Shown: positions 1 through 64,000 of the stretch, piece after piece
How the letters are laid out: the number at the start of each line of letters is the position of its first letter
How positions within the stretch are numbered: position 1 is the first letter of the stretch
From: Lysobacter spongiicola DSM 21749
GTDB taxonomy: Bacteria; Pseudomonadota; Gammaproteobacteria; Xanthomonadales; Xanthomonadaceae
Assembly: GCF_900167055.1 (NCBI RefSeq)
Contig: NZ_FUXP01000001.1
Coordinates: forward strand, 806,001-870,000
Reading direction: 5' to 3'
Length of the DNA: 64,000 nt
Notes under the pieces: model-generated
Told to the model about the DNA's origin: nothing
Database searches by the model: none
The model's input: only the letters and a program-made list of their open reading frames with translations
Translations under genes and position numbers: made by a program

Positions 1-1441
<1,441 letters not shown>

Positions 1442-1445
1442 CGGC

Positions 1446-1694
1446 CTACTCCTGTTGCAACCGGGCCAGCTTGGCCAGCAGTTGTTCGTGGGTCTCGGGG
1501 ATCTCGGGATCCGGATCGATGCACTCGACCGGACACACCACCACGCACTGTGGCTCGTCGAAATGTCCGACGCATTCGGTGCAGCGGGCCGGATCGATCA
1601 CGTAGATGGTCTCGCCCTGCGAGATCGCCTGGTTCGGGCAAGCCGGCTCACAGACGTCGCAGTTGACGCAAAGCTCGTTGATCTTGAGGGACAT
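1446..1694 (-). CDS. yfhL: 2[4Fe-4S] ferredoxin, YfhL type
   Basis: Small electron carrier of 82 residues with two clusters. The first ligand set is CVNCDVCEPACP near residues 9-20. The second is CTECVGHFDEPQCVVVCP, which has the long loop between the second and third cysteines that marks the YfhL/Allochromatium-type ferredoxins. The C-terminal tail forms a short helix typical of the subgroup. Its stop codon overlaps the ribosome binding site of ggt, so the two are probably co-transcribed. The redox partner cannot be told from the sequence; in related bacteria this gene sits beside coaD, as here. Confidence 0.93.
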   Translation of the reverse strand: MSLKINELCVNCDVCEPACPNQAISQGETIYVIDPARCTECVGHFDEPQCVVVCPVECIDPDPEIPETHEQLLAKLARLQQE

Positions 1695-1777
1695 GGGGGA
1701 TGGGCGGCGCGTACACCGCCCGGTACTCCTGTGTGCCGGGTGCGGCTGGCCGCACCCGGACGTTCACCGCAGCCGGA

Positions 1778-2275
1778 TTACTTGGCCTCGACGAACTGGT
1801 AGTTCACGCCGGCCGGCTCGACGGCTTCGCGCACGCGCTCGCTGTCGGCCGCATCGCCGATGAAGATCACCCGGACGCCCTTCATCGAGGCGGGGTCCAC
1901 CTGGGCGAAGGCGCCGACGACGATGTCGGCCATCATGGTGGATTCGGGGGAGCCGAACGCCACCAGGTTGCCCTCGACGATGCCACGCTGCATGGCCAGC
2001 TCGACTTCTTCCTTCAGACGGTCATGGGCGCCTTGGAATCCTTCGCTGTCGCTGGAGGGCAGGTAGTACAGGTACGGGCTGTTGCTGGTGTCGCCGATGT
2101 TGCGGCGGACAACGTCGGTCAGGTAGGCGCCCCACTCCTCATCGCCGTTGGTGGTCGGTGCGGCCATCGGCGCCTGCGCCTCGGCGACTTCCGCCTGCGG
2201 GGCCTCCTTGTCGCAGGCCGCCAGCACCGGCATGGAAAGGAGGGCGATCAGCATCAGTCGGGTCGTGGTTTTCAT
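1778..2275 (-). CDS. Predicted lipoprotein of unknown function
   Basis: A 165-residue protein. The start at 2275 is preferred over an in-frame ATG at 2380 because it begins a clean lipoprotein signal: MKTTTRLM, a hydrophobic run, then LAAC with the lipidated cysteine near residue 21. The mature part is soluble, mixed alpha/beta, with no motif I recognise. The C-terminal half (VRVIFIGDAADSERVREAV) reads like a small ligand- or nucleotide-free alpha/beta fold. It lies between coaD and the ferredoxin on the same strand with short gaps, so it is probably in their operon. Function unknown. Confidence 0.75.
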   Translation of the reverse strand: MKTTTRLMLIALLSMPVLAACDKEAPQAEVAEAQAPMAAPTTNGDEEWGAYLTDVVRRNIGDTSNSPYLYYLPSSDSEGFQGAHDRLKEEVELAMQRGIVEGNLVAFGSPESTMMADIVVGAFAQVDPASMKGVRVIFIGDAADSERVREAVEPAGVNYQFVEAK

Positions 2276-2303
2276 GTGGTTTCCCCAGTGGTGTCTTGGA
2301 TGG

Positions 2304-3499
<1,196 letters not shown>

Positions 3500-3565
3500 G
3501 GGTGGCGCATGCGCCCCGGTGCTAGCATGTGCGGCATTCTCGCGCATTCGTGATACCACCTGTCG

Positions 3566-4885
3566 ATGGTCAGCTTCTTCCGCCGCAAAAAGCCGGAATC
3601 GTCCGAGCGTCGCTACAGCACAGAAGAGCTGGCGGCGGCGTTTCCTGACGCCCAGCCCCCCTCCGACAAGCGAGAAGCGCCGCGGAAGGACGAAGCCGAA
3701 ACGGGCAAGGCGCCGCCCGCACCGCTCGCACCTCCCGCCGGCGCCCCCGCCGATGATCAACGCGATACGGGCCGCCCGCGCGCGGAGTCGCCGGAAGTAG
3801 GCGCGGCTGCCGACACGACCGCGGAAGCCACGCCGCCTCCGCCGGTCAGCCCGCCACCCGCGGATGTGCCCGCGCCCTCCCCGGCGCCGCCAGCACCGAG
3901 GCCGATCGAGGAGCCTGACTACAGCTCCTGGATCGGACAGACCACCGACAAGCCGGCCGCACCGGCGGGCAAACTCGGCTGGCGCGAGCGCCTGCATGGC
4001 AGCGCCTTCGCGCGCAGTTTCGGCGGGTTGTTCTACTCCAACCCCAAGCTCGACGATGCGCTGCTGGACGACATCGAGACCGCGCTGATCACGGCCGACG
4101 TCGGCATGACGGCCACCACCGAGGTGGTGGAAGGCCTGCGCAAGCGCATGAAATCGCGCGAGTTCGCCGATGCGCAGGCCCTGCTCAAGGCCCTGCGCGC
4201 GGACCTGCTGTCGCTGCTGAAGCCGGTCAGCGTCCCGCTCGAGATCGACTCCAGCGCGCGCCCGTTCGTGCTGCTGACGGTGGGTGTCAATGGCGTCGGC
4301 AAGACGACGACCATCGGCAAGCTCGCCAAGCGCTTCCGCGACGAAAACCGCCCGCTGATGCTCGCCGCCGGCGATACCTTCCGCGCCGCGGCCGTGGCAC
4401 AGCTTCAGGCCTGGGGCGAGCGCAACAGCGTGCCGGTGATCGCCCAAGGCCAGAACGCCGATCCCGCTTCGGTCGCCTTCGATGCCCTGCAGGCGGCCAA
4501 GGCCCGGGGCACCGAAGTACTCATCGCCGATACCGCCGGTCGCCTGCACACCCAGCAGGGCCTGATGGCCGAGCTCGGCAAGATCCGGCGGGTACTGCGG
4601 AAGGTCGACCCCACTGCCCCGCACGAGGTGCTGATGGTGATCGACGGCACCACCGGCCAGAACGCCCTTTCTCAGTTGCGCCAGTTCCATGCCGCCGTCG
4701 GCGTGACCGGGCTGGTGGTGACCAAGCTCGATGGCACCGCAAAGGGTGGCGTGGTGTTCGCACTGGCACGCGAGTTCGGCATCCCGATCCGCTTCGCCGG
4801 CATCGGTGAGCGTCCGGAGGACCTGCGCGTGTTCGATGCGGAGGCCTTCGTCGACGCCCTGCTGCCGGAGACGCTCGGCGCCTAG
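3566..4885 (+). CDS. ftsY: Signal recognition particle receptor FtsY
   Basis: SRP receptor GTPase that docks ribosome-nascent-chain complexes at the membrane. Residues 1-140 form a long acidic, proline/alanine-rich A domain with a basic start (MVSFFRRKK) that suits membrane association. The NG domain follows from about residue 150. It contains GVNGVGKTTTIGKLA (P loop, near 240), the insertion-box region GDTFRAAAVAQL, DTAGRLHTQ (G3) and TKLDGTAKGG (G4). The length of 439 is ordinary for a xanthomonad FtsY. The AsmA-like gene and mutY follow closely on the same strand. Confidence 0.97.
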   Translation: MVSFFRRKKPESSERRYSTEELAAAFPDAQPPSDKREAPRKDEAETGKAPPAPLAPPAGAPADDQRDTGRPRAESPEVGAAADTTAEATPPPPVSPPPADVPAPSPAPPAPRPIEEPDYSSWIGQTTDKPAAPAGKLGWRERLHGSAFARSFGGLFYSNPKLDDALLDDIETALITADVGMTATTEVVEGLRKRMKSREFADAQALLKALRADLLSLLKPVSVPLEIDSSARPFVLLTVGVNGVGKTTTIGKLAKRFRDENRPLMLAAGDTFRAAAVAQLQAWGERNSVPVIAQGQNADPASVAFDALQAAKARGTEVLIADTAGRLHTQQGLMAELGKIRRVLRKVDPTAPHEVLMVIDGTTGQNALSQLRQFHAAVGVTGLVVTKLDGTAKGGVVFALAREFGIPIRFAGIGERPEDLRVFDAEAFVDALLPETLGA

Positions 4886-4897
4886 CGCCGGCTCCCC

Positions 4898-6217
4898 GTG
4901 TCCGTGGGCGCCACGCCAGCGCCGGATCGCTCCGACCCCGGTCCCCGCCGCCGCTGGCGCACCCTTCTCATCGTGGCCGCGGTGCTGGCGGCGTTGCTGC
5001 TGGCGTTCGCGTTCTGGTTCAGCCGCCCCTCCCAGGTCGCGCGGCTGGTGCTCGGCCAGGCGGGTAGCGCACTCGGCCTGGAAATCACCTCTTCAGGAGC
5101 GAGCGAGTACCGGCTGCGCGGCACGCCGCACCTGGTGGTCCGCGATGTCGTTGCACGCATGCCCGGCGCATCCGAGCCGCTGCTGGTCGCCGAGCGCCTG
5201 CGCCTCTCCCTGCCGTGGTCGACCCTGCGCGCGCGTGGCGCCGACCTGACGGTGGAGCGGGTCGAGGCCGACGCCCCCCGGCTGGACATCGAAATGCTCG
5301 GCAGATGGCTCGACAGCCGCCCGCCCTCCACCACCGATCCACGCATCCCGACCCTGACCGAAGGCCTGCACATCGTGCGGGGGCAAGTCATCGGCAGCGG
5401 CTGGAGCATCGAGGGCGTCAACATCGACCTGCCGTCGCTGGCGCCCTCCGCTCCGGTGGCGGCACGCGTGGACGGCCGGTTCGTCAATGGCGACACTTCG
5501 GTACCGTTCGACCTGCAATTGGCACTGACCGCACCTTCGCAGGATGCCGCCCTCGGCGCGTCCGGCATCGCCACCGTGGTCACCCCGGACTGGCGCCTCG
5601 CGCTCAAGCCCACGCTGTCGGGGCTGCTGTTCCAGGGTGAAAACGGCTTCGGCCTGGACCGCATGCGTTTCGCATCACCGTCGCGTCTGACCCTGCCGGA
5701 CCAGTCGCACCGGTTTGCACTCGGGCTTGCAGGTCCGCTGCGCTACCGGGACGGCATGCTCTCGATCGAGCCCATGGGCCTGGCGACGCGCGGCGGCGGC
5801 CTCGTGCCCACGCTGGCGGCATCCGGCGGTTTCGCATGGCAGGAACACCTCTCGCTGCAACTGGGCGGCGAGTTCGCAGGGTGGCCGGAGGCATGGCCCG
5901 TCTTGCCGGAGCCACTGGCGCGGCCTTCTGACGCGATGCCGTTCCGGCTCACCTATTCCGGTGCCACGAACCTGTCGGGGCCGGCGCACCTGGAACTGGC
6001 CACCGAAGGCAGCACGCCCGGCACCACCCGGCTTGCCGGCGATTTCCGCCTGCCGGAAATCCTCGAATGGCTGGAACAGCTCGACCGTGGCAATCCGCTC
6101 CCGCCGGTCGACGGCACGTTTGAAACACCGCGCCTCGAACTTGCGGGTGCAACGCTGCACGGCGTCAGGGTCGAGATGAGCGACGGCAGCGACGAGGCGG
6201 GAGCCGGCTCGGAATGA
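4898..6217 (+). CDS. Single-pass membrane protein of AsmA-like type
   Basis: A 439-residue protein from a GTG start 12 bases after ftsY; a second GTG lies two codons later. One transmembrane segment at about residues 23-41 is followed by a long periplasmic beta-rich region. The pattern (short N-terminal anchor, then repeated amphipathic strands such as LRLSLPWSTLRARGADLTVERVEAD) is that of AsmA/TamB-related lipid-transport or envelope-biogenesis proteins. No catalytic motif is visible. The stop overlaps the mutY start by 4 bp. The family assignment rests on architecture, not on a diagnostic motif. Confidence 0.7.
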   Translation: MSVGATPAPDRSDPGPRRRWRTLLIVAAVLAALLLAFAFWFSRPSQVARLVLGQAGSALGLEITSSGASEYRLRGTPHLVVRDVVARMPGASEPLLVAERLRLSLPWSTLRARGADLTVERVEADAPRLDIEMLGRWLDSRPPSTTDPRIPTLTEGLHIVRGQVIGSGWSIEGVNIDLPSLAPSAPVAARVDGRFVNGDTSVPFDLQLALTAPSQDAALGASGIATVVTPDWRLALKPTLSGLLFQGENGFGLDRMRFASPSRLTLPDQSHRFALGLAGPLRYRDGMLSIEPMGLATRGGGLVPTLAASGGFAWQEHLSLQLGGEFAGWPEAWPVLPEPLARPSDAMPFRLTYSGATNLSGPAHLELATEGSTPGTTRLAGDFRLPEILEWLEQLDRGNPLPPVDGTFETPRLELAGATLHGVRVEMSDGSDEAGAGSE

Positions 6218-7269
6218 GTTCCGTCGGTGACGGTTTTTCTTCGGGGTTGCTGGCCTGGTTCGACCACAGCGGGCGCCACGACCTGCCATGGCAGCACCCG
6301 CGCACCCCGTACCGGGTCTGGCTGTCGGAGATCATGCTGCAGCAGACCCAGGTCCGCACCGCCGCCCCCTACTTCGAGCGCTTCGTCGCCGCCCTGCCCG
6401 ATGTCCCCGCGCTGGCGGGTGCGCCGCAGGAGCAGGTACTGGCGCTGTGGTCGGGGCTTGGCTACTACGCGCGCGCCCGGAACCTGCATGCCGCCGCGCA
6501 GCGTTGCGTCGAGATACACGACGGCGATCTCCCGCGGGACCTGGACGCACTGGTCGCCCTGCCCGGCATCGGCCGCAGCACCGCTGCCGCGATCCTCGCC
6601 CAGGCCTGGGGCGACCGCCACGCCATCCTCGATGGCAACGTCAAGCGCGTGCTCGCCCGCTACCACGGCATCGAAGGCTGGCCGGGCAGACCGGCGGTGG
6701 AAAAACAGCTCTGGGCCCTGGCGGAAAACCACCTGCCCCACGAGCGCCTGGCCGACTACACCCAGGCGCAGATGGACCTCGGGGCCACCCTCTGCACCCG
6801 CGCCAACCCCGCCTGCGTGCTGTGTCCCCTGCGAGACGGCTGCGTCGCACGCATCGAGGGACGCACCGGCGAGCTGCCAACGGCGCGGCCGACACGCAGC
6901 GTGCCCCAAAGGCAGGCCGATGTGCTCTGGCTGGAAGACGCCGACGGCCGCGTGCTGCTCCAGCAGCGCCCGCCCAGCGGCATCTGGGCGTCGCTCTGGA
7001 GCCTGCCGCAGGCGGAAGACGATGCGGGGGCGACGTTGTGGCTGGACACGCACATCGACAGCCACGCCCGGCAGGCGGAGCCCGAGCCCCTGCAGCCGGT
7101 CGACCACGCCTTCACCCACTTCAAGTTGCAGTTGCGCCCGCGCCGGCTGCGTGGCGTCGAACTGCGGCCCGCCGTGCGCGACAATGGCGCCCTGCGCTGG
7201 GTGACGCGCGAAGACATGCAGTCGCTCGGCATCCCCGCCCCGATTCGCCGGCTGCTGGAAGCCGGCTGA
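6214..7269 (+). CDS. mutY: A/G-specific adenine DNA glycosylase
   Basis: Removes adenine mispaired with 8-oxoguanine. The 351 residues carry the helix-hairpin-helix [12 protein letters not shown], catalytic Glu in [10 protein letters not shown], catalytic Asp in [10 protein letters not shown], and the C-x6-C-x2-C-x5-C iron-sulfur loop ([17 protein letters not shown]). The C-terminal third is NUDIX-like and recognises 8-oxoG. Start overlaps the previous gene by 4 bp; an Fe(II)-trafficking gene follows, the conserved mutY-yggX pairing. Confidence 0.97.
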
Positions 7270-7289
7270 TCCACCATCGAAGGCCCGCC

Positions 7290-7562
7290 ATGCCCCGTTC
7301 CGTCCATTGCGAATACGAGAAGCGCGAAACCGAAGGGCTGGATTTCGTCCCCTGGCCCGGCGAAGCCGGCAAACGCGTCTATGCCCACATCGGCAAGCAG
7401 GCCTGGGCGGCATGGCTGGCGCACCAGACCATGCTCATCAACGAAAACCGCCTGTCACCGATGAACCCCGAGCACCGCAAGTTCCTCGAACAGCAGATGA
7501 TCAAGTTCCTGTTCGAGGGCGGCGCCGACAAGGTCGCAGGTTACGTTCCGCCGGAAACCTGA
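7290..7562 (+). CDS. yggX: Probable Fe(2+)-trafficking protein YggX
   Basis: Ninety-residue protein that buffers intracellular Fe(II) and protects iron-sulfur clusters from oxidation. It shows the single N-terminal cysteine ([16 protein letters not shown]) and the family blocks [27 protein letters not shown] and [13 protein letters not shown]. It sits 20 bp after mutY, as in many gammaproteobacteria. Its last 22 bp overlap the convergent DUF6491-like gene. Confidence 0.96.
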
Positions 7563-7987
7563 TCGCGGGCGGCCTTCTCCGCTTCGCGCACCGCATCGAC
7601 ATCGATCGGCTGGATCTGCTCGATCCTGCACGGGATGTCGATCGCATTGCGGTCCAGCACGGTGACGTTGTCGAAGCCCGCGTGCACCGTCCCGGACTGG
7701 TCGCCCAGGCTGATCGCCCGCGCGTACTGCAAGCCGGGGCAGCTCCCCGACAAGGTCAGCAGGTAGGCCGTCCGTGGGCGCGTGTGCACCACGATCGACG
7801 AGTCGTCCACCGGCGACCAGCTGTGCAGCGTGCCGAAGTGGTGGAAGCTCCTGACCGGCTCGCCGGCATGGGTGCGGTGGATTTCACCACGTTGCTCATC
7901 AGTCAGGCTGCCGCCCGTGGCGCAACCCGCGAGCAGCGCGACCGCGATCGCAAGTACAGAGAACCGCTTCGGATCCAGCTTGTTCAT
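7541..7987 (-). CDS. DUF6491-like lipoprotein
   Basis: 148-residue predicted lipoprotein. The start at 7987 gives a proper signal (MNKLDPKRF, hydrophobic core, LLAGC with Cys near 22); an ATG ten codons earlier is less likely. The mature part resembles the DUF6491 family of xanthomonads: two cysteines (CPGLQY and IPCRIEQI) that could form a disulfide, and a C-terminal helix. Function unknown. It converges on yggX with a 22-bp 3' overlap. Confidence 0.75.
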
Positions 7988-8149
7988 ACCGACTCCTTCC
8001 AGCGCTTGGACATGCAAAGCACGATGCGCGCATCGAGGGCAAGCTTCAGCACGACCGCCCGACGACGTTCAGCGCACATCCCGCTTGCCAGTCCTGTTCC
8101 GGCCCCGTATCATTCCGCTCCTTCGCACGGCCTGCCGTGATGCAAGTCC

Positions 8150-8225
8150 GGCCGGGTAGCTCAGTTGGTAGAGCAGGGGATTGAAAATCCCCGTGTCGGG
8201 GGTTCGATTCCCTCCCCGGCCACCA
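8150..8225 (+). tRNA. tRNA-Phe (GAA)
   Basis: A complete cloverleaf of 76 bases including the encoded CCA end. The acceptor stem GGCCGGG pairs with CCCGGCC. The D arm holds GCTCAGTTGGTAGAGC. The anticodon stem GGGGA/TCCCC frames the loop TTGAAAA with anticodon GAA at about 8183-8185. The T arm contains GGTTCGATTCC. A terminator-like hairpin follows. HicAB lies just downstream, but I see no duplicated tRNA end to mark an integration. Confidence 0.97.
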
Positions 8226-8249
8226 TCTTGGTGGCGTGTGAAACGTAGG

Positions 8250-8284
8250 CCCTGCAAGGCTCTTTGCCTCGCGGGGTTTTTTGT
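8250..8284 (+). terminator. Terminator after tRNA-Phe
   Basis: CCCTGCAAGGC and GCCTCGCGGGG form an 11-bp stem with one wobble and one mismatch around a short loop, followed by six T residues. It is well placed to end the tRNA transcript. Confidence 0.7.
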
Positions 8285-8349
8285 TTTCAGGCACGGGTCG
8301 GCTGGCGCTGCAGCATATGTGCAGCTCGTTCCTGCTTTGGCCCAATACG

Positions 8350-8697
8350 TCAGGCAACCGCCTCGAGCTCGTGCTGGACAGCCTCTTCGATCAAGGCGTT
8401 CAAGCTCGTGCCTCGCGCAGCAGCCGCAACCGTAGCCTTCTCATGCACCGAGGGGTCAAGCCTCATCTGGAACTTGCCCGAGAAGTTCCTGCGTGGAGCG
8501 ATACCACGTTCGCGGCAAACCTCAAGGAACAAGGTCAGGGAGTTGCGCCCCTCTTCGAAAAGTGCCGCCACGTTGTCGGCGTAGAAGTCCGCGCCGCCGT
8601 TGAGCCCGATGAACTCGCCACGCAGAAGATTTGTTTCGGGGTCATAGCTGACCACCGCGCTGTAACCGTCAATGTCGAGAACGTTTCGCATGCTCAT
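8350..8697 (-). CDS. hicB: HicB-family antitoxin
   Basis: 115 residues with the HicB layout. The N-terminal half is a partly degraded RNase-H-like fold (YSAVVSYDPETNLLRGEFIGL, containing the DFYAD and SLTLFLEVCRERG helices). The C-terminal ribbon-helix-helix (FQMRLDPSVHEKA, ARGTSLNALIEEAV) binds the operator. The gene overlaps hicA by 4 bp and lies downstream of it, the usual toxin-first order. It should neutralise HicA and repress the operon. Confidence 0.88.
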   Translation of the reverse strand: MSMRNVLDIDGYSAVVSYDPETNLLRGEFIGLNGGADFYADNVAALFEEGRNSLTLFLEVCRERGIAPRRNFSGKFQMRLDPSVHEKATVAAAARGTSLNALIEEAVQHELEAVA

Positions 8698-8948
8698 GGT
8701 GTCACTCCGTTTGCTTCAAGCCACTTCTTTACGCTGACCACGGCGCCCTTATCGGCATCAGGCGACGGATGCGGCCTATGGAACACTTGTACCTGGCTCT
8801 TCCAGATGAAGGCGACCCGAGAACCTTCCCGCTCCTCCCTGTCCGCACCAAGCACCACCAAAAGGGCCTCAATGTCGCTCCACCGGATCGACCCGGATAC
8901 GGGACGGGCAAAGATGGCTTCCAATGTCTTGGCATGCTTCCGTTTCAT
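8694..8948 (-). CDS. hicA: HicA-type mRNA interferase toxin
   Basis: 84 residues; HicA toxins cleave mRNA in a translation-independent manner. The dsRBD-like fold is recognisable in the helix TLEAIFARPVSGSIRWSDIEALLVVLG, the strands GSRVAFIW and VQVFHRPHP with a conserved histidine, and the C-terminal helix SVKKWLEANG. Start at 8948 is the ATG nearest a small palindrome at 8957-8964. The protein is longer than the shortest HicA (about 60 residues) but matches the subgroup paired with 110-residue HicB proteins. Confidence 0.85.
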   Translation of the reverse strand: MKRKHAKTLEAIFARPVSGSIRWSDIEALLVVLGADREEREGSRVAFIWKSQVQVFHRPHPSPDADKGAVVSVKKWLEANGVTP

Positions 8949-8950
8949 TC

Positions 8951-8966
8951 GGTAGATAGTACTACC
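8951..8966 (-). promoter_or_regulatory. Possible HicB operator
   Basis: Just upstream of hicA lies the perfect 8-bp palindrome TAGTACTA (8957-8964), nested in GGTAG...CTACC half-sites (8951-8955 and 8962-8966). Position and symmetry fit binding by the HicB ribbon-helix-helix; this is inference from location only. Confidence 0.4.
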
Positions 8967-9099
8967 TTTCGGTACCACGTCAACTTGGCTTGCGGTGCGG
9001 CCGCTGCCGAGGCGGCCACAGCGAAAGGCAAGACCGGCGCTACCCCGCCCCCACCATGCGCCGTAGTATCCTCCGGGTCCCGCTCGAAGGAAGTACGGC

Positions 9100-9591
9100 A
9101 TGAAGGCACTCCGCCCGACCCCCTTGATCCGCTGGCTGGCCGCGCTCGTCGTGGTCGGCCTGCTGGCCGCCTGCGCCAGCGGTCCGGTGCGGCGCGTGTC
9201 CGAGCCGTCGGCGAGGATCCAGCAATTGACCGTGCTCGCCGATGGCAGCTGGTCGGTCGAGCTGCGGATCGAGAACTTCAGCAGCATTCCGATGCGCTTC
9301 GACTCGCTGGACATCGACGTGCAGTTGGACGGACACGAGGCCGGCGCGCTGCGGGCCAGCCCCGCCCTGACCATCGGGCCGGAATCCGCCGACGTCACCT
9401 CGCTGCAGTTGCAGCCCTCCACTGCCGCCAAGCTGGCCGTCGCCGACGCGCTCGCAGGTCGCGGCAGCATCGGCTATTCGCTGGAGGGCTCGGTCACCGC
9501 CACGCCTGACGAAGAGCGGCAGCGCGAGTTCGAGATAGAGCGCAGCAGCGCCCTGTCGCCGGCCCCCGGTCTGCCCGGCGTGTTGCGCTGA
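9100..9591 (+). CDS. LEA type 2 / WHy-domain lipoprotein
   Basis: 163 residues with a lipoprotein signal (LLAACASG, Cys near 25). The mature region has the water-stress/LEA14 beta-sandwich pattern: SVELRIENFSSIPMRFDSLDIDVQLDGHEAG followed by the alternating strands of a WHy domain. Such proteins sit in the periplasm and may act in envelope stress protection; no enzyme motif is present. It is divergent from hicA and lies 69 bp before the acyl-CoA dehydrogenase gene. Confidence 0.8.
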   Translation: MKALRPTPLIRWLAALVVVGLLAACASGPVRRVSEPSARIQQLTVLADGSWSVELRIENFSSIPMRFDSLDIDVQLDGHEAGALRASPALTIGPESADVTSLQLQPSTAAKLAVADALAGRGSIGYSLEGSVTATPDEERQREFEIERSSALSPAPGLPGVLR

Positions 9592-9660
9592 GGCAGACGC
9601 CCGCCATTTTCCATCCGTCCGCCATCGGCGGCACCCGGCACCCCACGAAACGAGGTCGAG

Positions 9661-11451
<1,791 letters not shown>

Positions 11452-11458
11452 GCCCCCG

Positions 11459-11480
11459 CCGGGGCCGTCACCGGCCCCGG
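11459..11480 (+). terminator. Hairpin after the acyl-CoA dehydrogenase gene
   Basis: Perfect 9-bp arms CCGGGGCCG/CGGCCCCGG around TCAC, starting eight bases after the stop codon. No T run follows, so it may be a weak terminator or an mRNA-stabilising stem. Confidence 0.4.
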
Positions 11481-11519
11481 TGTCCAATTGCAACGCAACG
11501 GGGGTATGCTCGGTTTCCA

Positions 11520-12203
11520 ATGGAGACCGACAGAGCGAATCTGCGCTTGGTCAGCTCCGGAACCCCGGGGGCGGCCGACGCACTCCGGGGACCGGAGGAA
11601 GTCCACTGCTCTCCGCGCCTGGCACTTGAACGGCTCAATGGCGTGCGGCTGTTGTCGCTGGACGCCCACGGGCGCGTACTCGACTGGATGAACTGGCAGG
11701 ACGCCGCCTGCCTGTATGCGCGCGGCGCCGTCGCCTGGACCCTCGGCGACCCCTGCCTGACCATCCATGGCGGTACCAGCCGGTCCAGCGGCGAGCAGAG
11801 CCTGCTCCACCTGCACCCCATCGTCGCCACCACTGGGCACGCCCGTGCCCGCGCACTCAACCCCACACCGGCGCTGACCAACACCGCCCTGTTCGCGCGC
11901 GATGCCCACTTGTGCCTGTACTGCGGCGACCGCTTCCATCGGCCCAAGCTCACCCGCGACCACGTCATCCCGGTATCGAAGGGCGGGCGCGACATCTGGG
12001 AGAACGTGGTCTCGGCCTGCTTCCACTGCAACTCGCGCAAGGGCAACCGCACGCCGCAGCAGGCCCACATGCCCCTGCTCGCGGTGCCATACAGGCCGAG
12101 CTGGGTGGAGCACCTGATCCTCTCCAACCGCAATATCCTGGCCGACCAGATGGCCTTCCTGAAGAGCCAGCTCCCCAAGAAGCACGCGCGCGCGCTCAAT
12201 TGA
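11520..12203 (+). CDS. HNH endonuclease family protein
   Basis: 227 residues. The C-terminal half holds an HNH nuclease of the McrA/RE-like type: zinc pair CLYCG, TRDHVIPVSKGG, WENVVSACFHCNSRKGN. It is the widespread chromosomal 'HNH endonuclease' of xanthomonads and not obviously linked to a phage. The N-terminal 100 residues (RLNGVRLLSLDAHGRVLDW, a helical WQDAACLYARGAVAW segment) look like a specificity or scaffold region. The start is chosen after the pyrimidine-free stretch GGGGGTATG; upstream the frame runs into the preceding gene. Confidence 0.85.
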   Translation: METDRANLRLVSSGTPGAADALRGPEEVHCSPRLALERLNGVRLLSLDAHGRVLDWMNWQDAACLYARGAVAWTLGDPCLTIHGGTSRSSGEQSLLHLHPIVATTGHARARALNPTPALTNTALFARDAHLCLYCGDRFHRPKLTRDHVIPVSKGGRDIWENVVSACFHCNSRKGNRTPQQAHMPLLAVPYRPSWVEHLILSNRNILADQMAFLKSQLPKKHARALN

Positions 12204-12324
12204 CGCGCCCCTGCTCGGCCCTGTCCATTTGCGACCTGATCTGCGTGCAACCGACGCGAAACGCGCATTGACGCCCGTCTTGCGCTCCCCGACACTCCGG
12301 GGAGTTTGCTCACGGGAACACAGA

Positions 12325-13425
12325 ATGGCGCTGACCCTCGGCCTTACCGGCATGGATGCTACGACGGAGGCCTCGCTGAAGGACGCCTTCAACGAAGCCA
12401 ACGCCCGCCTCGGCGGTGCATGGCAACTCCAGCCAGAGACCCAGGCCGAGTTCGTCGTGGTGGACATGGACAGCATGTACGGCCCGATGAGCTGGCTGCG
12501 GCTGCATGCGGCCGGCAAGACCGTCATCGGCCTGACCTCGGCCCCGCGCACGCAGGCGGATTTCCGGCTATCCCAGCCATTCGATACCGGTTCGGTGGCG
12601 CGCCTGCTGCAGGAGCTGGCCCCGGGCGAAGCCGGCGCCGACACGGCCATCCCGTCCGGCCTGACCCCGTCACCCGTGCCGCAGGACCAGTTGCCGGAAG
12701 AGCGTGCCCGGCCCGACGAGGAAGCCGATCCCTCGCTCGCCAGCACCGAGGAAACCACCTCCCCGGAGGAGCCGCCCAGCGCTGCCGTGGCCAAGGTGGT
12801 GCCGGCCGCTCCGACCGTCGCGCCCCATACGCCCCCACGGCCCGCTGCGCCGGCACCCGAAGCCGAGCCGAAGACCCTGGCGGAGTGGCTCGCGCGCGGC
12901 CGCATCGCCGGCCGCGTGCGGCTTGAGCGCGACGGTACGCCACTGCTGATCGATGCCCGCCAACGCCAATACCATGGCCCTGCCGCGCTGAAACCCTTGT
13001 CCGCGCACGTCTCCGACACCCTGGTCGCGGCGGATTTCCAGCAACCCGATGACGCCGGGTGGGACAGGGAAGCGGCCACGCTCGGCGCCGGCCAGCCGTT
13101 GTCGCGACTGGTGTGGTTTGGTGGCCTGCTGGCCGGCAAGGGGGAACTGATGCAGGGCTTCGATCCGGAGGCCCGCTACCAGATGCTCAAGTGGCCGCAG
13201 ACCGAGCGCGAGTATCCGAAGCACTTCCGCATCGCGACGGTGATGATGAAGGGCCCGGCCACCTTGCCGGACATCGCCGAAGCCAGTGGTGTCCCGCTCG
13301 CCGACGTCACCGACTTCGTCAACGCAAGCCTGGCGACCGGCTTCGCCGACGTGGAGCACCTGCCCGAACCGACTCCCGAGCCGCAGAAGCCGACCGGCCT
13401 GTTCGGCCGTTTGCGCGGCCGCTGA
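12325..13425 (+). CDS. Protein of unknown function with winged-helix-like C-terminus
   Basis: 366 residues. Residues 1-100 read as an alpha/beta, receiver-like fold (LTLGLTGMDATTEASLKDAF, FVVVDMDSMYGPMSWLRL, TVIGLTSAPRTQADFRLSQPF), but without the full phosphoacceptor triad. Residues 115-175 are a proline/alanine/glutamate linker. The C-terminal part ends in TLPDIAEASGVPLADVTDFV, which looks like a helix-turn-helix. It resembles uncharacterised xanthomonad proteins that accompany cyclic-di-GMP or pili genes, but nothing here fixes the role. Start at 12325 is preferred over a codon 32 residues earlier. A strong terminator follows. Confidence 0.7.
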   Translation: MALTLGLTGMDATTEASLKDAFNEANARLGGAWQLQPETQAEFVVVDMDSMYGPMSWLRLHAAGKTVIGLTSAPRTQADFRLSQPFDTGSVARLLQELAPGEAGADTAIPSGLTPSPVPQDQLPEERARPDEEADPSLASTEETTSPEEPPSAAVAKVVPAAPTVAPHTPPRPAAPAPEAEPKTLAEWLARGRIAGRVRLERDGTPLLIDARQRQYHGPAALKPLSAHVSDTLVAADFQQPDDAGWDREAATLGAGQPLSRLVWFGGLLAGKGELMQGFDPEARYQMLKWPQTEREYPKHFRIATVMMKGPATLPDIAEASGVPLADVTDFVNASLATGFADVEHLPEPTPEPQKPTGLFGRLRGR

Positions 13426-13471
13426 GCCCTTGCGGCGACGGCCTGTCGCCGCGCCGCAATTATCGACTCGC

Positions 13472-13512
13472 CCCACGAAAAGGGCCGCTCCATGGGCGGC
13501 CTTTTTCGTGGG
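13472..13512 (+). terminator. Strong bidirectional-looking hairpin terminator
   Basis: 17-base arms (CCCACGAAAAGGGCCGC and its complement with one G-T pair) around TCCATG. The A-rich left arm and T-rich right arm give U-tract-like sequence on both strands. Confidence 0.8.
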
Positions 13513-13578
13513 TGGAACTTGCCTGTCTGATATCAAAGTGATATCACTTTCATCCATCATTCGTCCCCGAGCATCGCC

Positions 13579-14439
13579 ATGAGAGAGAACCCCGTCCGTT
13601 CCCTGCCCGGCATTCCCGTCCTGCTGGCCCTCATCGCCGCACTGCTGGTCGCCAGCTGGCTGCTGATCAGCGGGGTTGGAGAGCAGCAACCCGCCTCCAT
13701 CATTGCCGGCATCGTCATCGGCGCCTTGGCGGTGTTCGGCCTGGTCGGGCTTTACATGGTCGAGCCCAACCAGTCCGCCGTACTCAGCCTGTTCGGCAAG
13801 TACATCGGCACCGTGCACGACAACGGCCTGCGCTGGAACAACCCGTTCTTCACCAAGCGCAAGGTGTCGCTGCGGGTGCGCAACTTCGAGAGCGGCAAGC
13901 TCAAGGTCAACGAGCTGGAGGGCAGCCCGATCGAGATCGCCGCGGTGATCGTCTGGAAGGTGGTGGATTCCGCCGAGGCCGTGTTCAACGTCGACGACTA
14001 CGAGAGCTTCGTGCACATCCAGTCCGAAGCCGCGCTGCGTGCCATGGCGACCAGCTACCCCTACGACAACCACGAAGAAGGCATCTCCCTGCGCAGCCAC
14101 CCGCAGGAGATCTCCGAGCACCTGAAGGTGCAGCTGGACGAGCGCCTCACCACTGCTGGCGTGGATGTGCTGGAGGCCCGCATCAGCCACCTGGCCTACG
14201 CACCCGAGATCGCCCACGCGATGCTGCAACGGCAGCAGGCCAATGCCGTCATCGCCGCCCGCACCCGCATCGTCGCCGGCGCCGTGGGCATGGTCGAGAT
14301 GGCGTTGCAGGAGCTGCAGAAGAACGGCGTGGTCGAGCTGGACGAGGAGCGCAAGGCCAACATGGTCAGCAACCTGCTGGTGGTGCTGTGCGGCGACCGG
14401 GGTACGCAGCCGATCGTCAACGCCGGCAGCCTGTACTGA
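13579..14439 (+). CDS. SPFH / band 7 membrane protein
   Basis: 286 residues. Two hydrophobic segments near the N-terminus (about 10-30 and 36-58) are followed by the SPFH domain: [44 protein letters not shown], then the oligomerising helices with [23 protein letters not shown]. Such flotillin/prohibitin relatives form membrane rings and organise lipid domains or proteases. It heads a tight group with an RHH protein, a DUF4177 protein and a small membrane protein. Confidence 0.93.
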
Positions 14440-14446
14440 GCCCCCG

Positions 14447-14632
14447 ATGGCGGAAAAGAAGGCCTACGCCCTGCGAATCAACGCCGAGGTCCTGGCGGCC
14501 ACGCAACGCTGGGCCGACGACGAGTTGCGCAGCGTCAACGCGCAGATCGAATATGTGCTGCGCGAAGCGTTGCGCAAGGCGGGGCGGCTGCCGAACGCCG
14601 CGGATCGACAAGGCAGGAGTGACAAGCAATGA
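14447..14632 (+). CDS. Arc-like ribbon-helix-helix protein
   Basis: 61 residues that fit the Arc/MetJ ribbon-helix-helix fold: strand [19 protein letters not shown], helix [18 protein letters not shown]. Starts seven bases after the SPFH stop and overlaps the next gene by 4 bp. It may regulate this small operon or act with the SPFH protein; that is inference. Confidence 0.85.
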
Positions 14633-14808
14633 GCACGCGCTGGATCTATGAAGTCGTCGAACTGAGCCCGAACATGATCGGCCCGCCCATGGCGGACCGG
14701 CTCAGTGAAGAACTGGACAAGCTGGGCCGGCAGGGCTGGGAGCTGGTGTCGTGCAACCAGGTGACACCGTTCGACCACGTCCGGCTGATCCTCAAGAAGC
14801 AGGCCTGA
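14629..14808 (+). CDS. DUF4177-like small protein
   Basis: 59 residues with the DUF4177 pattern: an initial strand WIYEVVELS, a helix RLSEELDKLGRQGWELVS and a final strand HVRLILKKQA. Overlaps the RHH gene by 4 bp and is followed within 11 bp by a small membrane protein. Function unknown. Confidence 0.85.
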   Translation: MSTRWIYEVVELSPNMIGPPMADRLSEELDKLGRQGWELVSCNQVTPFDHVRLILKKQA

Positions 14809-14819
14809 AGGAGGCGCAC

Positions 14820-14945
14820 ATGCTGCACATCGTCCGTTTGCTCGAACAGCGGTTCCCCGCCCATGCCCACCTGGTGGTCCCCATCCTGGCCACGGCTGCC
14901 GGCCTGGGACTGCTCGCCGGCATGGTGCTGCTGCTGAACCGCTGA
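14820..14945 (+). CDS. Small single-pass membrane protein
   Basis: 41 residues: a short amphipathic start (MLHIVRLLEQRFPAH) and one transmembrane helix from about residue 19 to 39. GGAGG lies five bases upstream of the ATG, so translation is credible. As the last gene of the SPFH-RHH-DUF4177 run it may be a subunit or regulator of the SPFH complex. No homologue known to me. Confidence 0.65.
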   Translation: MLHIVRLLEQRFPAHAHLVVPILATAAGLGLLAGMVLLLNR

Positions 14946-15006
14946 CCGCCCACCGCTGGCGCAACGCCAGCCCCGTCGCATCGCGTGCCAAGAGAAGGAG
15001 TTCCAC

Positions 15007-16347
15007 ATGCATCGATCGATCAGCACCCTCGCCCTGGCGACGCTCCTGGCGGGCGCTGCCACCGCCCTGGCCCAGACTCCCAACCCGCCCGCCCCTGTCG
15101 CCGCCGTGGCATCCAGCGCTGCCGAAGAGACGGCGACGCGGCTGCTGGACCAGCTGGATGCCAGCGACTATCGCGGCGCAGCAAGTGGTTTCTCCGCCGA
15201 GATGGCGGCCGCCCTGCCGGTCGACCAGCTCAAAGCCGTGTGGGAATCGTTGCCGGCGCAGTTCGGTGCCGCAACCGGACGCGGCGAATCAACGATCGTC
15301 GAGCATGGCGGCATGCAGGTGGTGCTGGTTCCGTTGCACCACGAGCGGGGCGAGCTGTTGGCGCAGGTCGCCGTCGATGCGGAGGGCAAGGTCGCCGGCT
15401 TCATGATCAAGCCCGCCCCGCCGCCGGCCGCTGCACCGCCGCCGGAAGATGCCGGATTCAGCGAAAGCGACTTCAGCATCGGCGAGGGGGACGACGCGCT
15501 GCCGGGTACCCTGGCGATGCCTGCTGGCGAGGGGCCGTTTCCCGGCCTGGTCCTTGTCCACGGATCCGGGCCACATGACCGGGACGAAACCGTTGGCGCC
15601 AACCGGCCGTTCCTGGACATCGCCCGCGGATTGGCGAGCCAGGGCATCGCCGTGCTGCGCTACGACAAGCGTACGTCGGCACGGCCGCAGGATTTTGCCG
15701 ATGGCGATTTCACCATCGACGAGGAAACGACCGACGACGCCGTAGCCGCGGTTGCCGCGCTGCGCGGCGCCGACCGCGTCGATCCCGACCGGGTGTTCGT
15801 ACTGGGCCATAGCCAGGGCGGGATGCTGGCGCCGCGCATCGCGGCTCGATCCGGCGAAGTCGCGGGACTGGTGATGCTGGCTGCGCCAGCCCGTCCGCTG
15901 CTCGACCTGTTGCCGGAGCAGAACCGCTACCTGCTGTCCGCCGACGGTTCGATAAACGCCGCGGAACAAGACTTCCTCGAGACGCTCGACGAACAGATTG
16001 CCCGCGTCCGCAGCGGCGAACCCATGGAGGCCAAGGACACGCCGATGGGATTGCCGCCTGGATACTGGCGGCAGTTCGACGCCATTGACCCCGTCGCCGA
16101 CGCGGTCCAGACCGAACTGCCGATGCTGCTTCTCCAGGGCGGTCGCGACTTCCAGGTGGTGGATGCCGACTGGCAGCTCTGGCAGCGCGCGCTCGGCGAC
16201 CGCGACGATGTGACCCTCCGGCATTACCCGTCACTCAACCACCTCGGGATCGCCGGTGACGGCCCCGGGAGCCTCGAGGAATACCAGACACCTGGCCACG
16301 TGGACGAGCGCCTGATCGGCGATATCGCCCGGTGGATCAAGCGATAG
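15007..16347 (+). CDS. Exported alpha/beta hydrolase with DUF3887 N-terminal domain
   Basis: 446 residues with a signal peptide cleaved near ALAQ (22-23). Residues 35-130 match the DUF3887 fold (a cystatin-like domain: ATRLLDQLDASDYRGAASGFSAEM). The hydrolase domain follows, with oxyanion loop LVHGSGPHDRDE, nucleophile Ser in GHSQGGM, catalytic Asp in GGRDFQV and His in SLNHLGI. Probably a periplasmic esterase or peptidase of the dienelactone-hydrolase class. AGAAGGAG precedes the ATG by seven bases. Confidence 0.9.
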   Translation: MHRSISTLALATLLAGAATALAQTPNPPAPVAAVASSAAEETATRLLDQLDASDYRGAASGFSAEMAAALPVDQLKAVWESLPAQFGAATGRGESTIVEHGGMQVVLVPLHHERGELLAQVAVDAEGKVAGFMIKPAPPPAAAPPPEDAGFSESDFSIGEGDDALPGTLAMPAGEGPFPGLVLVHGSGPHDRDETVGANRPFLDIARGLASQGIAVLRYDKRTSARPQDFADGDFTIDEETTDDAVAAVAALRGADRVDPDRVFVLGHSQGGMLAPRIAARSGEVAGLVMLAAPARPLLDLLPEQNRYLLSADGSINAAEQDFLETLDEQIARVRSGEPMEAKDTPMGLPPGYWRQFDAIDPVADAVQTELPMLLLQGGRDFQVVDADWQLWQRALGDRDDVTLRHYPSLNHLGIAGDGPGSLEEYQTPGHVDERLIGDIARWIKR

Positions 16348-16384
16348 CTGGCGCCACCCCTCGTGACTGACTAACCTGCCAGGC

Positions 16385-17191
16385 ATGCGTGTACAGCCCC
16401 GGATACTCGTCAACACTCCGCACATCGAACTGTGGCCGGGCGGCCTGCTGCGCGCACGCAGCAATCGCGACGCCCGGATCCTCGCTGGCGCCCAGCGGGT
16501 GTTCCGGCGCAAGCGGGATGGTCGGTACCTCGCGGCGCTGGGGCCCGACGGCCTGCAACCGCTGATCCCGCGATTGGCGCGGGAACCGGGCTTGGCGGAT
16601 GCGACCGCGGCAACGAGCCAGCACTTTCCATCCCGGCCCGGACTGCTCCGGGTCGCCCACCTGCCGCTGGACCGGCTGCAGGAACGGCTCGAAAGCCTCG
16701 GTCTCGACGGCAGCTACGGGCAGAGGACGGGGTTGCCGCTGGTGGCCGAGCCAGGGTGGCTCGCGTTCGCCGGGAAGGACCGCTTTGGACGTGCCCTGTG
16801 GCTGCACCCCTTGGCCGCCCTCGCCTGGAAGCGCATGCGCGATGCCGCCTCGGCGGCGGGCATGCACCTGGATGCGATCTCCGGCTATCGCAGCCACGAC
16901 TACCAACTGGGCATCTTCGAGCGCAAGCGCGAACGCGGCCAGACGGTGGAACATATCCTCGCGGTCAACGCGGCGCCCGGTTACAGCGAGCACCACTCGG
17001 GGCTGGCGCTGGACATTGGCACACCGGGCGAGCCTCCCGCCGAAGAAAGTTTCGAGCAGACGGCTGCGTTCGAGTGGCTGTCGGAACACGCCGGCGACCA
17101 TGGTTTCGCGATGAGCTACCCGCGGGACAACCCCCACGGCATCGTCTACGAGCCGTGGCACTGGCGCTTCGGCCCCTCGATCGGCCCGTAG
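16385..17191 (+). CDS. M15B (VanY-type) D-alanyl-D-alanine carboxypeptidase
   Basis: 268 residues. The C-terminal half is a zinc carboxypeptidase of the VanY/M15B family: SGYRSHDYQ, the SxHxxGxAxD zinc motif as SEHHSGLALDIG, and the last ligand in EPWHWRF. The N-terminal 120 residues are not a signal peptide and not a recognised domain, so export and site of action are unclear; cytoplasmic or periplasmic by another route. It could trim muropeptides, as LdcB and VanY enzymes do. Confidence 0.85.
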   Translation: MRVQPRILVNTPHIELWPGGLLRARSNRDARILAGAQRVFRRKRDGRYLAALGPDGLQPLIPRLAREPGLADATAATSQHFPSRPGLLRVAHLPLDRLQERLESLGLDGSYGQRTGLPLVAEPGWLAFAGKDRFGRALWLHPLAALAWKRMRDAASAAGMHLDAISGYRSHDYQLGIFERKRERGQTVEHILAVNAAPGYSEHHSGLALDIGTPGEPPAEESFEQTAAFEWLSEHAGDHGFAMSYPRDNPHGIVYEPWHWRFGPSIGP

Positions 17192-17866
17192 TCAGTCCTG
17201 CGACCGTTTGGTCGGCGTGGTGGCCTTGGCATCGGCATCCGCAACCCGCCACAGGTAGAAGCTGGCGTAGGTGCGGTATGGCCCCCAGCGCTCTCCCATC
17301 GCCGACAGTTCGCGGGGCGTCGGCATCACCTCGAGCCGGTGTACCCGCTGTGCCCCCTTGCGCACACCCAGGTCATCGACGGGGAGCACATCGGGGCGAC
17401 CCAGGCGGAACATCAGCATCATCTCGACCGTCCAGCGGCCGATGCCGCGGACCGGCACCAGCGCGTCGATGACGGCGTCGTTGTCCATCGTCGCCATCTG
17501 CGTGAGCGACGGGATCTCCCCGCGCGACTCCCGGAGCGCGAGGTCGCGCAGCGCCAGCAGCTTGTTGCCCGACACGCCGCACCCGCGCAGCGTGGCGTCG
17601 TCGCACCGGCCCAGCGTGTCGCAATGGAAGCGCGGACTTTCGATCGCCGCTTCTACCCGCCCGACGATCGTTGCCGCGGCCTTGCCGCTGAGCTGCTGGT
17701 AGAGGATGGCACGGGCCAGCGCGTCCACCGGGTCAAAGCGCTTGCGCCATCGCAGGTCTGGCTCGATCGGGCCGATGCGTCGCATCCAGGTACCAAGCTT
17801 GCGGTCCCGCCGCGCCAGGTGCGCTGCTGCGGCGTCGGTATCGAACCCCCTTGCGTGCCTTGCCAT
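17192..17866 (-). CDS. DNA-3-methyladenine glycosylase II (AlkA/HhH-GPD)
   Basis: 224 residues. Base excision repair of alkylated purines. The helix-hairpin-helix VRGIGRWTVEMMLMF is followed by the conserved Asp in PVDDLGVRKG. The Ada and beta domains of full-length AlkA are absent, so it is the short MAG1/AlkA2-like form. DUF423 precedes it with a single base between stop and start; convergent with the VanY-like gene with no gap. Confidence 0.93.
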   Translation of the reverse strand: MARHARGFDTDAAAAHLARRDRKLGTWMRRIGPIEPDLRWRKRFDPVDALARAILYQQLSGKAAATIVGRVEAAIESPRFHCDTLGRCDDATLRGCGVSGNKLLALRDLALRESRGEIPSLTQMATMDNDAVIDALVPVRGIGRWTVEMMLMFRLGRPDVLPVDDLGVRKGAQRVHRLEVMPTPRELSAMGERWGPYRTYASFYLWRVADADAKATTPTKRSQD

Positions 17867-17867
17867 C

Positions 17868-18260
17868 TCACCGCCTTGCCGCGTGGGCGGCCCATAGCAA
17901 CCACGCCACGATCATCAGCCCGCCGCCGACTGGCGCGAGCGCGGTGGGCAGCTGGAGGAAATGCGCAGCGACCAGCGTGCCGGAGAACATGAGCGTGCCG
18001 AGCAGCAACAGGCCCAGCGCCGCGGCAGCGAGACGAGGCAATGCACGGGGCGCCAACGTGGTGAGGGCGATCCCGTGGCCGAACGCGAACAACGCCGCCG
18101 ATTGCAGGCTCGCGCGCGCAGCCGGATCAGCCGCATGTGCAGCATAGGCGGCCAACGCAACGGACGCGGCCGCCAGCAGGCCGCCTGCGAATCCAAACAG
18201 CCGCACCCTCGTAACAGGCACGGAGTCAGGGCGGAGGCGGCTGGCATCTGCAGGATTCAT
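17868..18260 (-). CDS. DUF423 membrane protein
   Basis: 130 residues with four transmembrane helices, as in the YwdK/DUF423 family; FGHGIALTTLAPRALPR, GTLMFSGTLVAAHFLQLP and APVGGGLMIVAW match that family. Start at 18260 is preferred to an ATG 15 codons earlier. Adjacent to the glycosylase gene and probably co-transcribed with it. Confidence 0.87.
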   Translation of the reverse strand: MNPADASRLRPDSVPVTRVRLFGFAGGLLAAASVALAAYAAHAADPAARASLQSAALFAFGHGIALTTLAPRALPRLAAAALGLLLLGTLMFSGTLVAAHFLQLPTALAPVGGGLMIVAWLLWAAHAARR

Positions 18261-18303
18261 CGCGACGGCTCGGCGGTAGACCGCGAACCATACCAGCGCC
18301 CAC

Positions 18304-18337
18304 AAAAAAACGCGCCGCGGAAGCCCGCGGCGCGTTT
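18304..18337 (-). terminator. Terminator of the SRPBCC gene
   Basis: Arms AAACGCGCCGCGG and CCGCGGCGCGTTT (13 bp, perfect) around AAGC, followed on the minus strand by a run of T (complement of A at 18304-18310). It ends transcription 23 bp after the SRPBCC stop. Confidence 0.88.
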
Positions 18338-18359
18338 CGTGTCTGGCGTCCCGGATCGG

Positions 18360-19493
18360 TCAGCGCACCGACCAGTACACCGTGAACTCGCCTTCCGGCG
18401 TGAAGCCTTCCTCGATACCGTCGTTCCAGGCCTCGTACGGGCGCCCGGTGGTTTCCATCCCGCGGGTCAGCACCCACGCACGCAGTCCGTCGCGCACGGT
18501 CGGCAGGTTCGCCATGTGGCCGGTGAAGGGGACAGCCGCGACCTTCGACGCCTCGCGCTGCACCAGCTCGACCGGACCTTCGAGGTCGACGTCCAGCGGA
18601 CCGGTGGCGGCGGTTGCCTGGGTATCCCCGCCGTCGGTGGCCTCGCCTTCGGCATCTTCGTCCGCGCCGTCGCCGTTCCCGGACGGACGCACGGGCTGGG
18701 CCACCTCGAACGCGTAGCTCTCGGAGCCGAACTCGTTGGTGATGATCTGCACCGGACCATCGGCGACGAGGTTGTTGGCCTTCATCACCTTCTCGATCCA
18801 CTGCATGTTGTTGTTCATCGTGCGCTGCACGACTTCGTTGTTGCGCTCCACCGCCGCGCCCACGATCAACACGTTCTGCGCCGGACGGTCCTCGATGCGC
18901 GGCGCGTTTTCGGGGTTGTCCTTGCTCAGCAGCGAGTAGTCGTAGTTCGGCACCGCCGCCAGCATGTTGCTCAGGCGGGTCAGGCTCATCTTGATGTCGG
19001 AGCCGACGCTGCTGCTCACGTACATGCCCGCATAGCGGCCCAGCAGGTCCATGCCGTAGTCGACGTCATAGGTCTGGGTGATCTTGACGTTGCGGTTGTT
19101 GCGACCGGTCGGCTCCAGGTGGAACGTGGTGCGCTTGTTGTTGCCGCGCTCGGGGTCCTCGATCGCGTAGGTCACGCTCTCGTTCGGCACCGTCTCGACG
19201 ATCTCCCAGGCACCTTCGCCGATCCCGCGCTCCTCGGAGCTGTACTCGAGGCGGGCACCGACGCCCTCCTCCGGGCCAACGAGCTCCAGGTCCATGTTCG
19301 GATCCTTGGCGACCAGGATGTTCCAGGCCGGGAAGCGACGCAGGCTGTTGATCGTGTCGTACACGATCGTCATCTTGCGGTTGGTCTCCACCGAGTGCTC
19401 GAAGTGGCGGCTCGAAGGCAGCAGGAAGCCGACGCCGACGAATACCGCGACGACGATGGCCAGTGAAATCAGGAACTCGATCAGACGGGTCAT
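18360..19493 (-). CDS. Membrane-anchored SRPBCC / polyketide-cyclase-like protein
   Basis: 377 residues. One N-terminal transmembrane helix (residues 4-25) is followed by a START/SRPBCC-fold half (VYDTINSLRRFPAWNILVAKDP, GVGARLEYSS, ITQTYDVDYGMDLLGRYAGMY). A second half has a similar but diverged fold, interrupted by a charged, alanine-rich linker (about residues 275-310). It resembles the 'SRPBCC family protein' of xanthomonads that may bind a lipid. The second half recalls the GyrI-like small-molecule binding fold. Function unknown. Confidence 0.8.
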   Translation of the reverse strand: MTRLIEFLISLAIVVAVFVGVGFLLPSSRHFEHSVETNRKMTIVYDTINSLRRFPAWNILVAKDPNMDLELVGPEEGVGARLEYSSEERGIGEGAWEIVETVPNESVTYAIEDPERGNNKRTTFHLEPTGRNNRNVKITQTYDVDYGMDLLGRYAGMYVSSSVGSDIKMSLTRLSNMLAAVPNYDYSLLSKDNPENAPRIEDRPAQNVLIVGAAVERNNEVVQRTMNNNMQWIEKVMKANNLVADGPVQIITNEFGSESYAFEVAQPVRPSGNGDGADEDAEGEATDGGDTQATAATGPLDVDLEGPVELVQREASKVAAVPFTGHMANLPTVRDGLRAWVLTRGMETTGRPYEAWNDGIEEGFTPEGEFTVYWSVR

Positions 19494-19623
19494 TCAGGGT
19501 TCTCCAGGGCCGGGCCCGGGACGGGACTGGGCGCAGACCGGTAATCCTAGCAAGGATGCCGTGCCGGGCGCAGCCTCTGGAGATCACATAAATGCACCGC
19601 CCGTCCTCCGGTCCCCGGGGCGT

Positions 19624-20277
19624 TCACACCAGCTTGAGCTCGAACGCCTTCAGAACGGCCCGGGTGCGGTCGCGAACACCCAGCTTCGACAGGATGTTGG
19701 AGACGTGGTTCTTGATCGTCCCCTCGGCCACGCCCAGCGAATTGGCGATCTCCTTGTTGGAGAAGCCGCCCGCCATCAGTCGGAGGATCTCCGTCTCCCG
19801 GTCGGTCAGCGGATCGGGCCGGTCCAGGCTGACGAAATCGTTGCGCATGTGCTCCAGCCCCGACAGCAGGCGCTGGCTCATCGCCGGCTGCACCAGCGAA
19901 CCGCCACGCGCCACGGTCTGGATCGCCCCGACCAGCTGCTCGAGCGACACATCCTTGAGCAGGTAGCCCTTCGCACCCGCCTTGATCCCTGCCAGCACCA
20001 GCTGGTCGTCATCGAAGGTGGTGAGGATGATCGTGGGCGGGAGTTGCCCCAGCCCGGCCAGCGCCTGCAGGGCCTCCAGGCCGGACATCACCGGCATGCG
20101 CATGTCCATCAGGACCACGTCGGGCCTGATCTGCGGGATCACCTCGACCGCCTGCTTGCCGTCGCTGGCCTCGGCGACGACTTCGATACCCTCGGCCAGG
20201 GACAGCAGGGAGCGGACGCCCTGGCGGACCAGGGTCTGGTCGTCCACCAGCAATACTCGGATCGGATCGGCACTCAT
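19624..20277 (-). CDS. NarL/LuxR-family response regulator (DesR-like)
   Basis: 217 residues: receiver domain 1-120 with DD at 12-13, phosphoacceptor Asp near 58 (VVLMDMRMP), and KGYLLKD; LuxR helix-turn-helix near 150-210 (LTDRETEILRLMAGGFSNKEIA, EGTIKNHVSNILSKLGV). Start at 20277 overlaps the kinase stop by 4 bp, so kinase and regulator are translated together. The pairing is of the DesKR/LiaRS type; the target genes are not evident nearby. Confidence 0.95.
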   Translation of the reverse strand: MSADPIRVLLVDDQTLVRQGVRSLLSLAEGIEVVAEASDGKQAVEVIPQIRPDVVLMDMRMPVMSGLEALQALAGLGQLPPTIILTTFDDDQLVLAGIKAGAKGYLLKDVSLEQLVGAIQTVARGGSLVQPAMSQRLLSGLEHMRNDFVSLDRPDPLTDRETEILRLMAGGFSNKEIANSLGVAEGTIKNHVSNILSKLGVRDRTRAVLKAFELKLV

Positions 20278-21476
20278 TTGACGGCTCCTTCGCAAGCGGC
20301 GGCGGCTGCCGCCGATACCGGCAACTCCAGGCACAGGCGGAAGCCTGCCTCGGGCCGGGTTTCAATCGTGAGCTGGCCACCGTACTGGGCAAGCCGCTCG
20401 CGCATGCCCCGCAGGCCGTTGCCGACCGCCAACTGGTCGGCGCCCCGACCGTCGTCGCGCGCCCGCATCGTGATCAGCCCACCGCTGCTGCGCGCGGTGA
20501 TCCAGAGATTGTCGGCGGCGGCGTGGCGGACCACGTTGGTGATGATCTCCTGGGTACAGCGCAACAGCACGTGCGCACGCTCCGGGTCATCCAGGGTGAG
20601 CGGCTGTTCGATCTCCATGTGGATATCCAGTCCCGGCACGTTCTCCGCCAACGGCTGCAGCGCGGCGGTCAAATCGATCGCGCCATCCTCGCGCAGGTGG
20701 CTGACGGCCTCGCGCACGTCGGTGAGCAGCAGCCGCGCCAGCGTGTGGGCCTGGGAGACGTGTTCCTTGGCGCGGCCCTCCACCAGGTGGCCGGCGACCT
20801 CCAGGTTGAGGCTCAGCGCCGTCAGGTGGTGGCCGAGCAGGTCGTGCAACTCGCGGGAAATGCGGGTGCGCTCGTTGATGCGGGCGCTCTCGGCCAGCAG
20901 CAGGCGGGTGGCGCGCAACTCCGCGTTGAGGCGCCGCTGCTCGTCGCGGGCCTCGGCTTGCTGCCTCGCGACGAAAGCGGTGACGAAAACCAGGCCCGAG
21001 AACCCCACATATGCAAGCGCCTGCACCAGCGCCAGTGGCCCCGGCATTCCGGCGGCCACGAATACCGGCGTGATCGCCAGGTTGCCGCCAATCAGCCACA
21101 CCACGCCCACCCGGAGCGACAGCAGCCATGGCAGCAGACCGGCCGCCACCATCAGCAGGATGCTGCCCAACCCGCTGTTGGAGAAGTAGCTCACACCCAC
21201 CGCACAGGCGGTAAGCACCAGCAGCAGGACGTGGTCCATGTAACCGGGTCGCCGCTGCCCCAACTCGCGCGTGATCCACCAGTAGGTGGCCCCGAAACTC
21301 AGATACAGGGCCACCCATCGTGCAATCAGCAGTTGGAACGGATGATCCCCGGCGCCAGGCAGGAACTGGAACTGCTCCGGTTCCATCCACATCTGGATCA
21401 GCCACAGTCCGACAGCGCCCCAGGTAAAGAGGCCGGCGAACCTCAGGAGTCGGGTGTGGTTCAGGCGGGCGAGCAT
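20274..21476 (-). CDS. Sensor histidine kinase, HisKA_3 type
   Basis: 400 residues. Residues 1-170 hold about five or six transmembrane helices. The HisKA_3 dimerisation helix has its phospho-His near 211 (RISRELHDLLGHHL), and the ATPase domain shows NVVRHA, DDGRGAD and GLRGMRERL. No separate extracytoplasmic sensor is seen, as in DesK-like kinases that sense the membrane itself. Divergent from the GNAT gene with 170 bp between. Confidence 0.93.
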   Translation of the reverse strand: MLARLNHTRLLRFAGLFTWGAVGLWLIQMWMEPEQFQFLPGAGDHPFQLLIARWVALYLSFGATYWWITRELGQRRPGYMDHVLLLVLTACAVGVSYFSNSGLGSILLMVAAGLLPWLLSLRVGVVWLIGGNLAITPVFVAAGMPGPLALVQALAYVGFSGLVFVTAFVARQQAEARDEQRRLNAELRATRLLLAESARINERTRISRELHDLLGHHLTALSLNLEVAGHLVEGRAKEHVSQAHTLARLLLTDVREAVSHLREDGAIDLTAALQPLAENVPGLDIHMEIEQPLTLDDPERAHVLLRCTQEIITNVVRHAAADNLWITARSSGGLITMRARDDGRGADQLAVGNGLRGMRERLAQYGGQLTIETRPEAGFRLCLELPVSAAAAAACEGAVK

Positions 21477-21646
21477 TGCCGCATCCTATCGGCATCCGCC
21501 CCCATCCGGAGCGCCCGAAAGTCATGCCTGAACAGGCACCGGCGCCGGACGCCATCAGATCGGCGCGGCTCGCCCGCCCCCGGCCTCCATGCGATAATCC
21601 GCCGGTCGCCCAGCGACACCGGTAAAAACACCCCCTGGAGCCCGGA

Positions 21647-22267
21647 ATGTCGATCGTCGTCCGCGACGTGCGCGAGCACGAGCTGGATTCCGTCCTTGCC
21701 CTCAACAACGCCGCCGGACCCGCGATCCTGCCGCTCGATGCCGGGCGCCTGCGCCAGTTCTACGAGAACGCCGAGTACTTCCGCGTCGCCGAACGCGACG
21801 GCACGATCGCCGGCTTCATGATCGGGATGGGCAGCAATGCCGAGTACGACAGCAGCAACTTCCGCTGGTTCCGCAAGCATTTCCCGGATTTTTTCTACAT
21901 CGATCGCATCGTCGTCGCCAGCCGTCGCCGCGGCGGCGGCGTAGGCCGCGCGTTCTACGCCGATGCGCAGAGCTACGCGGAACTGCGCTATCCGCAGATG
22001 GCCTGCGAGGTATTCCTCGACCAGGGAGCGAACGATCCGGTGCTGCTCTTCCACGGCAGCTTCGGCTTCCGCGAGGTCGGACAGCACGTGATGCCGGGGA
22101 ACGAACTACGCGCAGCGATGCTGATGAAGGAGCTCAGTTGCCACGCCTGGGTACGCAAGACCTACGGCAGCGAGCTGCCGGAGGTGCCGTGGACCCGGCG
22201 ACGGGTGCTTCCCGCCCGCCCGGCCGCGCAGGCCGCCCCGCGCCCGACCGGGACGACTGGCCCATGA
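21647..22267 (+). CDS. GNAT-family N-acetyltransferase
   Basis: 206 residues with the GNAT core: SIVVRDVREHELDSVLALN, IAGFMIGM, FYIDRIVVASRRRGGGVGRAFY (acetyl-CoA pyrophosphate loop) and LFHGSFGFREVGQ. The C-terminal 25 residues are a proline/arginine tail. The stop overlaps minC by 4 bp, an arrangement seen in related genomes. Substrate not known. Confidence 0.9.
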   Translation: MSIVVRDVREHELDSVLALNNAAGPAILPLDAGRLRQFYENAEYFRVAERDGTIAGFMIGMGSNAEYDSSNFRWFRKHFPDFFYIDRIVVASRRRGGGVGRAFYADAQSYAELRYPQMACEVFLDQGANDPVLLFHGSFGFREVGQHVMPGNELRAAMLMKELSCHAWVRKTYGSELPEVPWTRRRVLPARPAAQAAPRPTGTTGP

Positions 22268-23055
22268 CCGCCGCCGCAGTGGATTACGAGCAGGCGGGCG
22301 AGCTGAAGATCGGCCAGGTGGGCATCGCCAACCTGCGCATCCGCAACCTCGACGTGCCGCGGCTGGTCGAGGAGATGCGCAGCCGGGTCGAGCGGGCACC
22401 GAAGCTGTTCCTGAGGGCGGCGGTGGTGATCGATTTCGGTGGCCTCTCGCAGGTGCCGGACCAGGCGACCGCCCGAGCGCTGTTGGACGGCCTGCGCGGG
22501 ACCGGCGTGCTGCCGGTCGCGCTGGCTTACGGATCCAGCGACACCGAGCACTTGGCGGAGGCCCTCGGCCTGCCGCTGCTGGCCAAGTTCCGCGCGCAGT
22601 ACGAGCGGACGGGCGAGCCGGCCGACGCCAACGTTCCGCCGCCGTCGGCACCCGCGCCCGCGCCGGCTCCCACGCCGCAGGCGGCCGCACCCGCACCGGC
22701 CACGGCAACCGCTCCCCCAGCACCCGGGATGATCCACGCCGGGCTGGTGCGCTCCGGGCAGCAGGTGTACGCCGACAACCGCGACCTGACGGTATTGACC
22801 GGCGTCGGCGCCGGCGCCGAGGTCATGGCCGACGGCTCGGTCCACATCTACGGCCCCTTGCGTGGCCGGGCCCTGGCCGGCGCCCAGGGCAACGCCCAGG
22901 CCCGCATCTTCTGCCGCGAGTTCCATGCCGAGCTGGTCGCCATCGCCGGCCACTACAAGGTGCTCGAGGACATCCCGGCGGCTCTGCGCGGCAAGCCCGT
23001 GCAGGTCTGGCTGGAAGACGACCAGCTGCACATCGAGGCGCAGGCCGCCTCGTGA
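22264..23055 (+). CDS. minC: Septum site-determining protein MinC
   Basis: 263 residues. Inhibits FtsZ assembly away from midcell. N-terminal domain about 1-115, then a proline/alanine-rich linker of some 40 residues, then the beta-helix C-terminal domain (HAGLVRSGQQVYADNRDLTVLTG, HIYGPLRGRALAG, ARIFCREFHAELVAIAG) that dimerises and binds MinD. Start at 22264 matches the family and overlaps the GNAT stop. Operon with minD and minE. Confidence 0.96.
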   Translation: MTAAAVDYEQAGELKIGQVGIANLRIRNLDVPRLVEEMRSRVERAPKLFLRAAVVIDFGGLSQVPDQATARALLDGLRGTGVLPVALAYGSSDTEHLAEALGLPLLAKFRAQYERTGEPADANVPPPSAPAPAPAPTPQAAAPAPATATAPPAPGMIHAGLVRSGQQVYADNRDLTVLTGVGAGAEVMADGSVHIYGPLRGRALAGAQGNAQARIFCREFHAELVAIAGHYKVLEDIPAALRGKPVQVWLEDDQLHIEAQAAS

Positions 23056-23116
23056 ACCAAAAAACGGGCATGCTGTCACGCATTGCCGCACATCAAATCA
23101 TCCGGAGGATCAGAAC

Positions 23117-23926
23117 TTGGCCGAAATCATCGTAGTCACCTCGGGCAAGGGCGGCGTCGGCAAGACCACGACCAGCGCCTCCCTCGCCTGCGGCCTCGCC
23201 CGTCGCGGCCACAAGGTCTGCGTGATCGACTTCGACGTCGGCCTGCGCAACCTCGACCTGATCATGGGCTGCGAGCGCCGCGTGGTGTACGACTTCGTCA
23301 ACGTGGTCAACGGCGAGTCCAGCCTCAAGCAGTCGCTGATCAAGGACAAGCGCTTCGAGAACCTCTACGTGCTGGCTGCCTCGCAGACGCGCGACAAGGA
23401 CGCCCTCACCAAGGAAGGCGTGCAGAAGGTCCTGGAGGACCTGGCGGCGGACGGCTTCGACTACATCGTCGCCGACTCTCCGGCGGGCATCGAGAAGGGC
23501 GCGTTCCTGGCCATGTACTTCGCCGACCAGGCCGTCGTCGTGGTCAATCCGGAAGTGTCCTCGGTACGCGACTCCGACCGCATCCTCGGCCTGCTGGCCA
23601 GCAAGACCCGCCGCGCCGAACAGGGCGAGCGCGTCAAGGAGCACCTGCTGCTGACCCGCTACAGCCCCAAGCGCGTGGAATCGGGTGAGATGCTGAGCGT
23701 CGGCGACGTCGAGGAGATCCTCGGCCTCAAGACCATCGGCGTCATCCCCGAATCCACCGATGTCCTGCATGCCTCCAACAAGGGCGAGCCGGTCATCCTC
23801 GATGCCGAATCGGACGCCGCCCAGGCCTACGACGACGCCGTTGCGCGCCTGCTCGGGGACACCCGCCCGATGCGCTTCATCACGCCGGAGAAGAAAGGCT
23901 TCTTCAGCAAGATGTTCGGAGGTTAA
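23117..23926 (+). CDS. minD: Septum site-determining ATPase MinD
   Basis: 269 residues from a TTG start, supported by GGAGG eight bases upstream and by the family's N-terminus (AEIIVVTSGKGGVGKTTTSA, deviant Walker A with Lys11 and Lys16). Also IDFDVGLRNLDLIMGCERR, SPAGIEKGA, the switch regions, and the C-terminal amphipathic membrane-targeting helix (KKGFFSKMFG). It oscillates with MinE and recruits MinC. Confidence 0.97.
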   Translation: MAEIIVVTSGKGGVGKTTTSASLACGLARRGHKVCVIDFDVGLRNLDLIMGCERRVVYDFVNVVNGESSLKQSLIKDKRFENLYVLAASQTRDKDALTKEGVQKVLEDLAADGFDYIVADSPAGIEKGAFLAMYFADQAVVVVNPEVSSVRDSDRILGLLASKTRRAEQGERVKEHLLLTRYSPKRVESGEMLSVGDVEEILGLKTIGVIPESTDVLHASNKGEPVILDAESDAAQAYDDAVARLLGDTRPMRFITPEKKGFFSKMFGG

Positions 23927-23929
23927 GCC

Positions 23930-24202
23930 ATGGGCATGTTCGACTTCCTGCTCGCCAAGAAGCAGACCGCGTCGGTCGCCAAGGACCGCCTGCGCATCAT
24001 CGTCGCCCACGAGCGCGCCACCCGCGGCGGGCCGGACTACCTGCCGATGCTGCAGCGCGAGCTGCTGGAGGTGATCCGCAAGTACGTCAGCGTCGACGCC
24101 GAGGCGGTCAAGGTCGACCTGATGGGCGAAGGCGAGAACAAGGTGCTCGACATCTCGGTGTCCCTGCCCCAGAACGGCGAGGCCAGGCCCGCGCACGGCT
24201 GA
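23930..24202 (+). CDS. minE: Cell division topological specificity factor MinE
   Basis: 90 residues, three bases after minD. N-terminal membrane-binding segment ([15 protein letters not shown]), anti-MinCD helix [13 protein letters not shown] and C-terminal dimerisation domain ([17 protein letters not shown]). Stimulates MinD ATPase and confines MinCD to the poles. Confidence 0.97.
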
Positions 24203-24232
24203 TCCGCGCGGGCATTTTCGCCCCCTGCCCCT

Positions 24233-24306
24233 GTAGGAGCGGCTTCAGCCGCGATCGGAAAGTCGTCGCCGCGCGGATATCCGATCGCGGCTGAAGCCGC
24301 TCCTAC
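24233..24306. repeat. REP-like palindrome, two inverted copies
   Basis: Two perfect 27-bp arms, GTAGGAGCGGCTTCAGCCGC plus GATCGGA (24233-24259) and its complement (24280-24306), flank a 20-bp centre. Each arm itself contains GCGGCTTCAGCCGC, so the whole can form nested stems. A single arm recurs at 52540. The GTAG head is the hallmark of REP elements mobilised by RAYT transposases in Xanthomonas, Stenotrophomonas and Pseudomonas. It lies just after minE and may stabilise or end that mRNA. Confidence 0.85.
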
Positions 24307-24349
24307 GTTCCGAATGAAGCCCCTCGGGGATGGCAGCACCACTGATCCA

Positions 24350-24850
24350 ATGCTCACGCTCGCCGACATCGGCTTCGATGCCCCCACCGCCCTGCTCGCC
24401 CGCTACGGCCTGCAGCTGGAGCGCGTCGCCGATGGCCAGCCCATCCCCGGCAGCTACTGGGGCGACTGCGAAGCCGGCATCATCGCCGGCACCGTCTACG
24501 CCCGGCGGGACACGCCGGTGCACTCCCTGCTCCACGAGGCGTGCCACCTGATCGTCCTGCCCCCGGAGCGGCGGCATGCGGTACACACCGACGCTACCGA
24601 CTCGATCGAGGAGGAGGACGCGGTCTGCCTGCTGCAGGCCCTGCTGGGCGACCAGTTGCCGGGCGTCGGCCGCGCCCGGATCCTCGCCGACATGGACGGC
24701 TGGGGCTACACCTTCCGCCTCGGGTCCGCCGCCGCCTATTTCGAGCACGACGCCGACGAGGCCTGGGCATGGCTTGCAGCACGCGGACTGGTGGATTCAG
24801 CGCGCAACCTGCTCCAGCCCCCGCAGGTCCCGGCGCTTCCTTCCGCCTGA
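24350..24850 (+). CDS. HExxH-containing protein of unknown function
   Basis: 166 residues from the ATG at 24350; an earlier in-frame ATG at 24314 abuts the REP element and has no ribosome site, but the start is uncertain. A zinc-metallopeptidase-like HEACH motif occurs in SLLHEACHLIVLPPERR, with acidic residues further on (DSIEEEDAVCLLQ). The arrangement recalls ImmA/IrrE-like or WSS1-like minimal proteases, but no family is assured. Last helix WAWLAARGLV. No signal peptide, so cytoplasmic. Confidence 0.78.
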   Translation: MLTLADIGFDAPTALLARYGLQLERVADGQPIPGSYWGDCEAGIIAGTVYARRDTPVHSLLHEACHLIVLPPERRHAVHTDATDSIEEEDAVCLLQALLGDQLPGVGRARILADMDGWGYTFRLGSAAAYFEHDADEAWAWLAARGLVDSARNLLQPPQVPALPSA

Positions 24851-24969
24851 TCCGGCCCCTCGAAGTACGGACGCAGGTCCTGGCGGCACCGCGCTTGCGC
24901 CACGGCCGGCCCGCATCTAGCCTTCGTCGGTTGGCGCGATGCACGCGCTTCATCCAACGGAGCACCGAC

Positions 24970-27018
24970 ATGAAACCTGTACGCGCACTCCTTGCCGCCG
25001 CCATCGCCACCGGCGTGCTGGCCCTGGCTGGCTGCGATCGCTCGCCCAGCCCCGATACCACCGCCGACCAGCCGGCAACGTCCAGCACGGCCCAGGGCGA
25101 GGAAACCGCCGACCAGTTCATTGCCCGCGTCAACGCCGAGCTGAAGGAGATGTACCCGCAGCTCACCGCGGCACAGTGGCTCTCCTCGACCTACATCAAC
25201 GAGGACAGCCAGTTGCTGGCCGCCAAGGCCAACGAGGAGTACCTCTCGCGCCTCAACGACTGGATCGCGCAGTCGCGGCGGTTCGAAGGCCAGGAGATGA
25301 CGCCGGAGACCGCGCGCTCGATCCAGTTGCTCAAGCTGGCCACTTCGATGCCGGCCCCCACCGATCCGACCGAGCTCAAGGAGCTGACCGAGATCGTCAC
25401 CCGCATGGAAGGCATGTACGGCTCGGGCGAGTACTGCACCGGCGAAGGCGACGCACGGCAGTGCCGCCAGCTCGGCGAGCTGGAGGACGTGCTGCGCAAC
25501 AGCCGCGACTACGACGACCAGCTCGATGCCTGGCGCGGCTGGCACACGGTGTCCCAGCCGATGCGCAAGGACTACACGCGCTTCGTCGAGCTGGTGAACA
25601 AGGGCGCCGACGAGATGGGCTTCACCGATGCGGGGGAAATGTGGCGCTCCGCGTACGACATGAGCCCGGTCGAGATCGCCGCGGAAACCGACCGGCTGTG
25701 GACCCAGGTCAAGCCGCTCTACGAGCAGCTTCATTGCTACACCCGCACGCGCCTGGGCGCCGAATACGGCCAGGAGCGTGCGGAGGTCGCTGGCGGCATG
25801 CTGCCCGCGCACCTGATGGGCAACATGTGGCAGCAGGACTGGGGCAACCTGTGGGACGTGCTGGCGCCGTACGAGAACGCCGGCAGCCTGGACATCAACG
25901 CCGCGCTGGAGTCGCGGTACCAGCAGATCCACGCACAGAAGCTGGCCCAGGCGACCGGGGAGCGCACGCCGTCGCGCCTGGCCGACATCGAGCAGGAAGC
26001 CCGCGAGGCCGCCGCCCGCCAGATGACCAAGCGCGCGGAGGACTTCTACGTCTCCCTCGGCATGCCCAAGCTGCCCGACAGCTACTGGGAGAACACCCAG
26101 TTCATCAAGCCGCGCGACCGCGACGTGGTCTGCCACGCCAGCGCGTGGGACATGAACATGGAAGGCGACGTGCGCACCAAGATGTGCATCAAGCCCAACG
26201 AGGAAGACTTCACCACCATCTACCACGAGCTCGGCCACGTCTATTACTACCTGGCCTACAACGACCTGCCGCCCCTGTTCCAGGCCGGCGCCCATGACGG
26301 CTTCCACGAAGCCATCGGCGACACCATCGTGCTGGCGATGACGCCGCAGTACCTGGAGTCGATCGACCTGGTCGATGCGCAACAGCAGAGCGAGGAGGCC
26401 GTGATCAACGCGCAGATGCGCATGGCGCTGTCGAAGGTCGCCTTCCTGCCGTTCGGCCTGATGATCGATCGCTGGCGCTGGGGTGTGTTCGACGGCTCGA
26501 TCACGCCGGACCAGTACAACAAGGCGTGGTGGGACCTGAAGGCGCAGTACCAGGGCGTGGCACCGGTGGATGCGCGCGGTGAGGAATTCTTCGACCCGGG
26601 CGCCAAGTACCACGTGCCGGGCAATACGCCCTATACGCGCTATTTCCTGGCCCACGTGCTGCAGTTCCAGTTCTACAAGTCGCTGTGCGATGCCGCGGGC
26701 TACGAGGGCCCGCTGCACGAGTGCAGCTTCTACGGCAACGAGGCGGCGGGCGAGCGCCTGCAGGCGATGCTTTCGCGCGGTGCGGGCCAGCCCTGGCAAC
26801 GCACGCTGCAGGAGCTTACCGGCGGCGAAGGCATGGACGCGGGCGCGGTGCTGGAGTACTTCGCCCCGCTCCAGGATTGGCTGAAGCAGCAGAACGAAGG
26901 CCAGACCTGTGGCTGGCAGGCCAGTGCCGCGCCCCGGCCGGGCCCGGCCACGGAAGCGACGGAACGTACCGAGGACGCTCCCGCTGCCGATGGTGCCGAC
27001 GGGGATGGGACAGCCTGA
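24970..27018 (+). CDS. Peptidase family M2 (angiotensin-converting-enzyme-like) lipoprotein
   Basis: 682 residues. Dipeptidyl carboxypeptidase of the M2 family, secreted and lipid anchored (LALAGCD, Cys near 22). Zinc site YHELGHVYYY with His419, Glu420, His423, and the third ligand in FHEAIGDTI about 25 residues later. Chloride/substrate residues in the C-terminal third (KYHVPGNTPYTRYFLAHVLQFQFYKS region) match the family. A charged tail of 35 residues follows. Xanthomonads commonly carry one or two such genes. The start is the ATG beside GGAGCACCGAC. Confidence 0.95.
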   Translation: MKPVRALLAAAIATGVLALAGCDRSPSPDTTADQPATSSTAQGEETADQFIARVNAELKEMYPQLTAAQWLSSTYINEDSQLLAAKANEEYLSRLNDWIAQSRRFEGQEMTPETARSIQLLKLATSMPAPTDPTELKELTEIVTRMEGMYGSGEYCTGEGDARQCRQLGELEDVLRNSRDYDDQLDAWRGWHTVSQPMRKDYTRFVELVNKGADEMGFTDAGEMWRSAYDMSPVEIAAETDRLWTQVKPLYEQLHCYTRTRLGAEYGQERAEVAGGMLPAHLMGNMWQQDWGNLWDVLAPYENAGSLDINAALESRYQQIHAQKLAQATGERTPSRLADIEQEAREAAARQMTKRAEDFYVSLGMPKLPDSYWENTQFIKPRDRDVVCHASAWDMNMEGDVRTKMCIKPNEEDFTTIYHELGHVYYYLAYNDLPPLFQAGAHDGFHEAIGDTIVLAMTPQYLESIDLVDAQQQSEEAVINAQMRMALSKVAFLPFGLMIDRWRWGVFDGSITPDQYNKAWWDLKAQYQGVAPVDARGEEFFDPGAKYHVPGNTPYTRYFLAHVLQFQFYKSLCDAAGYEGPLHECSFYGNEAAGERLQAMLSRGAGQPWQRTLQELTGGEGMDAGAVLEYFAPLQDWLKQQNEGQTCGWQASAAPRPGPATEATERTEDAPAADGADGDGTA

Positions 27019-27040
27019 TACCGCTGCCCGCTGTATCCGG

Positions 27041-27066
27041 GGGCCGGCGAAAGCCGGCCCTTTTTT
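27041..27066 (+). terminator. Terminator of the M2 peptidase gene
   Basis: GGGCCGGC-GAAA-GCCGGCCC stem with a GNRA-type tetraloop followed by six T residues. Confidence 0.92.
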
Positions 27067-27075
27067 GTCCGCCTG

Positions 27076-28359
27076 TTAGAGCGACCCGCCCGGGACCCGC
27101 TCCGCCTCGGTGACCTGCCCGGTCGCTTCCAAAGAGGGCGAGGCACCTGCTTCCCAGCGCCAGAACAGCCAGCCGATGGCGACGAAGGCCGTGGCGGTCA
27201 AAGCGAGCCACAGGCCATTGCCACTGATCAACGGCGACAGCACGCCGGCGAGCATGGCGTTCATCACCAGCGTGGTGAACGCCTGCAGCGATGATGCCGA
27301 CCCACGCTGTCGCGGATACATGTCCAGGATCGCCAGGGTGATGATCGGGAACACCAGCGCGATGCCGAAGGCGTTCATGCTCATCGGGATCACGGCCCAG
27401 GGGACCTCGAGCACGTCGACCAGCAGGTTGTAGCCCACGTTGAAGGCCATCGCCACGGCGGAGACCGAAAACCCGATCGCCACCAGCCGGTTGCCGCTGA
27501 TCCGGCCCGCGGCGCGGCCCGACAACCAGGCGCCGATGATCATGCCGCCGATCATCGGAATGAAGAACCATCCGAAATCGCCCTCGTCGAGGGGCTGCCC
27601 GCGGAAGTGCAGCAGGTCCAGCACGAAGGCCGGCGCCGAGGCGATGTACAGGAACAGCGCGCCGAAATTGAACGCCGCCGCGGCAGCCAGGCGCTGGAAC
27701 CGCGGGTTCACCAGGATCGCCGTGTAGTCGCGGACCAGCCGTGCCGGCCGGATGGGTAGGCGCGACTCCGCCGGATGCGTCTCCGGCAGGCCTGCCCACA
27801 CCGCCACCAGCAGTACCGCCGAAAACGCCACCAGGAACCAGAAGATCATCGGCCAGCGGCTCCAGCCCAGGATCCAGCCGCCGATGACCGGGGCGATCGC
27901 AGGGGCGATGCCGAAGATCATCGAGACCTGGCTCATCAGGCGCTGGGCGTCGTCGCCCTGCAGGACGTCCCGGATGACCGCTCGGCCGACGATGAACCCC
28001 ACCCCCGCCGACAGTCCCTGCAGCGCGCGGAACATCAACAGCGTCCCCAGGTCCGGAGACAGTGCGCAACCGATCGATCCAATGGTGAATACGCCCAGGC
28101 CGCCGAGGATCACCTTGCGCCGGCCAAAGGCGTCCGACAGCGGCCCGTGCAGCAGGCTGGTGAGGGCGTAGGCGATCAGGTAGACGCTGATGGTCTGCTG
28201 CATCGCCACCTTGTCGGCCCCCAGGTCCGCGCCCATGGCCGGGAAGGCGGGGAAGATGGTGTCGATCGAGAACGGGCCGAACATCGCCAGGCCGCCCAGC
28301 AACAAAGCGAGCCGCCGCAGCGACAGGGCCGTTGTTGGACTGGGGGAGGCGGCGGACAT
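27076..28359 (-). CDS. Bcr/CflA-family MFS drug efflux transporter
   Basis: 427 residues with twelve transmembrane helices. Family signatures: GPFSIDTIFPAFPAMGADLGA (helix 1, DHA1 type), LLHGPLSDAFGRRKVILGG between helices 2 and 3, and RALQGLSAGVGFIVGRAVIRD. Proton-driven export of drugs, as in bicyclomycin or sulfonamide resistance; substrate not determined. The start at 28359 matches related N-termini; the open frame extends 35 codons further up without family support. Confidence 0.93.
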   Translation of the reverse strand: MSAASPSPTTALSLRRLALLLGGLAMFGPFSIDTIFPAFPAMGADLGADKVAMQQTISVYLIAYALTSLLHGPLSDAFGRRKVILGGLGVFTIGSIGCALSPDLGTLLMFRALQGLSAGVGFIVGRAVIRDVLQGDDAQRLMSQVSMIFGIAPAIAPVIGGWILGWSRWPMIFWFLVAFSAVLLVAVWAGLPETHPAESRLPIRPARLVRDYTAILVNPRFQRLAAAAAFNFGALFLYIASAPAFVLDLLHFRGQPLDEGDFGWFFIPMIGGMIIGAWLSGRAAGRISGNRLVAIGFSVSAVAMAFNVGYNLLVDVLEVPWAVIPMSMNAFGIALVFPIITLAILDMYPRQRGSASSLQAFTTLVMNAMLAGVLSPLISGNGLWLALTATAFVAIGWLFWRWEAGASPSLEATGQVTEAERVPGGSL

Positions 28360-28494
28360 GGCCGCGCAGCATAGCAATCCACGGCGGCGATGCCTGTGCC
28401 CCATTGGTCGCATTGGCACGGTCTGGCGGGGACTTTCACCCCGGAACCACGACCAGTCGCGCATCGTTTCCCGTATTCAGCCAAGGGAATCCCC

Positions 28495-29979
28495 ATGCAG
28501 CAAGGCGCCGAAAAGACCGCCACCGTCAGCAGCGGCATCGAAGGCCTCGACGAGATCCTGGACGGAGGCTACACGCCCCACCGGCTCTACCTGCTCGAGG
28601 GCGTGCCGGGCTCGGGCAAGACCACCATGGCCATGCAGTTCCTGCTGGAAGGCCTGCGCCGGGGCGAAACCGTGCTGTACGTGACGCTATCGGAGACCCG
28701 CACCGAACTGACCGAGGCGGCCGCCTCCCACGGCTGGTCGCTGGAAGGCATGCACATCCACGAGCTGCTGCCGATGGGCAACCAGCTCGATCCCGAATCG
28801 CAGTACACGATGTTCCACCCATCCGAGGTTGAGCTGGCCGATACCACGGGGCGGATGCTGGAAGAGGTCGAGCGCCTGAAACCCGACCGGGTGGTGTTCG
28901 ACTCCCTCGCCGAGATCCGGCTGCTGGCGGGCACGCTGCTCCGGTTCCGGCGCCAGGTGCTGGCCCTGAAGCAGTACTTCGCCGGCCGTGGCACCACCGT
29001 CCTCCTGCTCGACGACCGCCAGGGCGTGGAGCACGGGCTGCCGGTACATACCATCGTCCATGGCTCGATCGAGCTGGACCAGATGCGCCCCGAGTACGGC
29101 GGCGACCGCCGTCGCCTGCGGGTCAGCAAGCTGCGCGGCCGACCGTTCCACAGCGGCAACCACGACTACGTCATCAACACCGGCGGCGTGGTCGTGTTCC
29201 CCCGCCTGGTGGCCGCAAAGTTCCGTCGTGACGGTGCCACCGAACGCGTCAGCAGCGACCTGCCCGCACTCGATGCCTTGCTCGGCGGGGGCCTGGACCG
29301 CGGTACCAGCACCTTGTTGGTGGGTGCCGCCGGTACCGGCAAGTCCACCCTCGCCGCCCACTTCGTGATGGCCGCCGCCAAGCGGGGCGAGCGCTCCGCC
29401 ATGTTCCTGTTCGACGAGAGCGAGCGCGCCCTGCTGACCCGTTCCCGGGGCCTTGGTTTCGACATGGAGGCCCGGTTGGCCGATGGCATGGTGTCGGTGC
29501 AGTCGATCGACCCGGCGGAACTCTCGCCGGGTGAATTCGTCCACCGCATCCGTTGCGCGGTCGAGAAGGACAACGCCCGGGTCATCGTGATCGACAGCCT
29601 CAATGGCTATTTCAATGCGATGCCAGGCGAGAAGTTCGTGATGATCCAGCTGCACGAGCTGTTGGCCTACCTCGGCCAGCTCGGCGTGGTGACCCTGCTC
29701 ATCAACGCCCAGCAGGGGTTGATCGGGCAGATGACCAGCAGCATCGACATCAGCTACCTGGCCGACACGGTGATGCTGTTGCGGTATTTCGAGGCCAAGG
29801 GAGAAGTGCGACAGGCGATGTCGGTGCTGAAGAAGCGCACCGGCGCGCATGAACGCTCGATCAGGGAGCTCACTTTCGGCGCTGCCGGCATATCCGTCGG
29901 CGAACCCCTGAGGCACTTCCGGGGTGTCCTGAGCGGCTTGCCGGAAGGTGACGAAGATCCGCGGGTTGGAGGAGAGTGA
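28495..29979 (+). CDS. KaiC-like two-domain RecA-fold ATPase
   Basis: 494 residues with two tandem KaiC domains. Domain 1 has Walker A GVPGSGKTT (36-44) and Walker B RVVFDSLAE (132-140). Domain 2 has GAAGTGKST (277-285) and Walker B VIVIDSLNG (363-371). Next to the second site, where cyanobacterial KaiC carries the phosphorylated Ser-Thr pair (HIST), this protein has DISY: the serine is kept (Ser420) and the threonine is Tyr421. The carboxylate pair after each Walker A also differs (TLSET, FDES). No kaiA or kaiB is seen. The stop overlaps the GTG of a hybrid kinase, so the two act together, perhaps as a stress or light-independent signalling unit. Confidence 0.9.
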   Translation: MQQGAEKTATVSSGIEGLDEILDGGYTPHRLYLLEGVPGSGKTTMAMQFLLEGLRRGETVLYVTLSETRTELTEAAASHGWSLEGMHIHELLPMGNQLDPESQYTMFHPSEVELADTTGRMLEEVERLKPDRVVFDSLAEIRLLAGTLLRFRRQVLALKQYFAGRGTTVLLLDDRQGVEHGLPVHTIVHGSIELDQMRPEYGGDRRRLRVSKLRGRPFHSGNHDYVINTGGVVVFPRLVAAKFRRDGATERVSSDLPALDALLGGGLDRGTSTLLVGAAGTGKSTLAAHFVMAAAKRGERSAMFLFDESERALLTRSRGLGFDMEARLADGMVSVQSIDPAELSPGEFVHRIRCAVEKDNARVIVIDSLNGYFNAMPGEKFVMIQLHELLAYLGQLGVVTLLINAQQGLIGQMTSSIDISYLADTVMLLRYFEAKGEVRQAMSVLKKRTGAHERSIRELTFGAAGISVGEPLRHFRGVLSGLPEGDEDPRVGGE

Positions 29980-31577
29980 ACCGGGCCCGCCAGGCGGACC
30001 TGCACCAGCGCGTCCTGTTGCTGCTTTCGACGGCGCGCGATACGGAACTCACCCGGGAGCTGCTGGCGCGCAGCGACATCCCCGCGCATGTCTGCTCCGA
30101 CTCCCGGGAGCTGCAGCACGAGCTCGCCCGTGGCGCCGGCGCGGTCATGGCGACCGAGGAAACCCTCTCGTCCTCCGGCGCCCAGGCGGTACTGGCCCAG
30201 GCGATAGAGTCACAGCCGCGATGGTCGGACCTGCCGGTGCTGCTGCTCACCCACGGTGGCGCGAACTCGACCGTCGTCGGCGACGCCGTCGCCATGCTCA
30301 ACAACGTCACCCTGCTCGAACGCCCGCTGCGGGTGCAGGCCCTGCTGAGCGCGGTCCGGACCGCTCTGCGCGCGCGAAACCGGCAGTACGAGATCCAGGA
30401 ACACCTGCGCGAGCTCGAACAGGCGCACGATGCGGAAGTGATGGCGGTCAGGCGCAAGGACGAGTTCCTGGCCATGCTGGCGCACGAGCTGCGCAATCCA
30501 CTCGCGCCGATCAGCAACGCGTTGCACGTGCTGGAAATGGACGACAGCGATCCGGTGCGCCGCGCGACGCTGCGAACCATGATGAAGCGCCAGGTGGTGC
30601 ACATGGTGCGGCTGGTGGATGACCTGCTGGAGGCCTCGCGTCTGTCACGGGGGATGATCACCCTGCATCGCGAGCGCATGGAACTCTGCAATGCCATGCG
30701 CGTGGCGATCGAGGCCAGCCGGCCGCAGCTCGACCAGGGCGGCTACCAACTGGAGGTCGACCTGCCCGAGACCCCGCTTCTGGTGGACGCCGACCCGGTG
30801 CGCATTGCCCAGGTGTTTGGCAACCTGCTCAACAACTCCGTGAAGTACGGCCGCCGCGACGGCTGCATCAAGGTGACGGTCCATACCGACGGCGGGCAGG
30901 CAGTGGCCGAAGTCGCCGATGACGGACTGGGCATCGACCGCGAGACACTCCCACATGTCTTCGAGCTGTTCACCCAGGGCGCCCGGGCAGGCGGCGACCA
31001 GCAGGAAGGGCTGGGCATCGGCCTGGCGCTGGTAAGGAACCTGGTGGAGCTCCACGGCGGCACGGTGGAAGCCCACAGCGAGGGGCGAGGACAGGGCGCC
31101 CGGTTCGTGGTGAGGCTACCGCTGGCGAGCAGCAAGAGTGCACAGCCCTCCACGCCCGCACCGGGGAAGACATTGTCGTCGGTTGCACCCGAGATCCGGG
31201 TGCTGGTGGTCGACGACAACCGCGATGCCGCTCAATCACTGGCATTGGTCATGGAGTCCATGGACCTGGCTCCACGGGTCGCACACAGCGGGCCCGAAGC
31301 ATTGCGGATCGCGTCGGACTACCAGCCACACCTGATCCTGCTGGACATCGGCATGCCCGGGATGGACGGCTACGAGGTGGCGCGCCGTGTCAGGACCGGC
31401 GATGGAGCAGGCGATCCGGTGATCGTGGCCGTCACCGGCTGGAGCCACGCCCAGGACCTGGCAAAGAGCCGAGCCGCCGGTTTTGACCACCACCTGGCAA
31501 AGCCGGCCGATATTCCGCGACTGACTGCCCTGGTCGATGAGATTCGCTCGGACCTCATGTCCGCCCGAATGCACTGA
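29976..31577 (+). CDS. Hybrid sensor histidine kinase / response regulator coupled to the KaiC-like ATPase
   Basis: 533 residues, GTG start overlapping the stop of the KaiC-like gene by 4 bases. Residues 10-135 form a receiver-like, non-phosphorylatable input domain (QRVLLLLSTARDTELTREL). Next come a coiled coil, the HisKA helix with His170 (MLAHELRNPLAPI), the ATPase domain (NNSVKYGR, DDGLGIDRETL, GLGIGLALV), and a C-terminal receiver with phosphoacceptor Asp457 (LLDIGMPGMDGYEVARR). No transmembrane segment, so it senses inside the cell, probably through the ATPase partner. Its C-terminal half is a paralogue of the kinase at 33.7 kb. Confidence 0.93.
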   Translation: MNRARQADLHQRVLLLLSTARDTELTRELLARSDIPAHVCSDSRELQHELARGAGAVMATEETLSSSGAQAVLAQAIESQPRWSDLPVLLLTHGGANSTVVGDAVAMLNNVTLLERPLRVQALLSAVRTALRARNRQYEIQEHLRELEQAHDAEVMAVRRKDEFLAMLAHELRNPLAPISNALHVLEMDDSDPVRRATLRTMMKRQVVHMVRLVDDLLEASRLSRGMITLHRERMELCNAMRVAIEASRPQLDQGGYQLEVDLPETPLLVDADPVRIAQVFGNLLNNSVKYGRRDGCIKVTVHTDGGQAVAEVADDGLGIDRETLPHVFELFTQGARAGGDQQEGLGIGLALVRNLVELHGGTVEAHSEGRGQGARFVVRLPLASSKSAQPSTPAPGKTLSSVAPEIRVLVVDDNRDAAQSLALVMESMDLAPRVAHSGPEALRIASDYQPHLILLDIGMPGMDGYEVARRVRTGDGAGDPVIVAVTGWSHAQDLAKSRAAGFDHHLAKPADIPRLTALVDEIRSDLMSARMH

Positions 31578-31714
31578 GCGACAAGACCGCCACCATCACT
31601 GCAACTGCCGACCATGCGCGGGCAGCATGGTGCGACCAGCAGCGTGCGTGGGGGCCGCGCCGGGCGACAACTCGGTTAGGATCCCGCCATCGTCGAAGCA
31701 GGAAGGACCCTCGG

Positions 31715-32620
31715 ATGAACACGAACACCACCTCGCGCCGCCCGAAAGGCGCCTTCATCGCCCTTTTCGCCGCCGCTGCCTGGTTCGCGCTGGCCGGCAC
31801 CGCATGGGCGGGAGAGCCGGCGATCGACGCAGTCAAGAAGGCGCTGCGCACGCCGGATACCGAAGCGGCCGTGGCTGCCGGGGAGCGGGCCATCGCAGCC
31901 CTGCCCAAAAGTGCCGAGGCCTGGCATCGCGCTGGACAGGCGTACGGACGGATGGCCATCGAAGTGAACATGCTGCGCAAGGCGAGCTGGGCGACCAAGG
32001 CCCGGGACGCGTGGCAGCGCGCGGCCAACCTGGATCCGGATCACCTGGGCGCCCGCGAGGGGCTGGTGCAGTTCTACTCGATGGCGCCGGGCTTCATGGG
32101 CGGGGGCAAGGACAAAGCCGCTGCGGAGATTGCCTCGTATGCCGGCCGCAACCCGGCCGGAGGCCATTACCTGCGTGCTTTCACACTGGAGGGTTCTGCC
32201 GCGATACGCGAGTTGCGTAGCGCCGTCCGCCTCGACCCCCGGCAACCGCTCTACAGCCGGGGGCTTGCCGTCATGCTCGACCGCAACGAGCGCCCCGACG
32301 AGGCCCTTGCGGCTTTGGAGGCCGGGCTCAAACATTCCCCGAAAGATGCCCGGCTGCTGTACCTGCTCGGTCGCCACGCGGCGATGCACGACGTGCGCAC
32401 AGGAGAGGGCGAGGCCGCACTCGACCGGATCATCACGGGATCCGCCGAGGCGACCGAAGAGGTGTCGCTGGGGGGCGCGCACTGGCGCCGCGGCCAGTTG
32501 CGCGAGAAACGCGGCGAGCATGCTGCCGCAACGGCGGACTTCCGCCGCGCCGTGGCACTGGCACCCGATCTGGATGACGCCCGCAGGGACCTCGACCGCC
32601 TCCTGGCGCGGCGGAAGTAG
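31715..32620 (+). CDS. Exported TPR protein
   Basis: 301 residues with a signal peptide ending near AWAGEP. The rest is built of tetratricopeptide repeats (AEAWHRAGQAYGRMA, ARDAWQRAANLDPDHLGAREGLVQF, RLLYLLGRHAAMH, AATADFRRAVALAPDLDDAR). Probably a periplasmic scaffold; partner unknown. Stands alone between the kinase and a convergent phosphodiesterase gene. Confidence 0.88.
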   Translation: MNTNTTSRRPKGAFIALFAAAAWFALAGTAWAGEPAIDAVKKALRTPDTEAAVAAGERAIAALPKSAEAWHRAGQAYGRMAIEVNMLRKASWATKARDAWQRAANLDPDHLGAREGLVQFYSMAPGFMGGGKDKAAAEIASYAGRNPAGGHYLRAFTLEGSAAIRELRSAVRLDPRQPLYSRGLAVMLDRNERPDEALAALEAGLKHSPKDARLLYLLGRHAAMHDVRTGEGEAALDRIITGSAEATEEVSLGGAHWRRGQLREKRGEHAAATADFRRAVALAPDLDDARRDLDRLLARRK

Positions 32621-32635
32621 CGCAGCCGGCGCGGC

Positions 32636-33091
32636 TCATTCGAGCTCGACGATCTTCGGCGTCACCAGGTCGAGCGAGACCAGCAGCTCCCCGGCCGTGA
32701 CCGGCAGGCTGAAGCGTCGCGGCCCTGCACTGCCCGGGTTGATATAGAGCACGCCGTCGCGCTCCTCGACGGCCGGCTTGTGCGAATGCCCGGACACCAC
32801 GACGCGGATGCCCGTGGCGGCCGGGTCCCGGTCCAGCTGCTTGAGGTCGTGGAGCACCAGGATGCGCACGCGACCGATGGTTTCCTCGCGCACCTCGGGC
32901 AACCCGCTCGCCCATTCGCCGCTGTCGATGTTGCCGCGGATCGCCGTCACCGGCGCCAGTGCGCCAAGCGCATCCAGCACCCCGGACTGGCCGATGTCTC
33001 CAGCGTGGATGATGTGGTCGCTGCCACGCAGGTAGTCTAGGGCCGCTGGCCGGACCAGTCCGTGGGTATCGGAGACGAGGCCGATTCGCAT
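32636..33091 (-). CDS. YfcE/MJ0936-family metallophosphoesterase
   Basis: 151 residues. Calcineurin-like fold with all ligand motifs: VSDTHG (D-x-H), HAGDIG (GD), RGNID (GN), SGHSHK (GHxH), YINPGS. Proteins of this group hydrolyse phosphodiesters or 2',3'-cyclic nucleotides. Start at 33091 gives the family's MRIGLVSDTHG; the frame is open for 41 more codons upstream. Confidence 0.93.
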   Translation of the reverse strand: MRIGLVSDTHGLVRPAALDYLRGSDHIIHAGDIGQSGVLDALGALAPVTAIRGNIDSGEWASGLPEVREETIGRVRILVLHDLKQLDRDPAATGIRVVVSGHSHKPAVEERDGVLYINPGSAGPRRFSLPVTAGELLVSLDLVTPKIVELE

Positions 33092-33223
33092 GGGAATGCT
33101 CCGCTCGGGCCGGCGACGTTCGCACGGCGACCGTGGAGCCCGCGTGGCCGTGGGCCAGGGCCGGGTTGAGCGGCCATCCGCGATCCCCGACACTTGCCGG
33201 CAGCCAACATGCAAGGAAGACCC

Positions 33224-33664
33224 ATGCGCCTACCAGCCCGAATCACCGCCCTCGCCCTCCTTCTGCCCCTGGCCGCCTGCGGCGTCGCCGAAGAGGGTGC
33301 CAAGCTCGCCGCACTGCCCTCGATGATGGAAGGCGCCAAGGACTGCATGCTGGTCCACACCTCCCTGCTCCACGCCGGCTTCGGCCCCTTGTCGGTGGTG
33401 GAGCAAACACCCGAGACCGACGAGATCATCGAAGCCCTGCGAGGGGGAGCCGATGCTCTACCGCTGGACGAAACCGGACAGCCGACGCTGCGCAACGCGG
33501 CCCGCGAAATCGCCGACATGCTGGACGAGGTCAAGGGGACCACTATCGAAACAACCACCGCCATGGCGAAGTCCGAGCCCTATCAACGCCACACTGGTGT
33601 ACTGGGTGCCTGGCACGAGGCGAACTGCCAGTCCGAAGAAGCGCCGCAGGGCGACGAGGCCTAG
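33224..33664 (+). CDS. Small predicted lipoprotein
   Basis: 146 residues with a lipoprotein signal (LLPLAACGV, Cys near 19) from the ATG at 33224; an ATG ten codons earlier is possible. The mature part is helical and has two further cysteines (KDCMLVH and EANCQ), which could form a disulfide. No family recognised. Divergent from the phosphoesterase gene. Confidence 0.72.
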   Translation: MRLPARITALALLLPLAACGVAEEGAKLAALPSMMEGAKDCMLVHTSLLHAGFGPLSVVEQTPETDEIIEALRGGADALPLDETGQPTLRNAAREIADMLDEVKGTTIETTTAMAKSEPYQRHTGVLGAWHEANCQSEEAPQGDEA

Positions 33665-33748
33665 ATACGCCGCATCCGAGCCGTCACCACGCCACGTTCG
33701 CCCGACCTGTCCTACCCTCCGCTTTCCAGCCGGCGCGAGCACCCGCAC

Positions 33749-36028
33749 TTGAACCATAGTGAAATTCAACGCCTGCTCCGCGCCCTGCCGGGCCGGTGCC
33801 TGGTCGTGACACCTTCCCCCGGATACGCGATCGTCGCCGCAAGCGACGGCTGGCTCCGGGAGGTATCTGCGGGCCCAGAGATCATCGGCCGGCCGCTGTT
33901 GGAGGTCGTGGGTGGAGCGGACAGTGCGGAGCAGGCGGACCCGCTTGGCGAATCCCTGGACCGCGTCGTTGCCACGTGCGCGCCCGACGACATGGGCACC
34001 GTCGGGTACGACATCCAGGGAAGACAAGCCGCTGGCTTCATCGGTCACCGGTGGTCGGTCGTCAATACGCCGGTGCTGGATGCCACGGGCAGCGTCGAAT
34101 ACATCGTCCATCGCATCGAGGACACCGCCCCGAAATCCAGTCGCGATGCGGAAGCCATTCTGGAGAGCATTACCGAGGGATTCTTCACGATCGATCGCCA
34201 ATGGCGGTTCGACTACGCCAATCCCGAGGCTCACCGCATCCTCGGCAGGCATCCTGGCGATCTCCACGGCAGGAACGTGTGGGACGAGTACCCGGGGCTG
34301 GAGCAGACCGAGTTTGCCCCAGCCTACCGGCATACCATGGCTACTCGCGAGAAACGATCGGTCACCGCCTTCTATGCCGATCTGGGCAGTTGGTTCGAAG
34401 TCACGGCCTATCCCGCCCCCGAAGGGATCTCGGTGTACTTCCGCGACATCACCGCCCAGAAGAACACGGAGGCCGAACGCGAGCGGCTGGTGCTGGAGTC
34501 CGACAACCAGCGGCGCATGTACGAGACCGCCCTCGACAGCACCCCGGACTTCGTCTACGTATTCGACCTTGAGCACTACGTCATCTATGCCAACCAGTCC
34601 CTGCTGACAATGTGGGGCGTGGCCGACGCCCGCGGCAAGAAATGGATGGACCTGGGCTACGAGCAGTGGCACGCGGACATGCACGACCGCGAGATCGACC
34701 AGGTGATCTCGACCCGGGCACCGATACGTGGCGAGATCCCGTTTACCGGCACCAACGGGCGCCGCGTCTACGAGTACATCTTTTCCCCCGTGCTGGACCC
34801 CGAAGGCGAGGTCGTGGCCGTTGCAGGCACTACCCGCGACATCACCGAGCGGCAGGCTGCCGAACAGGCGCTCCGGGAGCAGGCGCAGCGGCTGGCCGAG
34901 GCTGACCGCGCCAAGGACGAGTTCCTCGCCACGCTCTCCCACGAGCTGCGCAATCCGCTCGCGCCGCTGCGCAACTCGATCGAGCTGCTGCGCATGATCG
35001 GCCGCGACACCGGACAGTCGGCCACCATCCACATGATGATGGAGCGGCAGGTCAACCACCTCGTCCGGCTGGTCGACGACCTCCTGGAGACGTCGCGCAT
35101 CAGCCGCGGCAATCTGTCACTGCGCATGGAGCGCGTCGGACTGGAGGCGGTGGTGTCGAACGCGGTCGAAACGGTCGAATCGCTGGTGGGTGCCGTGGGG
35201 CACGAACTGTCGATCGACCTGCCAGCGCAACCGGTATGGCTGCAGGGCGACCCTGTCAGGCTCGCGCAGATCCTGGGCAACCTGTTGAGCAACGCCGCCC
35301 GCTACACCCCCGACGGCGGCCGCATCGAAGTCCGCGCCAGCGCGCAGGGCGATGAAGCCGTCATCGTTGTGCGCGACAACGGCATGGGCATCACGCCCGA
35401 CGAGCTGCCGCGCATGTTCGAAATGTTCAGCCGCGGCGGGCGGGACAGCAGCCGCAGCCAGGGCGGCCTCGGGATCGGCCTGGCGCTGTCGCGCAAGCTC
35501 GCCGAGATGCATGGCGGCACCCTCGTTGGCAGCAGCGACGGCATCGGCCAGGGCAGCGAGTTCACCCTTCGCGTGCCCTTGGCCGAATCCGCGCCCGAAC
35601 ACGCGGACGCGCCTGCGGAGGGTCACGGCCAGCTGGTGCGCTCGCGGGTGCTGGTGGTGGACGACAACATCGATGCCGGCGACAGTCTCGGCCAGGTCCT
35701 CGGCCTGCTGGGCGCCGAAGCGCGCGTGGTACGCGACGGCGAGCAGGCGCTGGAGATGTTCGCCGACTGGCGTCCGGCAGTGGTGGTGCTGGATATCGGC
35801 ATGCCCGGCATGAACGGCTACGAGGTGGCGCGTACCCTGCACGCCCGCTTCCCCGACCACGGCGCCACCCTGGTGGCATTGACCGGCTGGGGCCAGGAGA
35901 ACGATCGTCGCCAGGCACGGGAGGCGGGCTTCCACCACCACCTGCTGAAGCCGGCGGACATCGGCGTGCTCAGGGAATTGGTGGCCTCGGTCGGCCCGGG
36001 CCACAGCCTGGCCGCGACCAACCTCTGA
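33749..36028 (+). CDS. PAS-domain hybrid histidine kinase / response regulator
   Basis: 759 residues from a TTG start with no good ribosome site, so the start is uncertain. Three PAS modules precede the kinase: about 20-130, 140-245 (SITEGFFTIDRQWRFDYANPEA) and 255-375 (STPDFVYVFDLEHYVIYANQ, ending in TTRDITERQAAEQAL). HisKA has His398 (LSHELRNPLAPL); the ATPase domain shows NLLSNAARYTPDGG, DNGMGITPDELP and GGLGIGLALSRKLAEMHGG. The C-terminal receiver has Asp682 (VLDIGMPGMNGYEVART). No membrane segment; it is a cytoplasmic sensor, possibly of redox state or a small ligand. Paralogous to the kinase at 29976-31577. Confidence 0.92.
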   Translation: MNHSEIQRLLRALPGRCLVVTPSPGYAIVAASDGWLREVSAGPEIIGRPLLEVVGGADSAEQADPLGESLDRVVATCAPDDMGTVGYDIQGRQAAGFIGHRWSVVNTPVLDATGSVEYIVHRIEDTAPKSSRDAEAILESITEGFFTIDRQWRFDYANPEAHRILGRHPGDLHGRNVWDEYPGLEQTEFAPAYRHTMATREKRSVTAFYADLGSWFEVTAYPAPEGISVYFRDITAQKNTEAERERLVLESDNQRRMYETALDSTPDFVYVFDLEHYVIYANQSLLTMWGVADARGKKWMDLGYEQWHADMHDREIDQVISTRAPIRGEIPFTGTNGRRVYEYIFSPVLDPEGEVVAVAGTTRDITERQAAEQALREQAQRLAEADRAKDEFLATLSHELRNPLAPLRNSIELLRMIGRDTGQSATIHMMMERQVNHLVRLVDDLLETSRISRGNLSLRMERVGLEAVVSNAVETVESLVGAVGHELSIDLPAQPVWLQGDPVRLAQILGNLLSNAARYTPDGGRIEVRASAQGDEAVIVVRDNGMGITPDELPRMFEMFSRGGRDSSRSQGGLGIGLALSRKLAEMHGGTLVGSSDGIGQGSEFTLRVPLAESAPEHADAPAEGHGQLVRSRVLVVDDNIDAGDSLGQVLGLLGAEARVVRDGEQALEMFADWRPAVVVLDIGMPGMNGYEVARTLHARFPDHGATLVALTGWGQENDRRQAREAGFHHHLLKPADIGVLRELVASVGPGHSLAATNL

Positions 36029-36041
36029 TTCCGCGGCACGG

Positions 36042-38585
36042 TCAGCCGCTGGACCAGCGGGACAGGTCCTGCCGCAGGTTGTCGATGCCCGCCCAGGGGT
36101 CCTTGCGCCGCCGCCTCAGGCGCTTGGGCACCTCGACCAGGTCGAACGCGTCACCCCGCTTCAGCGCGCCCAGCTCGGACCACGCCAGTGGCATCGCCAC
36201 CGGCGCGCCGTCTCGGGCACGCAGCGAGTACGAGGCGACCGCTGTCGCCCCGCGCCCGTTGCGCAGGTAGTCCACGAAGATCTTCTTCGGCCGCAGCTTC
36301 AGCGTCGACACCGACACGAAGCGCTGCGGCTGCGATTGCGCCAGCGCATCGGCGAAACCATGTGCGAAGGACTTCACCAGGTCCCATTCGCAGCCCGGGT
36401 TGAGCGGCACCACCACGTGCAGCCCCTTGCCACCTGTCGCGCGCAGGAATGAGGTCAGCTCCATCTGCTTGAGCAGATCGCGCACGTCGCGGGCGGCACG
36501 TTTGACCTCCGCCCATGGCACGCCCTCCCCCGGGTCGAGGTCGAACACCACCCGATTGGCGATGTCGGGATTCTCGGCGGTAGAGCCCCAGGGGTGGAAT
36601 TCCAGCCCGTTGAGCTGCACCAGCTCCATCAGGCCTTCGGCATCGCGCACCACCAGGTAATTGGCGTTATTGCCGGCCTCCTCCTTCAGACGCACCAGGT
36701 CGACACGCTCCAGGCCCGGCGTGTGGTGCTTCTGGAAGAAACAGGCCTTGCCCGCCCCGCCGGGACAGCGGATGACCGACAGCGGCCGATCGACGATCTC
36801 CGGTAACAGGTGGTCCATGACCGCCTCGTAGTAATCGGCGACGTCGCGCTTGGTCAGGCCGCGGTCGGGGTAGATGACCTTGGTCGGGCTGCTGATTTTC
36901 ACCGGGCTGACAGCTTTGGTGGCGGGCTTGCCGTTCTTGCTACCCGAGCTCTGCGCGCGGTCGCTGTCCGCCAGGTCCAACGGATCCTTGTCCGGTCGCA
37001 CGGCTTTCAACGACGGCTGCCGCAGTACACCGTCGTCACTGATGCCGCGCATGAACACCTCGACCACGAACATCGGCTCGAACCACTTCGCCCCGCGCAG
37101 GTCGGCCTTCCCGCTGGCCACGTGTACCGTCGGCTTCGCGGTACCGGACTTGCCGATGCGCTTGGCGAGCTCGCGCAGCAGCTCGTCGGAGAACCCGGTG
37201 CCGACCCGTCCGGCGTACAGCCATCCATGCTTTGCATCGGGACGTGCCAACAGCAGGGAACCGAATCCCTTCCGCGAGCCCTTGGCTGCGGTGTAGCCGA
37301 CCACCGCGAACTCGTCGGATTCGAGCCGTTTGGTCTTGCGCCAGTCGTCGCCGCGGCCCGGGTGGTAGGTCGCGTGCGCCCGCTTGGAGATGATGCCCTC
37401 GAACTTCTGGTCGGCCGCCAGCTGGTACGCGGCGTCGCCATCGGCGGGGATGTGCGAACTGTAGGCCAGGTGGCGCGGCGGCTTGTCCAGCAGTTCCTCG
37501 AGCAGGGCCTTGCGCTCGACCAGTGGCGCCTTGTCGATGTCGACGCCGTTGATATGCAGCAGGTCGAACAGGACGAACGACAACATCCCCTGCTGCTCGC
37601 CCGACAGCGTCCCCTGCAGCAGGTTGAAGTCGGCCTGGGTGCCCTTGCCGGCGATGAGTTCGCCATCGAGCGCGCCGCTGTCCAGCCCGAGCGCCTCCAG
37701 TGCCGCGGTGATCTCGGGCACCTTCCGCGTCCACTCGATCGCGTTGCGCGACCACAAACGGACCCGGCCGCCGCTGATCGTCACCACCAGTCGGTAGCCG
37801 TCCCACTTGACCTCGTGCAGCCACTGGTCGCCCTTGGGTGGGTGGTTGCCGAGCTTGGCCAGTTGGGGCTGGAAGGCCTCGTCCGGCAGCTTGCCCTTTG
37901 CCGCACCCTCCAGCTTCAGCGCCTTCTTCGCCCAGTCGACGCGCCGCGCCTTGGGTCGCGGCGGCCCGGCTGCCTTTCCAGCAGCCTTCGCGGCGGCCTT
38001 GCCGGTGCCCTTCGTAGCCACCTTCTTCGTTGCTGTCTTCTTGGCGTCCTTGGGGTCCGGCGGCGGCGTCACGTCCTCCAGCAGGTCGTCCGCCTCGACC
38101 GCGCCCGCGTATTCGTCGTCGTCCTTGAACAGCAGCCACTGGGGCTGTTTCGCCGGCTTGCCGGAGCGCACCAGGTGCCAGCCACCGCGCAGCTTGTCGC
38201 CGAACAGTTCGAAGCGCAGGTGGCCCTTCACCAGTTGCGCCTCCGCATCATGCGCGGTCGCCCAGATGCCGGTATCGAATTGCGCGACGTGGCCGCCGCC
38301 GTACTCGCCTTTGGGGATTTCGCCCTCGAAGCCGGCGTAGTCGACTGGGTGGTCCTCCACCTCCACCGCCATGCGCTTGACCTTGGGGTCGAAGCTCGGC
38401 CCCTTCGGCACCGCCCAGCTCTTGAGCGCGTCGCCCACCTGCAGCCGGAAGTCGTAGTGGCGGCGGCTGGCGTGGTGCAACTGGACCACGAAGATGGCCC
38501 GCTGCCCCGGAGGCAGGCGCTTGCCCGGTGCGGGTTCACGGGTCTTGTCGAAGCGGCGCTTGCGGCGGTATTCGGTCAGGCTCAA
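36042..38585 (-). CDS. ligD: ATP-dependent DNA ligase D (end joining)
   Basis: 847 residues. Non-homologous end joining enzyme with domains in the order 3'-phosphoesterase, ligase, polymerase, as in Pseudomonas. Phosphoesterase about 1-160 (HHASRRHYDFRLQ); a lysine/alanine-rich linker; ligase about 230-540 with active-site Lys260 (VKWDGYR), GALDGEL and EGIISKR; primase-polymerase about 580-847 with DLDPGEGVPW and TGGKGLHVVVPL. I choose the TTG at 38585, which gives SLTEYRRKRRF and has GGAGG ten bases upstream; an in-frame ATG at 38621 would overlap the gcvP promoter. No ku gene is in the window. Confidence 0.95.
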   Translation of the reverse strand: MSLTEYRRKRRFDKTREPAPGKRLPPGQRAIFVVQLHHASRRHYDFRLQVGDALKSWAVPKGPSFDPKVKRMAVEVEDHPVDYAGFEGEIPKGEYGGGHVAQFDTGIWATAHDAEAQLVKGHLRFELFGDKLRGGWHLVRSGKPAKQPQWLLFKDDDEYAGAVEADDLLEDVTPPPDPKDAKKTATKKVATKGTGKAAAKAAGKAAGPPRPKARRVDWAKKALKLEGAAKGKLPDEAFQPQLAKLGNHPPKGDQWLHEVKWDGYRLVVTISGGRVRLWSRNAIEWTRKVPEITAALEALGLDSGALDGELIAGKGTQADFNLLQGTLSGEQQGMLSFVLFDLLHINGVDIDKAPLVERKALLEELLDKPPRHLAYSSHIPADGDAAYQLAADQKFEGIISKRAHATYHPGRGDDWRKTKRLESDEFAVVGYTAAKGSRKGFGSLLLARPDAKHGWLYAGRVGTGFSDELLRELAKRIGKSGTAKPTVHVASGKADLRGAKWFEPMFVVEVFMRGISDDGVLRQPSLKAVRPDKDPLDLADSDRAQSSGSKNGKPATKAVSPVKISSPTKVIYPDRGLTKRDVADYYEAVMDHLLPEIVDRPLSVIRCPGGAGKACFFQKHHTPGLERVDLVRLKEEAGNNANYLVVRDAEGLMELVQLNGLEFHPWGSTAENPDIANRVVFDLDPGEGVPWAEVKRAARDVRDLLKQMELTSFLRATGGKGLHVVVPLNPGCEWDLVKSFAHGFADALAQSQPQRFVSVSTLKLRPKKIFVDYLRNGRGATAVASYSLRARDGAPVAMPLAWSELGALKRGDAFDLVEVPKRLRRRRKDPWAGIDNLRQDLSRWSSG

Positions 38586-38657
38586 GGTGGCACGTCCTCC
38601 GGCCCCGGTTGGAGTGCACATGAATAGGCCGGGGAGGATGAAACCGGTGCGAATACG

Positions 38658-38663
38658 TATAAT
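38658..38663 (+). promoter_or_regulatory. -10 element of the gcvP promoter
   Basis: A consensus TATAAT that would start RNA about 38670, just ahead of the riboswitch. The -35 region is poor (ATGAAA-like near 38636). It lies about 73 bp upstream of the ligD start codon on the other strand, so the two promoters face away from a shared region. Confidence 0.7.
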
Positions 38664-38682
38664 CGGCCGGTGGTAGACCCAC

Positions 38683-38871
38683 CGGTGGGAGAAGCGGGGC
38701 AACCCGCTGCCGAAGGCGCAACGCCCGTAATCGCTCAGGCTCCCGAACCACCGGCTGGGACAACTCTGGAGAGACCGGTTCGAATCCGGCGCCGAAGGTG
38801 CACGAAGCGCGACCCTCCCCCGTTGCAATTGCAACGCGCTTCAAACTCTCAGGCAAAAGGACAGAGGGGCG
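38683..38871 (+). promoter_or_regulatory. Tandem glycine riboswitch
   Basis: Two glycine aptamers in a row before gcvP. Aptamer 1: GGGAGAAGC, GCCGAAGGCGCAA and CTCAGGCTCCCGAACCACC. Aptamer 2: CTCTGGAGAGACC, GCCGAAGGTGCACGAAG and ACTCTCAGGCAAAAGGACAGAG, the near-invariant 3' end of the class. The second aptamer includes a 16-bp perfect palindrome CGTTGCAATTGCAACG (38821-38836) that forms its long peripheral stem. Glycine binding should turn on gcvP. The last aptamer base is about 45 bp before the start codon; no terminator hairpin lies between, so control is probably at ribosome access. Confidence 0.95.
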
Positions 38872-38916
38872 CCTTTACGTGCGGCACCGCACGTAGCCCA
38901 TTGGAATGCCTTGCCC

Positions 38917-41826
<2,910 letters not shown>

Positions 41827-41846
41827 TTGGCCGCGAGTGAAACGAG

Positions 41847-41873
41847 AAGCCCCGCTTCGTGCGGGGCTTTTTT
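41847..41873 (+). terminator. Terminator of gcvP
   Basis: AAGCCCCGC-TTCGT-GCGGGGCTT stem of 9 bp followed by a run of T, 21 bp after the gcvP stop. Confidence 0.92.
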
Positions 41874-41893
41874 GTTTCTGCGAACCCGCAATG

Positions 41894-42328
41894 TCAGGGC
41901 GACATCATGTCCGTCCGCAGCAGCACGAGGGGTTCGCAGGCTTTGGCGCTGCATCCCCAATGGCGGGTCCGTCCATGGTCGGTCCAGACAGCCGTTCCGC
42001 CTCCATCGATGGAGAAGTCCCATGACTGCCCTTCCGAGATCAGTCGTCCAGTGATCTTGCAGGGGAGCTGATAGAACATCGCATAGGGAGATTCTTCGAA
42101 CTCTTCGCTCAGCCGGAAGAACTGCTCTACCTGCGTTGCATCCAGCTGCCAGGCGGCGCAAGCCGAACCCTCCGCGCCATCCACGCCTTGATGGATCGGT
42201 GCGTGTACCTCGACGACTCGTACGGATGGCTCAGAAGAAGGGCGGGGCGAGGCGGACAGGCAGCCGGTCATCACCATCACTGTCATACAGCCCAGCACCT
42301 TCACCACCTTGTTTGTATGAAATCTCAT
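41894..42328 (-). CDS. Predicted lipoprotein, putative immunity protein to the adjacent amidase
   Basis: 144 residues. Lipoprotein signal from the ATG at 42328 (VMVMTGC, Cys near 23), a candidate periplasmic protein. The mature part contains EGSACAAWQLDATQVEQFF, AMFYQLPCKITGRL and TRHWGCSAKACEPLVLL, four cysteines suggesting disulfides. The gene begins 98 bp inside the amidase gene in another frame, an unusually long overlap, and lies last in a PAAR-amidase-lipoprotein series. That position and the periplasmic address fit an immunity protein against a type VI peptidoglycan amidase; this is inference. Confidence 0.7.
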   Translation of the reverse strand: MRFHTNKVVKVLGCMTVMVMTGCLSASPRPSSEPSVRVVEVHAPIHQGVDGAEGSACAAWQLDATQVEQFFRLSEEFEESPYAMFYQLPCKITGRLISEGQSWDFSIDGGGTAVWTDHGRTRHWGCSAKACEPLVLLRTDMMSP

Positions 42329-42938
42329 CGTGCTCATAGATGTCCGCATTGGTAAGTCCGTATTCGCTCTTGAGGATCCCGATCAGCCGCGCAATAGAAC
42401 TAGCCTGCGCCACTGTAGGTGCTTCCCAGACATTCGCGGCTTTGTCGAACTTGGCAACAGTTTCGATTCCTACGCTGTCTTCGTTTGTTGGAAATCGAAT
42501 CGGATAGGGCTTGTCTCTCTCGTGAGAGTGGATCCGTGACGGCGCCCACCCCCAACTGTCAATCAAGGCCTGCTCCTCGGCCGAGCATGTTCCGGTGATG
42601 TGGCAGCGGGAACGGATCTTTCCCACGTGCGCCGTCTTCTGCAGCAGGCTCGCCGCCTGAATCACGGCTCCATCCTTTCCAACCAGAAAATGGGTACCGA
42701 CGCCGCGCTCAAACGACCGGATGGTTCCCTCGGTGGTAGTCGAATCGGTGCGGTGAAGAACTATCGCCCGTGGTCCGTCGAGGGGCCCGTTCTCGAGTGC
42801 CGGGACAGGGCGGATCTCGTAGCCTGCGTTCTGCACATAGCCGTTGCTACCCACGTATATGGGGACTGCCACTTCCTTGCGTTGGGAATTGGCAATGACA
42901 CTTGTGATCGAGCCCGCCACATGGACGAACCTGCTCAT
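42231..42938 (-). CDS. N-acetylmuramoyl-L-alanine amidase, putative type VI secretion effector
   Basis: 235 residues. Amidase_2 (PGRP-like zinc amidase) fold: LHRTDST with His62, THFLVGKDG with His83, TAHVG with His104, VGIETVA with Glu159 and YEHDEISYK with His203 and Lys209. These are the usual zinc and catalytic positions. No signal peptide, so it cannot reach peptidoglycan on its own. It directly follows a PAAR protein with a 4-bp overlap, which suggests delivery by type VI secretion, and is followed by a candidate immunity lipoprotein. Cell-wall lysis of a competing bacterium is the likely effect. Confidence 0.83.
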   Translation of the reverse strand: MSRFVHVAGSITSVIANSQRKEVAVPIYVGSNGYVQNAGYEIRPVPALENGPLDGPRAIVLHRTDSTTTEGTIRSFERGVGTHFLVGKDGAVIQAASLLQKTAHVGKIRSRCHITGTCSAEEQALIDSWGWAPSRIHSHERDKPYPIRFPTNEDSVGIETVAKFDKAANVWEAPTVAQASSIARLIGILKSEYGLTNADIYEHDEISYKQGGEGAGLYDSDGDDRLPVRLAPPFF

Positions 42939-43465
42939 GGCCCTTCCTCCTTGAGTTCCAGGACGAGCGTTTCCGAGTATTGAGAAGCGAGTAAGTGAGT
43001 CCTGCCGTTCCCATCGGTGACCCCCTCCTCGGTACGGCCTTCGGCGCCGACTATCCGGTACGCTCGTCCCACGAGCGGTTCACCGCTCTCCGCGCGCAGG
43101 ACGAAGGCTTCATCGTAGGCCGCAGCAAACGAATCAGGCGACGCACCTAGCGTAGTAGGAGTTGCAAAGAGCGGGGGTTCCGTCGCTTCCACCCCGGAAG
43201 CTTCGAGATGCACCCGCGTCTGGCGTACGGCCAGGATTCCGCAGCCGCACGCCAGGCGGGAGCCGTGGAGCGCTACCGGTTGCCCATCGATGATGGTCGT
43301 CGGATCGCCGTCGACGATCGGGAAGGTGCCGTTGTGTTTGGGGCAGGTAGCGGAATCGCCTATCCGTGCCACCGGGGAACCATCGATATCGGTGAAAGGC
43401 GAACCGGTCACTACACGGCCGCCACTGGTCGTACTGTCACCCTCGACCGCCCACATCCTTGTCAT
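42935..43465 (-). CDS. PAAR-domain spike protein with C-terminal beta extension
   Basis: 176 residues from the ATG at 43465. The PAAR repeat occupies residues 1-90 (GRVVTGSPFTDIDGSPVARIGDSATCPKHNGTFPIV with zinc-type Cys/His, LHGSRLACGCGIL). These proteins sharpen the VgrG spike of type VI secretion. Residues 112-176 (AYDEAFVLRAESGEPLVGRAYRIV, EEGVTDGNGRTHLL) form a transthyretin-like beta-sandwich extension often used to bind an effector. The next gene is the amidase. No other type VI genes are visible in this window, so the module is an orphan. Confidence 0.87.
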   Translation of the reverse strand: MTRMWAVEGDSTTSGGRVVTGSPFTDIDGSPVARIGDSATCPKHNGTFPIVDGDPTTIIDGQPVALHGSRLACGCGILAVRQTRVHLEASGVEATEPPLFATPTTLGASPDSFAAAYDEAFVLRAESGEPLVGRAYRIVGAEGRTEEGVTDGNGRTHLLASQYSETLVLELKEEGP

Positions 43466-43594
43466 TGCCGGCCTCCTTGCCAGTTGAAGCCGCAAGTCTG
43501 CCAGATCCGGCAGCCGCTCGGGCCGAAAGTGCCCGGGGTTGGCTCCCCTGCTCTCCTGATGCTTGCCGCCGGCTTGCATGAGTCACGCACTCAG

Positions 43595-43610
43595 TATAAC
43601 GTTCGTTATA
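43595..43610 (+). promoter_or_regulatory. Palindromic operator of the AbrB/Doc operon
   Basis: TATAACG-TT-CGTTATA, a perfect 7-bp inverted repeat ending 20 bp before the antitoxin ATG. Its spacing and symmetry suit binding of the dimeric antitoxin and autorepression. It is also in the shared upstream region of the PAAR operon. Confidence 0.7.
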
Positions 43611-43629
43611 ACTACCATTGGAGCCCGTC

Positions 43630-43851
43630 ATGAAGCTCAAGATCACCACCATCGGCAATTCTGCCGGCGTCATCCTCCCCAAGGAGCTGCTCGCTCGGCT
43701 TCGCCTGACGAAGGGCGATGAGGTGCACGTGCTCGAGATCCCCGACGGAATCAAGCTGACGGCGTTCGACCCCAAGCTCGCGGCGCAGATGGAGGTAGCA
43801 GAGCGGATCATGCGTGAGGATCGCCAGGTCCTCCACAAGCTGGCGCAGTGA
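43630..43851 (+). CDS. AbrB/MazE-family antitoxin
   Basis: 73 residues. Swapped-hairpin DNA-binding fold: KITTIGNSAGVILPKELLARLRLTKGDEVHVLEIPDGIKLT, then a helical tail (LAAQMEVAERIMREDRQVLHKLA) that likely wraps the toxin. The start is the ATG at 43630, with GGAGCCC eight bases upstream. Its stop lies 10 bases before the Doc start. It is unusual in pairing with Doc, whose classical partner is Phd. Confidence 0.92.
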   Translation: MKLKITTIGNSAGVILPKELLARLRLTKGDEVHVLEIPDGIKLTAFDPKLAAQMEVAERIMREDRQVLHKLAQ

Positions 43852-43861
43852 GGTGAAGGGG

Positions 43862-44287
43862 ATGATCGTCTGGATCGAAGCGGCCCTTGCACTCGCCATC
43901 CATGACCGTCAGTTGGCGGAACACGGCGGAAGCGCTGGCGTACGTGACGCTGCGCTGCTGGACTCTGCCCTGGCGCGACCACAACAATTGTTCGCGTACG
44001 GTGAGCCGCCCCCGGATGTTGCGGCCCTTGCCGGCAGCCTTGCCCATGGCCTGGCCCGCAACCATCCTTTTGTCGACGGCAACAAGCGCACCGCGCATGT
44101 CTGCTACCGCGTGTTCCTCGCTTTGAACGATGTCGAACTCGAGGCAAGCGAAGAGGAGAAGTACGCCGCGATGATCGGACTAGCGGAAGGCAGCCTGTCG
44201 GAAGCCGACTTCGCCGAATGGCTGCGTCGACACATCTGCTGCAAAGACGCCACCTCCGTCAACGAGCCGGCGCCCAGCTACGGCTGA
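43862..44287 (+). CDS. doc: Death-on-curing (Doc/Fic-fold) toxin
   Basis: 141 residues. Doc phosphorylates elongation factor Tu with ATP. The Fic-type loop is present as NHPFVDGNKRTA (consensus HxFxDGNKR), with the N-terminal HDRQLAEHGGSAGVRD block. I use the ATG at 43862; a GTG at 43853 would give three more residues. It is co-transcribed with the AbrB-like antitoxin. Confidence 0.94.
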   Translation: MIVWIEAALALAIHDRQLAEHGGSAGVRDAALLDSALARPQQLFAYGEPPPDVAALAGSLAHGLARNHPFVDGNKRTAHVCYRVFLALNDVELEASEEEKYAAMIGLAEGSLSEADFAEWLRRHICCKDATSVNEPAPSYG

Positions 44288-44291
44288 ACGC

Positions 44292-44900
44292 TCAGTCGCG
44301 GTGGGCAGCGTCCTTATGTGTCACCACCCGCCAGACGTACCAGATCGCGATGCCACCCAGCACCACGTTCGAAATCGGGCCGACCCAGTCACCGACGCGT
44401 TCGAAGTTGCCGCCAAGCAGGTAGCCCAGGTAGACCAGCAGTGCCGTCCAGGCCAGGCTGCCTGCCGCCGTGTAGAGCAGGAACGGCAGCAGCGACATCC
44501 CCTGGATGCCCGCCGGTATCGAGATCAGGGAACGCAGGCCAGGAATCAGCCTGCAGACGAACACGGCCCAGCCGCCATGGCGATCGAACCAGCCCGATGC
44601 ACGCTCGATGTCCTTGCGCGACAGCGTCAACCAGCGTCCGTGGCGGTCCGCGAACTTCATCAATCGCTCTTTCCCGACCTTGCGCCCGATCCAGTAGAGG
44701 ACGAGCGCGCCGAGCAATGAACCCGCCGTGCCTGCCACGATAGCGCCCCACAAGGACATGTCGCCGCTCGAAGCCAGGTAGCCGGCCAGTGGCATGACGA
44801 GCTCGGACGGGATGGGCGGAAACACCGTTTCCAGCAGCGTCAGCAGGAAGACGCCGAGCTCGCCCATTCGCGTGATCGTGCTGGTGATCCAGTCGCCCAT
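44292..44900 (-). CDS. DedA-family membrane protein
   Basis: 202 residues, DedA/SNARE-associated fold; family members are membrane transporters (undecaprenyl-phosphate flippases among them). Motifs: LETVFPPIPSELVMPLAGYLA (re-entrant loop with acidic residue), GSLLGALVLYWIGRKVG, FDRHGGWAVFVCRLIPGLRSLISIPAG (with the conserved Arg-x-x-P-G-x-R). Five to six hydrophobic segments. Starts with ATG GGC; it converges on doc with 4 bp between. Confidence 0.95.
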   Translation of the reverse strand: MGDWITSTITRMGELGVFLLTLLETVFPPIPSELVMPLAGYLASSGDMSLWGAIVAGTAGSLLGALVLYWIGRKVGKERLMKFADRHGRWLTLSRKDIERASGWFDRHGGWAVFVCRLIPGLRSLISIPAGIQGMSLLPFLLYTAAGSLAWTALLVYLGYLLGGNFERVGDWVGPISNVVLGGIAIWYVWRVVTHKDAAHRD

Positions 44901-44963
44901 GGTGCCGTCCAGCGGAGAGTGGGCGGCCAGCGTGCGGACCGACGGGTGGAGCGGGCGTGACCG

Positions 44964-45173
44964 TCAGCCGCCAGCCAATCCACCGCCCATGCGACCCGGC
45001 AGTGCGCCTTCGTCATCCACCGCATCGGGATCGTCGAGGTCACCAACTTCCTTGTCCATGCCGGCTTCGGGATCCGGTTCCACCGGTGGGCCTGCTGCCG
45101 GATCCTTGGCGGGATCCGTTTTCGGGTTGGTTCCAGCGCCCTGCTTCGGGTCGCGCTCGTCTGTTCCAGCCAT
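44964..45173 (-). CDS. Small acidic, proline- and glycine-rich hypothetical protein
   Basis: 69 residues, low complexity: many Asp, Pro, Gly and Glu (DPKQGAGTNPKTDPAKDPAAG, then DLDDPDAVDDEGALPG). No fold or motif recognised; it is probably disordered. GAGGA sits eight bases before the ATG. It lies between the DedA and TonB-receptor genes, on the same strand as both. Confidence 0.6.
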   Translation of the reverse strand: MAGTDERDPKQGAGTNPKTDPAKDPAAGPPVEPDPEAGMDKEVGDLDDPDAVDDEGALPGRMGGGLAGG

Positions 45174-45248
45174 GTCCGTGTCCTCGCTTGGGGAGAGACC
45201 GAGACTAGGACCGGTGCGGTGAACGCGCGGCATGCGCCCACAGCATCC

Positions 45249-47570
45249 TCAGAACGCGTAGCGCACCACCATCTGGTACACCGGGCCAGCGCTTTCCGTC
45301 TCCAGCTCGTACTCGTCATGGTCGCGGTCCAGCTGGTCGCCGAGCGTGTCGAACTTGTGGAACACCTCGTCCTTGGACGCGTCCAGCAGGTTGGTGCCGG
45401 TCAGGCGCACCGACCACTGGTCGCCAAAGCGCTTCTCGACGAAGGCTTCCAGGTCCTCGCCGTAGCGGGTGGTGACTTCTTCGGCGAGCAGCCGCGCATG
45501 GGCATCACCCTGGCGGCGATAGCTGACGCCGAAACTCATGCCCAGCGCAGGCAGGTCCTGCATGAAGCCGACGTTGAGCACCGAGCGGGCCTGGTCGTTG
45601 AATCGGCGCGTGCCGAGGGCATCCTCGACGTTGCTGTCCAGCCACGAGTAGTTGAGGAACACGCCCGTATCCGGAAGGCCGAATGCGTCCAGCGGTGTCG
45701 ACAGGTCCAGCTCGACACCGAAGACCTCGCCATCGCCCACGTTGGCGGCGGTGTAGACATAGCTGTCGGGATCGAGCACGGGATAGCCCGGTGAACCGGG
45801 GGCGGCGCCCGGGTTGTCCGCCAGGAAGTCATCCACCTCATCCTCGAAGTCCCCCAGCGCCTCGTCACTGGGCTCCCCGGTATTGACCAGCTCGATCAGG
45901 TCGCTGACGTCGCGGTAGAACAGGTTGAGGCCAACCACGCCACGGCGGCCGATGCGGTGCTCGAAGCCCAGGTCGACGCCCGTCGCACTTTCCTGTTGCA
46001 GCGCCGGGTCACCGATGAAGTCGTTGTCGCCGTACTCCCCCTCCAGCAGCACTGGCGTGAGGTAGTCAAATGATGGCCTGCGTACCGTGCGGGCCAGGGA
46101 CAGGCTCAGGCGATCGTTGGTGGTCAGGTTCCAACGCAGGTGCGCCGAGGGCAGCAGCATGCCTTCATCGTGCTCATGGGATTCGCCGTCCACGGCCACG
46201 CGGGTGTCGGTGGTCTCGTAGCGCAGGCCGGTTTCCCAGTCGAGGTGCCCTGCCGTCCCGGACAACATCAGGTACGGATCGATACGGTTTTCGCGGATGT
46301 CGCTGTCGGTGACATCGAAGTCCGCATACGGCGGCAATGGCTCGCCTTCCTCCTCCGCTTCCACTTCGCTGACCCCGAGCTCCAGCTCGCGATCCTTTCG
46401 GGTCAAATCGACGCCGAACTCGAGCTCCGCCGCCCCGGCAGGCCTGCGGTGCGAAAGCGCGGCACTGAATTCATCGTCGCGCAACGCCGTCAGCTCGCGC
46501 GTGCCTTCGAAGCCGTCCCATGCGGGCGGCGCCTCGCCGTCGTCGTAGCCCACCTCCACTTCGGTGGACATCGTGTCATCGTCGAATCGGGAGAAGCTCA
46601 GGTCGACCTCCGTGTCGCCGCCGGCCATGGCGAACCCGTAACCGCCCTTGATGGCGAAGTTGTCCTGGCGGATGTCCTCGACCTGGTCGTTCACCGAGAG
46701 CAGGTTGTCCATCGCCGTGCCGGCCGGCACGTTGTACTCGCGCGAGTGCTCGGTTTCGGTGCGATCGGTGCGCACGTAGACGCCAGACAGCGACAGCCGC
46801 CCTTCGCCGATGTCGCGCACGTAGGACAGGTTCACCGACGTGTCCTCGCCGTCGCGGATGTCGGACTGGTCCTCGCGGTTGTCGAATTCACCGCCCGGCG
46901 CGTCATAACGCAGGCTGGTCTTCTGCTTGGGGTTGTAGCGGCCCTGATGGCTGATGCCGCCCAGCACGCGGGCGTCGCCAACCGCGCCGCTGGCGACCGC
47001 CGCCACCGTCGGCGTCACCTCGCCGTCGTCGAAGCGGGACGCACCCAGGCGCACGTAGCCACCGTCGAACTCGTAGGCGTCGCGCAACACGATGTTGATG
47101 GCGCCGGCCACCGCATCGCCTGAACGATTGGCGCTGGGGCTGCGGACAATCTCCACCCGCTCGACCACTTCGGCCGGGATGCGGTCGACGAAGAACGAAC
47201 GGTCCGCGCCGCCACCGGGCACCTTCTTGCCGTTCACCAGGATCTGCGTGTAGCCCGGATCCATGCCGCGCAGGCGGGCGCCGTCGTACTCCAGCACATC
47301 GGACACGAAGGCCACGCTCGGCACGCGCTTGAGCATGTCGCCGACCGTGCGCGGCTCGAAACGCTGGAAGAACTCGACCCCGTAGCTCAGGGTCGGTGCA
47401 GTGTCGGCGCTGCGGTCGCGGTAGACGATCTGTCCGGTCACCTTCACCGCATCCAGGTCCACCGCGTCGGGTGCGGGCCCACCCGTCTGCTGTGCGTGGG
47501 CAACAGGCACGGCCAGTAGGGTGACGGCCAGCGCGCGGGCCAAACCGAGGGCGAGGGGGTTGGACTTCAT
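45249..47570 (-). CDS. TonB-dependent outer-membrane receptor
   Basis: 773 residues. Signal peptide ends near AHAQQ (27-28). Plug domain about 50-170, including MLKRVPSV, RLRGMDPGYTQILVNGKKVPGG, IPAEVVERVEIVRSPSA and GAINIVLRD. A 22-strand barrel follows and ends in the aromatic MVVRYAF. The SVAFVSDVLEYDGARLRGMDP pattern is close to the catecholate/carbohydrate receptors of xanthomonads. Divergent from the phytase gene, so it may import phytate or inositol-phosphate metal complexes; this is inference from position. Confidence 0.95.
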   Translation of the reverse strand: MKSNPLALGLARALAVTLLAVPVAHAQQTGGPAPDAVDLDAVKVTGQIVYRDRSADTAPTLSYGVEFFQRFEPRTVGDMLKRVPSVAFVSDVLEYDGARLRGMDPGYTQILVNGKKVPGGGADRSFFVDRIPAEVVERVEIVRSPSANRSGDAVAGAINIVLRDAYEFDGGYVRLGASRFDDGEVTPTVAAVASGAVGDARVLGGISHQGRYNPKQKTSLRYDAPGGEFDNREDQSDIRDGEDTSVNLSYVRDIGEGRLSLSGVYVRTDRTETEHSREYNVPAGTAMDNLLSVNDQVEDIRQDNFAIKGGYGFAMAGGDTEVDLSFSRFDDDTMSTEVEVGYDDGEAPPAWDGFEGTRELTALRDDEFSAALSHRRPAGAAELEFGVDLTRKDRELELGVSEVEAEEEGEPLPPYADFDVTDSDIRENRIDPYLMLSGTAGHLDWETGLRYETTDTRVAVDGESHEHDEGMLLPSAHLRWNLTTNDRLSLSLARTVRRPSFDYLTPVLLEGEYGDNDFIGDPALQQESATGVDLGFEHRIGRRGVVGLNLFYRDVSDLIELVNTGEPSDEALGDFEDEVDDFLADNPGAAPGSPGYPVLDPDSYVYTAANVGDGEVFGVELDLSTPLDAFGLPDTGVFLNYSWLDSNVEDALGTRRFNDQARSVLNVGFMQDLPALGMSFGVSYRRQGDAHARLLAEEVTTRYGEDLEAFVEKRFGDQWSVRLTGTNLLDASKDEVFHKFDTLGDQLDRDHDEYELETESAGPVYQMVVRYAF

Positions 47571-47728
47571 GGGATCGCCTGGTGGGTGTGAAGGCGACCA
47601 CGATCAGGCACGAATATGGCGGCAGGATGACGGTTCCGAACCGCATGTCACGGGTGTAGGGCATGTCGCGGAACTGTCATGCGTCGGTGATAGAAACGTC
47701 GTCTCCATGTCATCCGGACCGACCGCCG

Positions 47729-48922
47729 ATGCTGCCTGCCCACCCCGCCCGCACTGCCGTTCCGCTCACCATCCGCAGCCTGGCCAGCGCCTGCCTGCTC
47801 GGCCTGCTTGCCGCCTGCGCCAGCGTGCCGGGTGATCGCGAACCGGATGACAACGACGAGGACCCGATGCTGTCCCAAGCCGGCGTGCCCCACGCCGTCG
47901 TGCCCGAGGCCTTCATCACCACGCGCACCCCGGACGACAACGTCGACTCGCCTGCGCTGTGGCGTGGCCCCGACGGACGCGCCTTGCTGCTGGCCACGGC
48001 CAAGGCCACCGGACGGCTGATGGCCTACGACGGCGATACTGGTGAGAGCCTGGATCCGCTCGGCCGCCGCGGCACCGGCGCCGCCGAGTTCGACCGCCCC
48101 AATGGCATCTTCGTGGTCGACGACCTGGTGTTCGTGGTCGAGCGCGACAACCAGCGCGTGCAGGTGCTACGCCTGCCGGGCTTCGAGCCGGTCGGCCATT
48201 TCGGCGGCAGCGAGTTGAAGCAGCCGTATGGCATCTGGCTGCACGCCACCGCCCCGGGCCGTTACGACGTTCGCGTCACCGATGCCTACATGGCGGGCGT
48301 TGACGCCGACGATGAGGACATCGTCCCACCACTGGCCGAGCTGGACCGGCGCATCCAGCGCTATACCGTCACCATCGACGGCGACACGCTGCAGGCAACG
48401 CAGGTCGGCTCCGAAGGCGATACCACCGCCGCCGGCGCCATCCGCATCCCCGAATCGATCTGGGGTGATACGGCACACGGCCGCCTGCTGGTCGCCGAGG
48501 AAGACACCGTCACCGGTACCGCCCTGCGCGAGTACCGCCTGGATGGTCGGTTCGCCGGCCGCACCATCGGCGAGGGCCTGTTCAAGGCGCAGGCCGAAGG
48601 CATCGCCCTGTGGCAGTGCGACGACGGCAGCGGTTACTGGCTGGCTACCGACCAGTTCAAGGACCGCAGCCTGTTCCACGTGTTCGACCGCGAAAACCTT
48701 GCCCACCTGGGCGCCTTCGCAGGCAAGACCACCGGCAACACCGACGGTGTCTGGCTGCACCAGCCTGGAACCGCGAACTTCCCGGCCGGGGTGTTCTACG
48801 CCGTGCACGACGACATGGCCGTAGCCGCATTCGACTGGCGCGCCATCGCCACGGCCCTGGACCTCCGCCAGACCTGCACTGCCTCCATGCCTCACCCCAC
48901 GCCCGCCACCACGCGCCGGTAA
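47729..48922 (+). CDS. Beta-propeller phytase (3-phytase) lipoprotein
   Basis: 397 residues from the ATG at 47729. Lipoprotein signal (LLAACASVPG, Cys near 30). Beta-propeller phytase fold: calcium-binding TPDDNVDSPALWRGPDGRAL, GEFDRPNGIFVV-like block (AAEFDRPNGIFVVDDLVFVVERDNQRVQV), WLHATAPGRYDV, IPESIWGDTAHGRLLVAEED and YWLATDQFKDRSLFHVFDREN. Releases phosphate from phytate with calcium. Xanthomonads keep this enzyme beside a TonB receptor, as here. Its last 31 bp overlap the end of the convergent transporter gene. Confidence 0.9.
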   Translation: MLPAHPARTAVPLTIRSLASACLLGLLAACASVPGDREPDDNDEDPMLSQAGVPHAVVPEAFITTRTPDDNVDSPALWRGPDGRALLLATAKATGRLMAYDGDTGESLDPLGRRGTGAAEFDRPNGIFVVDDLVFVVERDNQRVQVLRLPGFEPVGHFGGSELKQPYGIWLHATAPGRYDVRVTDAYMAGVDADDEDIVPPLAELDRRIQRYTVTIDGDTLQATQVGSEGDTTAAGAIRIPESIWGDTAHGRLLVAEEDTVTGTALREYRLDGRFAGRTIGEGLFKAQAEGIALWQCDDGSGYWLATDQFKDRSLFHVFDRENLAHLGAFAGKTTGNTDGVWLHQPGTANFPAGVFYAVHDDMAVAAFDWRAIATALDLRQTCTASMPHPTPATTRR

Positions 48923-50228
48923 TACGGCAACAACGCGGCTGCGCGTGCCACCACGAACACCACGAATGCCCCCCACAGGCCGTGGTTCCCGAACCGCCCC
49001 GCCAGCGGCCACGCCACCAGCAGGAACACCGCCAACGAGACCAGCCCCGCATTGCGCATCTCGCGCGTGCGGGTGGCGCCGATGAACACCCCGTCCAGCT
49101 GGAACGCCGCCACCGAGACCAGCACGTACAGCGCCGTCCACGGCAGGTAGGTGGCCGCCGCCGCGCGCACCGGCTGCAGTACCGTGAGCGCCTCGACGAT
49201 CGAGGCGCCGAGCAGCGCAATCCCCAGCGCCAGCACCGCCGCGGTTCCGAAAGTCAGCTCGCTCGACAGGCGCACCGCCCGCCGGAAGCGCAGCCGGTCG
49301 CGTGCACCCACCGCACCGCCAACCAGCGCCTCGGCCACGAACGCGAACCCGTCCAGGAAGAACGCGCTGAAGGACACCAGCTGCAACAGGATGTGGTTGG
49401 CCGCGAGTGTCACGTCGCCGAACCGCGCGCCCTGGTTGGCGAACCAGCCGAAGCCCAGCAACAGGCACAACGTGCGCACCAGGATGTCGCCATTGGCCAT
49501 CAGCGATTGGCGCAGCTTCACCCGGTCGGCGATACGCAGCCACGGCAGGAACGGCTCGCCGTCGCGGTGCCGACGGCGCAGCAAGCGCCACAGCAGCACC
49601 GCCGCAACCACGCAGGTCTCCCACTCCGCCAGCGCCGTACCCAGTCCGATGCCACGCGCGCCCATCCCAAGCCCGGCGGCAAAGTACACGTCCAGCCCCG
49701 CGTTGAGCCCGTTGAGCAGCAACTGCACGAACAGCAGGGTGCGCACGTGGCCAAGCCCGATCAGCGCGCCACTCAGCGCGTACAGCGCCAGCGCCGCCGG
49801 CGCCCCCAGATGCGCGCGTGGTAGTACTCGCGGCCGACCGACTCCACCGTAGCGCTGCCATCCATCAGCGCGAAGTAGCCCTGTACCACCGGCCACTGCA
49901 GCAACCACACGCCAACGCCGAGCCCGATGCCCAGCAACAACGAGCGCCCGAGCGTCGCCCGCACCTCCGGCTCGTCGCCCGCCCCGTCGGCCTGTGCGAT
50001 GAAGCCGGTCGTGGCCATGCGCAGGAAGCCGAAGCTCCAGTAGACGAAGTTGAACAGCAGCGCGCCCAGCGCCAGCGCACCCAGGTCCGCCGCGGTGCCG
50101 AAGTGGCCGATCACCGCCGTGTCCACCAGCCCCAGCGTCGGGACGGCGGCGTTGGCGATGATGATCGGCCACGCCCGGCGGGCGATGGCGAGACGGGTGA
50201 TCGGGGCACCGGCAGTGGCTGCACTCAT
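48892..50228 (-). pseudogene. MATE-family efflux transporter, frameshifted
   Basis: Reads as one MATE protein of about 445 residues only if a frameshift is made. The N-terminal 145 codons (50228 down to about 49806; RAWPIIIANAAVPTLGLVDTAVIG, GDEPEVRATLGRSLLLG, SVGREYYHARIWG) continue in the next frame with APAALALYALSGALIGLGHVR and run to 48892. The breakpoint is a G5 tract on the coding strand (49803-49807), where one G appears lost. The join of RIWG with APAALALY restores a natural family sequence. Either a real mutation or a sequencing error in the homopolymer. If intact, it is a proton- or sodium-driven multidrug exporter, DinF/NorM type. Confidence 0.85.
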
Positions 50229-50310
50229 GGCGCCATGATGCCGGCAGGCCTAATGAAAAACTAACGCCGCGGGCTGCAGCATCGGGCTGTCCCCCTCAAG
50301 GAGCACGGCC

Positions 50311-51810
50311 ATGTCGAGCGACGATCGCAAATCCAACACGGGTTCGACCACCTCCACCGGCGCACCCGCCCCCAGCGACCGCAACTCACTCACCGTCGGC
50401 CCGGACGGCCCGATCCTGCTGCACGACGTGCACCTGGTCGACCAGCTGGCGCACTTCAACCGCGAGAAGGTCATCGAGCGCCAGCCGCACGCGAAGGGTG
50501 CCGGCGCATTCGGCGTGTTCGAGACCACCGAAGACGTCTCCCGCTACACCAAAGCCGCGCTGTTCCAGCCCGGTGGCAAATCGGACCTGCTGTTGCGCTT
50601 CTCCACCGTCGCCGGCGAGATGGGAAGCCCCGACACCTGGCGGGACGTGCGCGGGTTCTCGATCAAGTTCTATACCAGCGAAGGCAACTACGACCTGGTC
50701 GGCAACAACACCCCGATCTTCTTCGTACGTGACCCGATGAAGTTCCCGCACTTCATCCGCAGCCAGAAGCGCCTGCCCGACTCCGGCCTTCGCGACAACC
50801 ACATGCAGTGGGACTTCTGGACCAACAACCCCGAATCCGCGCACCAGGTCACCTACCTGATGGGCGTGCGCGGGCTGCCGCGCACCTGGCGGCACATGAA
50901 CGGCTACGGCTCGCACACCTACATGTGGATCAACGCCGCCGGTGAAAAGTTCTGGGTGAAGTACCACTTCCACACCCAGCAGGGCATGGCGTTCTTCAGC
51001 AATGCCGAAGCGCAGGACATGGCCGGCGCCGATGCCGACTTCCACCGTCGCGACCTGTTCGACGCCATCGCCCGCGGCGAGCACCCCGAATGGGCGTTGT
51101 CCGTGCAGGTGATGCCGTACGCCGAGGCCAAGGACTACCGCTACAACCCGTTCGACCTGACCAAGGTCTGGTCGCACAAGGACTACCCGCTGATCCCGGT
51201 CGGCACGCTTACCTTGAACCGCAACCCGGAGAACTTCTTCGCCCAGATCGAGCAGGCCGCGTTCTCCCCAGGCAATACCGTGCCGGGCATCGGTTTGTCA
51301 CCCGACAGGATGCTGCTGGCGCGATCGTTCGCCTACAGCGATGCCCAGCGCAACCGCATCGGCGCCAACTTCCACCAGTTGCCGGTCAACCAGCCGCAGG
51401 TGCCGGTGAACACCTACATGTTCGACGGTCCAATGGCGTACCAGAACAGCGGCGATGCCCCGGTCTATGCCGCCAACAGCGGCGGTCGCCCGTGGTCGGA
51501 CAAGACAGGCGTGATGGACGACAGCTGGGAATCCGACGGCGAGATGGTGCGCTGCGCCTACACCCTGCGTGCCGAAGACGACGACTTCACCCAGCCCGGC
51601 ATCATGGTGCGCGAGGTGTTCAACGACGCCGAGCGCGACGCGCTGGTGGAACAGGTGTCAGGCAGCCTGCTGGGTGGCGTGCGCAGCCCGGTGCTGGAGC
51701 GCGCGTTCGAGTACTGGAAGGGCATCGACCCCGACGTGGGCAGGCGGATCGAAGAGAAGGTGCGTGCCGGCGCCGCGTCCGAACCCGCCGCCGGCATGGG
51801 CGAGAGCTGA
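50311..51810 (+). CDS. Catalase, small-subunit clade
   Basis: 499 residues. Heme catalase that splits hydrogen peroxide. N-terminus shows the active-site His in [13 protein letters not shown] and its Asn partner in [12 protein letters not shown]; the heme-ligand Tyr342 lies in [16 protein letters not shown]. Length fits clade 3 (KatA-like), often paired with an OxyR-controlled promoter; no regulator site was judged. The next gene, an FMN reductase, is convergent. Confidence 0.95.
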
Positions 51811-51837
51811 CGCCCCACCCATCCGGCGGCTGACGGG

Positions 51838-52392
51838 TCACCTTGCCGAATGGCGGGTGACCCACCCCAGGAAGCTGTCCACCCAGCCCTGCAGGAACTC
51901 CTTGCTGGCCGGACCGATGTTGCCGGCATCGTCGAACAGCCCATCCTTGGCGTGGATGAACGCCTCGGGCTGGTTCAAGGTCGGCATGTCGAGATAGGCC
52001 AGGATGTTACGCAGGTGCTGCTGCGCCATCGCCGTGCCAATTGCGCCGACCGAGACCCCGATCACCCCGGCCGGCTTGCCGGCGAACGCACTCTTCCCGT
52101 ACGGGCGCGAAGCATGGTCGATCGCGTTCTTCAGCACGCCCGACACAGAGCGGTTGTACTCCGGCGTCACGAACAACACGCCATCGGCGGACTGCAGCTC
52201 CGACTTCAAGCGCTTCACCGCATCGGCCTGGTTGTCGTCGTCATCCTGGTTATAGAGCGGCAGGTCGCCGATCTCCAGCTGCTCGAAGGTGACATCCGAA
52301 GGCGCCAGGCGTGCGAGCGCATCGGCCAGCTTGCGGTTGAAGGATTCCTTGCGGAGGCTGCCGACGAGGACGGCAATGGTGGTCTGGCTCAT
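51838..52392 (-). CDS. NADPH-dependent FMN reductase family protein
   Basis: 184 residues, flavodoxin-like fold of the ChrR/YieF/SsuE type: VLVGSLRKESFNRKLADAL (phosphate loop GSLRKxSxNR), FVTPEYNRSVSGVLKNAIDH, KPAGVIGVS. The enzyme reduces quinones, azo dyes or chromate with NAD(P)H. Start at 52392 matches related proteins; an ATG 11 codons earlier is also in frame. A single REP-like arm follows upstream in the gap to hsdR. Confidence 0.94.
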   Translation of the reverse strand: MSQTTIAVLVGSLRKESFNRKLADALARLAPSDVTFEQLEIGDLPLYNQDDDDNQADAVKRLKSELQSADGVLFVTPEYNRSVSGVLKNAIDHASRPYGKSAFAGKPAGVIGVSVGAIGTAMAQQHLRNILAYLDMPTLNQPEAFIHAKDGLFDDAGNIGPASKEFLQGWVDSFLGWVTRHSAR

Positions 52393-52538
52393 GAGGGACT
52401 CCATGTGGCTGGGGTGGGCCGGCACCGGCCCTGGAGCCCTGCTCGACAGGACGACGCCGGTTTGGACCCCCGAGTCTCGGCTGGCGCGGCTTCAATCCAC
52501 GTGAAGCGCCAACCCACCCACTCACCCATCCCGCCCCT

Positions 52539-52562
52539 GTAGGAGCGGCTTCAGCCGCGACC
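52539..52562 (+). repeat. Single REP-like arm
   Basis: TGTAGGAGCGGCTTCAGCCGCGAC, matching one arm of the palindrome at 24233-24306. It lies in the gap between the FMN reductase start and the hsdR stop, exactly at the edge of the defence island. Confidence 0.7.
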
Positions 52563-52577
52563 GGCCACCACCGACCT

Positions 52578-55500
52578 CTACGGAGCCCCGGCAGAAGCGT
52601 GAGGCGCCTGCCTCCTAAGCGCTTCATACAACTGCGCCGGCCCGAGCAAAATATCCCGCAGCCCATCGCGCACCCGCTCCGATCCCAGCGCCTGACTGCT
52701 CATGGTCGAGTGCGCCTCGAACGCATCCATGATCGCGTTCATCAGCGCATCCTTGAGGTCCGGGGAGTTCGCAAACTGCTCCTTGCTGTTGCTCATTGCC
52801 TGTTCGACCAGTGTCTGGTTCTCCAGCAGCTTTCCCTTCAGTACGCCGTTGACGTACAGCAGCTGGTCATCGTCGGTCAGCTGTCCCTCGAACAGTCCAT
52901 TGACCTTCTCGATGATCTCGGCGAGGTACGCCTGCTGTTTCTCCTGCACCCGGCCGCTGCCCACCGCATCCAACGGAGGCAACTTGTACGTGCCGTCTGC
53001 GTTGAGGCTGAGCGGCTGCTTGCCCCCACTGCGCAGCGTGTGATGGGTCAGCACCACCTTCGAGAGATCGACAGTGTCGCGTTCGCGGCCGAACTCCAGC
53101 AGCGGCAACAGGCGTGTGTAGAACAGGGACCGCTTCTCGATATCGGTGTTGCCGTAGTCGAACATCTGCGACAGGAAGGCATACAGCCGGTTGAACGACG
53201 CCATGTCGCCCTTGAACAGGATCAGCGCCTCCAGTTCATCCTTCGCCGCTTTTTCCGACTCGCCGTCGTCGGCCCCGATAGCCGCCACGCGGGCCTGCTG
53301 CAATGCCTTGTAACGCTTGAGCAGACGGTCGGCAACAGGATGGATGGCGGCCACCAGCTGGGCCTGTGTCGCCCGCGGGTCCATCTCCACCTTCGCCAGC
53401 CGCTCCACCTCGAAGTCATCGTAGTGGCCGGCGGCGTCGAGCTTGGCCCGCAGGTCGAAGATGAGGTTGGGGTCCGTGGTGGCTTCCAGTTCGGCCGTCT
53501 CGTAGTACGTCTTGAACGCTTTCAGCACGTCACCGGCGTCGTTGACGAAGTCCAGCACGTAGGTGCTCTTCTTCCCGGGGTGGGCGCGGTTGAGGCGCGA
53601 AAGCGTCTGCACCGCCTGGATGCCGCCGAGCTTCTTGTCCACGTACATGCCGCACAGCAGCGGCTGGTCAAAGCCGGTCTGGAACTTGTTCGCCACCAGC
53701 AGCAGGTGGAACTCCGGCTGCGCGAAGGCCTCGCGGATGTCGCGGTTCTTCAGGCCGGGGTTGAGCAGCTTGCTGGTCTCGGTAACCGGCTCCGGGAAGC
53801 TCTCGGGATCACTCACCTCACCGGAGAAAGCCACCAGCACGCCCAGCGGATAGTCCCGCCGTTCGATGTACTCACGGATGGCCTTCTGCCAGCGCACCGC
53901 TTCCTGCCGGGATGACACCACCACCATCGCCTTGGCCTTTCCGTCCAGCAGCGGCTGCACGTTCTCGCGGTAGTGCTCCACCACGATCTGCACCTTGGCC
54001 GCGATGTTGTACGGGTGCAGGCGGACCCACTGCATGATTCCCTTCATCGCGGTGCTGCGCTCGACCTGCGTGTGGTCGATCTCCTTGCCATCGTGGACAA
54101 GGCGGAAGGCCAGGTCGTACGGCGTGTAGTTGAGCAACACATCGAGGATGAATGCCTCCTCGATTGCCTGCCGCATCGAGTACACGTGGAACGGCTGCGG
54201 CAAGCCGTCCGCTCCGGTACGGCCGAACAATTCCAGCGTTTTGCCCTTGGGCGTGGCGGTGAAGGCGATATAGGTCAGCCCTGACTCGGCACTGCGCGCG
54301 CCCATCTGCGCGGCCAGCAGCGCCTCGGTGTCGATCTCGCCGCCGTCCTGCAGCTCCGCCCATTCCTGCGGGCTCAGCAGCTGCTTGAGTTTGGCCGCCG
54401 CCTGCCCGGTCTGCGAGCTGTGGGCCTCGTCGGCAATCACCGCGAAACGCTTGCCCTCGGTGGCCGCCAGCTCCTGCACCGCCTGCAGCGCGAAGGGGAA
54501 CGTCTGGATGGTGCAGACGATGATCTTCTTGCCATCCTTCAGCGCCTGCCCCAGCTGCGCGCTCTTGCTGCCGCTCTCGCCGGTGATGGTGGCCACCACG
54601 CCGGTGGTGCGCTCAAAGTCGAAGATCGCCTCCTGCAGCTGGCTGTCCAGCACGTTGCGGTCAGACACCACCAGCACGCTGTCGAACACTTTCTTGTTGT
54701 CGCGGTGCAGGTCAGCGAGGAAGTGCGCCGTCCATGCGATCGAGTTGGTCTTGCCCGAGCCGGCCGAGTGCTGGATGAGGTAGCGCTGCCCAGCGCCGTG
54801 CTCGTGCACGTCGGCCACCAGCTTCCGCGTGGCATCCAGCTGGTGGTAGCGCGGGAAGATCACCGCCTGCAGCTGCTTCTTGTCGTCGCGCTTGCCGATC
54901 AGGTAGCGGCCGAGGATTTCCAGCCAGCTGTCGCGCTCCCACACCTCTTCCCACAGGTAGCGAGTGGCAAATCCGGCCGGGTCCGGCGCATTGCCCGCCC
55001 CGCCGGCGTTGCCACGGTTGAACGGCAGGAAGCGCGTGTGCTCGCCAGCCAGCCGCGTGGTCATCATCACCTCCGCCTGGCTGACCGCGAAATGCACCAG
55101 CGCGCCGCCCGGGAACGCCAGCAGCGGTTCGCGCTGCCTGCCCTTGGGGTGAGGGTGCCGGTCGAACCGATACTGATCCACTGCGTCACCCACGCTCTGG
55201 GTGAAGTCCGATTTCAGTTCCGCGGTCGCCACCGCAATGCCGTTGACGAACAAGACCAGGTCCAGGCAATCATTGGGGCGGTTGGGCGAGTGCTTGACCT
55301 GCCGCACCACCCGCAGGCGGTTGGCGGCATAGTGCTGCTGGGTCACCGGGTTCATCCCCAGCGCTGGCTTGAACTGCACCAGCGACAGCGGCTGCTTGAG
55401 CCCCAGCATCTCCACGCCCCGGCGCAGCACGTCGAGCGTGCCGCGATCGTCCAGGTTCTTGCGGATGCGGTCGGCCAGGCGCTCGCCCAGCTGAGGCCCG

Positions 55501-55685
55501 TGAGTCTTCAGCAGCCGTTGCCAGCTGTCCGGTTGGGTGGCCTCGACCCACGCCAGCAGATCCGGCAGGAACACCCCGTGCTTACGGTCGTAGTGGGCCG
55601 CGTCGCCCTCTGCGTACAGCCAGCCATGGGCGGCGAGGTGCGCGCAGATCTCGCGCTCGAAGTGGTGCTCCTGGTGCAGGTTCAT
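52578..55685 (-). CDS. hsdR: Type I restriction enzyme, subunit R
   Basis: 1035 residues. N-terminal PD-(E/D)xK nuclease about 1-230 (CLDLVLFVNGIAVATAELKS). Superfamily 2 translocase with Walker A IQHSAGSGKTNSI, DEAH-type box VIADEAHSSQTG, TFTATPKG-like FTATPKGKT and the later VANKFQTGFDQPL, TLSRLNRAHPGKKST. The C-terminal helical part binds the methylase core. Start at 55685 (MNLHQEHHF) overlaps the HEPN-like gene by 4 bp. HsdM and HsdS lie about 3.6 to 6.8 kb away at the other end of the island. Confidence 0.96.
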   Translation of the reverse strand: MNLHQEHHFEREICAHLAAHGWLYAEGDAAHYDRKHGVFLPDLLAWVEATQPDSWQRLLKTHGPQLGERLADRIRKNLDDRGTLDVLRRGVEMLGLKQPLSLVQFKPALGMNPVTQQHYAANRLRVVRQVKHSPNRPNDCLDLVLFVNGIAVATAELKSDFTQSVGDAVDQYRFDRHPHPKGRQREPLLAFPGGALVHFAVSQAEVMMTTRLAGEHTRFLPFNRGNAGGAGNAPDPAGFATRYLWEEVWERDSWLEILGRYLIGKRDDKKQLQAVIFPRYHQLDATRKLVADVHEHGAGQRYLIQHSAGSGKTNSIAWTAHFLADLHRDNKKVFDSVLVVSDRNVLDSQLQEAIFDFERTTGVVATITGESGSKSAQLGQALKDGKKIIVCTIQTFPFALQAVQELAATEGKRFAVIADEAHSSQTGQAAAKLKQLLSPQEWAELQDGGEIDTEALLAAQMGARSAESGLTYIAFTATPKGKTLELFGRTGADGLPQPFHVYSMRQAIEEAFILDVLLNYTPYDLAFRLVHDGKEIDHTQVERSTAMKGIMQWVRLHPYNIAAKVQIVVEHYRENVQPLLDGKAKAMVVVSSRQEAVRWQKAIREYIERRDYPLGVLVAFSGEVSDPESFPEPVTETSKLLNPGLKNRDIREAFAQPEFHLLLVANKFQTGFDQPLLCGMYVDKKLGGIQAVQTLSRLNRAHPGKKSTYVLDFVNDAGDVLKAFKTYYETAELEATTDPNLIFDLRAKLDAAGHYDDFEVERLAKVEMDPRATQAQLVAAIHPVADRLLKRYKALQQARVAAIGADDGESEKAAKDELEALILFKGDMASFNRLYAFLSQMFDYGNTDIEKRSLFYTRLLPLLEFGRERDTVDLSKVVLTHHTLRSGGKQPLSLNADGTYKLPPLDAVGSGRVQEKQQAYLAEIIEKVNGLFEGQLTDDDQLLYVNGVLKGKLLENQTLVEQAMSNSKEQFANSPDLKDALMNAIMDAFEAHSTMSSQALGSERVRDGLRDILLGPAQLYEALRRQAPHASAGAP

Positions 55686-56131
55686 ACGTTCCCCATCAGC
55701 TCGGGGCGATGCTCTCGCAACCACCGCTTGGTGTGTGCCAACAGTTTCGCCGCCTCGTCCAGGCATGCGATCAGTGTAGGCCCGGATACCGGATCGCCCT
55801 CGTAATCGGAGATGTTGCGCTGGCGACGCAAAGCGTCGAGCACGACAACGTCATCCTTCGGCACTCCCATGGTGTGCGTCAGGCACTGGATCGCCGTCTG
55901 ATGATGACCCGGCTGGCTGGTGGACGTGCGATACCCGTTGGCCCACAAGCCCAACATGGCGCACTGCATCACGCACTTGTAGGCGACATCGAAGCGGCTA
56001 TCCGGGCTGATCGCCTCGACCTGCGCATCGGCAAGGTTGCGTTCCGCCGCCGCCAACAACTTCCCTATTGCCGCTGCGTCAGCGGAGTGGGCCTGCAGTT
56101 GTCGGATTGCCAACAAGTTCTGCAACGTCAT
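55682..56131 (-). CDS. HEPN-like protein, partner of the MNT protein
   Basis: 149 residues, entirely helical. The pattern (FDVAYKCVMQCAMLGLWANGYR, HHQTAIQCLTHTMG, LDALRRQRNISDYEGDP, CLDEAAKLLAHTKRWLREHRP) is that of SAV_6107/HEPN proteins. The usual catalytic RN-x-x-H of HEPN RNases is here RNISDY, with no histidine in place, so RNase activity is doubtful. It starts 53 bp inside the MNT gene and overlaps hsdR by 4 bp, so the three are translated as a unit. May be the HepT-like half of an MntA/HepT toxin-antitoxin pair. Confidence 0.8.
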   Translation of the reverse strand: MTLQNLLAIRQLQAHSADAAAIGKLLAAAERNLADAQVEAISPDSRFDVAYKCVMQCAMLGLWANGYRTSTSQPGHHQTAIQCLTHTMGVPKDDVVVLDALRRQRNISDYEGDPVSGPTLIACLDEAAKLLAHTKRWLREHRPELMGNV

Positions 56132-56708
56132 CCTTGTTCCCCTTTACGAAGAGTTTCGGGTTATCCAGCAGCCCGCGGGCAAAGGCATCCCCAGAAGCTG
56201 CCCGCGCTTGAAAGTCGGCCACCGGATACAGCACCGGATTGATGTCCCGCCGCAGGGCCTGCTGGATAGGGTTCAAAGCCTTGACGAGTTCGACGAAACC
56301 AAGATCCCCAAGCACCAGCAAATCGATATCGCTGCCTTCGCCCTCGGTGCCCTGCGCGAGCGAGCCGAACACCCAGGCAACATGGATGCCTGCATCCAGT
56401 GGCGCCAGTGCCTCCTGCAATGCCGGCACCACTCCATGCGTCTTGCGGAAGATCGCCGCCAGGTCATTGAACAGCAGGCTGTCCCGGTTGGCCCGGTAAT
56501 GCACCTGGTTGCCCTGTTCGGTGCGTTGGAGCAATCCCGATTCGGTGAGCTTGTCGAGCTCCCGTCCAAGAGTGCCCGGGTGACTGCCAGTCAGGCGGGC
56601 GAGCTCTCGCAGGTGGAAACTGGTGTCCGGGCGCAGCAACAGCACGGCAAGCACGCGTTGGCGGGTGATGCCGAAAAGAAGATCCATCAACTGGCGGGTG
56701 TTGCTCAT
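56079..56708 (-). CDS. Winged-helix / MNT nucleotidyltransferase fusion
   Basis: 209 residues. Residues 1-75 are a winged helix-turn-helix (LLFGITRQRVLAVLLLRPD, LRELARLTGSHPGTLGRELDKL, GLLQRTEQGNQVHYRAN). Residues 110-160 are a minimal nucleotidyltransferase: GS at 115-116, DxD at 127-129 (GEGSDIDLL) and third Asp155 (RRDINPVL). MntA-type antitoxins AMPylate HepT toxins; the added DNA-binding domain suggests the protein also represses its own promoter. A perfect inverted repeat lies just upstream. Start at 56708 is chosen as the first ATG of the domain; the frame is open 27 codons further up. Confidence 0.9.
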   Translation of the reverse strand: MSNTRQLMDLLFGITRQRVLAVLLLRPDTSFHLRELARLTGSHPGTLGRELDKLTESGLLQRTEQGNQVHYRANRDSLLFNDLAAIFRKTHGVVPALQEALAPLDAGIHVAWVFGSLAQGTEGEGSDIDLLVLGDLGFVELVKALNPIQQALRRDINPVLYPVADFQARAASGDAFARGLLDNPKLFVKGNKDDVAELVGNPTTAGPLR

Positions 56709-56718
56709 ATGGCTACGA

Positions 56719-56739
56719 ATGTTGCCTATAAAGCAACAT
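56719..56739 (-). promoter_or_regulatory. Palindromic operator/promoter before the MNT gene
   Basis: ATGTTGC-N7-GCAACAT, perfect 7-bp arms 11 bp upstream of the MNT start. The centre TTTATAG resembles a -10 element on the minus strand, so a bound repressor would block it. A further GTTGC half-site lies just beyond. This promoter would drive the MNT, HEPN-like and hsdR genes. Confidence 0.65.
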
Positions 56740-56800
56740 GTCCGCAACACCCGACATCGCAAGTACCTGCCATTGGAGCTCGCAGGCATCGGCTCAAGTA

Positions 56801-57637
56801 CTAAGCGTAATGCTCACGCCGGTGACAGTTGGGACACAGCGCAATCGCATTGGCTACGGTGTCCTCGCCTCCATCCGCGAGTCGTATCCTGTGATGAACC
56901 TCGAGATACGGACTGTGATCTGTCCTGCGGAAAAAGGGAGCAGACGCAAAACAGCTCTCGCATTTTCCTGCGGCACGAAGCAAGACCTCCGCGATCACGT
57001 CTGCGTTTCTGACGAAGGCTACAGTTGCGACGCTTATCTTCCGGGGGAGCTTCGGCGCGAGCATGAGGCGCTGTCTGCGCTGCGCCGGCGTATCAGTAAG
57101 GGCAGCCTGCAGTCGTCGATCGAGCTGCTCTTGAAGAGCCTCGGAACCTTCAGGATCGATCGGCGGTGCCACCACAATTTCCAGAAAGAAGGATCCATCG
57201 GATCTTTGGACGGCGGTCCTGCTCCGCCCTTCCCAGCCCTGGACGGTAAGGTCGGCGTAGGCCGTGTGCACAGGCAGCATGGAGAAGCGCTTCGCGGGTC
57301 GCGGCGGCTTGCCGCGCTCGATATCAAAGCGCCGATGCGCGGCAGACGTCAGGGAGTAGGTCGTACCTTCGCGTTCGACTCCCAGGACCTTGAAGACGCC
57401 ATAGACACGATCCCGGACGATCACAACCACAACCTTGATCGGCGTCTTATCGGGATGATGATAGTCATACGCGGACCCCGTGGGCTGCGTGTAGGTGTAA
57501 TCCTCCACAGTACCGCCAGTAGCGAGTAGCTTCTTGACGCTCTCACTGGAGTGTCGAAGCAACATGATGTCTTCCGGCGGAACGTCAAGCTCCCTCGCTA
57601 CGAGTTCTGCCAATGACGTGCAGCCTGTGTGCTTCAT
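56801..57637 (-). CDS. HNH endonuclease of the defence island
   Basis: 278 residues. C-terminal HNH nuclease: KCESCFASAPFF, LEVHHRIRLADGG, ALCPNCHRREH (zinc-stabilised CxxC...CxxC form). The N-terminal 200 residues include a beta-rich region (TEEDYTYTQPTGSAY-like VEDYTYTQPTGSAYDYHHP, VVVVIVRDRVYGVFKVLGV, GTTYSLTSAAHRRFD) that may recognise modified DNA, similar in layout to Sco-McrA-like restriction proteins. It overlaps the GIY-YIG gene by 4 bp. Probably a modification-dependent restriction enzyme or an accessory nuclease of the type I locus. Confidence 0.82.
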   Translation of the reverse strand: MKHTGCTSLAELVARELDVPPEDIMLLRHSSESVKKLLATGGTVEDYTYTQPTGSAYDYHHPDKTPIKVVVVIVRDRVYGVFKVLGVEREGTTYSLTSAAHRRFDIERGKPPRPAKRFSMLPVHTAYADLTVQGWEGRSRTAVQRSDGSFFLEIVVAPPIDPEGSEALQEQLDRRLQAALTDTPAQRRQRLMLAPKLPRKISVATVAFVRNADVIAEVLLRAAGKCESCFASAPFFRRTDHSPYLEVHHRIRLADGGEDTVANAIALCPNCHRREHYA

Positions 57638-58497
57638 GTCTCTGCCACCGCCGTTTTACGCTCGCCGAGCGTCCGGCCGTTGCCATCCTTCCACTCAATC
57701 CAACCGTTCGCGGTGCGTCCCGTCACGCATGCGGCCGCACCGCTGGGCGATTGAAACAGGTGATCCCGTGCAAAGCGGATGCGGTCGCCTTCAATGACCA
57801 GTACACCTTGCTCGACCAGCTGCTCGCGCACTCGGTGATAGCCGTGGTTCTGGAACGAGGGCACGGTCTCGAGACGACCACTTGACCCAGCCAACACCAC
57901 GAACCCTTCCTCGGTATAGAGGCCTCTCGCGTCCGCGTCCGAGGCACGGCACACGAAGACCTCGTCGCCTCGCTGCACAACCTCAGCGCGCGCCAAAGGC
58001 TCGAACACCGGGAAGCCCAGCGTGGCCAGCAGCGTGCGCACGGTGGCGTGTATCTCGCTGCAGTCGGCTTCCATCGGCGCAGGGGTATAGGGGCGGCCAC
58101 CGGCGTTGCCGTTGTCCATCACGTAGCGCCCAGCCGACTGCGCCTGCTGGATGGACAGCCACTCCAGGTAGCTCGCATGGGTATTGGTAAGGCTGTTGGT
58201 CAGCGACACCGCGATGAGGGCGCGGTTCCAGAAATCTTTGCCCGAGTTGTGCTGCGACAGGCGGGTCTTGAGCGAGCCGGTCTGGCCGATATAGCAGCGC
58301 TGGGCGCCGCCGTCCTCATCCTCGCCGAACAGGAAGTACACGCCGACCTGTTCGGCCTCCGGCATCTTCAGGAAGTCGCTCAGCAGACTGCGCGGCACCT
58401 CGATGACGCGGACGATGCGCGTGGTGATCTCGGCGATGCGGATGCCCTGCGGGTCGCCGGCGGGGAGGAAGATCTGTATGGTTTGCGGATGGGGCAT
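57634..58497 (-). CDS. GIY-YIG nuclease with DUF4357
   Basis: 287 residues. N-terminal GIY-YIG domain: VGVYFLFG near 52, CYIGQTGSLKTRLSQH near 68, and catalytic Glu112 (ASYLEWLSI). C-terminal DUF4357 (QSPSGAAACVTGRTANGWIEW). This architecture is a recurrent passenger of type I restriction loci. It may cut branched or foreign DNA; target unknown. Fifteen bases after the 252-residue gene. Confidence 0.92.
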   Translation of the reverse strand: MPHPQTIQIFLPAGDPQGIRIAEITTRIVRVIEVPRSLLSDFLKMPEAEQVGVYFLFGEDEDGGAQRCYIGQTGSLKTRLSQHNSGKDFWNRALIAVSLTNSLTNTHASYLEWLSIQQAQSAGRYVMDNGNAGGRPYTPAPMEADCSEIHATVRTLLATLGFPVFEPLARAEVVQRGDEVFVCRASDADARGLYTEEGFVVLAGSSGRLETVPSFQNHGYHRVREQLVEQGVLVIEGDRIRFARDHLFQSPSGAAACVTGRTANGWIEWKDGNGRTLGERKTAVAET

Positions 58498-58512
58498 GGG
58501 CGTTCCCTGCGG

Positions 58513-59271
58513 TCAGTCGTGCGCGTCGTGGCCGCGCATGTGGATGGCGTGCCTGCCGGTGAACCAGCGGCCGGTGACGCGGCTTCGGCGGTATTCACCC
58601 AGATAGCCGGTGCGGCGATCAAACACCTCGACGCGCCATGAGCGGTCGCCCAGCGGCGGCAGGCGGGCTTCGAGCGCGCGCAGGTCGGACAGCCAGTGGT
58701 CCAACCGCTCCGTGACCAGCACAGCGCGGCGCTGTTCCGGGATCAGGTGCACCAACGGATTCCCCGACGGCTCGGCGGTGGGTGGGCCGTGATGGATAGA
58801 CAGGTGCAGCGGATCGCTGCCGCCGTAGAACGGGTCGTGGTGGTGGACCTGACCGCGCCGGGCGAAGCTGCGCCACCAGTCCTCGTCCGGCCAGCGAGAA
58901 TGCCGGGCGAGCCAGGTAGGCGAGGGGCCGCCGCCGATCAAGGCGGACTGCGGCAACTCGTAGCCCACACCCAGCGGCAACCAGGACCACGCGGCGTAGT
59001 AGTCGATGAGGTCATCGGCGCCCCACACCCGTTGCACGAGCGCCAGCACGGGTGAATCGCCCACCGGCTGGCCGGCGGCGTACCACCACGCAAGGCCGCG
59101 GCCAACATCGGCCCACCCCAGCAGGCTGGACAGCGTGTAGTGCAGCGCGCCCCAATGGGCGCAGGCCTGTTCGAGTGGTCCGGTTGTCGGCCGCGGGATC
59201 GCGCTTTCAAGCCTGGGGTCGGCCAGTGCGCGGAACACTGCGAGGACATCGCGGAGCCAAGGATCGGTCAC
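58513..59271 (-). CDS. Protein of unknown function inside the type I restriction operon
   Basis: 252 residues, no recognised domain. Rich in Trp and His (WWYAAGQPVGDSP, WSWLPLGVGYELPQ, DEDWWRSFARRGQVHHHDPFYGG). The C-terminal part has a run of strands (SWRVEVFDRRTGYLGEYRRSR) that could be a small beta-sheet fold. No signal peptide or membrane segment. It starts 4 bp inside the end of hsdS and precedes the GIY-YIG gene, so it is co-translated with the restriction machinery. It could be an inhibitor, a specificity modulator or a novel effector; nothing in the sequence decides. Confidence 0.8.
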   Translation of the reverse strand: MTDPWLRDVLAVFRALADPRLESAIPRPTTGPLEQACAHWGALHYTLSSLLGWADVGRGLAWWYAAGQPVGDSPVLALVQRVWGADDLIDYYAAWSWLPLGVGYELPQSALIGGGPSPTWLARHSRWPDEDWWRSFARRGQVHHHDPFYGGSDPLHLSIHHGPPTAEPSGNPLVHLIPEQRRAVLVTERLDHWLSDLRALEARLPPLGDRSWRVEVFDRRTGYLGEYRRSRVTGRWFTGRHAIHMRGHDAHD

Positions 59272-60608
59272 GCCGCCTCCGCCTCCACTGCACCGCGCAC
59301 GTCAATCTGGCCGGTGACGGCAGCAGCGATCAGGGCGGTTCGGCGCTCCCGCAACAAACTCGCCGACCGCTTCGCTTCTGCCCCAAGCCGATCAATCCTT
59401 GCGCATTCTGCGACCACGAAGTCACAGACGGCCCCTTGCTCAGAAAGCGGCGGCACAGCAATTTGAATCCCATTCAGCGTGCCGATGTTGATCACGTCCA
59501 TCGTCCCGCCACGACTGAGCAGCGAGAATTGCTCGAACACAATGTTGCTACGGAGGACCGTAACCAAGAACTCAGCCAGGACATGCGACCTCGAACGTAA
59601 ACGAATGAGGCGAGGATTGATCACGCCGGGATGAATCCCTTCTGGAACGATGGCGACTTTTCCGAATGTCCCAACGCAGCTGATCAAGATATCGCCTGGT
59701 GTGACGGCATACTGCTGAAGCTCTGAGTACTTCTCACTGCCGATGAAATAATCGCCCAGCGTGAAATCTGCAGGAATTACCTGCTCCTGCCCGTAGACGC
59801 GATAGCCACTAGCGCAGTACATGTCTTTCGTGAGTGCTGATCCGAACGGACCAGCCTTGGCGCTCGCGATCACCTTCTTCAACGGCCTCACCTCCCAATG
59901 CGCCGGCACCCTGCCCAGCCACGGGGTGCCGGATTCCATCATGGGGGCGTTGGCGTCGAGGCCGCGGGTGACGGCGCGGGAGATGGTGGCCTGGCGCTTT
60001 TCGGCCAGCAGTGCCAGCAGCTTTTCCTGCTCGGCGATCAGTGCGTCGATCTTGGCGGTTTCGCGGTCGAGAAAACTTGCTATCGCATGTTGCTCTCCGA
60101 ACGAAGGAGTCCACAGGGGGATGCGAGCAAGATCAGAAGCGTTGATCGCTGGATAGCTGACCCCAGTAGATCGCGCGATGACCTGGTGAACGAATGCTTC
60201 GCATTGAAGTCCGTACTTTAAATACCCGGAGTACTGGCCCGATTTTGGGCGCACCACCGCAAAACCTGTGGAGGCGATGAGGTTCGGCGCTGGCGAAACC
60301 ACCGGGGCAATCGCCTTGAGATACGTTCGAACTGTCGATACCAGCACGTCACCATCGCGAACAATACGCCGTGCCCGCGACGGTGCATTGGAAAACGTCA
60401 GGGCTTCGCTGCGTTCAATCCCTCCGGTGAGGCTCACGCTTCCGATATCGACGTACTCGATCTCTAGCTCCGCGTCGGTGGATTCCGGGAGCGTCTCATC
60501 GTTCAACGTTGCCAGCATGCTGATCGGGGTGGCCGCCCAGTGGGATGGGATATCTCCTATCCATTCAACACCACTGTCCTTGTACTCCGGATACCTCGGC
60601 AGACTCAT
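59268..60608 (-). CDS. hsdS: Type I restriction-modification specificity subunit S
   Basis: 446 residues. Two target-recognition domains: TRD1 about 1-190 (GVEWIGDIPSHW at the start) and TRD2 about 230-420 (TPWLGRVPAHWEVRPLK). Each ends in a conserved helical spacer (LDRETAKIDALIAEQEKLLALLAEKR and VAECARIDRLGAEAKRSASLLRERR). Determines the DNA sequence recognised by HsdM and HsdR. Start at 60608 (MSLPRYPEYKDSG) overlaps hsdM by 4 bp. Confidence 0.96.
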   Translation of the reverse strand: MSLPRYPEYKDSGVEWIGDIPSHWAATPISMLATLNDETLPESTDAELEIEYVDIGSVSLTGGIERSEALTFSNAPSRARRIVRDGDVLVSTVRTYLKAIAPVVSPAPNLIASTGFAVVRPKSGQYSGYLKYGLQCEAFVHQVIARSTGVSYPAINASDLARIPLWTPSFGEQHAIASFLDRETAKIDALIAEQEKLLALLAEKRQATISRAVTRGLDANAPMMESGTPWLGRVPAHWEVRPLKKVIASAKAGPFGSALTKDMYCASGYRVYGQEQVIPADFTLGDYFIGSEKYSELQQYAVTPGDILISCVGTFGKVAIVPEGIHPGVINPRLIRLRSRSHVLAEFLVTVLRSNIVFEQFSLLSRGGTMDVINIGTLNGIQIAVPPLSEQGAVCDFVVAECARIDRLGAEAKRSASLLRERRTALIAAAVTGQIDVRGAVEAEAA

Positions 60609-62452
60609 TCCGCCAGCTCCCCCAGCATCCGCATGATGTTGCCGGCCACCTGCTTCAGCTCGGCGTCGATCTCCTCCAGCGCGCGCGGCGGCTCGAACAC
60701 GTAGAAGTGGCGGTTGAACGGGATCTCGTAGCCAACCTTGGTCTTGCCCTCGTCGATCCACGCATCCGGCGCGTGCGGCAGCACCTCGCGCTCGAAGTAC
60801 GCCTTGATGTCCTCGCCCAGCGGCACGTTCTCGGTATCGCGCAGGCTGCTGTCGGGCTGCGGCTGGCCCTTCTGCTTACCCTTCTCGAACTTGACGACGT
60901 TGCCGGCCTCGTCGCGCAGCGGGCGCTCGACGGTGATGGTGGTGTAGCCGAAGGCTTCGTTGTCGAAAATGCGGGAGATCGGCACGCGTTTCAGCTTGCC
61001 GCCCTCGGGCGCCACCGGCGGGCTGTCGGTGCCAGTGACGATGCGCTGCTCCACCTCGCGGCCGTCAGCATCCAGCAGGGTGACGCGCTCGGCCTCGGTG
61101 AAGTCGCCAAACAGCCGGGTGACGAGGGCAATGTCGTCCTCGCCCATCTCCTTGCGCTTGCTGCCCAGGCTCTTGCGCATCTTGCGCCAGAAGTCGCTGG
61201 CGTCGATCAGCTGCACCTGCCCGCGGCGGTCCTCGGGCTTCTTGTTGCTGACGATCCACACGTAGGTGGCGATACCGGTGTTGTAGAACATGTCGGTCGG
61301 CAGGCCGATGATGGCCTCGACCAGGTCGCTCTCCAGCAGGTAGCGGCGGATCTCGCTCTCGCCGCTGCCGGCGCCACCCGTAAACAGCGGCGAGCCGTTG
61401 AGCACGATGCCGAAGCGGCTGCCGCCCTCCCCGTTGACCACCGGCGCCATCTTCGACACCAGGTGCAGCAGGAACAGCATCGAGCCGTCTGACACGCGCG
61501 GCAGGCCGGGGCCGAAGCGGCCATCGAAGCCCTTCTGCTCGTGCTCGTCGCGCACGGCCTTCTGCACCTTCTTCCACTCCACGCCGAACGGCGGGTTGGA
61601 CAGCATGTAGTCGAACTTGCGGTGGGTGAAGCCGTCCTCGCTGAGCGTGTTGCCAGGCACGATGTTGTCCACGTCCTGCCCGCGGATCAGCATATCGGCC
61701 TTGCAGATGGCGTAGGACTCGTCGTTGAGCTCCTGCCCGTACAGGGTGAGCCGCGCTGCCGGGTTGTGCTCCATAAGGTGCTCGGCGGCCACCGACAACA
61801 TGCCGCCTGTGCCGGCCGTTGGATCGTAGATGGTGCGCACCACGGCGCTGCCGGGCGTCAGCACGTCGTCATCCTCGATGAAGATCAGGTTGACCATCAG
61901 CCGGATGACTTCACGCGGGGTGAAGTGCTCGCCGGCGGTCTCGTTGGACAGCTCGGCGAACTTGCGGATCAGCTCCTCGAACACGTGCCCCATCTGCGCG
62001 TTGTCCACGCGGTCCGGGTGCAGGTCGATGTTGGCGAACTTCTCGGTGACCAGGTACAGCAGCTTGTCCTTGGCCAGCCGCTCGACTTGGGTGTAGAAGT
62101 CGAACCGCTCAAAGATGTCTCGCGCCTCCGGCGAGAAGCCCTGCACGTAGGCGTAGAGGTTCTGGCGGATGTGGTCCTGATCGCCCAGCAGCTTGGGCAG
62201 GTCCATCGGCGAAGTGTTGTAGAAGCGCGCGTCGCCGACCATGCGTCGCAGGAACGGGTCGGGGTTGATGCCGGCGTCAGTCTTCTTCTTGAACTCGGCG
62301 AGCACCTTGTCCTTGTTGGGCGCCAGTACGCAATCCAGGCGGCGCAGCACCGTGAACGGCAGGATGAAGCGGCCGTACTCGTGCGGTTTGTAGTTGCCAC
62401 GCAGGAGGTCGGCAACCGACCAGATGAAGCTGGAGAGGGAGGTTTGGTTCAT
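60605..62452 (-). CDS. hsdM: Type I DNA methyltransferase subunit M
   Basis: 615 residues. Adenine N6-methyltransferase with the N-terminal HsdM helical domain (SSFIWSVADLLRGNYKPHEYGRFILPF), SAM-binding DPTAGTGGMLSVA and catalytic SNPPFGVEW. Start at 62452 matches the family; an ATG 11 codons earlier is also open. It is the first gene of the island; 412 bp of non-coding DNA lie upstream. Protects host DNA and forms the core of the restriction complex. Confidence 0.96.
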   Translation of the reverse strand: MNQTSLSSFIWSVADLLRGNYKPHEYGRFILPFTVLRRLDCVLAPNKDKVLAEFKKKTDAGINPDPFLRRMVGDARFYNTSPMDLPKLLGDQDHIRQNLYAYVQGFSPEARDIFERFDFYTQVERLAKDKLLYLVTEKFANIDLHPDRVDNAQMGHVFEELIRKFAELSNETAGEHFTPREVIRLMVNLIFIEDDDVLTPGSAVVRTIYDPTAGTGGMLSVAAEHLMEHNPAARLTLYGQELNDESYAICKADMLIRGQDVDNIVPGNTLSEDGFTHRKFDYMLSNPPFGVEWKKVQKAVRDEHEQKGFDGRFGPGLPRVSDGSMLFLLHLVSKMAPVVNGEGGSRFGIVLNGSPLFTGGAGSGESEIRRYLLESDLVEAIIGLPTDMFYNTGIATYVWIVSNKKPEDRRGQVQLIDASDFWRKMRKSLGSKRKEMGEDDIALVTRLFGDFTEAERVTLLDADGREVEQRIVTGTDSPPVAPEGGKLKRVPISRIFDNEAFGYTTITVERPLRDEAGNVVKFEKGKQKGQPQPDSSLRDTENVPLGEDIKAYFEREVLPHAPDAWIDEGKTKVGYEIPFNRHFYVFEPPRALEEIDAELKQVAGNIMRMLGELAE

Positions 62453-62864
62453 GGGCCCCGGGGTGATCTGGCAGACATGCTTCACGTCAGATCATACGAG
62501 GTAACTCCACCCCGTTACCCGGTCCGCCAGTCGTCCCCCGGCATGATCCGCCCGCATGAAGCTGTCAAACATCGTCGACCTCGACGTCCTGCGAATCGAG
62601 CCTATGAGGGCATTAGGCAAATTACAGAGCAGGGCTAACTTCTCTAATTCACGTCAAACCAGCCTTGCCGCCCCCGTGTTGTCAGCCTCCGGGCTCGTTA
62701 ACGACAGAACGGGCCGGGTCCCGGCATCCGCAGTACTGGCTGATCACGGCACTTCCTGCCGCAACCAGCCCGCACACCTGCCCTAAAAAGCTATGTGATG
62801 CAAGCGAAAACTCCTATACAGTTTTCGCCGCCCACCGTGCTCGGCGGGCAACAGGGGGAAATTG
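62453..62864. promoter_or_regulatory. Intergenic region, island boundary with possible operators
   Basis: 412 bases without a supported gene. The end nearest hsdM holds two symmetric elements: TGATCTG-N17-CAGATCA (62464-62494) and GGTAAC-N8-GTTACC (62500-62519), good candidates for control of hsdM. The right end holds GCGAAAAC-N9-GTTTTCGC (62804-62828) before the next gene. A 76-codon open frame at 62556-62786 has no family resemblance. The A+T content is higher than the flanking genes. Confidence 0.5.
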
Positions 62865-64000
62865 ATGAATCCACGATTCGCGGCCAGCTGGCCGCGCATG
62901 GCTTGCTGCGGGCTGTTGTTTCTCGGGTTCGCTGGCATCGCTGCCGCACAGGGCGGCAAGCCGACCGTGCATTTCGCAGGCATCGCCTATACGGGCGCTG
63001 CTGACCAGGCCGGCACGAGGGCTCCTTACACCCAGGCTGCGATTTCCTCCCGAGGGGATCTCGCACTCAACGCACAGCTTCTGCAGGCGCTCTCCGACCG
63101 TCCTCCTGCCAACTTCATGGTGGAAGCCGGCACTCTCGCAAGCCTCGACGGCACCGGCAGTGCCGTAGCAATGGCTGTCGCCATCGACCGTGAAACGGTG
63201 GTGGTCGAACCGCTCGCCGGCCAGTACAAGCTGTTGTTTGAACTGGCCGGGCAAGCGCTCTTCTTTGACTTCGAGGAGCGCCAGGTACTCTTTTCATACC
63301 CGCTCACACTGCAGCGGATAGAGCTGCTACCCGAGCCTCCCAGCGAGGCCCGGAAGCAGCAGATCGCCCACGACATTCTGTTCGACGGGCGCGCCTCGGG
63401 CTTGCCGTTGGCACTGGCGGAGGAACTCGCCGGCCTGACGCTGCCTTCCGCTTCGGCCCGGCGCTTGCAGATCACGAGCGTCCACCTGCCGGACGCACTG
63501 GCACAGCGTCTTCCAGCCAGCGTCGATGGCGACCTCATCGGTCACGAGTTCAGCAAGATCCTCGCCGCAAGGCTTCGATTGCCGCTGTTGCCATACCAGT
63601 CCGGCCAGGCAATTGCCGGTGCGATGTCGGCCCGGTTCGCGGACGGCTCGGTCTACAACCTCTCGATACCCGACGCCGACTACACCATTGCACTTGAAAT
63701 CAGCGACTTCCGCGAGAAGACGCTCAAGCAGACGCCCGCCTTCCGGCAGCAGCTCTACGGCGCCTTCTTCGATGTCCGGGTGGAGGAGCCGCTGTCGGCG
63801 CAGGTCTTTTTCGACCAGCCACTGCGACAGGGCGCCACCAAGACCATTCCGGCCTCGCAGGACCGGGTGGACACCGGCGCCGCCTACTACGAAACCTTGC
63901 TTGCCGGCCTGTCTTCCCTGGCGGTGGCTTCGGCGGGGGAAAACAACGACTGGGCCCGCGAGCAGCCCGGCGGCCGCCTGTTCAACAAGCAACTGAAATC
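62865..64000 (+). CDS. Exported protein of unknown function, partial (runs off the right edge)
   Basis: At least 378 residues. ATG at 62865 with AGGGGGAA seven bases upstream. Signal peptide with hydrophobic core LLFLGFAGIAAA, cleaved near AAAQ. The mature part is mixed alpha/beta; blocks such as AGQYKLLFELAGQALFFDFEERQ and FSYPLTLQRIELLPEP recur without a recognised family. A secreted or periplasmic protein. The C-terminus lies outside the window. Confidence 0.8.
   Translation, partial: MNPRFAASWPRMACCGLLFLGFAGIAAAQGGKPTVHFAGIAYTGAADQAGTRAPYTQAAISSRGDLALNAQLLQALSDRPPANFMVEAGTLASLDGTGSAVAMAVAIDRETVVVEPLAGQYKLLFELAGQALFFDFEERQVLFSYPLTLQRIELLPEPPSEARKQQIAHDILFDGRASGLPLALAEELAGLTLPSASARRLQITSVHLPDALAQRLPASVDGDLIGHEFSKILAARLRLPLLPYQSGQAIAGAMSARFADGSVYNLSIPDADYTIALEISDFREKTLKQTPAFRQQLYGAFFDVRVEEPLSAQVFFDQPLRQGATKTIPASQDRVDTGAAYYETLLAGLSSLAVASAGENNDWAREQPGGRLFNKQLK

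Follow-up and report, generated by a model that had tools for sequence, protein, structure and literature searches.

The window, the 64-kb stretch of DNA analyzed here, carries a type I restriction-modification operon in which hsdM and hsdS are followed by three genes of variable cargo, a two-gene pair, and hsdR (Table 1). The pair encodes a winged helix-turn-helix (wHTH) nucleotidyltransferase (NT) and a HEPN-fold partner, and the HEPN gene begins 53 bp inside the NT gene, as the initial annotation of this DNA stated. The overlap has this length in 22 of the 88 unique loci compared below, mostly close relatives, and other lengths elsewhere. The longer NT start at 56789 given by an ORF finder is not the conserved one and was set aside because 21 unique loci, the window included, begin with Met-Ser-Asn at 56708. 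Both proteins match the PDC-M05 profiles of PADLOC in adjacent genes (PDC-M05A, E = 3e-73; PDC-M05B, E = 5e-69) with the same two-gene order, and by this match the pair would belong to PDC-M05, a catalogued but uncharacterised defence candidate. Passages of the literature list PDC-M05, give its position on a tree, and report transcript measurements. Archaea are described as accounting for 59% of its detected cases, more than bacteria, and its antiviral role as unconfirmed (PMC12988326), and PDC-M05A is reported to be upregulated in phage-infected Burkholderia (PMC12584637).

Table 1. Genes and predicted regulatory features of the hsd locus (window coordinates).
Feature	Coordinates	Strand	Remarks
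hsdM	60605..62485	minus	PF02384, PF12161
hsdS	59268..60605	minus	PF01420
Variable cargo of hsd operon, three genes	56801..59271	minus	
Cargo: unknown protein	58513-59271	minus	
Cargo: GIY-YIG/DUF4357 protein	57634-58497	minus	PDC-S14
Cargo: HNH protein	56801-57637	minus	
Predicted -35 hexamer	56742..56747	minus	TTGCGG; spacer 18 bp here, 17 in family alignment
Operator dyad 1	56719..56739	minus	ATGTTGC-TTTATAG-GCAACAT; within promoter spacer
Predicted -10 hexamer	56718..56723	minus	AACATT; between dyad centres
Operator dyad 2	56700..56716	minus	GTAGCC-ATATG-AGCAAC; centred on start-codon A, into codons 2-3
wHTH-nucleotidyltransferase gene (PDC-M05A)	56079..56708	minus	209 aa
HEPN-fold partner gene (PDC-M05B)	55682..56131	minus	149 aa; RNISDY motif
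hsdR	52578..55685	minus	Start codon shares ATGA with HEPN stop

Relatives were gathered with HEPN queries as the strongest matches, in two sets of 30 loci (one per genome, window included) and one of 13. The 97 loci and the window yielded 88 loci with distinct upstream regions once 10 duplicates were dropped. A search of 50,697 phage records returned one weak match; three viral contigs matched at 34% identity, 13 of 72,556 plasmid records matched, and E. coli genomes gave no DNA match. These comparisons do not strongly support a mobile origin.

The NT comprises a wHTH (residues ~3-75, with the recognition helix at 44-56) and an NTase domain (~95-200). The N-terminal winged helix that had been proposed is borne out by ArsR/MarR-like profile matches over residues ~15-77, every one under its curated cut-off, and by the AlphaFold model (pLDDT 88), which contains a wHTH and whose PDB matches include MarR/ArsR-type chains. 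This fusion is a family trait: a wHTH is present on the nucleotidyltransferase in 98 of 98 fetched loci, in contrast to 0 of 26 MNT matches (from 25 of 45 loci) in ordinary HEPN loci. The NTase is closest to MntA, with 7bxo among its PDB matches and the NCBIfam MntA_antitoxin profile scoring 30.1 bits, below the cut-off of 60; the AbiEi profile matches weakly (E = 0.006). Across the 83 of 88 unique loci tallied (five NTs of at most 120 aa were dropped), the GSX10DXD motif is kept without exception (G115, S116, D127, and D129 in 83/83). The further Asp of ordinary MNTs is replaced in all 83 by Asn, Ser, His, or Glu (Asn157 in the window), a loss that, at the level of sequence, speaks against ordinary AMPylation.

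The partner is predicted to adopt a HEPN fold (AlphaFold, pLDDT 90). Its best PDB fold match is 2hsb (E = 1e-3, Z = 13.8; TM 0.79 by target, 0.68 by query), followed mostly by other HEPN entries; because helical bundles may reach Z ~13 without kinship, as a warning of the VIA tool states, we weighed this match together with the HEPN entries below it. Pfam PF05168 did not match the protein at E ≤ 1 and had no match in its own genome, a PDB sequence search was unproductive, and a PDB profile search gave no credible match. With hhalign, the probability was 1.9% against the whole mixed PF05168 set and 0.3% against the whole PF01934 set, both sets having been extracted mechanically and some PF05168 rows appearing out of register. 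Three PF05168 members picked by eye gave 92%, which is suggestive only, since these rows were chosen after the whole-set run and the alignment was global.

The histidine of the RNase motif is indeed absent, as initially noted: the site reads R102-R-Q-R105-N-I-S-D109-Y110. This RNxx[D/E]Y form is a family trait, with Y110 in 83 and D or E at position 109 in 80 of the 84 HEPN sequences tallied (of 88 unique loci, four with proteins of at most 100 aa dropped). R46 (80/84), Y51 (84/84), and R105 (83/84) are similarly conserved, and H77 is found in 57/84. As for RX4HXY, no His lies 5 to 7 residues after R105 or residue 102 in any of the 84 motifs; a His occurs at position 106 in two loci (L017 and L086). 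Three loci (L018, L022, and L023) retain the NT with a HEPN cut short, and in another (L041) the NT match is split in two beside a full-length HEPN match; assembly errors are possible in all four. In the passages cited here, a HEPN group with D for H was already described in 2013, its D-type HEPN-T members keeping a conserved H elsewhere in the protein (PMC3710099), and “Class II” HEPN/MNT systems without RX4HXY followed in 2020 (PMC7641770). R and H mutants of a Legionella HEPN are reported to be still toxic, with another site described as catalytic (PMC11586414), so the missing RX4H histidine does not prove a loss of RNase activity.

The proposal that the pair is a variant of MntA/HepT holds in part. 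With HepT/MntA (type VII, Class I) it shares an MntA-like NTase with GSX10DXD, a HEPN-fold partner, and overlapping genes, but it differs in its wHTH-fused MNT, the lack of RX4HXY, Asn in place of one Asp, and tandem 21-bp operators; the wHTH and the His-less site, moreover, are family-wide rather than specific to this locus. With Class II HEPN/MNT (PF05168; “HEPN-T”, D for H) it shares the RxxxDY site, the absence of RX4H, a conserved tyrosine, the fold match to 2hsb, and the alignment with three members picked by eye, and differs in having a wHTH on the MNT and no Pfam PF05168 match. The authors of PMC7641770 state, in the passage on these systems, that they know of no biochemistry for Class II. 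The related suggestion that regulation dominates over RNA cleavage gains one argument, the Asn-for-Asp exchange in the NTase, and may hold, but the absent His does not by itself speak for a lost RNase activity.

The inverted repeat ATGTTGC-N7-GCAACAT upstream of the NT gene is exact, as initially described, and is the sole exact match in the whole 3.1-Mb genome. It is also the sole match in the window at up to three mismatches; shuffles give 1.8 matches at that tolerance, so only its exactness is notable there. This repeat is half of the operator: most relatives carry two dyads 21 bp apart, and in the window dyad 1 sits in the -35/-10 spacer and dyad 2 is centred on the ATG. The tandem layout was spotted by eye before a double-dyad score (period 20-22 bp) was devised, and one start (L013) was hand-corrected in the scoring. 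A score of at least 16 was reached in 41 of 88 unique loci, compared to 1 of 8,800 shuffles and none of 1,760 other stretches taken from these loci, and 54 of 88 passed at p ≤ 0.02. When offsets of 17-33 were compared, 21 was the sole one to rise above the rest, with 41 loci versus at most 1. The 21-bp period is present in 62/88 loci at a score of at least 14 and, with the search extended farther upstream at offset 21 only, in 59/88 at p ≤ 0.02; 29 of the 88 did not pass the double-dyad test, several of which show dyads by eye. Codons 2-3, which dyad 2 enters, are frozen (Ser2 AGC and Asn3 AAC in 21/21 Met-Ser-Asn loci).

Alignment of 53 loci places promoter elements in register with the dyads. 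The -35 shows T (72%), T (51%), and G (49%) at -17 to -15 from the dyad-1 centre, and the -10 shows A at position 2 (94%) and T at position 6 (87%); the former also lies within the dyad-1 arm, the latter does not. The TTTATAG first taken for a -10-like element is the dyad spacer, which is not conserved in this alignment, and we rejected it in favor of the predicted AACATT. The window's own hexamers are weak candidates, and a promoter/terminator scan of the window alone scored neither promoter-like nor terminator-like sites. The claims that the pair has its own operator and a DNA-binding MNT draw support, at the level of sequence, from the dyads, the hexamers in register, and the wHTH. A genome-wide regulon was rejected: one double operator occurs in the genome at up to three mismatches, and the single-dyad pattern, found beyond the exact site at one 1-mismatch and three 2-mismatch places, was matched as often by a backward control.

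Half-sites vary by lineage (GTTGC, GTAGC, GTTCAT, and ATACCC). Among 54 of the 88 loci (those with a score under 14, an even spacer, or no NT row were dropped), half-site distance correlates with recognition-helix distance when NTase distance is held constant (partial Mantel r 0.48, 0/2,000 permutations) and when the rest of the wHTH is held constant (r 0.36, 0/2,000), for helix residues that, like the His48/base-3 pairing, were picked after viewing the half-site table. The half-sites thus track the recognition helix, as those of an autorepressor would. His48 is found in 7/8 sites with A3G4 and in 0/25 with T3G4; well-supported branches provide only two phylogenetically independent contrasts, which agree or, in some pairings, include one without a difference, so no significance can be attached to this pairing.

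An hsdR N-terminus is present in 16 loci, and in 12 of these, the window plus 11 relatives, the HEPN stop and hsdR start are fused as ATGA; hsdR therefore probably uses the NT/HEPN promoter. The initial claim that the pair would control hsdR fits this junction and the position of hsdR downstream of the same, probably shared promoter. Transcription of hsdR may instead start within the HEPN gene or reach it from hsdM. Because an hsdR N-terminus was found in just 16 of the 88 loci, one a remnant (L020), such control is, as judged from these sequences, a lineage feature rather than a core function of the family; many of the 88 loci are short, which limits this count, and several long ones lack hsdR.

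In AbiE, the wHTH antitoxin AbiEi and the nucleotidyltransferase toxin AbiEii are separate proteins with no HEPN partner, and the operon is autorepressed and has two inverted repeats. The present pair shares the wHTH and nucleotidyltransferase, the two inverted repeats, and, by prediction, the autorepression. A Shewanella MNT antitoxin is reported to bind its own promoter (PMC4621449). RptR is described as repressing a type I restriction-modification island with repeats that overlap the -10 box (PMC12255303), and the loci have in common a repressor gene, putative here, in such an island with an embedded TA pair, as well as repeats over the -10 box, which is predicted here. According to the same source, RptR is a 9-kDa four-helix protein with TAGCTA sites, encoded by the island's first gene with hsdM directly downstream, whereas the controller here lies directly before hsdR. 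We rejected RptR-type control, as no TAGCTA repeats occur within the 64-kb window.

We favor, with a probability of about 0.6, an autorepressed, Class II-like MNT-HEPN pair (PDC-M05) that also gates hsdR. The winged helix on the NTase would bind both dyads, which are arranged in tandem at a distance of 21 bp on the same face of the DNA helix. The bound sites would reach from the spacer between -35 and -10 over the -10 box to the start codon, shutting off the NT's own short-leader promoter. One transcript would carry NT, HEPN, and, via ATGA, hsdR, in the gene order observed; since HEPN and hsdR would share it, repression would also limit the restriction subunit, leaving hsdM and hsdS untouched. 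The RxxxDY-type HEPN would most likely be both ligand and AMPylation substrate of the NTase, modulating DNA binding. If the complex were lost or sequestered, as might happen when phage infect the cell, repression of HEPN and hsdR would be lifted.

An ordinary HEPN/MNT toxin-antitoxin pair is a serious competitor, though we place it below even odds. Here HEPN would be an active RNase toxin working through other residues (e.g., R46, H76/H77, R105, and Y110) and neutralised by AMPylation, autoregulation would be a normal TA trait, and hsdR a mere neighbour. The near-invariant R46, Y51, R105, and Y110, the frequent H77, and the intact GSX10DXD agree with this, as do the reports of a Legionella HEPN RNase without a catalytic RX4H (PMC11586414) and of D-type HEPN-T proteins with H elsewhere (PMC3710099). 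The absent RNase motif and the universally replaced MNT Asp argue otherwise, along with the split NT of L041 and the shortened HEPNs of L018, L022, and L023, if these are not assembly errors. We consider it unlikely, but worth weighing, that the pair is purely a transcription switch, an RptR-like defence-operon controller with two degenerate catalytic domains as sensors and HEPN as co-repressor or anti-repressor. Family-wide departures at the NTase Asp and from RX4-6H in HEPN, a widespread operator of constant layout, and the NT kept before hsdR despite a shortened HEPN (L018 and L023) would suit it, but a dead enzyme would lose the GS and DxD that are invariant in 83/83, unless nucleotide binding matters, and HEPN R105 and Y110 are nearly invariant. 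Reversed roles as in AbiE/MenAT, with the NTase as toxin and HEPN as antidote, are improbable: the protein resembles AbiEi and AbiEii joined in one chain (with only the weak AbiEi match), yet its NTase is closest to MntA and carries GSX10DXD, and a toxin repressing itself would be unusual. Gene order cannot decide between toxin and antidote roles. It is very improbable that a different regulator reads the repeat, or that the repeat arose by chance or acts at the RNA level, given the period conserved in 59/88 loci, half-sites that track the NT's own helix, a dyad 2 preserved as DNA within codons, and no terminator-like site.

The passages on PDC-M05 cited above mention neither the tandem operator nor the putative helix-to-half-site rule, the HEPN site, or the hsdR junction. 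The operator and rule would render testable whether Class II-like HEPN/MNT pairs are TA systems, by what means the restriction subunit of a type I system is controlled separately from its methylase, and what derepresses defence operons during infection. In a broader and rather doubtful extension, PDC-M05 would be a widespread TA-derived transcription switch: both enzymes would have moved off their canonical sites, the MNT would have acquired a winged helix with a readable code (e.g., His48 paired with A at half-site base 3), and the complex would sense phage, free the 21-bp-tandem operator, and raise the restriction subunit alone, with operators predictable family-wide. Dyad 2, the ATGA junction, the PDC-M05 match, and Asn157 of the NTase are points beyond the initial annotation.

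A winged helix-nucleotidyltransferase gene (NT) and a HEPN-fold partner form a pair within the hsd operon of the window, where PADLOC profiles assign them to PDC-M05A and PDC-M05B, respectively. The HEPN gene begins inside the NT gene with an overlap of 53 bp, as the initial annotation had read. The N-terminal winged helix that it ascribed to the nucleotidyltransferase is also recovered, with ArsR/MarR-like profile matches (below the cut-off) preceding the MNT domain. The HEPN protein has no noteworthy Pfam match and no NCBIfam match, and a good profile match to PF05168 was obtained only with three hand-picked rows. Its predicted structure is a HEPN bundle (pLDDT 90) closest to 2hsb; HepT and related HEPN toxins rank lower.

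Features of the hsd operon and of the predicted NT promoter (window coordinates)
Feature	Position	Strand	Remark
hsdM	60605-62485	minus	first gene of operon
hsdS	59268-60605	minus	after hsdM
252-aa protein of unknown function	58513-59271	minus	after hsdS
GIY-YIG/DUF4357 protein	57634-58497	minus	PDC-S14 candidate match, E 1e-110
HNH protein	56801-57637	minus	type IV restriction profile match, E 3e-19
NT gene, 209 residues	56079-56708	minus	first of pair
HEPN-fold gene	55682-56131	minus	second of pair
hsdR	52578-55685	minus	after pair
predicted -35, TTGCGG	56747-56742	minus	family promoter alignment
dyad 1	56719-56739	minus	perfect repeat, between -35 and -10
predicted -10, AACATT	56723-56718	minus	family promoter alignment
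dyad 2	56716-56700	minus	centred on A of start codon

The HEPN queries yielded 27 loci from genome contigs and matched in 46 of 369 (class), 67 of 398 (order), and 13 of 398 (phylum) genomes, in overlapping samples that each include the window's own genome; the best class, order, and phylum matches were fetched. All 98 loci (window and duplicates counted) encode a winged-helix nucleotidyltransferase on the same strand, with its match starting within profile positions 1-10, and in the listed loci it is upstream of the HEPN gene. In contrast, the NT profile gives 26 matches in 25 of 45 ordinary PF05168/PF01934 HEPN loci, all starting at position 73 or beyond, so the DNA-binding part is absent there. 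By these profile matches, the fused DNA-binding domain is a trait of the family as sampled rather than an oddity of the window locus. Plasmid-borne NT relatives occur in Legionella, Comamonas, Cupriavidus, Bradyrhizobium, and others (13 of 72,556 plasmid records). In one relative (L041) a full-length HEPN match accompanies an NT match that is split in two, and in three others (L018, L022, and L023) the HEPN frame ends or changes early while NT is intact; these cases could bear on toxicity or could be assembly errors.

Gly115, Ser116, Asp127, and Asp129 of NT are invariant (83/83 each). The xVDxx-strand aspartate of 20 ordinary MNT rows, which we take to be the third metal ligand of the Pol-beta fold, aligns with Asn157 in the window NT, and position 157 across the family is Asn in 70 sequences, Ser in 9, His in 3, and Glu in 1. 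Among 84 HEPN sequences, Arg105 and Tyr110 are each conserved in 83, and Asp or Glu occupies position 109 in 80. Two subclasses are apparent, one with G-H-H and Arg102 (about two thirds) and one with His102 and Glu109. The lack of the RNase-motif histidine noted earlier in the window protein extends to the family, as no printed motif of the 84 contains RX4-6H; two sequences (L017 and L086) carry a histidine directly after Arg105. This site agrees with the D-for-H HEPN-T group (Anantharaman et al., PMC3710099) and with the Class II pairs that Yao et al. described (PMC7641770), a class for which those authors knew of no biochemistry. Both proteins thus depart from the textbook pair, although neither change is proof of lost activity (cf. 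PMC11586414).

The perfect repeat described upstream of NT is present exactly but does not stand alone: the aligned upstream regions reveal two dyads in tandem, 21 bp apart in most loci. Using a double-dyad score with six-base arms (maximum 18), 41 of 88 unique loci reach a combined score of at least 16, compared to 1 of 8,800 shuffles and 0 of 1,760 control windows taken elsewhere in these loci. Offsets of 17-33 besides 21 yield such scores in at most one locus each. At a threshold of 14, 64 of the 88 loci pass, but 142 of those 1,760 controls do too. When the search reaches as far as 160 bp upstream, 59 rather than 54 of the 88 loci pass at p ≤ 0.02, as one subclass has its operator near -90 of the aligned start. 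The window's genome contains one double operator.

Across 53 loci, dyad 1 occupies the promoter spacer. The -35 is TTG-type (T 72%, T 51%, G 49%) and the -10 TAnnnT-type (A 94%, T 87%), the A of the latter also belonging to the arm of dyad 1; dyad 2 follows the -10. The predicted leader of the window transcript would be about three bases. In 21 of 21 Met-Ser-Asn loci (related loci, not 21 independent events), codon 2 is AGC and codon 3 is AAC, whereas elsewhere in those genes AGC makes up 58 of 173 serine codons and AAC 44 of 92 asparagine codons; the two thus appear to be conserved as a DNA word besides their protein role. An extra TGTTGC copy within 56742-56756 overlaps the -35 and belongs to an inverted repeat with 56692-56711, so the promoter is crowded by four GTTGC-type half-sites plus the GTAGCC arm of dyad 2. 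Three relatives (L039, L029, and L092) seem to replace the tandem 21-bp pair upstream of NT with a nested operator whose outer and inner half-sites differ, as in GTTCTC ... GCTAC-AATT-GTAGC ... GAGAAC of L039.

The half-sites change together with the NT recognition helix. GTTGC half-sites accompany SHAGTLGREL-type helices, GTAGC mostly AG[TS]LHxEL or PGTLHREL, GTTCA[TC] or ATTCAT MGVATIKREL, and CCC-ended half-sites GRGT- or GSGAVQREL-type helices. Half-site and helix distances are correlated both when NTase-domain distance is controlled for (partial r 0.48) and when the remainder of the winged helix is (partial r 0.36), each above all 2,000 permutations; half-site and NTase distances retain a correlation of 0.32 given the helix. 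Where base 4 of the half-site is G, an A at base 3 goes with His48 of the helix in 7 of 8 loci, and none of the 25 loci with T at base 3 has His48 (Fisher p 2e-6, kinship ignored). On the NTase-domain tree this A3G4 class requires 6 changes, compared to 7.6 on average after shuffling, but well-supported branches provide just two independent contrasts, too few to reach significance; in these His48 follows the expected direction in 1.7 of 2 on average and never the opposite. Two loci break the base-3 rule: L072 (GTTCTC site with His48) and L040 (A3 without His48).

An hsdR N-terminus related to that of the window lies downstream in 16 of 88 loci, many fetched loci being too short to judge. The HEPN stop and hsdR start overlap as ATGA in 12 of the 16, window included; gaps of 68 to 1,442 bp separate them in L013, L018, and L023, and L020 retains only an hsdR remnant. 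The pair and hsdR mostly remain together while the cargo between hsdS and the pair varies (~1 to 6 kb across loci with both hsdS and hsdR). This cohesion and the ATGA junction indicate that NT, HEPN, and hsdR in all likelihood form one transcription unit, placing hsdM and hsdS beyond direct reach of the operator. Several long loci have different surroundings: in L008 the pair is preceded by GmrSD and a type I methylase, in L029 it follows a type I HsdM and is itself followed by the C-terminal portion of another HsdR, and in L024 a Schlafen-type helicase lies downstream.

As far as the respective accounts go, the nearest system in logic is RptR, which represses a type I RM island carrying a toxin-antitoxin pair within it (PMC12255303). 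For its parts, the nearest is Shewanella MntA (PMC4621449), which lacks a recognizable DNA-binding domain yet binds its own promoter; in the window NT that domain is explicit. The HEPN partner may be a substrate, a co-repressor, or a toxin. PDC-M05A is reportedly upregulated in phage-infected Burkholderia (PMC12584637), in line with derepression. A 2009 toxin-antitoxin survey (PMC2701414) considers whether MNT-HEPN could be a toxin-antitoxin pair; its relevant passages name HEPN-RHH fusions but not wHTH-MNT. A literature search for PDC-M05 brought up two papers, and neither the operator nor the helix-to-half-site rule was found among the listed titles and abstract openings of the mainly open-access journal literature on HEPN, MNT, MntA/HepT, and type I restriction. 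PDC-M05 is a known candidate family whose regulatory anatomy, not found described there, is strongly supported by sequence.

Both the GIY-YIG/DUF4357 and HNH genes sit between hsdS and the pair. The 58513-59271 product, which has no match in Pfam, NCBIfam, or PADLOC profiles, is possibly an unnamed defense gene product; relatives lie within hsd operons of L018, at 70% identity, and of L007, at 59% across its first 99 residues. The same cargo region of the Dyella solisilvae locus (L006:6437-7360) encodes a PDC-S18 protein (E 1e-147; DUF5655, NucS_C-like).
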